The position numbers were made by a program, and so were the translations under genes. A model generated the notes under the pieces. That model ran no database searches. It was given only the letters and a program-made list of their open reading frames with translations, and was not told the DNA's origin. Below, in pieces: positions 1-52,500 of a stretch of DNA of 52,500 nt; positions within the stretch are counted from its first letter, which is position 1, and every line of letters begins with the position of its first letter. Source of the DNA: Paratrimastix pyriformis (Eukaryota; Preaxostyla; Paratrimastigidae). The stretch is taken from assembly GCA_027972325.1 (NCBI GenBank), contig JAPMOS010000202.1, positions 1 to 52,500 of the forward strand, written 5' to 3'.

Positions 1-56
1 GATGATGGCGATGATGGCGATGATGATGATGATGATGATGTTGCTGCCGCCGCTGT

Positions 57-91
<35 letters not shown>

Positions 92-106
92 CTGTTGCTG
101 CCGCTG

Positions 107-162
<56 letters not shown>

Positions 163-387
163 AATGATAATGATGACAGGATGATGACAGATGATGATAG
201 GATGATGATGATGGGATGATGATGACTGATGATGATGACTGATGATGATGACCTGATGATGATGACCGGATGATGATGACTGGATGATGGACTGATGATG
301 ATGACTGATGATGACTGGATGATGATGATGATGACAATGATGATGATGATGATGGATGACTGGATGATGATGACTGGATGATGATGA

Positions 388-437
<50 letters not shown>

Positions 438-472
438 CGGATGAGATGATGATGATGACATGATGGTGATGG

Positions 473-541
<69 letters not shown>

Positions 542-544
542 CAC

Positions 545-580
<36 letters not shown>

Positions 581-583
581 CAC

Positions 584-616
<33 letters not shown>

Positions 617-631
617 CTGATGATGATGACT

Positions 632-678
<47 letters not shown>

Positions 679-729
679 GATGATGATGATGATGATGATG
701 ATGACTGGATGATGATGACCTGGATGATG

Positions 730-770
<41 letters not shown>

Positions 771-787
771 GATGATCTGATGATGAT

Positions 788-880
<93 letters not shown>

Positions 881-904
881 GGATGATGATGATGATGCTG
901 ATGG

Positions 905-960
<56 letters not shown>

Positions 961-1020
961 GGATGATTGGATGATTGGATGATGATGATTGGATGATTGA
1001 GACGGGATGATGATGATGAC

Positions 1021-1056
<36 letters not shown>

Positions 1057-1256
1057 CCGGATGACCGGATGACCGGATGACCGGATGACCGGATGACCGA
1101 TGACCGGATGACCGGATGACCGGATGACCGGATGACCGGATGACCGGATGACCGGATGACCGGATGACCGGATGACCGGATGACCGGATGACTGGATGAC
1201 TGGATGACTGGATGACTGGATGACTGGATGACTGGATGATGAGGATGATGATGATG
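1..1256. repeat. (ATG/GAT)n trinucleotide satellite block
   Basis: Almost unbroken GAT/ATG trinucleotide repeats with occasional variants (TTGCTG near the start, ACTGGATG, ATTGG). The Met/Asp runs that open here are translations of the repeat and not genes. The tract probably continues upstream of the window. Similar tracts recur inside introns further on. Confidence 0.95.
1054..1237. repeat. 8-bp minisatellite CCGGATGA grading into CTGGATGA
   Basis: About 17 copies of the octamer CCGGATGA, followed by about 6 copies of CTGGATGA, nested in the ATG satellite. The reverse complement ATCCGGTC is also the core of an 11-bp repeat at 23.30-23.43 kb, so the same variant has been amplified twice with different unit lengths. 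Confidence 0.9.
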
Positions 1257-1399
1257 GAGACGATGATGGCGATGATGACGGTGATCGTCGGGAAGGCGAC
1301 AGACCCGCGAAGAGCACAATGACTCCGCCTGGCCTGGCAGCAGGGCGAGCCGCTCGCAGATGGCGCGCACCACCGAGTTTGAGACCTGCTTCTCACTTT

Positions 1400-2700
1400 C
1401 CTTTGTCGTCCGGCAGTTGCGGCCGAACGGATGTTGGACCCAGTCGCCCGGTATCGATCGCACGAATTCAGAGCAGGGCAAGCAGAATGGAAGACGTGCC
1501 GTTCCGTGATTCTCTCGAGATCCGAGGGCCCCACTCGGTCGAGAACAACAGCCATCCCGGGCAGGCTGAGGCGGAGATTAAGGTCTTTGGCCCGGCTGCG
1601 TGCCGAGAGCCAGAAATTGGATTCGTCGGCCAGGACAAGGAACTGCAAAGACCGTTGGGCATTGGGCTGAGAAATAGGACAAAGGAAGCACAGACATGCT
1701 CCTTGGAGAACGGCCGCGCTGGGGAACAACACAGGGACATTGCGGATGCATCGACAAGGCATTGGTAGCAGATCCTGTGACACCCAAGCTGGGTGGAGGG
1801 TGAGCAAATGGCACTTTTCGCACTCGGCCAGGCTGGGGTAAAAGCAATTGGGCCGATACTGTGGGGACCAGTCAATGTGCGGCAATCATTTTCATACTGA
1901 AATCTCCGTCCAGGAGATCGAACAACCCCTGCCGTTGCGTGCTCCCAGGAATATCTCTCAATCGTCCAGCGATCACCCAGGTTCAAATCCTGTAAGCAAT
2001 GCACAACGGGCAAAAATCACAATCTCCTACGGTGAGGATGTGGCGAGGAGGTGATGGCATATGGCAGACCAGTCGCGAGTGCCAACACACCAGTCACCCC
2101 GGGGAAGCGTCAATAACCGTTGGAAGATCTTCAGTCCGAGCCCAGTGTCATTCTCAATTTCGTGAGGAACGCCACCATGGTCGAAAGAACATAGATCCAC
2201 CAAAGAGGCGAGGGCAGGATTGGCGAAGGTGGGAAGATGTGTTTGTAGAGCGACATTTGCAGCCGAGTCGGCCACAAGGCAGACGTGACCCACCGCAGGC
2301 CATGCAGGATAAAATCGGAAATCATTGTATCGTATCGGATGAGCACAGGCGGCAACTTCATGCCAGCCTAGAGAGGGAGAAGTGAGAGAGTTGGCGGTTG
2401 TCAGACATCATTCTCCGCTTGTTTTGGGTGCATCCTGATATTCGACTCATCAATGAATACGTAAACAACCTCCTCGCCACTTTGGTTTTGATCTTGAGGC
2501 AGCTGCTGTGGATTTGAACAACCTATGTTGTGGATTTGAACAACTCATGGAATGTTTTAGGAGACATAGAACACATTGTGCATCCACATTCGAGCTTGGC
2601 TTGAAGAGGATCATGTTTGAGGAGGCCCTGGTGCTGTCGGGCCGGGCTCCATAAAGAAGAGAACGTGTTCCACCACAAGGCATGCAGATTTGCAGGATGA
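1400..2700 (-). CDS. Possible 3' exons of the kelch/GCC2 gene, or a separate unrecognised gene
   Basis: Minus-strand frames here look protein-like but were not assembled into a model. The best is open from about 1850 to 1400. It begins with a Cys-rich stretch (CFYPSLAECEKCH) and continues into a mixed globular stretch containing LADESNFWLSARSRAKDL. Another between about 2290 and 2030 contains DLCSFDHGGVPHEIEND, and an overlapping frame holds a hydrophobic WWIYVLSTMVAF segment. The Cys-rich character and strand agree with the large kelch/GCC2 gene whose recognisable exons end near 4.5 kb, so these may be its C-terminal exons. The truncated plus-strand paralogue lacks this part and gives no help. 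I do not recognise a family. Confidence 0.3.
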
Positions 2701-2914
2701 TTTGAATTTAAATATTCGAAAAAGTCCCCATGTGCAGGTCCCGCTGATCGATGCGGCATCATCGTTTCCAAGAATGCTGAGAGTTGATGTGAAACCCTGG
2801 AGCAGGACATGCTATTTGAGGACTCAGCGAAGAGAATCGGCCGAGGCAGCCGCCGTGGAGCCCCAGTGAGTGGACTATTGGCACGTATCCGAGGCGGGAG
2901 GAACGGCCCTCTGT

Positions 2915-2946
2915 CCCCGCAAATACACAGCAGCATGTCTCTTTGG
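2915..2946 (+). mobile_element. Short LINE 3'-end relic
   Basis: Contains CGCAAATACACAGCAGCATG, a version of the GCAAATACACAGCATGT terminus shared by LINE 3' ends in this window, with a 3-nt internal duplication. Only about 30 bp can be recognised, so this is a heavily 5'-truncated copy or a seed of tail repeats. Confidence 0.45.
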
Positions 2947-3216
2947 GTTGGGAGTGGGGAGGGGTGAGGGATGGGTGGGTGGGAGAGGTGTGAGGGGCTG
3001 GAGTCGAGCCAAGCGCAGAGGGACGGCAGGACGGGAAAAGGTGCGACACAGCGGTCAACAATCAAAGAGAAGAAGAATTGTTCCGTCACGGTCGTCGAAG
3101 ATCACCCGCGAATCCGAAACACACACCTCATGCAAAAACAAACCCAGCGGGAGATGCTGCTGGGGCCACGACACAATGGATGGATGGATTGGACAATTTA
3201 CCGACCATAGAAAACG

Positions 3217-3352
3217 CGGAAGTGGTGGTGTGTGTGGTGTGGTGGTGGTGGTGTGGGTGGTGTGGGGTGTGTGTGGTGTGGTGTGGTGGTGCGGTGTGGT
3301 GTGGTGTGGTGTGGTGTGGTGTGGTGTGTGGTGGGGTGTGGTGTGGGCAGGG
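3217..3352. repeat. (GTGGT)n / (GTGTGG)n G-T rich repeat
   Basis: Strand-asymmetric G/T repeat of GTGGT and GTGTGGT units. From 3360 to 3770 I see no supportable gene. Confidence 0.9.
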
Positions 3353-3776
3353 CGGCAAAGCCAACGAACCACGCATAAGGAGAACAAAGGCAAACCACAG
3401 CGCACAAAACCAGGACGGCGCAATGGGAGAGGGATACGCATTCAAAAGAAAAAGACCGACCGAGTCGTCGCGTCTGAGAGGAAAGCCGGGGTATGCAGCA
3501 CATCACATTTCAGGCCGTTCCACCCACCACGGAGCCCGCTGGGTGTGACCTCCTGTTGGCAGGCGATTTGTCGTTGGCTGGGGTCAGTCACGGCGGGCAC
3601 CCGTTGGTTCGCTAGTGCGATCCGTGCGGCGGTGTGAGCAGGGGGTTCTGTTGATGAGGGGCTCTGAGGGACCCCAGCTCTCCAGCCGCTGCATCTCCTT
3701 GGGGCGTGCACCACACCACACCCGCGCCATCAAGAACATTAGATTTCAAAAAAACAATAAATGAGGGTGGCGCCGG

Positions 3777-3966
3777 CTGAGCCGCCTTGTGTGCCTTGTG
3801 TGTGTGTGTGTGTGGGGGAAGAGGTGGGTGGTGGGTGTGGGTTTGGGTGTATGATGGGTTTTCCTGATTCCGTTCATGTTCTTTTTCCCCATCCATTTCT
3901 CCTTTTCTTCTAGTGCGTTTGATCAACATGAGGTCCCACCACCCGTGTCAAAAAATAAATAAAAAA
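3777..3966 (-). repeat. Dispersed ~185-bp repeat, copy 1 (inverted relative to copy 2)
   Basis: Read on the minus strand it starts with TTTTTTGACACGGGTGG, then ACCTCATG and TTGATCAAA, a block with AAAGAACATGAACGGAATCA, then CCCATCATACACCC, a C/A-rich stretch, and ends near GGCTCAG. The copy at 49517-49684 (plus) shares these blocks in the same order. A T-run at one end fits a short retroelement or MITE-like family, but no terminal inverted repeat or polymerase III box is obvious. Confidence 0.7.
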
Positions 3967-4485
3967 ATAAAATGGCAGGTCAATGACCAGAGGGAGGTCT
4001 AGCAGGATCCCAGCGACCGGAATGGGTAGACGAAGAGAGAGTCGTCTTTGCGGGGCGCAGGCGGCAACAGATACGGAGACGCGCACATATTGCAAGGCGC
4101 AGACGGACCCTCGGGGGGCGACTTGACACGTCGCTGGCAGCACCGCGCGACAGCCTTTCCAAGAGGCCGAGCCCTTGCTGAGCACTCCTTTGAGGATGCC
4201 GAGGCCAGTCAATGTTCCTGCACAGTGTCGCCCAGAGAGTGAGATAGTGAGCTGATCGGTCAGCGGACGCCCGGCCGGCTGGTGGAAGACCCTCGGAGGA
4301 GAGGGCAAAGTGAGCCGGTTCGCTGGAGAGACTCTATCGCTATTCTCCACATCTCGTCTTGAAACACGCAGGATCCTTGGATTTGTCATCTGCACTCGCG
4401 AATCCGCCCATTGCTCTGTGCTTATCCGACCTTTGCTCCCTCTTCCCGCCCAGACCAGGAAAGCAGGATCGCGGGGCCAATAACG

Positions 4486-7400
4486 GACCGGAGAAGACGC
4501 CAATGAAGGCCTGAAGGACATCGAAGAGCTCCTTCTTCTTGCTGTCCAGCGTTCGGGCTGGAAAGAGAGAAAGTGGACGACGGTCAAAGACCCCGAGTGG
4601 GAGAAACATGCAGGCAGGGGATTTGCGAGGAGAGAAACATGCAGGCAGTTGATTTGCGAGTGGGAACAACATGCAGGCAGTGAATTTGCGAGGAGAAACA
4701 TGCAGGCAGTGGATTTGCGAGGGGAGAAACATGCAGTGGCGAGGAGAGGAGAGAAACATTTACGAGGACGCAGGCGGCAAGTTCAAAGTAGCGATGCCCG
4801 AACACAAGGCAGAGCAGAGCAACATCCTCCCTTCAGCATGCCTGACCATAGTAGCTGCCGAAGGAGGTCGTCAGCACGAAGCTGAGTTGGTTGAGCTGCG
4901 AGTAGAAGTTGCCCTCGTCGACGGCACTGCCGTTCCGTGTCTCGCCCAGCTGCCATCAAAACACGCGAAAAATGAAAAAAAAAAAAACCGAAATTCATGA
5001 GCGTCTGTGTGTGTGCGCGCGCACACCACACCGGCGAAGTTGGGGCGGAAATCCACACTGATTGTTCTCTCTTTGGGTGCCGAATGAAAAAAGCTTGTGC
5101 AGAGAAAGGAAAACCCGCACTCGCACTCGTGGGGAGAAAAACAGCACTTCTGTGGATCACGAACAAACACCAATCAAAGACCTACCGTAAATCACGAAAT
5201 TTCGTACCCGGGTACTCAATTTGAAAAATGGCCCGAAAAATAGGGGGGGTACCGAATTTCGTGGGCTCGGGGTACGAAACTTCGGGTTTTTCCTACAGAG
5301 TTTGGTCCGACCCCGAAAAATAGGGGGGGTACTAAATTTCGTGGGGTACAAAATTTTGTGTTTTACGGTAGGGGGCACTCATCGCCGCCCGATTGTGTCG
5401 GGGAGGAACGGACCTGGACGAAGTTCCAGTACTGGAAGTTGCGCTGGTGCCACTGGTCGTAGCTGAGGGTGTAGTTGGTGAAGGTCATGGCCAACTTCAG
5501 GGCCGTGGACGTGGAACCCCGAAACACTGTGTCGTCTGTGGGATGGAAGAGGAAGAAAAATCTGTGTCATGTGGCGTGGCGAAACGAGACGGACCACTTG
5601 GGGGGAGGGTCCGGTTCTGGAAGGTCACATTATGAATGTTGTCGATGCCATCCACGTGAATTTCCCACCACCTGCGGAACAAGCGCCGCCGCGTGAGCCA
5701 AAAAGCCAGGCGGAAAACCCGATGAACAGATCAGACCAGCCGCCATTGTACACCTGTTCGGTCGCCGAGCTGACGTTGACTGTGATGGTGGCATCGGCCA
5801 GGAGCTGGACGCCCAGGCTCATGTTCATCTGGCAGGACCCATCGGGCAGTTGGGTGAATGTGACCTGGTTGAAGCTGCCCGTGCTCAAGGTGGGCTCGAT
5901 GTCGCAGGGCCCGTGGTGCGCCAGCGAGACAATCGACACGGAGGCCGCCAAACCTACAGGAGGAGAGAGTCGTGCGCGTGGATTTTGCAGTGGAGATGCG
6001 GAATGGTATGAGACAGTGCGTCCACAATTGCGCACCATTCCACATTTTGCACAATCACATGCCATGACGTCCCACCACAACTTGAACAGGCAGTGTAGTT
6101 GCGAGGGGGCAGGCGAGTCTCACGCTCGCTGGAGTGGCAGCATTTGGTCCGGATTTTCCACCGACCTTGAGCGGCCGCGGGGAGGCCCTCGACCAAGGAC
6201 CACTCGCGCTTGGTGTTGAACTGCGGGATCACGTCGAGGATGTTGCGCGCCAGAAACCCGATCACGACCACGAAAAAGCAGAGGGTGACGATCCCTACGG
6301 ATGGCCGGCAAAAATGACAAAAGTGTGGGTGAATTCAGCCGGATTCGCGAGAAGGTCCAAGGGGCTGGGGGGGGGCAATTCGAGGCGAGCGACGGACCGC
6401 CCAGGGCCGAGCTGTTTCTGATGGGCAGCCCAAACTGCTCCACCCGCCCGACGAAGGCTGGCCAGAGGTCAATCCGATGCAGCCCGCGTGCCACCTGGTC
6501 GCAGTCGAACAAGATATCACAGACACCAAACAATATCATTCAAAAGGAGTCACCGTGGCTCCCCACGCCATGATCTTCAGTCATCATCATCCCTCCCATT
6601 GGAAAGGGCGGCAAAACTGCATGCACAAAGGGACGCAGACCCGGCTCTTGTGAATGCCCGAGCAGCACAGCACCAAGATGAGCGAGATGAGTGCGACCAG
6701 CCCGACCAAGCCACCCATCGCATAGTAGATGAAGTTCTTGATGCGGCCTCCAGTGACGTCATCCAGGGGCGGGAATGGAGGCAGCTTGGCAGCAGAAACC
6801 TGAAGTGGTCAAGATCGGAGATATGCCAGGTGAATTCAGGGGGAGGTTCCAGATTCCATCATCATCTGCACACTCGCATCTCCAGCATACGTATACAATC
6901 TCTTGCCAGTGCTCACAGACCGTGAGATTCATCTCGAGGGGAGTTGTTGCCCCCGGACGACACAGTGCCCCATCGCAAGAAAGGCAGGCATCGCGGGAGG
7001 GTGCGCCGTTCTGAGAGGAGTAGGTCCCGGCGGGGCAGGGCAGGCACTGAGTGGGGTTGGACCCGTGGACGGGCGAATAGGTGCCGGCCTGACACGGCCT
7101 GCAGGACAACTCATTCACCGCCCCGGGCTTCTCAGAATACCATCCGAGATCGCACTTGCCAGCGCACTCTGACCAACAACATCACCCGGACCAAAAAAAG
7201 GCGCATAACGTCTTACCATCATTTTGCATGTGCTGAGGGACGGACCTGATTGTCCCTGGAACGGATTGAAACTCCCCTGGGGGCACGGGAGACATTTCGT
7301 GGCGCCGTAATTGGAGTAAGAGCCCGCTGAGAAATCCCATGCGAAGTGAAGGGGGGGAAAAAAAACGAACGGGGACTGATTGCGCACCTGGACAGGGTTC

Positions 7401-8244
7401 GCATCGCTTATTGGTGAAGCGAGTCCCGGCTGGGCAAGCGCTCAGGACGTAGAGTGTAGAGTTTGGACACTCGGCCTTGTCCAGGTCATCCTCTCCAATC
7501 GGCAGAGAGCAGCCGCCCACAATGAAGACGCGCTCCTCTTCGAGCGGAGCAGCCCTGCCGAATGCGAGAGGGTCCGGTGTGTGTGAAAATGGTTGGGGCG
7601 TGGGGGGCAAACAAACAGACAATGCTGGAAAGACGACGGGGGGTGGGGCTGATTCGAGTTCCTGGGTCTCCTCCGTAAGACCGCGATTGAGGTCCACTCC
7701 AAAAACCTGAGAAAGTTGAAAAGAAAGAAGAAGAGAATGGCGCGTCAATGTGCCTTCGGCGGCGCAGCAGCGCACGGACAACCAGAGAATTTGTAGTGCC
7801 GTTATCCGTCTGGCCACCGAAGACGGCGACCGAGTCGCCAAAGAAGAACATGACCGCTCCGTATCGGTGTGCCGGGATGTCTGCGGGGACAACCAAAAGA
7901 CAATCAGCCCCGCTCGTGTCTGAAATGGAAAGGAGAGAGGACCGGAAATCGAAGACGGAATCCATGGCTGCCAGCGCGTCTCGATCAACAGGTAGTAGGG
8001 AGTGGGCAGATCGCTTGCTCCGCCATGGACCAGCTAACAGGCAAATGAGCCCCCTCAAAAGCGGTGTTGGTGCGTTCGCAGACCACGAACGAGCCGAGCC
8101 AGAGCATCGTGTGAAACCGCAAGGATTGGGTCCCCATGCCTTCAGGGCGGTGGGGCTCCAGCCAGGCCATCTCGGACAAAGAGAGCCGGTAGATCCAGGT
8201 ATTTGTGGTGTAGGAACCCCCAGTGATCCAAACCTCGCCTGAAG

Positions 8245-8276
<32 letters not shown>

Positions 8277-10302
8277 CGCTGTCAGTGTGCCATGGACGAG
8301 AGGGCCTTGTCGTGACCTTGATCCTGATCGGTTAAACAGGCCGCGTGACCCCAGAGGGGAGTCGGGGGAGCCCACTCGGGGTCCACAGGAGCAGAGAGGT
8401 TGGCGGAATATAAGCCGTCGGCAAGCAGAGCCAGGAAGGCAGCAGGGGCGGTCTTGTTGTTGGCAGCATAACCTCCAATGATGTAGATCTTTCCCTGCCA
8501 GACGATCGCCTGGGCAAAGGCGCGCGGCTCCGGCAGGTGGATGCTGTGGGTGGTGGAGGTGGAGTGTGATGTGAAGAGGACCGAATTGGCCAAAAAAAAA
8601 AAACGAAAGAGGGAGACCTGGGGGAATTCAACCATAAGCCCGTATCGACAACTTGATACCATAGGTCATCGAACACGGTTCCGTGGGCGGTGCCTCCAGC
8701 ATAGATCAACATATTTTCGATAAAAGTCAAAGTTGCTCCCATACGTGGAGGCGGCATGGGGGGGACGCCAGGCTATCGACACAATGGGGACTCATGAAGG
8801 GGAATGGAGGGACGAACAGACGGTGTCAGGAAGAAAGGTGCCATTGACCAGGAAGAACATCATGGCGGGATGGCTGGCATTGCGCCGACTCCCACAGATC
8901 AGCGCAGGAACATACCCGTAAAGCAGGGATTTCACATCGAAGCATCCTGGGAAAGGAGCGGGTGGTTGAGCCGGCGTGGCGGCAAGCCTCAACAGACCAA
9001 AGAAGATGGTGTGATCACGGTCGTTGCACTGGGACGGTGCAAAGGCAGTAACATCGACTTCCTAAAGGAAAGAAAGCTGATTGGGCGGGACATGGGCAAG
9101 GAACTCAGCGGACCTGGGTCACCCAAGTGTTTGCGGTTGCGTTGTAGCGCCAGTCCCAATGACTCGCCGGGTCCGCCGAATCACGAGGTGGCAGATAGAA
9201 GTACGCGATTTCGTTCAGGGTGGCAACTTTGACAGAGCCGATCAGATTCTGTGCCAGGGTGTCGACCAGATCCTGTGGAGGCTGCCCGATGCCCAAATGC
9301 TGATCCAGCCCGGCCTCGGAAACGACAACCTGGCAGGCGTGGCAGGTGCGACAAAGTGTGTGAAGCTCCCTGTACGTTGTATCCGGAACCCACGACCAGC
9401 TTTCGGTTTTGTTTTCTGGCACGGGTGTGGTGGTTGAGGGCGGGGTAGGTGCGGTGGCGTCGCCTAGCGTGCTCAGAACCATTGTCGATCTCTGACAGAC
9501 CACATCAAAGCGCGCCTCCCCGCTGGACTTGGAGGTCGAGATGAGAAACAGCCGCTGACCCACGCTCCACATCGCCGAAACACGTCGGTCCCAGTCATGG
9601 TAGATCCCGGTCCAATTCAAAGCAACAGTGGGAGAAGACGTCTGGGGACTGGAGAAAAGGAGAACTGAACTGAAAGAAAAAGTGGGGGAAACAGACTCAA
9701 CACGGGTCTCAAAAGACGTGGAGGTTGTCTGAACATGAAAGACGGAACCCTCGGAATTCATGTGGGGATTGGCGGCCAGGATGAAGACGTAGGGCGGGAC
9801 TCGTACGATTGTTGGATCCTTGTTACGTGTGCGGAAATTCCACTCAAGGTCAAGGTCACCTCCGAACGTCTTCCCAGGGATCTACCCGAAAAGGAGATCG
9901 AATCGGCCGAGTGATGACGCAAGACCTCATTCCAGGCGCCTGATTGTTGAGTGATGGTGAACTTTGCGCTATCAAAACCCATAGGTCCTCCATAAAACAA
10001 ACAGCCGTCCACAAAAGGAACCCCACCAGCGGGCAGGCTGGCCACGAGATGATGAAGGTCCGAGTCGTGATTCTAAAGGAGTTGTATAATCGTTCCCACG
10101 GCTCATTGCCGACCTTCCGCCATCTGTAAGAAAAAGAATAGATGCTTCGTGTGCTTTGCTCGATCACCATCACTGAATTATTCCTCTGGCAGCATGCCAG
10201 CGGGCCATGTGGAGGAGCCACCTCGGAAAAGGATTGCCACCACTGCGGTGACGCAATGGCAGAGCAAGCAAACAGGAGAAACAAAAGAAGGCTCGCCGGC
10301 AT
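4486..10302 (-). CDS. Secreted/membrane kelch-repeat and GCC2/GCC3 cysteine-rich protein
   Basis: The start at 10302 opens a signal peptide (MPASLLLFLLFACSAIAS). The same start and the upstream GTTTATTTCGACACG are kept in the inverted paralogue at 27720. Exons I can place: 10114-10302, 9926-10072, 9697-9881, about 9114-9648, about 8822-9062, 8618-8772, 8317-8543, 8031-8238, then further exons to about 4.5 kb. Kelch-like blades include KIYIIGGY, GEVWITGG and AVFGGQT. GCC2/GCC3 (ephrin-receptor-like) Cys repeats follow at about 7.3-6.95 kb (CRPCQAGTYSPVHG, CLPCPAGTYSSQNG). Then come transmembrane segments at about 6.72 kb (GGLVGLVALISLILVLCC) and 6.28 kb (LCFFVVVIGFLA), and N-glycosylation-type exons at 5.95-5.4 kb. 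Likely a surface protein; the ligand is unknown. Two introns are only 41 and 44 nt. The 3' end is uncertain. Confidence 0.75.
4596..4790 (-). mobile_element. Tandem array of LINE 3'-tail units
   Basis: On the minus strand, five units of about 30-37 bp of the form CGCAAATCCACTGCCTGCATG plus TTTCTCC follow one another. They are preceded by the longer LINE 3' sequence (AACTTGCCGCCTGCGTCCTCG). The unit is the element terminus seen once at the larger LINEs. The array lies between exons of the kelch gene on the same strand. Confidence 0.7.
5181..5372. mobile_element. MITE-like element, ~192 bp, with ~28-bp terminal inverted repeats
   Basis: The left end reads CCTACCGTAAATCACGAA and continues AATTTCGTACCC. 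The right end is its near-perfect inverse (TTTTGTGTTTTACGGTAGG). Inside are two direct copies of a CCGAAAAATAGGGGGGGTAC block at about 5231 and 5311. There is no coding capacity. It sits between two exons of the kelch/GCC2 gene. The family (for example MULE-derived) cannot be settled and no clear target-site duplication was seen. Confidence 0.75.
8244..8273. repeat. Poly-G run (30 nt) in a kelch-gene intron
   Basis: An uninterrupted G tract (C on the coding strand) just upstream of the GEVWITGG exon, in the intron between 8238 and 8317. The length may be unreliable in the assembly. Confidence 0.9.
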
Positions 10303-10509
10303 CGTGTCGAAATAAACCCGGCGACTCCGTCTCGTGTGTGTCAGTTCAGATGGGGGAAAAACGTGTTGGCCCGGGGACAATGGGGCAATTGCCGGAGAAG
10401 AACGATGAAAGGGGTGAGGGAAGAAAGAAAGAGAGGGAAGAGGAGACGATACAAAAGGAAAAGAAGAGGATTCATTTCAAGAAAAGGGACAAAAAGAAAG
10501 GATTTTACC

Positions 10510-11640
10510 CCACTCACCGTTTTAGCCCATCTTGGCGTTGGGGTCGCTCTCCATCTTGTACTGGTCGAGAGCCACGTTGAAGCATGCCAGGCCCGTGCTC
10601 TTGTGGTGGGCGGTGGCGGCCTGGGCCCAGGTCTCCTCGAGCGCCGCACCCCAGCGGGCCAGCGTGGCGGCAATGCGAGCCAGCCAGAAGGAGCGGTTGA
10701 AGGTCCGCTCGGCCTTGTGGTGCGCCTCGCCCACCAGGTGGAAGAACTTCTCGGCCTTGGGGCCAAGCTGAGCGACCACCGTGATGCCGAAGGGCCAGAG
10801 GTTGCCCGGGTTCTTCGCGCACCATTCCTTGTACTCGGTCTCCTTCTGTGCCTCGGCCTGGCTCGGCACGTCCCCTCGGGCGGCGGCGGAGTGGGAGACG
10901 GCCAGGGGCTCGGCCACTACCAGGTCGAGGTAGTGCACCTCCGGAGACGAAGGTGAAGGAGATGTCGGGGCGGCGCACCTTCGTCTTGGGGCACGCGCGG
11001 GACGGGTCCCACGGCGCCAGCTTGGGGCCGTAGTCCAGGATTGCTCGGCCCGGACGATGCAGCCGGGCGTGGTGTGCAGAAGGGACACCAGGATGGATCG
11101 CACGTTGTTGTGGCGCTTGTAGTAGAGGTTGCGAGCACACTTGCAGAGGCGCTCGTGGCCCTGGGCGATGTCCTTCTTGCAGACGGGGCACTTCTCAGGT
11201 CCGAAGGGGCCCGAGAAGATGGCATGGATGGAGGGAGCGCAGGCGGCTCCGGCCAGGCGCATGACCAGGGCTGTGAAGTCTGCATCCGAGAGCCTGAGGA
11301 GATTCGAGGGAAAGGCGGCGAGGAGGGCAGTGGTAGCGGGGTTCACCGAAGAGAGCCTCATGTTGCGAGCCGGCCCGGGGGGGAGGCGCGCAAGAGCCTT
11401 GGCGGCCGCAGCCTTGTTCCGAGCCGCCAGAAGGCTGTGCTGAACCTGGCCTCGCAGGGTCTTCAGATGGCGTTTTGACCAGGCGCAGGGCGGCCGAGCT
11501 TCCCCGCGGGGCACCGAGGGAGGGGAGCCTCCAGTGACTGCGACGACCTGGACGTGGCGCTGTGGCCTTGTGAGGCGGCTCACAAGGGATCCATGAAAGA
11601 AATTCACAGACCTCACTCGAGAGTCTCGCTTGGGGGCCCG
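10510..11640 (-). mobile_element. Non-LTR retrotransposon 3' part with zinc knuckle and restriction-like endonuclease
   Basis: The reading frame ends at about 10522 and covers the C-terminal part of a LINE polyprotein. A zinc knuckle (CPVCKKDIAQGHERLCKC) is followed by RHNNVRSIL, then RRPDISF, then YLDLVV, TEYKEW and PFGITVVAQLG. That order (RHx, PD, D, K/ExxY) is the restriction-like endonuclease signature of R2/NeSL/CRE-type elements. The PD segment lies in a different frame from the flanking parts, so the copy is frame-shifted at least twice. No RT domain is present, so the copy is 5' truncated. It differs in sequence from the LINEs at 30.5 and 41.6 kb and therefore represents a second family. 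It lies immediately upstream of the kelch-gene promoter. Confidence 0.65.
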
Positions 11641-11875
11641 AGAGAGACACATGCTGTGTTTGTGAGGGACGGCAGGCGAGGAGAAAACGTTACTCCAGCC
11701 TTCGCGTCGCTGCACCTGCCCGGTAATTTCGGTTGCTGGGTTGGGTTTGGAAAAACAAAACAACAAAAAGCCTTCGCGTCGCGCGTTGCTCGTTCATCCG
11801 ATGGGAGGCCCTCAGCCAAATGACCTCGTGGTTGGCCCTCTTCGGCCGGGGCAGCCGCCGTGCATGGGTGGTCGG
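11640..11875 (-). mobile_element. LINE 3'-end fragment
   Basis: Carries the terminus ACATGCTGTGTTTGTGAGG (as read on the plus strand), then the CCTTCGCGTCGCG block and GCCCTCTTCGGCCGGGGCAG, both shared with the 3' UTR of the LINE at 41.6 kb. A foreign ~60-bp stretch splits the block at 11.71-11.77 kb. No coding sequence remains. Confidence 0.7.
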
Positions 11876-12017
11876 GGGTGATGGGGATGATGGGGATGAT
11901 GGGGGTGATGGGGGTGATGGGGGTGATGGGGGGGGGGGGGGGGTGATGGATGGATGCCCCCCCCATCACCCCCATCACCTCCCATCATCCCCATCACCCG
12001 GGGGGGGGGGGGGGGGC
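11876..12017. repeat. G-rich then C-rich inverted satellite (potential large hairpin)
   Basis: (GGGGTGATG)n with G runs up to 13 is followed at about 11957 by its inverse, (CCCATCACC)n, then another G run at about 12000-12016. The two arms are nearly complementary over about 45 bp. The tract lies about 400 bp upstream of the GCLC start; 12017-12415 shows no gene and probably holds the GCLC promoter and 5' UTR. Confidence 0.8.
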
Positions 12018-12415
12018 TCACTGGAATTTTACAGTCCCATTTCCCTTCGGGCGAAACAGGGAATGAAGGGAGGGAGGAGCCAAAAAGTCGCCAATTTTCA
12101 GGGAGATGCGAATGTTGTTTTCAGCGAGACGGGGGCTCGTCTTCCACTCAGCTTTGGTGCGGGAAGTGATCCATGATCCCGATCAACACAGACCCCGGCG
12201 GCTTGTCTCGCGTGAGGGTCCCTCGTTTTATTCAGAGGTGCAGACTCCCCGTCGGTCGAGACCCGCTTCGATCAATCAGAGGAACAACTCGGAAAAGCCA
12301 AGACACCAAACTTTTCGAAAGCCAAATAAAAAGCCCCGTCTGCCGCACCCCACGTCCGCCAGCCGCCCGAAACGTATCTCCGAGTTCCCCGCCCAATCGA
12401 AACACACATCAGAAA

Positions 12416-14118
12416 ATGGGTTTTCTCACCACACTCGGGAGGCCTCTTCATTGGCGTGAGATTGAGCCACAGGTGGCCAGATTGAAGCAGGAGGCCGCAG
12501 ATCAATTTGTGCGGTTGTATAACCTCTATGCAGCTGAAGCGAAGGAGCAGCTGCTTTTTGGGGATGAGGTCTGTCATCTGGCTGTGGTCTGGGTCATCGT
12601 TTTGCCCGACTCGGTGCGGTAGTGTGAATACATGTTGGTCGAATTCAACGAGTCCGGCGAGGTTTCGCTCTGCCTGGACGCCTACGAAATTCTTGAAAAG
12701 TCTCCTTTTTTTGTGCCCCTATTTCGGTCCTCATTCGACGCCTTTTCTCCAGACTCCATGCCGATCCGTCGACCTCCATCGCGGACTGGTCTCCCGAGTA
12801 TGCCCGTTACATGCTTGAAGGGAGCCCCTCCACACCCTACGGCAGTTTGGCCGATGTCATTCTTTTCGAGCGAAACATGCGACTCCGGCGCGAGCAATTG
12901 CGTGCTCACCTGGGGCCAGGTCGACACCTGGTCTCGCTGGCGGTCTATCCACGCCTCGGCAGGCCGCCACACCCGCTCTGTCGCAGTCCGGTCACGCTGG
13001 AAGTTCCACAACCACCTGGAACTCCCATTCCGGACGAAAGTTGGAATGTGGCGGCTCTTACCCCGGCCCAGCGGGCACTGGCCCAGGCCAACCCGGCCTC
13101 GCGGAGTTATTTTGCTTCGGATGATCTGATCTACCCCCATCCACGATTTGGGTCTGTGTTGATCAAATCACCCACCACCACCCCACAGCGTGCGAAACGA
13201 AGAAAAATTACATTTTTGAATTTCTCCCGCCCCCGGCGATATCACCCCAGGGCTCTCACCCGCAACATCCGGCTGCGACGCGGACGCAAGGTGGCGGTCA
13301 ACACACCGCTGTATATGGACACCAACACCAACCCGTCCGCCATCCTGCAGGAGGAGCGGGAATTACCCGGGGGTCAGTCCCTCCCTCCCCCCTCCTCCTC
13401 CCTCCTCCTCCCTCCCTCTTCCTCCCTCCTCCTCCTCCTCCCTCCTCCTCTCCTCCTCCTCCCTCTCCACTCCTCCTCCCTCCTCCTCCTTCCACCCCTT
13501 CCTCCCTCCTTCTCCCTCCCCCCCCCCCCCCCTCCTCTCTCCTCCCCCCCCCACCGCCATGCCTGTCCTCCTTCTCCACTGCCCGGTGACACCCGACGTT
13601 GCGCACATCCGCGTTACCACCCGGTGATACCCTCCTTCCCCTCCCCCTTCCTCCCCCTTCCTCCCTTCTCCTCCCATCCTCACCCCATCACCCCCCCCCC
13701 CCCCCCCCCACCATCCCGATGGACGCCCAGATCTTCGGTATGGGCTGCTGTTCCATTCCACATGTCTCTTTCTGTAATATCCATATCACACCACACACTG
13801 ATGACATCCCCATCCCCCTCACCACCACCACCACCACCACCACCACCACCACCACGCAGTCCTTCCGGGCACATCCCGATGGACGCCCAGATCTTCGGCA
13901 TGGGCTGCTGTGGGCTGCAGTGCACCCTGCAGTGCCAACCTGGAGGAGGCCCGGTTCCTCTACGACCAGCTCATCGTCCTGGCCGCGCCCTGGTCCGTCT
14001 CCCCCCCACACACACACACACACTGCTATGCGCTCCCTCTCTCTCTCTCTCTCTCTCTCTCATATTCCGAAAACCGAGCCACCGGGGCCCGTAAAGGGAA
14101 CACGAGAAAGACCGAAAT

Positions 14119-14149
<31 letters not shown>

Positions 14150-14636
14150 CACCACCACACCCCTCATCCTCATCCTCATCCTCACATCATCAGCCCCCCC
14201 CCCCCCCCCCCATCACCCATCACCCCCTTGATCACCGTCCCGCCCCCACCGCCCCCTCACCGCTCCCGCGTGAGTCCCCCCCCCCCACTCCCCCCCCCCC
14301 CCCCTTCCCTCTCTTCCTCTCTTCTCTCCCTTCACCTCCTTCCCTTCCTGCTCCAGTTATCATCAATCATCATCATCCAGTCATCATCACCCCCCCCCCC
14401 CCCCCCCCCCCCCCATCCCCTCAGCTTGCCCTGACGGCCGCCTCGCCATACTTCCGCGGCTGCCTGGCGGACACCGACTGCCGCTTCAACACCATCGCCC
14501 AGTCGGTCGATGACCGCACACCCGCTGAAGAGGCGGTCCGTATCTGTGTGCCATTGTCATCATCCAATCATCATCCAGTCGTCGTCATCGTCAGCAGCAT
14601 CATCATCCAATATTTTCATCCAATCATCATCGTCCA

Positions 14637-14673
<37 letters not shown>

Positions 14674-14704
14674 TCATATCATCATCATCATCATCACCAC
14701 CACC

Positions 14705-14780
<76 letters not shown>

Positions 14781-17700
14781 ACACCCACTGTCCCCCCCGC
14801 CAGGTCTTTCCCTCGTCCCGTTACGGCCCATCCCCCGTCTACGTGTCGGCCGAGGGCTCCCCCTTCAACGATGTCCAAGTTCCCATCGACCAAAACACCG
14901 TCGAGACCTGCCGCCGCGCCGGTCCGCCATCCGCATCATGATGACACACATGACCAAAACACAGCACATCACAGCACATCGCACCACTCTCAGTGCCCAT
15001 CGACCAAAGCACGAGACCTGCCGCCGTGCCGGTCCGCATACATCACATCACAGCACATTTGCACATAGCCTTCTGCTGTTTGACACGCACACACGCACAC
15101 ACAGGCATCGACGAACCCCTCACGCGGTACATCAGACACTCACACACCTTTCTGCTGTGTGACACACCTGCACACACATGCAGGCATCGACGAGCCCCTC
15201 GCGCGGTATGTGGGCAAGCGTGATTACACCAGACACTCACGCACACACCGACACACACGCACACGCAGGCATCGACGAGCCCCTCGCGCGGTATGTGGGC
15301 AGCGTGCTGGCCCGGGACCCGCTGGTGATCTACGAGGGGCTGGTGAATCAGGACCCCGCCACTCACACCGCCCACTTCCAGGTCCGCCAGTAATGATGAT
15401 GATGATGAGGATGGTGAATGGTGATGATGGGTGATGATGATGAGGATGACTGGATGATGATGTTGATGTTGATGGGATGATGTTGATGTTGTTGATGTTG
15501 ATGATGTTGATGTTGATGATGTTGATGTTGATGTTGATGATACAGACCATCCTCAGTGCCAGCTGGACGACCGTTCCTCACCTCCTTCTTGATGTTGACG
15601 TTGATGTTGATGTTGATGTATGTTTGTTGATGATGTTGTTGGCCGCCACAGACCATCCTCGGGCGACCGTTCCTCACCTCCTTTCTTGATGTTGTGATGA
15701 TGTTGTTGGTGTTTATGTTTATGTTGGTGTTGGTGTTGGTCACAGACCATCCTCAGTGCCAGCTGGACGGCCGTTCCTCACCTCCTTCTTGGTGTTGGTG
15801 TTGGTGTTGATGTTGATGTTGATGATGTTGGTGTTGGTGGGGCCCCAGACCATCCTGAGTGCCAGCTGGACGACCGTTCCTCACCTACTTCTGATGTTGA
15901 TGCTGATGTTGATGCTGTTGCTGTTGCTGTTGATGATGGGGCCCCAGACCATCCTGAGTGCCAGCTGGACGACGGTCCGCATGAAGGTCCCTGCCCGTGC
16001 CGGCGACTCGTGGCGGGTCGAGTTCCGCCCCATGGAGATGCAGGTCCGTGATTTCCGGTTGTTGTTGATGCTGTTGATACGTCTGTTGTATTTTTTGAAT
16101 GCCATAAAATCGGGGGATGAATGAACTCGGGGGGCCGGCGACTCGTGGCGGGTCGAGTTCCGCCCCCATGGAGATGCAGGTCCGTGATTTCCGGTTGTCG
16201 TTTGTTGTTGATGCTGTTCTGGAGACGATGATACGTCTGTTGTATTTTTTGAATGCCATAAAATCCGTGCCGGAAAGCAAAGAGACACGTTGCGTATTGA
16301 ATTGGTGGACCCCCATTATAAATCAGCACCATCAGCTGACATGGACGAAAATCGGGATGAATGAACTCGGGGGGCCGGCGACTCGTGGCGGGTCGAGTTC
16401 CGCCCCCATGGAGATGCAGGTCCGTACCGGTTCATTCATCTGATTTTCGTCATTTTTTGTGACAAGATTTCGGCATTTCTGTCACAAGACGAGATTCTCT
16501 CGTCATTTTCGTGACAAGTTTTCGTCATTTTCGTGACAAGTTTTCGTCATTTTCGTCATTTTCTGCTTCAGCTTTTTCTTCATGTTCCGTTCAGACGGGC
16601 GTCCTTTTTTTCGGTCGCCCCACCCATAATATTTCCAACCCGACCCTCATCAAAAAGAGCCACCCAACTACGCCCTGGAACCCGAACCACCGCCTTGGCT
16701 GGATTCGATGTGGTATCGATTGTAATGTTTCTCGTCGAAGGAGGACCCAGCCTCATCCAAACATGCTTGCTGATATGCTCACGTGACTTCTTCCTTTTTT
16801 GGGGCCACTCTCCCTCCTCCTTCGACGCGGCCTTCGTGGCCATGGCGGTGGTGTCCTGCTGATATGCACGTGACTTCTTCCTTTGTGTGGGCACACACCG
16901 CGCCCCTCTCCCTCCTCCTTCGACGTCGTGGCCTTCGTGGCCATGGTGGTGTCCTGCTGATATGCTCACGTGACTTCTTCCTTCACATCCGTCCCTCTGC
17001 CTCCCCTCGGCTGACGGACTTTGAGAACGTATGGTGATGCTGCTGATAGAGACTCACGTTGTTCCTGCTACCCCTTTGTTGGCACCCCCTTCACACCCAC
17101 CCACCCACCCACCCAGCTGACGGACTTTGAGAACGTATGGTGGTGCTGCTGATATATCCTCACCTTCCTGCTCCCCTTTGTTGACACCCCCTTCACACCC
17201 ACACACCCCCACCCACCCAGCTGACGGACTTTGAGAATGCGGCCTTCGTGGCGATGGTGGTGCTGCTGAGCCGGGCCATCCTCTCGTCCCGGGTCAACTT
17301 CTGCATCCCCATGTCCCAGGTCCGCCACCCACAGCCACACAGATCGCACACAAACAGACACACACACACATGACACACATGATCTGCATCCCCATGTCCC
17401 AGGTCAGCCACCCACAGCCACATCCCCTGCCCATCTGCCCACCCCCACGTCAAAATACCACAGGAGAGCGCTTCACGCCCAAACAATGCTCTCCCACCCA
17501 CCTCCATCCTTCTCCTCCCCCGGCCAGACCCACATCAACCTCTTCTCGCATCACACCCAATGGGCTGATGATCTCCCTCGCTCACCCACCTCCTTCCTCG
17601 GGCAGACCCACATCGACCTATTCTCGCATCACACCCAATGGGCTGATCTCCCTCGCTCACCCACCTCCTTCCTCGGGCAGACCCACGTCCCCCAATTCTC

Positions 17701-19586
17701 GCATCACACCCAATGGGCCGGTCTCCTTGCTCACCCACCTCCTTCCTCGGGCAGACCCACGTCCCCCAATTCTCGCATCACACCCAATGGGCCGGTCTCC
17801 TTGCTCACCCCACCTCCATCCTTCTCCTCCCCGGGGCAGACCCACATCGACCTATTCTCGCACCACACCCAATGGGCTGATCCTCTTTTGCTCACTAACC
17901 TCCATCCTTCTCCTCCCCCGGGCAGACCCGCGTCAACCTATTCTCGCATCACACCCAATGGGCTGATGATCTCCCTCGCTCACCCACCTCACCTCCATCC
18001 TTCTCCTCCCCGGGCAGACCCACGTCCCCCTATTCTCGCACCACACCCAATGGGCCGGTCTCCTTGCTCACCCACCTCAGACCCACATCAACCTGCAGCG
18101 CGCCCAGGCCCGCGACGCCCTCCACACCCAGAAGCTGGTCTTCCGTCAGTACCGATGCAACTACCCCGACCGCAAGGCAGCCGCCGCGGCCGCCGTCCCG
18201 GTGCCCTGCTGCCACTCGGCCGTCGTGGACTTGACCTTGGATGAGATCTTCAACGGGGCGGTCCGTATGTATGCAGTGTTACGCTCTGCTGTGCTGTCTG
18301 TCTGTCTGGGTGTCTGTCTGTCTGGTCCGGTGCCCTGCTGCCACTCGGCTGTGGTCGATTTGACGTTCTGTCAGTCTGTGCGGCTGTCAGTATGGGTCTG
18401 TCTGTCTGGCCCGGTGCCCTGCTGCCACTCGGCTGTGGTCGATTTGACCTTGGATGAGATCTTCAACGGGGCGGTCCGTATGTGTGTTTGTTGTGCGGTC
18501 GAGCTGGCTGTGGCTGTGGCTGCGCTGTGGCTGCGGCTGTGGCTGCGGTCGATTTGCCCATCGATGAGATCTTCAATGGGCCCGTCCGTATCCTGAATTT
18601 GTTTGTGCTGTCTGTGTCGTGTGTCTTATTATTGTGTCTGTGTCGTGTGTCTTATTATTGTGTCTGTGTCGTGTGTCTGTCGTGTGTCTGTGTCGTGTGT
18701 CTGTGTCGTGTGTCTTATTATTGTGTCTGTGTCGTGTGTCTTATTATTGTGTCTGTGTCGTGTGTCTTATTATTGTGTCTGTGTCGTGTCTTATGATTGT
18801 GTCTGTGTCGTGTGTCTGTGTCGTGTGTCTTATTATTGTGTCTGTGTCGTGTGCCTTATTATTGTGTCTGTGTCGTGTGCCTTATTATTGTGTCTGTGTC
18901 GTGTGTCTGTGTCGTGTGTCTGTGTCGTGTGTCTGTGTCGTGTGTCTGTGTCGTGTGTCTTCTTATTGTGTCTGTCCGAATGACTCGGCTGTGTCTGTTT
19001 GGACTGTCGATGGCTGTGTCGTGTGTCTTATTATGAGTGATGACTCGGCTGTGTCTGATTGACCTTGAGATCTTCAACGGGGCGGTCCGGATGGCTGGCT
19101 GTCTCTGTGCTGTGCGGATGCTGGGATGTTTTTCAAATTCCCCATTCCCGCCCCTCCGTACCCCCCAGTCAGCAGTCAGCGTTCTCATTTTCCCCTCCCG
19201 TCGCCACCCCACCGCCCCTTGCAGCCGGCCACCAACAGCCCCGGCCTGGTCTCCCTCGTCCGCCGATACATCGCCTCGCTGAGCCTCGAGCCCCCAGTTG
19301 CCGCGGTCCGTCCCTTCCAGGGTCATCATCATCCAGTCGTCGCCGTCACCACCACCACCATCCAGTCATCAGCGTCAGCATCATCATCGATCATCATCAT
19401 CACCCAGTCACCATCAGCATCATCCAATCCAGTCATCATCCAATCATCATCCAATCATCATCCAATCATCATCATCCAATCATCATCATCCAAGCATCAT
19501 CCGATCATCATCACCACCATCACCCACCACCACCACCATCACCCACCACTACCACCACCACCACCACCACCACCACCACCACCACC

Positions 19587-19620
<34 letters not shown>

Positions 19621-20744
19621 TCCCCCCACACACACACACAGCACATCGAGCGGTACATCCAGTTCGTCAGCGACATGTCTCACACTCCCCTTCGTATCAC
19701 GCTCTTAATCGCATCCTCCCCGACAGCACATCGAGCGGTACATCCAGTTCGTCAGCGACAAGGCCGCATTTCACACATCCCATCTCACACCCCACGACAG
19801 ATAGCACATCGAACGGTACAGCCAGTTCATCAGATGTCTCACATTCACTCAATCTCATCCCCCCCCACAGCACATCGAGCGGTACATCCAGTTCGTCAGC
19901 GACAAGGCTGCGGGCCGCATCCCCACCACGGCCCAGTGGCTGCGCCAGTACGTCACCGGGCACCCCGCCTACCAGCATGACTCCTTGGTCTGGCAGTGTG
20001 TGTCATTATATGTGTGTGTTGTGTATGGTCTGTCAGTGTGTGTCAGTGTGTGTCAGTGTGTGTCAGTGTGTCAGTGTGTGTGTCAGTGGATGAGTGCTGC
20101 GTCAGTACGTTACCGGGCATCCACCAGCATGACTCCCTGGACTGTGTCTCTCTTGTCCTTGTGCCACCATCACAATCATCATCCAAGCTTCAACACCAAC
20201 ATCATCCAATCATCATCAGCATCATCAGCATCATCATCACCACCATCACCACCATCATCATCCATCATCATCCATCATCACCATCTCACTCCCCCCCCCC
20301 CCCCGCCCCCCCCAACATCACCCAACACCAGGTGTCGGCCCCGATCGTCTCGGACCTCCTCCGCACCATCGTCAGCCTGAGCGCCCCCGCCACCCCCACC
20401 CCCACCCCTCCACCACTCCCACCCCCACCAGCACCCCTGCCCCCACCCCCACCCCCACCACCCCCACCACCACCACGCCAACACCCACGCCAACACCCAC
20501 GGCCCTTCTCGAGGCCGCCCGGGGCCTTCTGGGTCCCTATCTGGACACGCTGGGCGTGACCCCGGCGGCGCCCAACCCGCACCCACACACTGGCCGGCTG
20601 GCCTCAATCAGCAAGTGGAAGGGGTGTGGCTGTCCCCCAACCACCTCCACCACGGCGGCCCCGGATGAGAAGCCCGCAGGCGGGGCGGCGGAAATTGCGG
20701 CGGCGAAGCCAACAACGGAGGCTGCTGTCGTGTCGTCCCACTGA
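12416..20744 (+). CDS. GCLC: Glutamate-cysteine ligase catalytic subunit (gamma-glutamylcysteine synthetase)
   Basis: Catalyses ATP-dependent joining of glutamate and cysteine, the first step of glutathione synthesis, in the cytosol. The N-terminus MGFLTTLGRPLHWREIE and GDE|CEYMLVEF match animal GCLC (MGLLSQGSPLSWEE, GDEVEYMLV). Further family blocks are RYMLEGSPSTPYG, HPRFGALTRNIRLRRG, MDAQIFGMGCC, EEARFLYDQL, SVDDRTPAEE, WRVEFRPMEMQ, LTDFENAAFVAMVVLLSRAI and a WLRQYVTGHPAYQHDSLV stretch. Exons: 12416-12568, 12623-12699, 12753-13151, 13251-13372, 13860-13992, 14425-14535, 14804-14921, 15269-15381, 15948-16043, 17221-17319, 18081-18260, 19225-19305, 19871-19987, 20332-20744. Phases agree at most junctions. 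Exceptions: exon 5 changes frame internally near 13915-13930, and the Thr/Pro linker of exon 14 needs a frame change. Roughly 735 aa against about 637 in humans, the excess lying mainly in exons 3 and 14. Introns 1-3 are 53-99 nt; all later ones are expanded. Confidence 0.9.
13706..13756 (+). repeat. Upstream echo of GCLC exon 5 edge
   Basis: ATCCCGATGGACGCCCAGAT and the following CTTCGGTATGGGCTGCTG repeat the start of exon 5 (true copy from about 13872), 155 bp upstream in intron 4. The copy ends where homology stops, at TTCCATTCC. Confidence 0.85.
14061..14105 (-). repeat. 45-bp repeat joined to a (CT)n tract, copy 1 of 4
   Basis: The inverse of the 45-bp unit seen at 38188, 39605 and 40024 (GTGGCTCGGTTTTC plus GGAATATGAG). 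As at the other sites, a (GA/CT)n tract begins directly at the ATATG end. Located in GCLC intron 5. Confidence 0.85.
14383..14412 (+). repeat. C-rich block in GCLC intron 5
   Basis: Part of an intron built of poly-C, (CT)n and (CATC)n tracts that directly precede the exon 6 acceptor (CCCCTCAG). Such C/T-rich tracts may double as polypyrimidine tracts. Confidence 0.6.
14640..14780 (+). repeat. (TCG)n(CAT)n(CAC)n(CAT)n microsatellite in GCLC intron 6
   Basis: Pure trinucleotide runs fill the space between exon 6 and exon 7. Confidence 0.95.
14989..15036 (+). repeat. Downstream echo of GCLC exon 7 3' edge
   Basis: GTGCCCATCGACCAAAGCAC and GAGACCTGCCGCCGTGCCGG|TCCGC repeat the last ~43 nt of exon 7 with its donor (true copy 14879-14925), 112 bp downstream, with a 3-nt deletion and a few changes. 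Confidence 0.9.
15100..15232 (+). repeat. Two upstream echoes of GCLC exon 8 5' edge
   Basis: CAGGCATCGACGAACCCCTC at about 15102 and CAGGCATCGACGAGCCCCTC at about 15179 repeat the acceptor and first ~30 nt of exon 8 (true copy at 15266). The nearer copy is almost identical and the farther one more diverged. (CA)n tracts separate them. Confidence 0.9.
15541..15880 (+). repeat. Four upstream echoes of GCLC exon 9 5' edge
   Basis: CAGACCATCCTCAGTGCCAG (exon start encoding TILSASWTT) recurs at about 15542, 15648, 15744 and 15848 before the true exon at 15948. Spacing is 96-106 bp, with (TGATGT)n or (TTGGTG)n between copies. The second copy has lost about 10 nt inside. Each keeps the CAG acceptor. 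Confidence 0.95.
16044..16432 (+). repeat. Two downstream echoes of GCLC exon 9 3' edge plus intron start
   Basis: GGCGACTCGTGGCGGGTCGA and the rest of the exon end (…ATGGAGATGCAG|GTCCGT), with about 80 nt of following intron (GATTTCCGGTTG, TGTATTTTTTGAATGCCATA), recur at about 16130 and 16372. The copies carry a one-base insertion in the CCCC run that would shift frame. They would offer competing donor sites. Confidence 0.9.
16440..16565 (+). repeat. TTTTCGTCATTTTCGTGACAAG minisatellite
   Basis: Five or so copies of a ~22-bp T-rich unit (CGTCATTTTCGTGACAAG core) inside GCLC intron 9. Confidence 0.85.
16690..17165 (+). repeat. Decayed upstream echoes of GCLC exon 10
   Basis: GGCCTTCGTGGCCATGG recurs at about 16832 and 16931, each followed by TGTCCTGCTGATATG and CACGTGACTTCTTCC. 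CTGACGGACTTTGAGAA, the exon start, recurs at about 17011 and 17117 before the true exon 10 at 17221. The copies closest to the exon keep its first 17 nt exactly. Confidence 0.85.
17524..18062 (+). repeat. Seven upstream echoes of GCLC exon 11 acceptor region
   Basis: A 73-90 bp unit, (G)CAGACCCACATCAACCT followed by ATTCTCGCATCACACCC and AATGGGC, occurs seven times before the true exon 11 acceptor at 18081 (CAG|ACCCACATCAACCTGCAG). Only the first ~15 nt are exon-derived; the rest is common to the echoes. Confidence 0.85.
18326..19092 (+). repeat. Downstream echoes of GCLC exon 11 3' edge
   Basis: GTGCCCTGCTGCCACTCGGC and the following exon end with GGGGCG|GTCCGT recur at about 18329 (partial), 18411 (full), 18544 (end only) and 19066 (end only). 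The full copy at 18411-18486 would splice in the same phase as the true donor at 18261. Confidence 0.9.
18603..18966 (+). repeat. ~24-bp minisatellite (GTGTCTTATTATTGTGTCTGTGTC)-type in intron 11
   Basis: Alternating TGTCTTATTATTG and TGTCTGTGTCG modules, about 15-20 units with variable order. No coding role is supported. Confidence 0.9.
19641..19845 (+). repeat. Three upstream echoes of GCLC exon 13 5' edge
   Basis: CAGCACATCGAGCGGTACAT plus CCAGTTCGTCAGCGACA recur at about 19639, 19726 and 19804 (the last diverged) before the true exon at 19871. A preceding (CAT/CAC)n tract fills 19325-19620. Confidence 0.92.
20098..20150 (+). repeat. Downstream echo of GCLC exon 13 3' edge
   Basis: CTGCGTCAGTACGTTACCGG then GCATCCACCAGCATGACTCC repeat the last ~50 nt of exon 13 and its donor region, about 150 bp downstream, with several substitutions and a small deletion. 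Confidence 0.85.
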
Positions 20745-20904
20745 ACGCCACTTTTTGTGTTTTTCGTTTTTGACTGGACACGTGCATCTTTTCAATACGA
20801 TTTTGCACGGGCATCCTTTCAATACGATTTTGGCAGGGAGTTGAACAGAATTGCGCTGAGGGACGTGACGTTCAAACAGTCACCCACACACAGACACAGC
20901 ACCC

Positions 20905-21715
20905 CGGCGGCACCCAATCGGCATCCACGGCTGGCCTCGATCAGCAAGTGGAAGGGGTGCGGCTGTCCCCCAACCACTTCCACCACGGCGGCCCCGGATG
21001 AGAAGCCCGCAGGCGGGGCGGCCGAAATTGCGGCGGCGAAGCCAACAACGGAGGCTGCCGTCGTGTCCCACTGAACGCCTTACAGGATGCTCTGAGGAGG
21101 AAGGTGACGTTCGAACAGTCACGCACACACACAGGCACAGACGCGGCGCCCAACCCGCACCCACACACGGGGGCCGGCTGGCCTCGATCAGCAAGTGGAA
21201 GGGGTGCGGCTGCCCACCAGCCACTTCCACCACGGTGGCCCCCCGGATGAGAAGCCCGCAGGCGGGGCAGTGGAGGTTGCGGCGAAACAGCAACAAGCAC
21301 CGCCAACAGAGGCCGTCGTGTCCCACTGAACGCCTTCTCCATACGAATCGTCTTGATGTTGCGGGAGGGATGGACAGAATGCTGTGGGGCTGTTCTCTCA
21401 CACAGAGAGAAATATGCTGGGTATTTGCGAGGGCGCAGAGGCGACAAGTTCAACACACAAGTTCAACGCGCCTTCGCGCCTTCACACGCAGCACACACAG
21501 GCACACACCATCACACACCCCAGCGGCACCCAACCCACACCCCCACAAGGGGGCAGGCTGGCTGTGATCAGCAAGTGGATAGAGTGCCCCCCCCCCCCCC
21601 CCCCCATCCACCACGGCAGATAGCCTGCAGGCGGGGCAGCAGAAGTTAAGTTGCCGCAGCGAAACAGCAGTAATCATCCCCAACCGAAGCTGTCGCGTCA
21701 CCACTGACGCCTCCC
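20905..21715 (+). repeat. Three extra copies of the GCLC terminal exon 3' end after the stop
   Basis: The segment encoding ISKWKGCGCPPTTSTT and the Ala-rich tail with its stop (true copy about 20587-20750) is repeated at about 20905-21080, 21145-21335 and 21530-21712. The first two are nearly identical to the true copy; the last is eroded and has a poly-C run. Linkers carry ACACACAGGCACAG. They may lie in the 3' UTR or give alternative last exons. Confidence 0.9.
21400..21480 (-). mobile_element. LINE 3'-end fragment
   Basis: GAGAGAAATATGCTGGGTAT then TTGCGAGGGCGCAGAGGCGACAAGTTCAA (plus strand) match the LINE terminus at 30.5 kb. It is truncated after the CGCGCCTTCGCGCC block and sits inside the third copy of the GCLC 3' exon. 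Confidence 0.7.
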
Positions 21716-22183
21716 TTTTCAATCCGAATTCAGACGTTATTGATGATTTGCGAGGGGAAACAGATGGGGGGGGGGGGGGGGGGGGGGGACACCAGACAGA
21801 TCAATGTCGCCCCGCCTCTGCACATTTTCCCGTTCTTTTCGTGATGATTCGTTGACCCCTTCCCCCCGGTTTGCGGGGGTGGGCACAACAAAAGCTCAAA
21901 CATCATCATCCCCATAGGCAGTCGTGTTTTTGGCCGTGACGCAAAATCGGTTTTGGGGTGGCACTCAAAATTCAATCTTTTTGTTGTGTCCAATTCGGTA
22001 ACGAGGCAGCACGGCGTTTTGACGCCTCATGAAGTCCAAAACAAGAAGTCTGGATAAAGGAATCTGGTCTTGCTGAGTTAGAGGAAGACCAGGTCAGACC
22101 CATCGATCCCCTCAGAAGAAGAATGGGTCAGCCTGAGTTCCCGGCAGAAAAACGTAACCCCGTCGTTGTTTACTATTCTAGTT
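21716..22183. other. Intergenic spacer between GCLC and the next gene
   Basis: About 470 bp of unique-looking sequence. It has one poly-G run (about 21766-21788) and no recognisable ORF, RNA gene or mobile element. Confidence 0.6.
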
Positions 22184-22357
22184 ATGGACGCCGAACTCAC
22201 CCAGCAGGAGTGGGAGGAGATTCTGCCCGTCCTGGAGCAACACTGGCGCCTCCGGGATAAACAACGGCGCCTCCTGGAGGAACTGGAGGAACACAGGCGC
22301 CTCCTCCAGGAAGAACAGGCAGAGTGTCTGCCTTGTTGGAGGTTTTCGATCTCTTGA
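22184..22357 (+). CDS. Short coiled-coil ORF, unrecognised
   Basis: Encodes 57 residues starting MDAELTQQEWEEIL. It has a clear heptad-like, charged helix (RLRDKQRRLLEELEEHRRLL) and ends CWRFSIS. The DNA repeats a GGCGCCTCC motif three times. It may be the first exon of the gene at 22.6 kb, with a donor before its stop, or an independent small gene. No family recognised. Confidence 0.35.
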   Translation: MDAELTQQEWEEILPVLEQHWRLRDKQRRLLEELEEHRRLLQEEQAECLPCWRFSIS

Positions 22358-22625
22358 TCTTTTCGGGAATAGGTTCTTCGTCTTCTGATCAGGAAAGCTG
22401 GTACTACGCATCTCACAGCTGTCCCACACTGTTTCTGGAATTAAGTCGGGTTTTTTCGCTTCCCGTGGTTCCTTTGCAAAAGTCCTTTGTGGATGGTTGT
22501 GATGTTATCGCCTCCGCGCGCTCTTTGCTTGCGCCCTCATATACATCTCTGTATAAAGCGGAGTTTACGTCGGTCTGTCGGGTTTTTTTGCCCAATCATC
22601 CACGCTCCATCACCGCACATTTCAA

Positions 22626-22932
22626 AAGGTGAATCCCGATTTCGTTTGCCGCATCAACGCGCCACCAACCACGTCGTCAGAGAAGGCGGTCCCGGATCTG
22701 GCCAAATCAGACCTTCTGAAGTTCACCTTCTATCCGGCCTCCCTCACCGGGGTCATACCCACCAGCCTGGAAACGCTCGTCCTCGTCGAAATTGTCGACC
22801 CTTCCTCGAAGTTGCCGGATAAGTTACTACAGCTTGAGCGGGACCTCAGCGGGTGGGTTGCCGATCGGCTTGCATCCGTGCCCATCCTGGGGTCACCACC
22901 ACCACCATCATCATCATCATCACCACCACCAG

Positions 22933-22973
<41 letters not shown>

Positions 22974-23248
22974 GCATCATCATCACCAGCATCAGCATCA
23001 TCATCACCAGCATCATCAGCATCAGCATCATCGGACCCGAGCCATCTCGACCGGGTGTTTCGAGACCTCATTATGAGGAGTACGTATGCGGGGGTGATGA
23101 TGGCTGCCCCCGAAGGGAGCGGCGACTTCGACCGGGCTGATGCATTGGTCTGGTTCATCATCAGCATCAGCATCAGCATCAGCATCAGCATCAGCATCAG
23201 CATCAGCATCAGCATCAGCATCAGCATCAGCATCAGCATCAGCATCAG

Positions 23249-23304
<56 letters not shown>

Positions 23305-23534
23305 GGTCATCATCCGGTCATCATCCGGTCATCATCCGGTCATCATCCGGTCATCATCCGGTCATCATCCGGTCATCATCCGGTCATCATCCGGTCATCA
23401 TCCGGTCATCATCCGGTCATCATCCGGTCACATCCAATCATCATCAGCATCATCCAATCATCAGCATCATCCAATCATCAGCATCATCCAATCATCATCA
23501 TCATCATCCAATCATCCTCATCCAATCATCATCC

Positions 23535-23571
<37 letters not shown>

Positions 23572-24122
23572 ATCATCCAATCATCATCCAATCATCATCC
23601 AACCATCATCCAATCATCATCAGGCACCCGTGGAGGAATGCCTGGCTCGGCTCAAGGCCACCGCGGCCGAGGCGGAGGGGACGCCATTGGCCCCTGATGA
23701 CCACCCGCTGCGGCTTGTCAACCGATTACGTCAGCTGGGTCGCCTGTTCGTCGCGCACTGCCCCATCGACCTGATCCTGGGATTGGGCGTGGTCTGGCCC
23801 CCACTCACCATTCTCCTCCTCCCTCCCTCCTCCCTCCCCACACACACACACACACACACATCACACATTGGTGGTGGTGGTGACTGGATGATGATAATCG
23901 GATGATGATGATTGGATGATGATGATGATGATTGGATGATGAGGATGATGAGGATGATGATGGTGGTGGTGGTGGTGGTGGTGGTGTGGTGGTGGTGGTG
24001 GTGGTGGTGGTGGTGGTGGTGGTGGTGGTGGTGGTGGTGGTGGTGGTGGTGGTGATGATGATGATGATGACTGGATGATGATGATGATGATGATGACTGA
24101 TGATGATGATGATGATGATGAC

Positions 24123-24160
<38 letters not shown>

Positions 24161-25980
24161 GATGATGACGCAATGTGTGTGTGTGCTGTCTGCCTCGCGC
24201 TTCCCTCTTCTCTTCTTGCACCCGCCCCGCCCCATGGCTCTTCCCCCCCATACCGTCCCTCCCCCCCTCCCCCCCATACCGTCCCTCCTGCCCCAGTATT
24301 ACCCACCCGATCCAAGCACAGCCCCATGGCTCTTCCCCCCCCCCCCCCCCCATACCGTCCCTCCTGCCCCCACAGTATTACCCACCCGAACCAAGCACAG
24401 CCCCAGCCACTGCCACGGCCACGGCCACGGCCACTGCCCCAGTCCCCGCCCCAGCAGCAGCAGCCACCATTCCGAGGCGGCGCAGATTTTTCAGGACCGC
24501 TGCCCCGTCCCTGGCCCCGGCCCCGGCTCCACCAGCTGCGAGGGCCCCCAATCAGGGACCTCGCAGATTTTCCAGAACCGCCGCCCCGGCCCCGGCCCCG
24601 GCCCTGGCCTCGGCTCCACCAGCTGCGACGGCCCCCAATCAGGGACCTCGCAGATATTTCAGAACCGCCGCCCCTGCCCCTGCCCCACCAGCCCTCGTCC
24701 CGGCCCCAGCAGCTCCTATTCCCAGAGATTTCAGGACAGCCGTCCCTTCCCCTGCCCCTGTCCCTGCCCCTCCCGCCCCAGTCCCTGCCCCAGCAGCTCC
24801 TATTCCCAGAGATTTCAGGACAGCCGTCCCTGCCCCTGCCCCACCAGCCCGAGTCCCGGCTCCAGCAGCTCCTATTCCCAGAGATTTCAGAACCGCCGTC
24901 CCTGCCCCTGCCCCTGTCCCTGCCCCTCTTGCATCAGTCCCTGCCCCGGCGGCCCCCATTCCCAAAGATTTCAGGACCGCCGCCCCTGCCCCTGCCCCTC
25001 CCGCCCCAGTCCCGGCCCCGGCGGCCCCCAATCAGAGACCTCGCCGATACTTCCGGACCGCTGCCACAGCCCCTGCCCCTGCCCCGCCAATCATCGACAC
25101 CGGACGGTTCGCTACCACAGCCCCTGCCCCTGCCCCGCCAGCCGGCTCCGCCCCAGCACCAGCAATCATCGACACCAGACGGCACAGACGGTTCGCTGCC
25201 GCTGCCGCTGCCCCGACCTCAGCAATCATCGGGCCGACGCCGCCACACACCACCAGACACCGCAATCACAGACGGTACGGGAATGCCGCTGTCAGTGCCC
25301 CCCCTGCCCCTTCAGCCGCTGCCACTGCCCCTCCAGCCCCAGCAGCTGTGGTCGTGACCACGCTGGCCGGACTCCCCACCGTCCCCCCTGCCCCGCCAGC
25401 CCCTCCAGCTGGCTACGCCCCGGCAGCTGTGGCCGTGACCACGCTGGCCGCGCCCAAGCCCCACAGACCATCCACCGTCCCCCTGCCCCGCCAGTCCCAG
25501 CAACCGGCTCCGCCCCAGCAGCTGTGGCTGCGACCCTGCTGGCCATGCCCAAGCCCACCGTCCCAGCACCAGCACCAGCCCCAGCCCCAGCACCAGCCCC
25601 AGCAGCCACTGTCCCCGCCGTGCCCATCCCCAGACAGCCCACCGGGCCCCTGACCGCCGACCCTGCCCCGCCAGCCCCAGCCTCAGCACCGGCAGGCCAT
25701 TCATCAGCCCCGCCAGCCCCAGCTTATCCATCAGCTCATCCAGCCCCAGCCCCGGCCCATTCATCAGCCCCGCCAGGCCACGCTCATCCACCAGGCCCGC
25801 CAGCCCACGCCCCGCCAGCTCCAGTCTCAACGACCCCCGCTCCCATCCTCCTCCGTGCCCATCCACCAGCCCTCGTCCTTCTCCGGGCGCCTGCCCGTCC
25901 GCCCCCAGTCTCCACAACCCCAGCACCCATCCGTCGCCGTGCCCGGCCCGTGCCCGGCCCGTGCCCAGCAACCCAGTCTT
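22626..25980 (+). CDS. Unrecognised multi-exon gene with Pro/Ala-rich C-terminal region
   Basis: A first globular segment (22.63-22.89 kb) contains NPDFVCRINAPPTT and GVIPTSLETLVLVEIVD. An exon ending at 23147 contains DPSHLDRVFRDLIMR and GSGDFDRADAL. The next exon, 23624-23791 (56 codons, phase 0 at both ends), contains APVEECLARLKATAAEA and HCPIDLILGLGV. A further exon begins after the acceptor near 24378 (YYPPEPSTAP) and enters a long Pro/Ala region with repeated PRDFRTAVPAPAP-type units to about 25.98 kb. Introns between these are (CAT)n/(CAGCAT)n and (GGT)n microsatellites, with GTCTGG donors. The phase of the first intron does not close in my model. The Pro/Ala stretch is open in all three frames, so its coding frame and length are uncertain. 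Function unknown. Confidence 0.45.
22897..23025 (+). repeat. (CAT/CAC)n microsatellite, intronic
   Basis: ATC/ACC trinucleotide run with CAGCATCAT interruptions between two exons of the Pro/Ala gene. Confidence 0.9.
23155..23620 (+). repeat. Composite intronic satellite: (CATCAG)n, (CAT)n, (CCGGTCATCAT)n
   Basis: Three phases in order: a CATCAG hexamer run to about 23249, pure CAT to about 23300, then about 11 copies of the 11-mer CCGGTCATCAT to 23430, then CAATCATCAT variants. It fills the intron 23148-23623. Confidence 0.95.
23884..24165 (+). repeat. (GATGAT)n and (GGT)n microsatellite, intronic
   Basis: A GGT run of about 90 bp is flanked by GAT runs, in the intron before the Pro/Ala-rich exon. 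Confidence 0.95.
24278..24340 (+). repeat. Upstream echo of the Pro/Ala exon 5' edge
   Basis: CCATACCGTCCCTCCTGCCC, then CAG|TATTACCCACCCGATCCAAG, recur about 80 bp before the true acceptor near 24378. The same exon-edge pattern is seen in GCLC. Confidence 0.8.
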
Positions 25981-26819
25981 AACGCCACCAGCCTTCTCCG
26001 TGCCCAGCCACCCGCCCTCGTCCTTTCTCCGGGCGCCTGCCCGTCCCCATTCACAGAGCCCGAACGCCACCAGCCACCAGCACCCGTCCTTATCCACCCG
26101 GCCCGTGCCCCAGCCAGACCAGCGACCACACGGTTGAATCGTTGACGTCCTGGCCACCCAACCGTCTGGCGTCCCTCTCTTCCGAGTCGTTCAGTTCCTG
26201 GACATCCAGCCCCCTTCCCTCCCCCTTCCCTTCTCCATCCGAGGCGTTGATCTCCCCCAAGCCCTGGCCTCCCTCCGCTCCCCTCCGCTCCCCTCCGCTC
26301 CCCTCCGCTCCGCTCCGCTCCGCTCCCTCCCCATCCGGGGTTGGTGGGTTGGTGGTGGTGGTGGTGGTGGGGCGGTGTGCCACCTGGCCGGCCTCAACTC
26401 GGGGAGGCCAGCCCGCGGCCTGACGCCCGGGGTCCCCCGGCCCACACGATGATGACCCTCGCCTCCCGGCAGAATTGACGGATGATCATGATCATGATGG
26501 AAAACTTGCCATCCCATCCGTCGCAGAATCACAAGCGAGAAAAATTCACCTTGACATCCCACCCCCCACCCCCCACCTGATTTCCAGATTTTATTTTGGC
26601 ATCTGTGGAGAAATACATCGTTTTGGCGGGGCCGACCTGTGGATGGGTGAAGTGGCCTGGTTCAGGCGAGACACCTCCTCAAATAACGGGAAACCACATG
26701 GTGCCGCTCTGACTGATGGCTCGTGGATGTCGGTCAGACGACGAAATGTCTGGCTTAAGGTTCCAGTCGGGGGCTCGCGCCGGGAACCAGTCCGGGCGGG
26801 CCCCTACTTTTCGCAAGCA

Positions 26820-27420
26820 GGACCTATGGCCACAGCGAGGCCTACCTGGATGACATGAGCCCGGCGGGGCGCCGCAGAGCAGCCCAACTGCGCGCAGGGA
26901 TGTACCTGAACGGTGAATTCCTGCAAGACGGGGCGAGGGCAGGGCAGGGACCCCCCACGGGCGGGCCGGGGGGCTGCTGTCTGGGCGAGGCCGCCGTGGG
27001 CGCTGGGCAGCCGAGGGGCGGTGCCCCCAAAGGGACGGGGCGGGTCGGGAGGAGTGACGCCAGGGGGGCAGGCTGGTTGATCGGGAAGACCAGACCTGAG
27101 GGGGGCCTGCATCTGCTAGCGATGCGGCGGGGCCACTTGAGGATGCCCAGCACATCATCCAGCAGTGCCCCGCCTACGAGGAGCTCCGCAAGAAGGCCTG
27201 AAACCGCCTCCATGCGGCCCTGGGGGCCCCGGACTGGGCCCTCCTCGAGGCCCTGGGCGCGGACAAGTGGCAGATCATGATCGGGAGGCCGGCCGCTGGA
27301 CTCGTGAGACCGCGGACGGGCGATCGGAGGGCCCGGCGGGAGACGACACCACCGGGGCCGAGCCAAGGAAGGCTGCCTGCTGTGCCCATCCAGCAGACTA
27401 GCGGCCACCAGAACGAGGCC
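26820..27420 (+). mobile_element. LINE C-terminal remnant (zinc-binding tail region)
   Basis: Frames contain SPAGRRRAAQLRAGMYLNGE followed, about 200 bp on, by EDAQHIIQQCPAYEELRKKA, then a stop codon (TGA at about 27199), then NRLHAALGAPDWALLEALG. The E..HII..CP.Y..LR pattern after an RLR-type helix is the usual tail of APE-type LINE polyproteins (Jockey, CR1 and I groups). The CxxC half is not visible. It differs from the RLE-bearing LINEs nearby. A host gene fragment is possible but less likely. 26140-26480 is low-complexity and 26480-26820 shows no recognisable gene. Confidence 0.5.
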
Positions 27421-27719
27421 TCCACTACATAGCAATCGACCGAACCCCTCTCCCCTGCGGGTGGACGACGGCAGCGTCAGGCTCGCCGGGTGGGCTCGTC
27501 CTCAAAACCTGCGAGGAGGGGGGGGGAGTGGGTGGTGATGAGGTGCGATGCCGTTTGAGCCGATGAGGTGAAGCCTATTGAGGGTGATGAGGCGACGGGG
27601 AATTGGGGGATAAAACCTTTTGTGATTTCTTTCTCATGGTTCCTCCGTGAGCCTCACACGAACGAGAATGAAAGAATGACATGACTGAGTGGTGGAGTCG
27701 CCGGGTTTATTTCGACACG
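27421..27719. other. Spacer upstream of the kelch paralogue
   Basis: Contains a short G run and GATGAGGTG repeats, with no gene visible. The last ~25 bp (GTTTATTTCGACACG before the ATG) are shared with the region upstream of the full-length kelch gene and belong to the duplicated unit. Confidence 0.5.
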
Positions 27720-28581
27720 ATGCCGGCGAGCCTTCTTTTGGTTCTCCTGTTTGTTTGCTCTGCCATTGCGGCACCGCAGTGGTGGCAATCTTTCGCCGAA
27801 GTGGCTCCTCCACGTGGCCCGCTGGCATGCTGCCAGAGGAATAATTCTGTGATGGTGATCGAGCAAAACACTCAAAGCATCTATTCTTTTTCTTCCGCGT
27901 GGCAGAAGGTCGGCACTGACACATTTGAGCACGACGAATCTTTTGTTAGATTCACAGCTCGGATGCTCACGATCTCGTGTCCAGCCTGCCCGCTGGTGGG
28001 GTTCCTTTTGGGGATGGCTGTTTGTTTTACGGAGGACCATTGGGGTTTGATAGCACCAAGTTTACAATGACCCAACAATCGGGCGCCTGGAATGAGGTCT
28101 TGCGGCACGTGATCGCCTTTTTGATCTCTTGTATCGGTAGATCCTTGGGGTGGCCCCGTCTCAAAGCGAGCTTGCGTGGAATATCCGCACACACGAAAAA
28201 GATTCAGTGATCGTGCGAGTCCCGCCCTACGTCTTCATCCTGGCCGCCAATCCCCACATGAACTGTCCGGGTTCTGTCTTCCAAACGCGGACAACCCCCA
28301 CATCTTTTGAGACCCACAGTGTGTCTGTTTCCCTCACTCTTCCTTCATTCATCCTTTTCTTCAGTCCTTGGACGTCTCTTCCCGCGGTCGCTTTGAGTTG
28401 GAGCCAGATGTACCATGACAAGGACAGACGTGTCTTGGCGATGTGGAGCGTGGACCAGCAGCTGTTCCTCATCTCGATCACAAAGTCCGGCGAGGAGACG
28501 CGCTTTGATAGGGTCTGTCTGAGACATACTGTGTTTTTGCGAGATGGTATGTTGTTCACACTTTGCGACGCCACCGCAGCC

Positions 28582-28612
<31 letters not shown>

Positions 28613-30502
28613 ACACACGCACACCACACAGAAACATCGTCCACACTCATGGCAGAAAACAAGGCCGATAGCTGGTCGTGGGTTCCGGACGGCGTGCCGA
28701 GAGCTTCACCCACCTGTCACACCACCTGTCACACCTGCCGCGCCTGTCAGGTTGACGTCTCCGAGGCCGGGCTGGATCAGCATTTGGGCATCGGGCAGCC
28801 GCCACAGGATCTGGTCGACACTCTGGCACAGAATCTGATCGGCTCTGTCAAGGTGGCGACCCTGAACGAAATCGCGTACTTCTATCTGCCACCTCGTGAT
28901 TCGGCCGACCCGGCGAATCCCTGGGTCTGGCGCTACAACGCTACCGCGAACACTTGGGACGCACAGGTCCGCAAGTACATTGTCCTGTCACGCATCACAT
29001 CCCCCCCCCCCTTCTTTAGGCGGTCGACGTTACTGCCCTTGGACCGTCCCAGTGCAACGACCGTGATCACACCACATTCTTTGGTCTGTGGGCTCGTCAC
29101 CACTCAACAGAACTGCTTCTCAACCTCTCCTTTCCAGGATGCCTCGATGCGACACTTCTGAATCTTGGGTATGTTCCTGTGCTGATCTGTGGAAGTCGGC
29201 ACAATGCAAGCCATCCCGCCACGCTGTTCTTCCTGGCCTATGGCGCCTTTCAGCCTGAAGTCCGTTCGACCAACCTCTTCTTCTGGAGTCCCCACTGCTG
29301 ATAGCCTGATTTATCCCCGATGCCGCCCCGCATGGGCGCTGCTTTCGGAGTTCTGAGATCTGCGCTTTTCTATGTGGGAGGCACCTCCCATGGATACGTG
29401 TTCCGTGACGTGTGGATGCAAATCATCGGTACGGGTCTATGGTTTTATTGCGGGAATCTGCCGGATCCGCGCGCCTTTGCCCAGACGGTTGCTTGGCGGA
29501 AGAAAATGTACATCATTGGCGGTTATGCCGTCAATAACCAAACCGCCCCTGACCACTTTTTGGTCGTTGGTTCGGTCGCCGGGCCTCGAGCTCACTTGGA
29601 TTATGTCAACCCGCCTGTTCCTCTGGACCCAGAGTGGGCCCCTCCCACCCCCCTCTGGGGCCACGCTGCCTGTCTCCACGAGGATGAGGAAGGTCTCTTC
29701 CCTCGTCCATTCGCACACTGACAGCAGTGCCTCCATCAGGCGAGGTATGGATCACTGGCGGTTACAATACCCCCAATGCCTGGATCTACCGGCTGTCTTT
29801 GTCAAATCTGACTTGGCTGCAACCTCACCGCCCTTCCTCTGAGTCTTTGACGTCCCCACTGTACTTTCACGCCATGTCACAGTGGGGCGACCGCACGGTT
29901 TGGCCCAAAATGTGCTTTGGACTCATTTTTCCTGTAGCTAGTCGCTGGCGGCAGAGCTCAGTATTCGCCCAAGCCGTATTACATTTTGGACGAATTGGTT
30001 TGGACGCCAACCGTTCCGGCCACCATCTCCGGTCCGCCTTCCTTTCTTCGAGCCGCGGACAATCGTGTTCTTTCCTGGGCGGATAGACGTCCCTTCAAAC
30101 CGGTATGGAGCAGTCATGTTCTTCTTTGGCGACGGCTTCTACGTCTTCGGCGGTCAAACGGCTCACGACACCACAAATTCTCTTGTTGTCCGTGGCACTG
30201 CGCACATCTGCTCCCACTCCCCAGCCTCCCCTTTGCTCTTCTCTGAATGATCATGTCTGTCCCATCACCTCAGGCGTTCACAGAGAAAGCGCATTCCTAC
30301 ATGGAAGAGACTCAGGAGCTCGGATCAGCCCCGCCACCTGGCGTGTTTCCGTCCTTGTCTGTCTGCCCATGCCACTATCGTTCGGAGGCAACATTTTCCG
30401 TTCGGCAGGGCCGCTCTTCGCAATGAGGATCGAGTCTTCATTGTTGGCGGATGCACTCTGCCTGCTGGCGAGGATGACCTGGACAAGGCCGAGTGTCCAA
30501 AC
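27720..30502 (+). pseudogene. 3'-truncated inverted paralogue of the kelch/GCC2 gene
   Basis: Starts MPASLLLVLLFVCSAIAAPQ (signal peptide). It matches the minus-strand gene exon by exon: 27720-27908 (189 nt), 27950-28096 (147 nt), 28141-28322, then exons with GQPPQDLVDTLAQNLIG, HASHPATLFF-like, KMYIIGGYAV and GEVWITGG blades. The first two introns have the same lengths as in the paralogue (41 and 44 nt) but different sequences. It ends within AECPN, where the paralogue continues STLYVLSACPAGT; the next base starts the LINE terminus at 30503. It therefore lacks the GCC2/GCC3 repeats and membrane part. No internal disruption was obvious, so an expressed truncated secreted form is possible. It also lacks one intron that the paralogue has (8544-8617). 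Confidence 0.8.
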
Positions 30503-32250
30503 AGAGGAGAACATGCTGTGTATTTGCGAGGGCGCAGGCGACAAGTTCAAGAAGAAAGGTTACTCGCGCCTTCGCGCCATGCGTTACACTCCGGGGGGGG
30601 GCCGGGCCAAATGACCCGTATGGTGGCTCCTCCCGGCCGGGGGCCCGCCTGGTGGCGGGGCCGCCCAGTGATGGGTGTGGGTGATGGGGAGGGGTGCTCA
30701 GGGGCGGGTGGGGCGGGTCGTGGGCCCTGGGCGGCCGCTACGGCGTGGCCAGGGCGCGGGGCCCGCCGCGGCAGCTGCGCCGTTGCGCATGGTCATGAGC
30801 GCGAGGGCGTCCCGAACCAGAAGGGTCGAGACGGAGGAGAGGGCCCGCTGGAGGTCGGTTCGCGCGGCAGGGGGGTCGGCCGGTGTCAGCCGCGACAGGG
30901 CCTGGCATGTGGCCCGGGGCACGGTCCCTCGGGCCGACAAGATCACCGGCACCGCGCGGCAGGGCTGCCCGGTGGCCTCCGTGACGGCCTGGCAGAGGGC
31001 GACGTAGTGGGCCGCCTTGGCCGCCGCCCGCGCCGGCCAGTCGTGGGTCTGGCCAGTGATGGCCACGTCGAGCAGCCACCAGGTGCCGTCAGAGCCACGG
31101 GACTGCAACACCAGGTCGGGGTGCACGTCGCGGAGGGCGGCGGCTTGGCCAGCAGGGTGGGTGGGAAGGCGGGCGCACAGTTGGTTGCCGACACGCCCAT
31201 ATAATGCCGCGTGACCCAGTCGCGTTGCCCGCCGAACCAGGCCCAGAGTCGGCGGACCACCCGGTCGTGGCGGGCCGTGTAGAAGTCGTGGTACCTGCCG
31301 CAGCCGGACAGCAGGTGGGACATGGTCTCGGGGCCGCCGTGGCAGAGTGGGCAGGTGACCCCCACCGGGGGGGCGTCGCCGGCAGATGCTGAGGCCTTCC
31401 GCGCGTATCGGCACCGAATGGTTTGCAGGGTGGGGAAGGTGCCGAACAGCAGCCAGACGAGCCGGCGCACCTTCCAGTCGGGGGCGGCCTGCTGGCGCCA
31501 GGCGGGCGCGGCCAGCTTTTGCTCGAGGCCGTCCAGGGTGACCCCGAGGAGAATCGGCTGCGCCGGGGCCCAGCCGCGGGCCTCCTCCTCGCACTGGAGG
31601 GCCTGGCAGAATCCCCGGGCCACCGCGAGCGTGAAGGGTCGGGTGGGGTACGGCAACGGGGCGTCCTTGGGGCCCGAGGGGCGGAAGGGCATCTCCGGCG
31701 GGCAGGCCAAGCCCTGTTGGATGGGGGGTGGCGGGCCGGCCTTGTCGGTGGGGGCAGGGCTGCCGCGGCCTCGCCGGCCAGCCGGTCGGCCTGCAAATTG
31801 CCCCACAGGTGGGGGCAGCCGGGGGCCACCGCGTCCACGTGGGAGGGCACGTGATGGCAGAGGAGGCGCGGCCACCGGGAGACCAGCTCGTCCCGGAGTC
31901 GGAGGACCTCCTGCTGCGACTGGGTCAGGCAGGTGGCGCGGCACAGGGCACCGAGGGCGTACTCGCTGTCCGACAGCAGCAGCACGCACCGGTCTCGGCC
32001 GACCCGCTCCCGGCCGAGGAGGTCGATGGCCAGCCGGATGGCCTCGATCTCGGCCTGGGCGTTGCTTGTGGGCCACTGGAGGGTGCGGCGCAACGACAGT
32101 GCGCGGCCGTCGGGGTGGATCAGGACCGCGGCGGCGCCCCCGCGGAGCTGGCCCTCAGGGCCGCACTCGAAGGACCCGTCGGTGTAGACCTGGATGGCAT
32201 CGGCGGGCATGGCGCGGAGGACATCGACAACTTTCATCAGGCGCACAAAA
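30503..32250 (-). mobile_element. 5'-truncated LINE: RNase H, zinc knuckle, restriction-like endonuclease
   Basis: Order on the minus strand: RNase H domain at about 32185-31850 (VYTDGSFECG, NAQAEIEAIRLA, LLLSDSEYAL, HHVPSH); zinc knuckle CPLCHGGPETMSHLLSGC (about 31350); then ARHDRVVRRLWAWF, HPDLVLQSRG, WWLLDVAITG and KAAHY, an RHD/PD/D/K..Y series like the restriction-like endonuclease of early-branching LINEs; then LLVRDALALMTMRN at the end. At least two frame changes separate these blocks, so the copy is dead. The 3' UTR ends CGCAAATACACAGCATGT. The copy starts just upstream of RNase H, so RT is missing. It interrupts the kelch paralogue at 30502. Confidence 0.8.
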
Positions 32251-32350
32251 GGTTTTGACTCCCATTTCCCGCTCGATCACCTCATTCACAGGCACTCTCC
32301 TCGATCCCGTCCGCAGAATCCGGCCGAGACAGAGCAGAAGGGCGAGAGAA

Positions 32351-32557
32351 ATGGATCCACGTGAACGTCACCGTCCGCAACCACCTGCGCCCCTTGTGCC
32401 CCCGCCGCCGTTCCCCTACGGGCCCGTCATCCCTCTGGAAGCCGTCCCCATCAGGCAGCTCGTTCCCGTCGTCCCATTGGGGGCGACTCCCGAGACACTC
32501 GATTCTGGGGACCCTGGCCCACCCCAGCCACGAGCTCGCCGCCGTCGCCGGAGATGA
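32351..32557 (+). CDS. Short Pro/Arg-rich ORF of uncertain status
   Basis: 68 residues starting MDPRERHRPQPPAPLVPPPP and ending in an Arg run, between two LINE fragments facing each other. It could be the 5' end of a gene cut by the LINE tail that starts near 32570, or chance in GC-rich DNA. No family recognised. Confidence 0.2.
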   Translation: MDPRERHRPQPPAPLVPPPPFPYGPVIPLEAVPIRQLVPVVPLGATPETLDSGDPGPPQPRARRRRRR

Positions 32558-32569
32558 ACACACACCGGC

Positions 32570-32765
32570 GACACCCTCCCACCACCCATCACCGGGCGGC
32601 ACCGCCTCCGAGCGGGCCACCGGCCGGGAGGAGCCAACTTTCATCGGGTCGTTTGGCCCGGCTCCCCCCGGAGTGTAACGCATGGCGCGAAGGCGCGAGT
32701 AACCTTTCTTTCTGGGAACTTGTCGCCTGCGCCCTCGCAAATACACAGCATGTTCTCTCTGGACG
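32570..32765 (+). mobile_element. LINE 3'-end fragment, opposite orientation to 30503-32250
   Basis: About 195 bp matching the 3' UTR of the LINE at 30.5 kb (GGCCGGGAGGAGCCAAC, CGCATGGCGCGAAGGCGCGA, CTTGTCGCCTGCGCCCTCGC), ending AAATACACAGCATGTTC. With the minus-strand copy it forms a widely spaced inverted repeat. Confidence 0.85.
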
Positions 32766-32904
32766 GTGAGCCAACGAAAGCACCGGTCATGCGACGTTGG
32801 TGGGTTGGTGGTAGTGGGGGCGTTCGATCAATATTATTCTTGTTTGTGGCCGCCGGCCGCTCTCATCCGTGGCCTCGCGCCCGAGTTGTTCGCGCCATGC
32901 CCGC

Positions 32905-33020
32905 CGCCCGTCGCGGTGTGCCGGATGCTGACACCAGGGGACGGAGCGTCAGGCCGGCCATCCAGCGCCGCCTCATCACGAAGATCGCAAGGAGCAACGC
33001 TTTTATCTCCAGAACCGGAA
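32905..33020. repeat. ~110-bp duplicated segment, copy 1
   Basis: GATGCTGACACCAGGGGA … CCAGCGCCGCCTCATC … AGGAGCAACGCTTTTAT matches 34069-34185 in order. Its nature is unknown. 32766-32900 is unique sequence with no gene seen. Confidence 0.6.
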
Positions 33021-33021
33021 T

Positions 33022-33105
33022 GATCCCAGTAGGGGGGAGGAGGGGAGGAGGGAGGAGGGGGGAGGAGGGGAGGGGAGGAGGGGGGGGAGGGAGGAGGATG
33101 GGGAT
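33022..33105. repeat. (GGGAGGAG)n G-rich tract
   Basis: A run of AGGGGGGAGGAGG-type units following the duplicated segment. Confidence 0.85.
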
Positions 33106-33234
33106 AGGGATGAAGGTCTGGCGCCGGACTCGCGGGAGGCCTCGTCAGTCCCATGAGACTTCGCATCCATTGTCTCTCTCTCCCAAAAAGAAAGGTGACA
33201 TCGTCATGGTGCCTGTCTGCGGGAGCTCCGGCTG

Positions 33235-33520
33235 CCCTGCCCCACCCCGGAGGCCTGGTGGCAACTCTGACGGCCCTGCCCCAGCTGACCAGCCTGGAGT
33301 TGGTCCTGGGAGACACTGCAGACCAGGCCGACATCGGGCTGGCCTGCCCGCAACCCTGGAGGCACCACGGAGTGTCGCCGGGCGGCTCGGGAGAGTGATT
33401 CCTGTCCGCGGTTGGAGGAGCTCCGGGTGCTGTGTGACATTGACCAACTTGGCGTGGTGGGGCGGGACACGCGGGCCAGCTCAACATCGGTGCGAGCAAC
33501 GACATACAGAGACGGCTGGC
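33235..33520 (+). pseudogene. Possible leucine-rich-repeat gene fragment
   Basis: One frame gives ATLTALPQLTSLELVLGDT; a second, about 90 bp later and in another phase, gives RLEELRVLCDIDQLGVV. Both fit an LxxLxxL leucine-rich-repeat rhythm. No start, splice or flanking domain is clear, and the neighbourhood is a patchwork of LINE tails. Low certainty. Confidence 0.25.
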
Positions 33521-33621
33521 AGCCCGGTTTCCCGGGGCTCATGTGGAGCAGGCGGTGCGGCCATGATAGCGGGGAGGCTGGCTGTTTGCTCTTCGTTTTC
33601 TTGATCTGAATGAAGTCTTCA

Positions 33622-33695
33622 ACGGAACGAGTAACGCGCGACCACGAAGGCGGGAGTCATGTTTCATGTTTCTCTTCGCTTGCGGCAAAAACAGC
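33622..33695 (+). mobile_element. LINE 3'-UTR fragment
   Basis: AACGCGCGACCACGAAGGCG then GGAGTCATG and TTTCTCTTCGC match the 3' UTR of the 41.6-kb LINE, but the terminal CAAATACACAGCATG is missing. Confidence 0.6.
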
Positions 33696-33807
33696 GTGAG
33701 ACCTTGCGGCTTGTTTTGGGGGTGGGAGTAGAAAGGGAAGAGCCCCGGAGGTCCTCTTGTCATGGCGAAGGCGGGCCGGGGTGGGCGGGGGTCAAGAGAG
33801 AACAGAG

Positions 33808-33995
33808 AGACATGCAGGACGCAGGCGAAGAGACACTTTACTCCCGCCTTCGCGTCGCGCGTTACACGTTCCGATGGGGGCCCTGGGACTAATGACCTCG
33901 TGTTGGGCCCTCCTCGGCCGGGGCAGCTGCGGCGAGCGGAGCCCCAGTGGGTGGGTGATAGGGGGCGGCGGGGGTGGGGGTGGGGGGGGGGGGGG
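33808..33995 (-). mobile_element. LINE 3'-end fragment
   Basis: Nearly identical over about 170 bp to the 3' end of the LINE at 41605 (TTTACTCCCGCCTTCGCGTC, CGTTCCGATGGGGGCCCTGG, GAGCGGAGCCCCAGTGGGTG), with an internal deletion in the terminal unit. It ends in a poly-G run. Confidence 0.85.
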
Positions 33996-34002
33996 GGGGG
34001 GA

Positions 34003-34190
34003 ACATGCTGTGTATTTTCACTGTCTCTGCGCGGGACAAGACAGCCCGTCATGGACAGTCACTCGGTGTGACGATGCTGACGCCAGGGGAAGAAGCCCGC
34101 ATGTCCCCCCCACGTCCAGGCCACCCAGCGCCGCCCCATCTCAAAAGATCCTCAAGAAAAGCAGAAGCAACACTTTAATTTCCACCGGGG
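34003..34190. repeat. ~110-bp duplicated segment, copy 2, with a LINE terminus
   Basis: Begins with GAACATGCTGTGTATTTTC (a LINE terminus, minus orientation) and continues into the segment matching 32905-33020 (GATGCTGACGCCAGGGGA, CAGCGCCGCCCCATC, AGAAGCAACACTTTAAT). The shared junction suggests the segment moved with a LINE tail. Confidence 0.6.
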
Positions 34191-34541
34191 AGGGGGGATG
34201 GGGGTGGAGGGGCGGAGGAGGGGGGTTGTGGGGTGGGTGGGGTGGGTTGGAATGTCACGTCAGGCAAAATAAACTGCTCTTGATAGCGAAGCGACGGGCC
34301 GTTCGCGGGGCTGCCCTGGTTTCCGGGTGAGCTTGGGGGGGTCCAGAGTCCAGTAGTTCGAAAGTCCGCGAGCCTTGCGATCGGACTCAGCCAGCTCATC
34401 AAACACCGACAGACAAAGGTATGACCCCGCCCGGGGCGTGAGGTTCGTCGACGGCCTCCACAGCCCATCCAACATCCCCCCAACCAGACAACTGGAGGGC
34501 CCCGCGCAAATGGTCTCCACAGGATCCTCGGGGCATTGCAG

Positions 34542-35484
34542 TTAGGAGTCGCCGTCGTCGGGTTTCCACTGCTCCTCCACCACCGAGAGCCACTTGCCTG
34601 ACAAGGCATTGAACCACCTACCACACACACCCAACCCCAAAGAAGGTCAAGAGGGCAGGCAATAGTCAACATGACAAAGACTTGGGTCATGACTGATACG
34701 ACTAGCGGGTGCCGATGAGACGATGATGAATGGCACAGTCGATCAACTCGCCCAGAAGAGGGATGGTGGGGGCGGGACCTTGCATCGGCATCAAGCAGGT
34801 CGCTGCCGCAGAGCAGGAAGAGAATGGTGGCGAATGCTTCGATGTCCTTCAGAGGCCCCAGACCCATCATCACCATCAGCCGGCGTGCCTGCCGGATGTT
34901 CATCCTGTGGGCAGACGGAAATCATCAGTACACCCACTAGGGCTCGACGTCACATCGGACTCACCCACCCCCTATCATTTTGAGAGCAAGCGCACCATTA
35001 TAAAAAAAGAGGGAGGAAGAACACCACAAAATGTGCAGGCAACAGTCCACGAGGGGAGCGCCACAGTCAGGCAGTGTCCACCAGGCCAACATCCGCAAGC
35101 GTGCAGCAGCAATACGCAAATACACAGACATATTGTGGGTTTCGAAAGCGGGCCGGGCGTCAGCGCGATACAACGTGTTCAGGGCGTCACAGTCGACAGC
35201 CAGCAGCGGCTCAGAGCGCGAGGTGAAGTTGCTCTTGCGTCCGAAGGAGGCGGACAGGTCGTACCGTGCCGGTTCAGGGACATCACCGTCCCGGTCCGGG
35301 TCGACGTCAACCCAACAGCCATCCCGTTCCGCCTTGGCCCAGTGATCGCTCGCCTCCGCCCAGTTGGCGTTGAGGGGTCCCAGGCCGAGTTGGCGAGACC
35401 AGGCTTCTTGCACTTCCTCTGAGGTGTTGCCCAGCCAGTGCCGCAGGACAGTCCGGCTGCCACTAAGCATACCAAGAAACACAG

Positions 35485-35537
<53 letters not shown>

Positions 35538-36180
35538 TCATCATCATCATCATCATCATCATCCAATCATCATCATCATCCAGTCATCATCCAGTCATCA
35601 TCCAGTCATCATCCAGTCATCATCCAGTCATCATCATCCAGTCATCATCATCATCATCGTCATCATCATCATCATCATCATCCAATCATCATCATCCAAT
35701 CATCACCATCATCAGCGAATCATCCAATCATCATCATCCAGTCATCATCATCCAGTCATCATCATCAACATCATCATCATCCAGTCATCAACATCATCAT
35801 CCCAGTTCTCATCCAGTCATCATCATCCTCATTCATCAATCGTCATCATCCCCAGCTTCATCATCATTCGATCACGACGTGGAAATGCGTAAAAATGTCG
35901 GACCAATCATGGAGCTCGATGAAGATGGGCAGGTTGCCTTTACCATTTGCCCAACAGGCAGCCGAGAGCTCCGACACAGGCTCGCAGTGCAGCCCTGGAG
36001 ATGCGGAGGGTGTTCAGAGGGTTGATTTGGTGGATTGGGGACACCACAGGCACTTTGATGAACAGGAGTCTCAGCAACCGTTGCTTGTCCCTTTGGCAGT
36101 TTCAAGGACGATGATCACTCTCTTTTCAAAGATCTTTTCATCTTTCACGGAACTTGTTCATGATTGATGATTGATGATGA

Positions 36181-36276
<96 letters not shown>

Positions 36277-36277
36277 C

Positions 36278-36314
<37 letters not shown>

Positions 36315-36341
36315 CGGATGATGATTTGGATGATGAGGACC

Positions 36342-36410
<69 letters not shown>

Positions 36411-39400
36411 CCCACTTTGAGCGTATTATGCTGTGGGATGCAGTGAGAGCGTGAGAAGCTCCAAGTGACGCGATCTTCAGGGTGACAGACCGCGCTCGAT
36501 GAAGTCGGTCATGTTGGAGCGGACCTCCTCCCAGGGCATGTCGATCCGCACCACCGCCCCTGCATCCCTCCCCACACACACACACACACACACAAATGAT
36601 GGAGTGACCGACAAAAATCGCGCGCGACCACGTCCAATCCAAGCCCACCACAACTCACCCCAGCTGGGAAGGAAGCTAACGGGCTGGGAGTGAAGATCGA
36701 CGTCCCTCCCGAGCAAATCCACAGCATGTCTCTCTATCCGAGCAAATCCACTGTCTGAGCAAATCCACAGCATGTCTCACTGTCCGAGCAAATACACAGC
36801 ATGTCTCTCTCTAGAACTTGTAGTGTGTCCGAGCAAATCCACAGCATGTCTCTCTGTCCGAGCATATCCACAGCATGTCTCACTGTCCGAGCAAATACAC
36901 AGCATGTCTCTCTCTAGAACTTGTAGTGTGTCCGAGCAAATCCACAGCATGTCTCTCTCTGAAGAACGGACAGTCGTTGGCCCTGAACCGGACGCAGTGC
37001 AGCCGGGTGATGAGTGTGTAGAGCCGCTTCAATACGGGTTCCATCTGCCGGGCTGCGATGCAGAGAGGAGCGGGATGAGCGAGCGGAGGAACGGGGTGAG
37101 CGGGATGATGAACGGGATGATGATGAGCGGGATGATGAGCGGGATGATGAGTGGGATGATGAGTGGGATGATGAGCGGGATGATGAACGGGATGATGAGC
37201 GGGATGAGGGAGAGGGATGATGCGGGTTTCAGGAGAGGGGGAGGGAGAGGGAGATGGAGAGGGAGAGAGAGGAGGGAGAGGGAGAGGAGGGGTAGGGAGA
37301 GGAGGAGGAGAGAGGAGGAGAGGAGAGGAGAGGAGAGGAGGAGAGGAGGGAGGAGAGGAGAGGAGAGGAGAGGAGAGGAGAGAGGGAGGAGGAAAGGAGA
37401 GGAGGAGAGGGAGGAGAGGAGGGAGAGAGGGAGAGGAGGAGGAGGAGGGAGAGGAGGAGGAGAGGAGAGGAGGAGAGGAGAGAGGAGAGGAGAGGAGAGG
37501 AGAGGAGGAGGAGAGGAGAGGAGAGGAGAGGAGGAGGAAAGGAGAGGAGAGGGAGAGGGAGAGGAGAGGAGGGAGAGAGGGAGAGGAGAGGAGGGAGAGG
37601 AGGAGAGGAGGGAGAGGGAGAGGAGGGAGAGGAGGAGAGGAGGAGAGGAGGAGGGAGAGGAGGGAGAGAGGAGGGAGAGGAGGAGGAGGGAGAGGAGGAG
37701 AGGAGGGAGAGGAGGGAGAGGAGGGAGAGGAGGAGAGGAGGGAGAGGAGGAGAGGAGGAGAGGAGAGAGAGGAGAGGAGGGAGGAGGAGAGGAGAGGAGA
37801 GGAGAGGAGAGGAGAGGAGGGAGAGGGAGAGGGAGAGGGAGAGGGAGAGGAGAGGGAGAGGAGAGGAGAGGGAGAGGGAGAGGGAGAGGGAGAGGGAGAG
37901 GAGAGGGAGAGGGAGAGGGAGAGGGAGAGGGAGAGGGAGAGGGAGAGGAGAGGAGAGGAGAGGGAGAGGAGAGGAGAGGGAGAGGAGAGGGAGAGGAGAG
38001 GGAGAGGGAGGAGAGGGAGAGGAACCAACAAGAAACTTTGAAAAGGATTCACAGAAAAAGAAAGACCAAGAACGGCAGCGTCGAAATGACGCGTTCAAAA
38101 AAAGATAAATACCTATAGGGAGAGGGAGAGGGAGAGGGAGAGGGAGAGGAGGGAGAGGAGAGGAGGAGAGGGAGAGGGAGAGGGAGAGGGTCCCCTTACG
38201 GGCCCCGGTGGCTCGGTTTTCCGGAATATGAGAGGGAGAGGGAGAGGAGAGGAGAGGAGGAGAGGAGGAGAGGAGGAGAGAGGGAGAGGAGGGGGAGGGG
38301 GAGGGGAGGGGAGGGGAGGGGGAGGAGAGGGAGAGGGAGAGGGAGAGGGAGTGGGAGAGGGAGAGGAGGGAGAGGAGGGAGAGGAGGGAGAGGGGGAGGG
38401 GGAGATTCTTCCCCCGCAGTTATAGCCACTCTCAATTTTCCAATCTTCTTCCGTTGGGTTGGCATTTGATGCCTCCCAAGGATGTTCCGATTATTGATTC
38501 AAGCCAGTTTGTGGCCAATGAATCATGTTTGGAAATGATTGAACATTTGTTTGCGGATCCTTACGAGAATGCAAGATCTCCTCCGCCGCAATTTGCCAAA
38601 ATTGGCTTTGACGTTACTAATTCGATGCGGCATGCTCTTGTTATTGGTGCCACTCTTTTGAATCATGCTCGTCCGACACCTGAGTATATTGAATCATTCT
38701 TCACTGCTCGTTTGCCTCGTGGCCTGTGCACGACCCAAGATGGTTGTTATGGTGCTACTCGTGATGCTATTTTGGAACAGGGTGCCATTTTAGTGAATGC
38801 GATTGCTGTTCTCATTGCCCAATCAGCTGAACGTCAACTTGGAGGTGGTCCTGGTCCGGGGGCGCATGAAGACTCCACCACTGAGTCTGAGTGTGACCCG
38901 GATGCCACTGAGTCTGAATGTGACCCGGACGCCACTGAGTCTGAGGAGGAATGCATCATCAGCGGGTCCACTCCCGCACCTCCACCTCAATCGGCTCTGC
39001 TTCCTGCTTCAGCGCTGGGAGTGAAGAGAAAGATGAGCAATGTAATTCCGAGTCGCAAAGCACCACAACCACCGCCTGTGGAGGAGAAAGCGGCCTCTGT
39101 GCCGCTTTCGAGCCCCAAGTCGTCTCCACCCAGCCTCAAGGCACCGCCCCCTCCAGCCATGTCCAAAGCAGAGAAGAAGGAGGTGCAAAGAATGAGGAAG
39201 GCTGCTTTGCTATGACGCGAGGAGAAGTCGCTGCTCGGGAGGCCCGCGAGGCCCGTGAGGCAGTGGAAGCTCTGCCCTAAGCCGAAGCCCCAGAAGCCCG
39301 CCCCTGCACCGATCTCGCGTTTGGCTGGGTGGGGAATTGGTTGCTGAAGTACGGGTGTCGTCGGATTTATGTGTGGCGCACTTATAACCGGTGGGGTATG

Positions 39401-40878
39401 GGTCGTTCTCCCCTGGTTTGTTATGTGATTGTTCTTTGAGATTTTTCTTACTCGGACTTTGTTTCTTTGTTCTGGTCATCGGTTCTTTGTGTTACTTTTT
39501 GGCTGTTCAGGGTACACAGTATCTTCTTTGCCCTTTGGGCTTGAAGCCACTGTACCCTCTTGTTTGGAGATTTCTTCCAATAAGAGTGGTTTAACCAAAA
39601 AAAAGGAGAGGGTCCCCTACGGGCCCTGGTGGCTCGGTTTTCCGGAATATGAGAGGGAGAGGGAGAGGGAGAGGAGAGGAGAGAGGAGAGGAGGGAGAGG
39701 AGGAGAGGAGGGGGAGGAGAGGGAGGGAGAGGGAGAGGGAGAGGGAGAGGGAGAGGGAGGAGAGGAGAGGAGAGGAGGAGAGGAGGGAGGGAGGAGAGGA
39801 GGGAGAGGAGAGGAGGGAGGGAGAGGAGGGAGGGAGAGGGAGAGGAGAGGGAGAGGAGAGGGAGAGGGAGGGAGAGGAGGAGAGGGAGGAGAGGGAGAGG
39901 AGAGGAGAGAGGGAGAGGAGGAGAGGAGGGAGAGGAGGAGGAGGGGAGGGGGGAGGGGAGGGAGGGAGAGGGAGAGGAGGGAGAGGAGGGAGAGGGAGAG
40001 GAGGGGGAGGGGGAGGGAGAGGGAGACCCCTTTTACGGGCCCTGGTGGCTCGGTTTTCCGGAATATGGAAGAGGGAGAGGAAAAGAGAGGGGCGGGGAGG
40101 GCTCAATGAAGGCTCGCACAGACCTCGCACCTCCCCTGCGCGCATGCGGTCGAGGGACTTCTTGATCGTCTCTTCCGCCTGAGTCCTCATGGCCTGCGCG
40201 AAGAGCGGAGATCCAGCGTGTCAAGGTGGGGGCCATGTACGTGCGTCATGTGTGGTGTCGGCCGGTGTGTGCGGTAAAGAGAGGTTGATGGCCGGACCTG
40301 ACAGTGTGGATAATCAGGGATCCTCGTCAACTCCTCCTGCGCGCGAAAGAATTCATCCTCGCCATCTCGCGCGCACCGTCCCAAGAACTCGCGAATAAAC
40401 TCTTCCACCCTGTTGGGCAGGCCGGCAAGGAAGCGGTGCGCAGAGGCTGCGTTGCTGAGGCGTCTCGCCCGGAGTACCTCCAGACGGCTCAGCAGAAGTG
40501 CATCACGGCCCCCGGTCTGGAGGAGAGACCAAGCGAAAACCAGGAAGAAAACGTGAAGAAGTAAACGTGAGAATCACAAACCTGGGCCGGGCTCGCGGAC
40601 ACGAACGGGTTGTGGGTCATCTCAGCGTCTGAATGACCGAACATTTCGCGGTGAACAAAAACAGAATTCAGACAGTTCATGGTCTCAAGCGAAAAGAGTT
40701 CTGATGTCATCCGGTTGATTTGCCGGCTGACCGAAAGAAGGCTGCTGATAGTCTTCTCGCAACGTGCCGAGTCCTCGAAGATGTGCAAGACAACCAACCT
40801 AAACAAGGGCTGCGGCAGGTCCGATAAGGTCAATGCGGAGTCATTTTGGGTGGGAGCGAGGACACCCTTCTCCGGCAT
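34542..40878 (-). CDS. F-box-like protein, intact paralogue B (9 exons, 453 aa)
   Basis: Exons in order: 40582-40878, 40298-40516, 40124-40193, 36972-37052, 36491-36559, 35904-35994, 35130-35462, 34779-34904, 34542-34617. Phases close at every junction and the sum is exactly 454 codons with a TAA stop, which strongly supports the model. The N-terminus MPEKGVLAPTQND leads into LTLSDLPQPLFRLVVLHIFE and SLLSVSRQINRMTSELFSLE, an LP..L..L..VSR pattern like an F-box. If so it would recruit substrates to an SCF ubiquitin ligase, but this is a pattern call only. Later exons contain EPVLKRLYTLITRLHCVRF (LRR-like) and VVRIDMPWEEVRSNMTDFIE. The C-terminus is WFNALSGKWLSVVEEQW plus an acidic tail. Intron 3 is 3,071 nt and holds (GAGAGG)n arrays and a nested ORF. 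A further open stretch at 34258-34520 (…SLSRAVYFA) lies just beyond the stop. Confidence 0.75.
35487..35872. repeat. (ATC)n microsatellite in F-box-like B intron 6
   Basis: ATC runs with CCAGTCATCAT and CCAATCATCAT variants, between exons 6 and 7. Confidence 0.95.
36168..36412. repeat. (GAT)n microsatellite in F-box-like B intron 5
   Basis: Long GAT run with a few CGGATGAT interruptions, between exons 5 and 6. It has the opposite strand polarity to the tract in intron 6. Confidence 0.95.
36708..36962 (+). mobile_element. Tandem array of LINE 3'-tail units in F-box-like B intron 4
   Basis: About eight units of roughly 28-30 bp (TCCGAGCAAATCCACAGCAT plus GTCTCTCTG), including a higher-order repeat that carries CTAGAACTTGTAGTG twice. 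Antisense to the host gene. The array ends 10 bp short of the exon 4 donor at 36971. Confidence 0.85.
37099..37212. repeat. (GGGATGATGAGC)n 12-bp minisatellite
   Basis: About nine units of GGGATGATGA[GA][CT], next to exon 4 of the F-box-like gene on its intron 3 side. Confidence 0.9.
37225..38027. repeat. (GAGAGG)n / (GGAGA)n purine satellite, ~0.8 kb
   Basis: Pure purine strand of GGAGAG, GAGAGG and AGGAGAGG units with no pyrimidines over hundreds of bases. It may form triplex DNA. The long Arg/Glu frames on plus and Ser/Leu/Pro frames on minus are translations of the repeat. Confidence 0.95.
38028..38187 (+). other. Short unique spacer and second purine tract
   Basis: 38028-38117 is non-repetitive and A-rich (AAAGAAAGACCAAGAACG); (GAGAGG)n resumes from 38118. 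No gene seen. Confidence 0.6.
38188..38400 (+). repeat. 45-bp repeat joined to (GAGAGG)n, copy 2 of 4
   Basis: GGTCCCCTTACGGGCCCCGG, GTGGCTCGGTTTTCCGG and AATATGAG run straight into (GGAGAG)n up to about 38400. Same orientation as the copies at 39605 and 40024. With the 39605 copy it brackets the nested ORF as a direct repeat. Confidence 0.9.
38469..39215 (+). CDS. Intronless ORF (248 aa) nested in F-box-like B intron 3, unrecognised
   Basis: Starts MPPKDVPIIDSSQFVANESC. The N-terminal 120 residues look globular and helical (NSMRHALVIGATLLNHARPT, GATRDAILEQGAILVNAIAV). Then comes an acidic tandem (ESECDPDAT twice, ESEEE), then a Ser/Pro-rich basic tail with KRKMSN and a Lys/Arg-rich end (SKAEKKEVQRMRKAALL). 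The DNA is clearly richer in A/T at third positions than surrounding genes (TTTGCC, GATGCTATT, GTTATTGGT). About 390 nt of T/G-rich unique sequence follow the stop, ending AACC plus eight A at about 39597-39604. The insert is bracketed by direct 45-bp repeats. This suggests a retrocopy or mobile-element ORF. Transcribed opposite to its host gene. Function unknown. Confidence 0.6.
   Translation: MPPKDVPIIDSSQFVANESCLEMIEHLFADPYENARSPPPQFAKIGFDVTNSMRHALVIGATLLNHARPTPEYIESFFTARLPRGLCTTQDGCYGATRDAILEQGAILVNAIAVLIAQSAERQLGGGPGPGAHEDSTTESECDPDATESECDPDATESEEECIISGSTPAPPPQSALLPASALGVKRKMSNVIPSRKAPQPPPVEEKAASVPLSSPKSSPPSLKAPPPPAMSKAEKKEVQRMRKAALL
39605..40022 (+). repeat. 45-bp repeat joined to (GAGAGG)n, copy 3 of 4
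   Basis: GGTCCCCTACGGGCCCTGG, GTGGCTCGGTTTTCCGG, AATATGAG, then about 370 bp of (GGAGAG)n. It begins right after the A8 run that ends the nested insert. Confidence 0.9.
40024..40090 (+). repeat. 45-bp repeat joined to purine tract, copy 4 of 4
   Basis: GACCCCTTTTACGGGCCCTG, GTGGCTCGGTTTTCCGG, AATATGGAAGAGGG, with only a short purine tract. It ends about 35 bp before exon 3 of the F-box-like gene. Confidence 0.88.
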
Positions 40879-41295
40879 TGGCGTCTCCTCAGTCCGGGTT
40901 ACCTACACAAACTCGGCGGCTTTCGAATTTTTGTTCGGCAACACGTTTCGGGGGAAGAACGTGTTGGCCCTGGAAGGAACACGTTCCGCTGTTTTTGTTC
41001 TTGGATGTCACAAATTTACGACTCCAATTTCCATACGTGTCGTCAAGATGCCTCCGCTTGTCACCCACAGATCAGGTCAGATCGCTCGATTCTTATTAAG
41101 GTCATGGCAAACAAAACGGTCTGTCGGGCAGAAATGGGATCGATCTCTCAGTCGACTCGGGCGGCCCAAAAGTGTTCGGGGACAAGTGCGCTCGCCCAAA
41201 GAACAAGAGCTTTATAAACCGGAAAGGCTCCACCAATCAAACCAGGGGGGGGGGGGGGGGGGGGGGGTGGGAGTGGAGGCGTGATGTGTGTGTGT
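40879..41295. other. Region upstream of F-box-like B
   Basis: About 340 bp of unique sequence probably holding the promoter of the minus-strand gene, then a poly-G run (about 41246-41268). No gene or RNA feature seen. Confidence 0.4.
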
Positions 41296-41299
41296 GGGC

Positions 41300-41425
41300 C
41301 GCCCAGTGATGGGTGTGGCGGGGGGGGGGGGGGGGGTGCTCAGTGGCAGGTGGGGCGGGTCGTGGGCCTGGGCCTGCGGCGCGGCTCAGGGCGCGGGGCA
41401 CGCCCCGGCAGCAGCGCCACGGAAC
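41300..41425 (-). mobile_element. LINE 3' fragment (30.5-kb family)
   Basis: GGCCGCCCAGTGATGGGTGT, GTGGGGCGGGTCGTGGGCCT and GGGCGCGGGGC match 30657-30765 in order, interrupted by a poly-G run. It marks another truncated copy beside the 41.6-kb LINE. Confidence 0.75.
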
Positions 41426-41473
41426 CTTGAGAAAGGAATCGTCACAAAAAGGTGTGATCCCCCCCCCCCCAAC

Positions 41474-41533
41474 TTCATCATCATCATCATCCAATCATCA
41501 TCATCCAATCATCATCATCATCATCATCCGTCG

Positions 41534-41596
<63 letters not shown>

Positions 41597-41597
41597 G
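41474..41597. repeat. (ATC)n microsatellite flanking the LINE 3' end
   Basis: ATC run directly abutting the LINE terminus at 41598. A matching ATC run abuts the LINE 5' end at 44716. Confidence 0.95.
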
Positions 41598-44500
41598 AGA
41601 GAGACATGCTGTGTATTTGCGAGGACGCAGGCGAAGAGAAACTTTACTCCCGCCTTCGCGTCGCGCGTTACACGTTCCGATGGGGGCCCTGGGCCTAATG
41701 ACCTCGTGTTGGGCCCTCCTCGGCCGGGGCAGCCGCGGCGAGCGGAGCCCCAGTGGGTGGGTGATAGGGGGCGGCGGGGAGGTGGGGGTGCCTTGTGTCA
41801 GGGGTGCGGCTCGTCGGCAGCCGCCCTGTTCCGCATGGTCATCAGGGCCAGGGCGTCGCGCACGAGCAGGGTGGCGAGGGAGGAGAGGCACTTCTGGAGG
41901 CCCAGCCGGATCTCAGGCGGGGAGGCCGGGTGGTCCGAGAGGGCCTGCAGCGTGGCCCGAGGGACGACTCCCCGCGCCGAGAGGACGACCGGGACCACGC
42001 GGCAGGGTTGCCCGGTGGCGAGATCGACCGACAAAGCTCGGCGTAGTGGGTGGCTTTTCCCGCTGCCAGGGCGGGCCAACCCTGGCTGTCGCCCCTGTGA
42101 TGGCCACGTCCACGAGCCACCAGGCGCCGTCGGGGCCCGAGACTGCAGGACCAGGTCCGGGTGCAGGTCTCGGAAGGCCGCTGGGATCTCATCCAGCAGG
42201 GGTTGCGGGAGGGCCGGCTGACGGTTGGTTGCCGAGACGCCCAGGTAGTGCCGGATCACCCAGGCGTCCTGGCCGCCGAACCAGGCCCACAGGCGGCGGA
42301 CGGCACGGTCGTGCCTGGCCGTGTAGTAATGGTGGAACCTGCCGCAGGCCGACAGCAGGTGGGCCATGGTCTCTGGGGCCCCGTGGCAGAGCGGGCAGGT
42401 GTGGTCCAGGCAGCGCCTTGGCCCGCGTAGAGGGCGCGGATGGTTGCCAGGGTGGGGAACGTGCCAAAGAGCAGCCAGACGAGGCGGCGCACCTTCCAGG
42501 CGGGGCCGCGAGCTGCCGCCAGGCCGCCGAGGCCAGCTTCTGCTCGAGTGTGTCGAGGGTCACCCCGATGAGGCCATGCTCCGGCGCTGTAGCCACTCGC
42601 GGCTGTCTTCCTCACATTGGAGGGCAAGGCAGAACCCCGGGCCGCGGCGGTGGTGAACGGTCGAGCAGGGAACGGCAGGGCGCATCCACCGGTCCTGATG
42701 GCCGGAACCGGAGCGGGGCTGGGCAGGTGAGGCCGATCTGTTGCGGGGGCGGTAGGCTTCCGGGGTTGGTGGCGGGGGGCGGCGGGTCTGCCGCCGCGGC
42801 CTCCCCGCCAGGCGGTCAGCTTGCAGGTTCCCCCACAGTTGGGGGGGCATGGGGGACGGCGACGTCGGCGTGTGATGGGACGTGGTGACAGAGGAGGCGC
42901 GGCCAGCGGGAGAGCAGCTCGTCGCGGATCCGGAGGACGGTCTGCTGGCACTGAGACAGGCCACAGGACCGGCAAAGGGCGCCGAGGGCGTATGAGCTGT
43001 CGGAGAGGAGCAGGATGGCTCGGCTCGGTGACACCCGCTCCCTGCTGAGCAGCTCGGCGGCCAGGCGGATGGCCTCCACCTCGGCCTGTGCGTTGCTGGT
43101 GGGCCACAGGAGCGTGCGGCGGAGCGCCACCGCTCTGCCGTCGGGGTGGATCAGGACGGCGGCCGCGCCCCCTCAGGAGCCCCTCGGGTCCGACCTCGAA
43201 GGAGCCGTCCGTGAAAACCTGTATCGAGTCCGCCGGCAAGGTGGGCAGCAGCTCCGCGAGACCCATCAGGCGGAGCTCCTTCCGGCGGTCGCGGTGGCCG
43301 GCCCCCTGTGGGAAGACGTGGGCCCCCGGACGAGCTGGTTCCGGAGGAGCCAGCCTGGCCGCCGGGAGTTGGGGACGAGGCTGTAGGCGTGCCGGGCCTG
43401 GTCGTGCGCCAGCCATTGCCACAGGGCCTCAGGGACGGCGATCTCCGTGGCGCAGGACCTGCGGCGGCGCGGCGGCGGGCTGGGGAGTGAGGGGCGGGCG
43501 GCGGCCACCAGGACGCGGGCGAAGGCGTGGGGCGGGCCCATTGGTCGAGGAAGTGGCCACCTGGCGGGGGTTGAGGAGCGGGCCACCAGGCCCAGGTGGG
43601 CCTGACGCAGGGTGGCTTCGATGCGCGGGAGGCCGGGGCCCTGGCCGGGCAGGAACAGGAAGGCCCGCGGGACGCCGGGGAGGAACTTCTTGTCGGTCCC
43701 CAGGGGCGGCCCGTGAACCAGGCCGCCGCATAGCGAGCCAGGGTGTCTTCGAGCTTGGCGCACAGGTCGGCCGACGGGCACGCGGCGGTAAGGCCGTACA
43801 CCAAAGTCGGAAGGGCCCATTGCTTTGTGGCCTCCACCTTTGCCAGCGGGGAGGGCGCAGCCGTGGATCAGGGCCAGCCTCTTGTCCCAGTTGGCCAGCA
43901 CCCGCGGCAGGTGCGTGGCGGCGAGGCCCTCGGGGAGATGTCGTAGCCCAGGTAGGTGTAGGATCCGCTGGCCCCGCGGAGCCCAGTGTTGGGATGGCCT
44001 TCCCTTGGAGGAGTGCCCGGGCGCTGGTGTGCGGCTGACCCCCTTCGACTGCCAGCAGGGCGCACTTGTCGGTGTTGGTCGACTGGCGTGCCCAAGCCAG
44101 GAAGGCGTCGACCCGGTGGCAGAGGACGGCAAGGGCGGCGTCGCTGGGCGCGAGGAGTGCGATGTCGTCGGCAAATGCCTGGGTTGTTGCCGCGGTCGTG
44201 GGATCCTCGACCAGCCCCGCGCCGAGGTCCCCAGGGCTGGGTCGGCCATCGCCAGCCAACGAAGGAGTGGGTCGACCGCCAGCAGAAATATGATTGGTGA
44301 GAGCGAATCGCCTTGTCGGACGCCTCGGTCCAGGGCGATGCCCTCGGCGTCGTCCGGCCGGAGGCGCCAGGTCATCCGGAGTCCCTGATGCATCTCCATG
44401 ATCACGGCCAGCAGGTGTTCAGGGATGCGGGCAAGCTCGAGGCCTTTCCGGATGACCCACCGCTCCACGCTGCCGAAGGCATTCCGCAGGTCAATGAACG

Positions 44501-44715
44501 CCACCCTGAGCGGCGCCTTTGCCCGATTGCGGCTTTCCAGCGTGGCCAGGAGGGTCGACACGTGGAGCAAGGGCCCAAGCCCTGGGCAAAAGCCATGTTG
44601 CGAGGCCGCGAGGCGGCCGCGGTGGCCGAGCAGCACCGTCAGTCGTTGGCCGAGGATTGCCCCATAGATCTTGGCCAGGACGTCGCAGAGCGCAATGTGC
44701 CGCCAGGAGCTGCCA
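41598..44715 (-). mobile_element. 5'-truncated LINE: RT, RNase H, zinc knuckle, restriction-like endonuclease
   Basis: About 3.1 kb. RT begins HIALCDVLAKIYGAILGQRL (about 44700) and runs through QHGFCPGLG, VAFIDLRNAFGSVERW (motif A), GVRQGDSLSPIIFLLAVDPL (motif B), AFADDIALLAPSD (motif C), TDKCALL and YTYLGYDIS. Then come LPTLVYGLTAACP, RNase H (IQVFTDGSFEVG, NAQAEVEAIRLA, ILLLSDSSYALGAL), a zinc knuckle CPLCHGAPETMAHLLSAC, ARHDRAVRRLWAWF, HPDLVLQSR, VDVAITG and LLVRDALALMTMRN. Several frame changes separate these, so the copy is defective. The 3' end is CGCAAATACACAGCATGTC. RT plus RNase H plus an RLE-like tail recalls the Dualen/RandI group. The copy lies in an (ATC)n tract of F-box-like copy A intron 6 and removes or replaces its later exons. 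Confidence 0.88.
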
Positions 44716-44758
44716 TCACCATCATCATCCAGTCATCATCATCATCATCATCATCCAG

Positions 44759-44790
<32 letters not shown>

Positions 44791-44835
44791 ATCATCCAAT
44801 CATCATCGTCGTCGTCGTCATCATCGTCGTCGTCG

Positions 44836-44868
<33 letters not shown>

Positions 44869-44940
44869 GTCCTTTGCTTCACACATCATCATCATCATCA
44901 TCATCGCCAGCACCATCACCATCACCATCACCATCACCAT
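44716..44940. repeat. (ATC)n / (CGT)n microsatellite flanking the LINE 5' end
   Basis: ATC runs with CGTCGTCGT and CACCAT variants, from the LINE 5' end to the donor of F-box-like A exon 6 at 44948. Confidence 0.95.
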
Positions 44941-45367
44941 CGACGGACCTGCTCTCCTTGAGCTCGAGGAAGATGGGCAGGTTGCCGTGGCCGTCCTCCT
45001 GGCACTCGGGCGAGAGCTCCCAGACAGGTTCGCAGGGCAGCCCTGGAGGAGTGTCAGACCAGAATGATGGTATACATGACGGGAAGTGCGATGTGGATGT
45101 GTGTTTGTGTGTGTGAAGACCGAAGAACAGAGTGCTCATGCGGGCTCACTGGAAGAGATGTTTCAGTGCGTTTGCGTGTGTGAGAGATCAGAACACAGTA
45201 TAAAAGATCTGCGATCTGATGATGGTGGTGGTGGAAGGGACGGACCACCTTCTTCGACAAAGCCGGTCATGTTGTCGCGGACCTCCTCCCAGGGCATGTC
45301 GATCCGCACCACCACACCTGCATTCCGACCCCGCATCCACACATTCCGGGAATGACACACAACATTA

Positions 45368-45410
45368 TCGCACTCTCCTCCCAGGGCATCCGCACCACCT
45401 GCATCCCGCA
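45368..45410 (-). repeat. Upstream echo of F-box-like A exon 5 5' edge
   Basis: On the minus strand GGATGCAG|GTGGTGCGGATGCCCT plus GGGAGGAG repeats the acceptor and start of exon 5 (true acceptor at 45318), with a small deletion, about 70 bp upstream in intron 4. Same exon-edge rule as in GCLC. Confidence 0.75.
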
Positions 45411-46105
45411 TCCAAACATCCACCAACGACCGGGAGATCAGGCCCAAGGAACCACAGCACATGCGGTGGTGATGATGATCAGGGTGATGAAGAATGGCGG
45501 TGATGATGAATGGGTGATGATGCGACGATCAGATGTTGGTGGCGGCGGGGGTGGCGGCGGTGGGTGTGCTGTGTGTGTATGGGGGGGGGAGGGGGGCAAT
45601 GCTTCCGTGCCGACAACCACCCGGAACGCCCCACACACCCAAGACATCACCATTCGGGGAGGTGGCGGGCGGACGGTGGCCGGCCGTGAACCTGACGCAC
45701 TGCAGCCGGGGTAAGATGAGGTGGAGCCGTTTCAAGACGGGACCCAGCTGGCGGGCTGTGGGTCGGTGGGTCAGTCGGTGATGAGAAGGAGGTGGGCGGG
45801 GTGCATGCGTATCAAACAGAAAGAGAGAGGAGGGGAGGGGGAGGGGAGGGGGAGGAGGGGTGCGGGTGTGGTGGGTGTGGGGGTGGTGAGTCGACGGACC
45901 GTGTTTCTTGGTGGTCTTCAAGTCGTCAAGCGTTTGGACGATGTGCCCTTGCATCTTGTTTCTCCAGCCCCGGTACTGCGCGAGATACCGGGGTCATCGC
46001 ACCGCCACACCCCCCCAAACACCGACCGGAAGTGCATGTGTGTGCCTGTGTCGTAAAGTGTGTGTCCACAGGATTGAGTGTATCCAAACTCACCCGTGCA
46101 AATCG

Positions 46106-46286
<181 letters not shown>

Positions 46287-46292
46287 TCCGAA

Positions 46293-46357
46293 CATGCAGA
46301 TGGTTGTTTCTCTTCGCCTGCGTTCTTGCAAATACACAGCATGTCTCTCTCTGGTTG
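46293..46357 (+). mobile_element. LINE 3'-end fragment next to the (CAA)n tract
   Basis: GTTTCTCTTCGCCTGCG, TTCTTGCAAATACACAGCAT, GTCTCTCTCTGG: the last ~55 bp of the 41.6-kb LINE family, antisense to the host gene. Confidence 0.85.
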
Positions 46358-46980
46358 AGGGCAGCCAGCGCGGACCTTCTCCGTCTCCGGGTAGTCCGCC
46401 AACCGGGCCCGATCTTGCACCAGATTCGCCCGGAGGGTGTCCAAATCCTTGGCGACTTCCTCCAAGGTTTGGCGGACGAGACCATCCACCGTGTCCGGCA
46501 TCCCGACGAGGTACCGGCGGGCTGCCGTCTGGTTGGCGAGCCGTTGCGTCCGGAGAACCTCCAAACGGCTCAGCAGAATCGCCTCCTTCCCCCCGGTCTG
46601 GGAAACACGGATGAATGGTGAGAAGTGATGCTGAGAAGACAAACCTGGTCCGGACTCGCGACCGTGAAAGGGTTGGCTGTCTGGACCAACGCGGCATCTG
46701 ATTGCAAGAATGAGGAAAGAAACCGAGTGGGATGCAGACAATCCAGGGTCTCCATCGAGAAGATTTCGGATGTCAGCCGACTGATGTCCCGGCTGACCAA
46801 CAGAAGAGAGCGGATGTGCTCTTTTCTGAGGGAAGATGGTGGAGTATGATCTTCATATTCGTCCTCATCGTCATCCAACAGATAGAGGACAACCAACTTA
46901 AATAACGGTTGAGGAAGATCAGATAAAGTCAAGGCTGGCTGAGCCGCATCCCCGACACGCGCACGTTTTTGCTCCGGCAT

Positions 46981-47028
46981 TGTGGCCCTGACCCCGAAGG
47001 TTCTTCTGATTCTGCCGCAGGCTCACGA
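46981..47028. promoter_or_regulatory. 48-bp gap between divergent start codons
   Basis: The ATG of F-box-like A (46980, minus) and the ATG chosen for the EXD2-like gene (47029, plus) are 48 bp apart, so any promoter elements must be shared or lie within the other gene. No TATA-like element is visible. The plus frame stays open upstream to 46969, and a CCGCAG at 47015-47020 could be an acceptor, so the true EXD2-like start might lie elsewhere. Confidence 0.4.
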
Positions 47029-50000
47029 ATGCCGCAAAATCCACAGCCTCCCCAGAGCCCCCCTCCGGATCTTCCGAATGCCGCGCCCACAGAGACTGAT
47101 CCTCCTCCAGTCGACAGCAACAAAGAACTGATCAAGAAGATCCGGGCGGAGCGGAGAGCTAAACAGAAAGAGATCCGCGAGCAACAGAAGGAGCGCACTG
47201 GCCACCGACCTCCTTCAGCCATTCTCGCATCAGCCATTCCGTTGGGCAACTGCGCCATGTATGACCCTCAAGATCGACTCCTTTGCCGATGCGATGAGGA
47301 CAAGCTCCAGTGGTACCTCTCCCGCGATCTGGCCGACCTGGTCTCGGAAAACCCACGCGCCATCAAATTGCGATTTGCCCCCAAGGGCACAGGCCACTTT
47401 GGTGATCAGTTTTACATGGCAGTCCACGAGAATCAATGCGCGGTCTGCGGCAAGAAGGAAACCCTCACCAAACACCACGTCATCGCACGCGAGTATCGAA
47501 CTCATATGCCTGAATGGTCTGTTGACAATACCAGCGCACTTTTTGATTCCACCACTTTCAACATTGATCATCGATGATGCAAAAAAAAATAGGGTGAAGA
47601 GCCGGAGCAGCCATGACATTCTCCTGCTGTGTCCGGTGTGCCACGATCGATACGAGGACGCCGCGTACCACCTTCGGCTGACCCTTGCCCAGGAACTGGG
47701 CCTCAAGTACGACTCTGGGGGTCCGTCCGTCAGCCCACACGCATGGCTGGTGCCGGGGTGGTGGTGGATGGTGGCTGGTGCCGGAGCGACAACCACATTC
47801 AAGACGCCAGGCCTTCCTGCGTTTCCCACGTATTGCCGCCTCCACCATCACCCCGTCACCAGCCACCACCCATATTACCCCTCCCCCTTCCCCCCTCCCT
47901 TTCCTCCTCCTCCTCCTGCACCATCACCCCGGCACCAGCCACGGCACCAGCCACCATCACCAGCCACCCCGGCACCAGCCACCATCACCAGCCACACCCC
48001 GGCACCAGCCACCATCGCCATCACCACATCGGCACCAGCCACCATCACCACCAAATCCTGGCACCAGCCACCATCACACTCCGGCACCACCCACCCCACC
48101 ACCCCGGCACCAGCCACCATCACCAGCCACACCCCGGCACCAGCCACCACCATCCACCCACCACTTCCACCAACCAACCATCCATCCGCCTCATCAAACA
48201 ACAAACGTCCCATGAGCACATCAGCGCTATTCCCCCCCCCCCCCCACACACACACACACTTCTCCCTAACGAGCCTATCAAACGCCCTCCACAGGGGATT
48301 CCTTCGCCCACGGGTGCAGTGACATTCGTGCTGTCTCTTCTACCTCTCTGGTTTTTGTTTTATTTTCCCGTTACTTCGTTCCTTCTTTACACGACACACA
48401 CACACACACACACACTCTTCTACCTCTCTGGTTTTTGTTTTATTTTCCCGTTACTTCGTTCCTTCTTTACACGACACACACACACACACACACACGGTCC
48501 CATAATATTCAGCACTGCTCGATCAGCACCGTTTTTTTTTCCCCCACACGGGCGGTCCCATAATATTCTCTTTTTTTGGTTTTCGTGGTCCCATAACTTT
48601 CTCAGGTCAGCAATGTCCCCATGAGCACTGTCCAATCAGCACCGTTTTTTTCACACGATCCCCGTGGCATGGTTTTCTGTGAACCGTCTCATCAGCAATG
48701 TCCCAGCAGCCTGTCTCCACGGTCCGATCAGCACCATTTTTTCGCACGGTCCCATAATATTTTTTCCCCCCCCACGCTGTCCCATAATTTTCTCGGGTCA
48801 GCCCCGGCTGTATGAGGGCGACACGTTCCTGAATGGCCTCTCAGGTGCCCCGATCGTTCTCCACAGACGCGCACTGTGACTGGGCTTTTTGTGAACAGCG
48901 CCTGTAATCATCTTCCAACACTGTCCCGTGAACTGACCATTTTTTCACGTTCTATATCGGTCCCATCATTTTCTCGGGTCAGCCCCGGCTTTATGAGGGC
49001 GATGCGTTCCTACGTTCATTTGCAATGGCCTCTCATCATGAGCCCAAATAATCCGCCAGACTCGGGTTGAATGGTAGGTTGAATGGTATGGTTTTCGGTG
49101 AATACCCGTCTCAGCAGCACTGTCCCAGCACTCATCACACTGTCCCATGAGCACTGTCCATTCGCTACCATTTTTTCACGTGTCCCATAATTTTTTAATT
49201 TTTTTTTTTTTCGCGGGTCCCATAATTTTCTCGGGTCACTGCTGTCGTTATGAGGGCAACGCGTTCTCGTGTCATTTGCAATGGCCTCTCATCATTGATG
49301 GGTCAAACGGTTTGATGTTCAGATTTTGTGTTTTGTCATCCCATAATTTTCTCGGGTCTCCAATGGGAACGAAACACACACACACACACCCCGCGCAACG
49401 GTCCTCAGCCGGCGGCCACCCCCACCCCACCCGGGACTCGTGGGTCGCGAGTGGTATCCTGCGGGGCTTGGTCACGGCGCGGGTATCCTCTCGATGGCCA
49501 TGGACTTGGCGAGCTGTTTTTTTTTTTTTGACACGGGTGGGACCTCATGTTTGATCAAAACGCACTCAGAAAAGAGAAGGAGGAAATTGGATGGGGAAAA
49601 AAGAACATGAACGGAATCAGAAAAAACCCATCATACACCCGAAACCCCACACCCACACCCACCCCCCACACAAAGGCCTCAGCTTTTTTTTTTTTTTTCT
49701 GACGTCCCATAATTTTTCCCCCATGACGTCAGCGTCATTATTTTTTTGTTTTTTTTTCTTTTCCGCTGTCCCATATTTTTGTGGATTCCGCGATGTCTTT
49801 TTGAGAACGTCATCACCGGCACAGTTGCAAGCAAACTGCCGTTTGGACGCTACAGCGATGAGACATCGGGTCGGGTCCAGGAGCAATGCGGCATCTCCAA
49901 TCGTGATCGCCTGTCCATCATCTTCGTCCGAGCAAACACACGCACGCACACACATTTTCCCGTTACTTCGTTCCTTCTTTACACGACGCACGCACACACA

Positions 50001-51644
50001 CACACGTGACAGTGGGGCCGGTTTGTGGTGAACAAGGACGCCCAGCAGATCATCAGCGCTCGCATCCCATAACGGAGTCCCATACCTTTTTTTTTTTGAT
50101 GTCCCATAATGTTTTTTTGATGCCCCATAATGTTTTTTTTTTTTTTGATGTCCCCAGATTTTTCTCGGGTCGCCACTGCCTTTATTAAGAACGTCCTCTC
50201 GATGTGCGCTCGGTGTCAGGGCTTTTTGTGAACAGGCACGCCTTGGAATTTGTCCCATGAGCTGACCCGTTCCATCGTTTTTTTTTCGCTGTCCCATAAT
50301 TTTCTCGGGTCAGCCCCGGCTTTCTGAGGGCGCCGCAATATCGTCTCATCAGCAATCATGTCCCAACACTGTCCCACGAACTGACCATTTTTTCACGTCC
50401 CATCATTTTTTTTTTCGCTGTCCCATAATTTTCTCGGGTCAGCCCCGGCTTTATGAGGGCGATTTCCTGCGTCATTTGCAATGGCCTCTCATCATGAACC
50501 CAGACCATTCTCCAAGTTCGGCCGCTTGGGCCCGGAACTTGGCAAAATCACCCAACACGGTGCTGAGGCTGTCCACTTGTATCGAACAGAGGTCACGCAA
50601 TGAAGGGAAAGATCTCTCAGGAATGACGATGCAGCAAAGGGACCTGCTCCTTTCGGCGGAGAGCCTGGACACAACAAGGAGCAGAACGGTGATCGGCTCA
50701 TAACGGGGGGTGACAGCAACACGGACGATGATCGCCCTGACAACACGGAGTTCAGCCGCATCGCACACGTGACGGTGGGGCCGCGGTTTGTGGTGAACAA
50801 GGACGCCCTGCAAGATTCATCAGCGCTGGCGTCCCATGCCTTTGATCTTTTTTTTTTTTTGTCATCCCATAATTTTCTCGGGGCGCCACTGTGATGGGGG
50901 GATCTGGGACCAGCGAGATCATTTTTTTTTTGATGTCCCATAATTTTCTCGGGTTCCCACTGCCCTATATTAGGAGCACAGTCTCACAGCCTCTCCTCAT
51001 CCCTCCACACAGTGGGCCGGTTTGTGGTGGTGAACAAGGACGCCCAGCAGATCATTCAGTGCTTGCGTCCCAGAACATATTCTTTTTTTTGGCTGTCCCA
51101 TAATTTTCTCGGGTCTTCACTGCCTATATTCAGAACGTCCTCTCCTCCTCGCTCCCACACCGGGGCACACACACAGTGGGCCGATTTGTGGTGAACAAGG
51201 ACGCCCAGCAGACCATCAGTGCTTGCGTCCCAGAACACATTCTGTTTTTTGGCTGTCCCATACTGTTTTGTTTTTTTGGATGTCCCATAATTTTCTCGGG
51301 TCGTCACTGCCTATATTCAGAACGTCCTCTCCTCCTCGCTCCCACACCGGGGCACACACGTGACAGTGGGCCGGTTTGTGGTGGTGAACAAGGACGCCCA
51401 GCAGATCATTCAGTGCTTGCGTCCCATCCCATTTTTTTTTTTTTGGTCGTCCCATAATTTCTCGGGCACCAGTGTCTTTATTAAGAGCACGGTCCTCACA
51501 TCCTCTCCTCATCTCGCTTCCACGCACGCATCACACACGTGACAGTGGGCCGGTTTGTGGTGAACAAGGACGCCCAGCAGATCATCAGTGCTGCCTCGGC
51601 CCTGTCCCGCAAGCCCTGCTTCATCCCCCCGGAACGCCAGCAAA
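47029..51644 (+). CDS. EXD2-type HNH-domain protein (5' exons; continues beyond window)
   Basis: Exons 47029-47516, 47593-47720 and 51546-51644; split codons close (TG|G, then G|TG). The N-terminus is Pro-rich (MPQNPQPPQSPPPDLPN), followed by a basic helix (NKELIKKIRAERRAKQKEIR). Then comes a block matching the C-terminal half of human EXD2: MYDPQDRLLCRCDEDKLQWY, QCAVCGKKETLTKHHVIARE, SSHDILLLCPVCHDRYED. The paired CxxC motifs and HH/HD residues are those of a zinc-bound HNH fold. Exon 3 (GRFVVNKDAQQIISAASALS) fits the following helical region. The 3'-5' exonuclease domain of EXD2 is absent upstream, so this is a stand-alone HNH-type protein or the gene was split. Intron 2 is 3,825 nt and full of exon 3 echoes. 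Later exons lie outside the window. Confidence 0.75.
47900..48240 (+). repeat. (CACCCCGGCACCAGCCACCAT)-type minisatellite in EXD2-like intron 2
   Basis: About 12 units of GGCACCAGCCACCATCACC with variable linkers, followed by a poly-C run and (CA)n. Not coding: it lies inside intron 2. Confidence 0.9.
48295..48500 (+). repeat. Tandem duplication, ~78-bp unit
   Basis: TCTTCTACCTCTCTGG, then TTTTTGTTTTATTTTCCCG, TTACTTCGTTCCTTCTTTAC and (AC)n occurs twice (48337 and 48415). A partial copy (TTTTCCCGTTACTTCGTTCC) lies at 49954. Confidence 0.85.
48490..51545 (+). repeat. Echo array of EXD2-like exon 3 acceptor region
   Basis: Two interleaved motifs. First, CCCATAATTTTCTCGGGTC occurs about 20 times in intact or decayed form (48497 to 51449). 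Second, copies of the exon 3 edge, CAG|TGGGCCGGTTTGTGGTG then AACAAGGACGCCCAGCAGAT, start at about 50015, 50775, 51013, 51177 and 51367 before the true exon at 51546. Weaker relics (CTTTTTGTGAACAG, GGTTTTCTGTGAAC) lie at 48.67, 48.89, 49.09 and 50.22 kb. A third motif, CCCCGGCTTTATGAGGGCGA, recurs five times. Echoes nearest the true exon are closest to it in sequence. Confidence 0.9.
49517..49684 (+). repeat. Dispersed ~185-bp repeat, copy 2
   Basis: Shares ordered blocks with 3777-3966 (minus): TTTTTTTTTGACACGGGTGG, ACCTCATGTTTGATCAAA, GAACATGAACGGAATCAG, CCCATCATACACCC and a final GGCCTCAG. Located in EXD2-like intron 2. Confidence 0.7.
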
Positions 51645-51645
51645 G

Positions 51646-52085
51646 TCCGTCTGTGTGTGTCTGTGTTGTCTGTGTGTGTCTGCGTGTGTCTGTGTGTGTC
51701 TGTGTGTGTCTCTGTGTGTCTGTGTGTGTCTCTGTGTGTCTGTGTGTGTCTGTGTGTGTCTGTGTTGTCTGTGTTGTCTGTGTTGTCTCTCTGTGTGTCT
51801 GTGTGTGTCTGTGTGTGTCTGTGTGTGTCTCTGTGTGTCTGTGTGTGTCTCTGTGTGTCTCTGTGTGTCTGTGTGTGTCTGTGTGTGTCTGTGTGTCTGT
51901 GTGTGTCTGTGTGTGTCTGTGTGTGTCTGTGTGTGTCTGTGTTGTCTCTCTGTGTGTCTGTGTGTGTCTCTGTGTGTCTCTGTGTGTCTGTGTGTGTCTC
52001 TGTGTCTGTGTGTGTCTCTGTGTGTCTGTGTGTGTCTGTGTGTGTCTATGTGTGTCTGTGTTGTCTCTCTGTGTGTCTGTGTGTG
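51646..52085 (+). repeat. (TGTGTGTC)n / (TCTG)n microsatellite in EXD2-like intron 3
   Basis: TGTGTGTC octamers with TGTTGTC variants start within a few bases of the exon 3 donor GTCCGT. Confidence 0.95.
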
Positions 52086-52127
52086 GAGCAAAGGGACCGG
52101 ATTAATTGTCTGGATATCTGTTTATTT

Positions 52128-52285
52128 CAAGGACCGCAAGCCATGCTTCATCCCCCAGGCACGCCAGCAAAGTCCGTTCCAAGTGTCGTCTCTGTGTCTG
52201 TGTGTTGGAGTGGATTGCATGCAAGTACCGGCAAGCCCTGCTTCATCTCCTCAGGAACGCCAGCAAAGTCCGTGTGTGTTGTCTG
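52128..52285 (+). repeat. Two downstream echoes of EXD2-like exon 3 3' edge
   Basis: CGCAAGCCATGCTTCATCCC, then ACGCCAGCAAA|GTCCGT, at about 52135, and CGGCAAGCCCTGCTTCATCT, then AACGCCAGCAAA|GTCCGT, at about 52227, repeat the exon 3 end (51608-51650) with its donor. They mirror the upstream echoes of the same exon. Confidence 0.92.
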
Positions 52286-52329
52286 TGTTGTCTGTCTGTG
52301 TGTGTGTGGAGCAAAGGGACCGGATTTAT

Positions 52330-52500
52330 TAGAGTTGCACGAAAAAAGTTGCTTTCTTCTTCTTCTTTCTTTCTCCACTTTCTTTCTACTTTTTTTTCCC
52401 GGCCCGAGAAAGACCCGCTCCTCGCGCACAAACGCAACGACAAAAAAATTTCTTTTTTCTTTCTCACTTTCTTTTTTCTTTCTCCACTTCTTTCTCCTTT
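52330..52500. other. T/C-rich end of window
   Basis: Alternating TTTCTTTCT and CTTCTT tracts with no gene visible; still within intron 3 of the EXD2-like gene if the model is right. Confidence 0.5.

Follow-up and report, generated by a model that had tools for sequence, protein, structure and literature searches.

Most introns of one of the two glutamate-cysteine ligase catalytic subunit (GCLC) genes of Paratrimastix pyriformis appear to have been lengthened by tandem duplication that included exon edges, together with low-complexity growth, and the evidence given here supports this reading. The gene lies in the window, i.e. the whole 52.5 kb stretch of DNA that was analysed, which is contig C116 of a genome of 56 Mb in 495 contigs; the organism is termed free-living in the genome paper (PMC10703272). 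Total intron length is 6112 nt in this gene vs 1184 nt in the second GCLC gene, on contig C149, a roughly five-fold difference. The copies are direct and in tandem, the paralogue is compact with matching introns, the duplications arose after the two genes split, and no repeat pair joins exon to exon. We consider it likely that ordinary local tandem duplication recurred in once-short introns and was kept where the spliced frame survives. Together the two genes come close to a before-and-after pair, one compact and one with introns five times longer, in which the duplication steps are still legible, and they allow intron growth to be dated and dissected, which we believe is seldom possible.

A profile search of the genome found GCS family matches at two loci only, the C116 locus and C149, for which the annotated P. 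pyriformis proteins are P0002 and P0001, respectively. The C116 gene model was built by spliced alignment to human GCLC and then to the C149 protein, and spurious small exons produced by the aligner were taken out by hand.

12416..20743, + strand, GCLC, 14 coding exons in the model (Pfam GCS matches exon by exon, spliced alignment, annotated protein P0002)

The model has 14 exons and 13 introns, every one of which begins with GT and ends with AG (13/13). Both paralogues have 13 introns at matching positions, with the sixth uncertain; the donor of exon 6 is uncertain in both genes, so that the sixth pair of lengths below is approximate.

Introns 1 to 7, nt, C149/C116: 46/54, 46/53, 60/99, 51/486, 45/428, 39/268, 476/347
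Introns 8 to 13, nt, C149/C116: 133/566, 37/1177, 45/761, 91/964, 42/565, 73/344

Once a one-base correction is made to exon 4, C116 intron 4 becomes 487 nt and the total 6113 nt. In C149, 11 of the 13 introns are 37-91 nt and one is 133 nt; the remaining one, at 476 nt, is intron 7, which is shorter in C116 (347 nt, with copies). By the mask that we applied, the 6112 nt of C116 intron sequence comprise 2437 nt of low-complexity sequence (40%), 1779 nt of complex direct repeats and 1896 nt that are neither.

Motif searches and alignment together listed partial exon-edge copies in eight of the 10 C116 introns longer than 100 nt, with no convincing copy in introns 5 and 6, and none were found in the three short introns (54, 53 and 99 nt). 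At least one copy was listed for 11 of the 26 edges, i.e. the 5′ edges of exons 5, 8, 9, 10, 11 and 13 and the 3′ edges of exons 7, 9, 10, 11 and 13. An earlier note on this DNA had named all of these edges except the 3′ edge of exon 10, whose copy at 17383-17422 it missed, and alignment confirmed every edge that it named. Its observation that the three short introns lack copies was likewise borne out; its wording that almost every expanded intron carries them fits eight introns in ten, and its statement that each copy keeps a usable splice site fits 24 of the 28 copies listed. AG is present in 17 of the 19 copies of 5′ edges and GT in seven of the nine copies of 3′ edges, the exceptions being the exon 5 copy, one exon 10 5′ copy, the exon 13 3′ copy and one exon 11 3′ copy.

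13712..13751, + strand, copy of 13872-13911 upstream of exon 5 (40 nt, 97% identical), which starts 12 bases into the exon and lacks the acceptor
14992..15058, + strand, copy of the exon 7 3′ edge, donor GTCCGC at 15032; from the alignment listing
15088..15216, + strand, two copies of the exon 8 5′ edge, exon starts at 15105 and 15184; from the alignment listing
15493..15893, + strand, four copies of the exon 9 5′ edge, exon starts at 15546, 15652, 15746 and 15849
16134..16459, + strand, two copies of the exon 9 3′ edge, donors at 16180 and 16420
16827..17166, + strand, region with copies of the 5′ part of exon 10, two of the edge and two decayed and interior
17011 (without AG, CGG for CAG) and 17117 (with AG), + strand, the exon 10 5′ edge copies
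16827-16862 and 16930-16960, + strand, the decayed interior copies of exon 10, which reach no junction and are left out of the 28
17383..17422, + strand, copy of the exon 10 3′ edge, donor GTCAGC at 17403; 39/40 identical
17497..18078, + strand, exon 11 5′ edge, tandem array of units of about 74-92 nt with seven short copies
17528, 17606, 17681, 17755, 17840, 17926 and 18018, + strand, exon starts in the exon 11 array
18327..19093, + strand, four copies of the exon 11 3′ edge, donors at 18474, 18584 and 19085
18327-18367, + strand, the exon 11 3′ copy that ends before the donor
19638..19835, + strand, three copies of the exon 13 5′ edge, exon starts at 19642, 19727 and 19805
20093..20144, + strand, copy of the exon 13 3′ edge with GA in place of the donor GT
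20584..21715, + strand, tandem copies of the end of the last exon with the stop codon, not a splice junction

The weakest link of this catalogue is the set of exon 11 5′ copies, which have just 9-14 exon bases in common with exon 11. A match to the 5′ edge of exon 6 (14170-14270, 74/90) was judged to be low-complexity and dropped, and weak matches at exons 4 and 5 were likewise left out of the copy list. Intron 11 also contains a minisatellite of TGTCTGTGTCGTG units at 18609-18960, with a higher-order period of 115. At the end of the gene CACTGA, which closes the last exon and includes the stop codon, occurs four times in tandem (20739, 21069, 21324 and 21702), as would result from the same duplication process acting outside splice junctions.

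A fixed test, in which 36 nt of exon edge had to match with a local score of at least 18, detected copies of C116 GCLC edges on the predicted side (upstream for 5′ edges, downstream for 3′ edges) in 8/26 cases and on the wrong side in 0/24; with a score of at least 15 the counts were 10/26 and 0/24. Controls with the reverse complement gave 0/26, and the same test detected copies at 0/26 edges of the C149 gene. Three of the listed edges score below the threshold of 18, namely the exon 10 5′ edge at 17, the exon 13 3′ edge at 15 and the exon 11 5′ edge at 14. A low-complexity filter dropped no edge of GCLC or of VPS18, a gene on contig C441 that also has copies, and left the predicted-side and wrong-side counts for GCLC unchanged; correction of exon 4, one base too long, and of the end of exon 14, 3 bases too short, did not alter the fixed-test counts either, while the local repeat counts, the alignment listing and the rotations given here were made with one or the other of these limits uncorrected. 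When the query was moved 20 nt inward, 8/26 GCLC edges and 3/42 VPS18 edges still had copies at a score of at least 15. A random “other intron” control was set aside because it could sample the query's own intron; at a score of 18 this unused control gave 1/26 for GCLC and 3/460 for other genes, with the own intron among those that could be drawn.

Several patterns are consistent with a local tandem origin. Local direct repeats outnumber inverted ones by 167 to 3 in the window and by 131 to 5 in 190 kb sampled from C441, matched blocks are 25-140 nt long, and 80% of pairs lie 85-579 nt apart. The copies lie head to tail, close together and in direct orientation, and the duplicated segment crosses the exon–intron boundary, since 24 of the 28 copies consist of exon edge plus AG or GT, although seven of these contribute just the 9-14 exon bases given above. 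At sites that differ between the paralogues the copies carry the C116 base in 230 cases, the C149 base in 11 and neither in 18, a comparison over 30 copies or pieces in which copies within one array are not independent; because they match C116 rather than C149, the duplications in the C116 line postdate the split of the paralogues. The first part of the exon 11 array (314 nt) matched its own intron and nothing else in the genome, which, for the one piece searched, argues against a dispersed element.

The process that we favour would run as follows. Small tandem duplications would arise repeatedly in a duplication-prone gene; if ancestral introns were mostly about 40-90 nt, as we infer, a unit of like size would usually take in an exon edge, just as an intron of 37-91 nt combined with units of such size implies that an edge is often included. 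Duplications sparing each complete exon would be retained, as the outermost donor and acceptor would still give the same protein, while those that would double coding sequence in the mRNA would be lost by selection, and low-complexity tracts would expand in parallel. Repeat pairs with both members in exons numbered 0/53, where the mean under rotation was 7.5 and 5.5% of rotations were as low, as expected from selection on coding sequence. The outermost splice sites are presumably the ones used, probably by way of exon definition and clean-up of mis-spliced RNA.

Splice-site scores of the copies fall within the range of true sites on a matrix taken from self-trained predictions, and use of the 24 copied AG or GT sites would in 20 cases cause a frameshift or a stop and in four insert 21-71 in-frame codons. 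Within an array, the true acceptor comes after all of its copies and the true donor before all of its copies, an order that would fit recognition across exons and not across the shortest intron. Protein P0002, compared by eye, has the outermost acceptors at exons 8, 9 and 11, an extra piece before exon 10, and a continuation beyond the exon 11 donor, and weakly supports use of the outermost sites. Judged from the gene sequence, the spliceosome would tolerate these decoys. We would go further only tentatively: it is possible that the introns were lengthened stepwise by edge-including duplications while the spliceosome skips up to seven nearby acceptors, at exon 11, whose scores equal or exceed that of the true one, for the outermost site. 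If so, it pairs sites across exons although ancestral introns were short, and the arrays would offer, in an anaerobic metamonad whose U1 snRNA is re-coded, a natural test of exon vs intron definition. Should the outermost sites be used, each array would test how a spliceosome chooses among near-identical adjacent sites.

How general the copies are was assessed on about 260 kb of the 56 Mb. VPS18 has copies at 9/42 edges on the predicted side and 0/40 on the wrong side by the fixed test, a figure that is not an unbiased rate because this gene had been selected for having the most copies in an initial scan. Its exons came from alignment to homologues, as a consensus of five alignments chosen by eye. 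The homology model (C441:423156-437443) has 21 introns, all but one of which measure 190-1353 nt. Among a further 28 predicted genes, copies occurred at 6/335 edges on the predicted side and 3/292 on the wrong side, a count without VPS18, the C149 stretch, 84 low-complexity edges and 13 edges of exons shorter than 36 nt; before removal of low-complexity edges, with the GCLC genes out and VPS18 in, the counts were 27/460 and 9/404. The gene finder for these other genes was trained on 16 long open reading frames and the GCLC exons and still calls low-complexity repeats as exons, which makes the counts soft; a first, self-trained gene finder had been discarded after running into junk exons. Five kinesin genes, selected solely on the basis of their Pfam exons, had copies at 0/36 edges, although the exon ends here are ends of Pfam matches and inexact as splice sites, so that the zeros weigh less against short copies like those of VPS18. 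Within this sample the copies are a property of certain genes or regions and no rule, and GCLC is not alone. The earlier note's proposal that introns in this genome grow by junction-spanning duplication and microsatellite expansion is therefore upheld for most introns of the C116 GCLC gene, while as a genome-wide rule it is not supported by the 28 genes and the kinesin edges, with VPS18 as the exception. Tandem arrays are denser in the 52.5 kb window, with 18, than in the 190 kb C441 block, with 19. Additional non-microsatellite arrays in the window lie at 24261-25814, 36751-36958, 47942-48495 and 50923-52299, and two of these four show unit-to-unit matches of 98-100%. In the course of the searches two DEAD-helicase exon pairs, at C395:11821-12424 and C485:776926-777529, were seen to have identical scores, spacing and frame lengths, reflecting either a recent duplication or a redundant contig.

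An alternative explanation is that the C116 GCLC is a pseudogene and the C149 gene the functional one, with duplications accumulating in the former without selection or any need for splicing. Consistent with this, exon 5 (13860-13996) is short by 2 nt relative to C149 near 13936, in a conserved region, and P0002 by eye is out of frame in exon 5 and leaves GCLC after exon 11. We nevertheless regard it as unlikely. Among 201 columns conserved in 118 homologues, 151 are kept in C116, with the protein read through the exon 5 frameshift with an X, vs 147 in C149 (7 gaps), and departures from consensus confined to one gene number 13 in C116 and 18 in C149; retention of the 151 columns implies that the C116 gene was constrained until recently. 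All 13 model introns retain their terminal dinucleotides, and VPS18, for which no paralogue was sought, bears the same kind of copies. The genome data are Nanopore, PacBio and Illumina, with Illumina used for polishing, according to the genome paper (PMC10703272), and indel errors are plausible in such an assembly. The 2 nt gap is possibly a read or assembly error, a recent mutation or the sign of a dying gene.

Duplication could instead be aimed at exon–intron junctions, e.g. through transcription- or splicing-linked breaks, with introns growing junction-specifically, which we think quite unlikely. The placement rule of the earlier note, 5′ edges copied upstream and 3′ edges downstream, describes the data well (8/26 vs 0/24) but is no evidence of a special mode. 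A tandem copy of an acceptor and exon start is possible only upstream of the complete exon, and one of an exon end and donor only downstream, by the geometry of tandem duplication; the incomplete copy of a tandem junction duplication thus always falls on the predicted side, and the rule cannot decide whether junctions are preferred. When repeats were rotated relative to the GCLC exons, 7/26 edges were repeat-covered vs 6.5 expected, with 47% of rotations reaching 7, and other gene limits or edge lengths gave 7 vs 5.9, 5.4 and 4.9 (35%, 28% and 21% of rotations). Non-microsatellite tandem arrays (period at least 25) were not enriched at junctions, spanning them in 2/18 cases vs 3.0 expected in the window and 3/19 vs 4.3 in the C441 block. 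Repeat families touching an exon numbered 9/14 vs 5.1 expected in GCLC (p 0.03), one GCLC family having two overlapping blocks in a single exon as an artefact of block merging, and 6/11 vs 5.0 in VPS18 (p 0.37). Edges covered under rotation were 6 vs 3.0 for VPS18 (5% of rotations) and 24 vs 14.4 for the other predicted genes pooled, with the VPS18 region included (about 1%). The tests of junction preference conflict, with p from about 0.01 to 0.5, and some lean towards preference; the GCLC families, the pooled genes and the recurrence of the pattern in VPS18 on a different contig speak for targeting, while edge coverage in GCLC near expectation, the VPS18 families, the arrays, the tandem copies at a stop codon and the absence of copies in the kinesin genes speak against it. 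Such counts are also biased upward, because exon-edge copies stay recognisable longer where selection holds one member still.

Two further possibilities fare worse. The 24 copies with AG or GT and scores in the true-site range, four of which would add codons in frame, might suggest that the protein is diversified through alternative or mutually exclusive exons. This is very improbable, since no listed copy is a whole exon with both sites and kept frame, all being partial, several contain gaps, and 20 of the 24 sites break the frame or bring a stop. Assembly artefacts, for which one could cite a long-read assembly with repeats and a short contig (52.5 kb), are scarcely credible given pair identities of 81-100% (the search kept pairs of at least 80%), gaps and differing flanks among the copies, the same pattern on C441, and GCS matches confined to the C116 locus and C149.

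Recurrent local tandem duplication, the reading that we prefer, has parallels in known systems. Intronic minisatellite and microsatellite expansion is a known process, and the GCLC exon 11 array is itself a minisatellite in a gene with 40% low-complexity intron sequence; the GCLC units differ in that parts of exons and splice sites are included in them. Hellsten 2011 and Gao and Lynch 2009 are reportedly cited in connection with the Rogers model of AGGT-segment duplication. As summarised in a review (PMC3443670), that model has an AGGT-bearing exon segment duplicated, and no mode of intron gain other than tandem duplication has been demonstrated in vivo. In both the Rogers model and GCLC extra splice sites come from internal tandem duplication, but GCLC has no new intron inside an exon and its copies adjoin existing junctions. 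The closest case known to us is the potato RdRp gene, in which a tandem duplication across an intron–exon boundary created a new intron (PMC4974935), leaving the upstream exon-edge copy within intron sequence; the remark of the earlier note that it knew of no described mode of this kind is in this respect not supported. Potato gained an intron, whereas GCLC has the same 13 introns as its paralogue, at matching positions, most of them longer and through many events. Introners (PMC9860276) likewise involve repeated intron sequence but are dispersed in many genes, while the single GCLC unit searched, of 314 nt, is confined to GCLC. Junction-crossing tandem duplication is thus already described, and the outcome here is that most existing introns are longer with their number unchanged. 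In openly licensed literature no paper was found on intron lengthening without change in number, or on P. pyriformis splice sites.

The donors involved belong to the unusual GTCTGT/GTCCGT class, so that this genome bears on joint change of the donor consensus and U1. Eight U1 snRNA genes were found, with E values of 2e-10 to 4e-13 and all under the Rfam gathering score, and all eight have the 5′ end ATACAGACCTTG; they are L010-L017, on contigs C212, C231, C349, C441, C482, C495, C388 and C24. The common form of the U1 5′ end is ATACTTACCTG, and a 13-base pattern of that form, ATACTTACCTGGC, is nowhere matched exactly in the genome. AGGTCTGT is the reverse complement of ACAGACCU, and the altered 5′ end is complementary to AG/GTCTGT, matching the GTCTGT/GTCCGT donors; most donors of the genome are GTCTG or GTCCG. 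With no donor preference in the alignment, C149 introns begin with GTC in 11/13 cases, GTT in 2/13 and GTA in none; in the same run for C116 GTC was found in 11/14, the other three (GTA, GTG and GTG) being placements not kept in the model. Genome-wide, CAGGTCYGT occurs 2514 times vs 723 for the reversed pattern, and CAGGTRAGT is under-represented, with 296 vs 590. From sequence it looks as if U1 and the donor consensus may have changed together. Giardia U1 retains ACUUAC (PMC3510501) and Streblomastix introns have A, U and G at +3 to +5 (PMC1501061), and among the organisms compared the change is seen in P. pyriformis only. Four U6 snRNA genes (L018-L021) retain the usual ATACAGAGA box (ACAGAGA), and it seems that only the U1 side of donor recognition may have changed.
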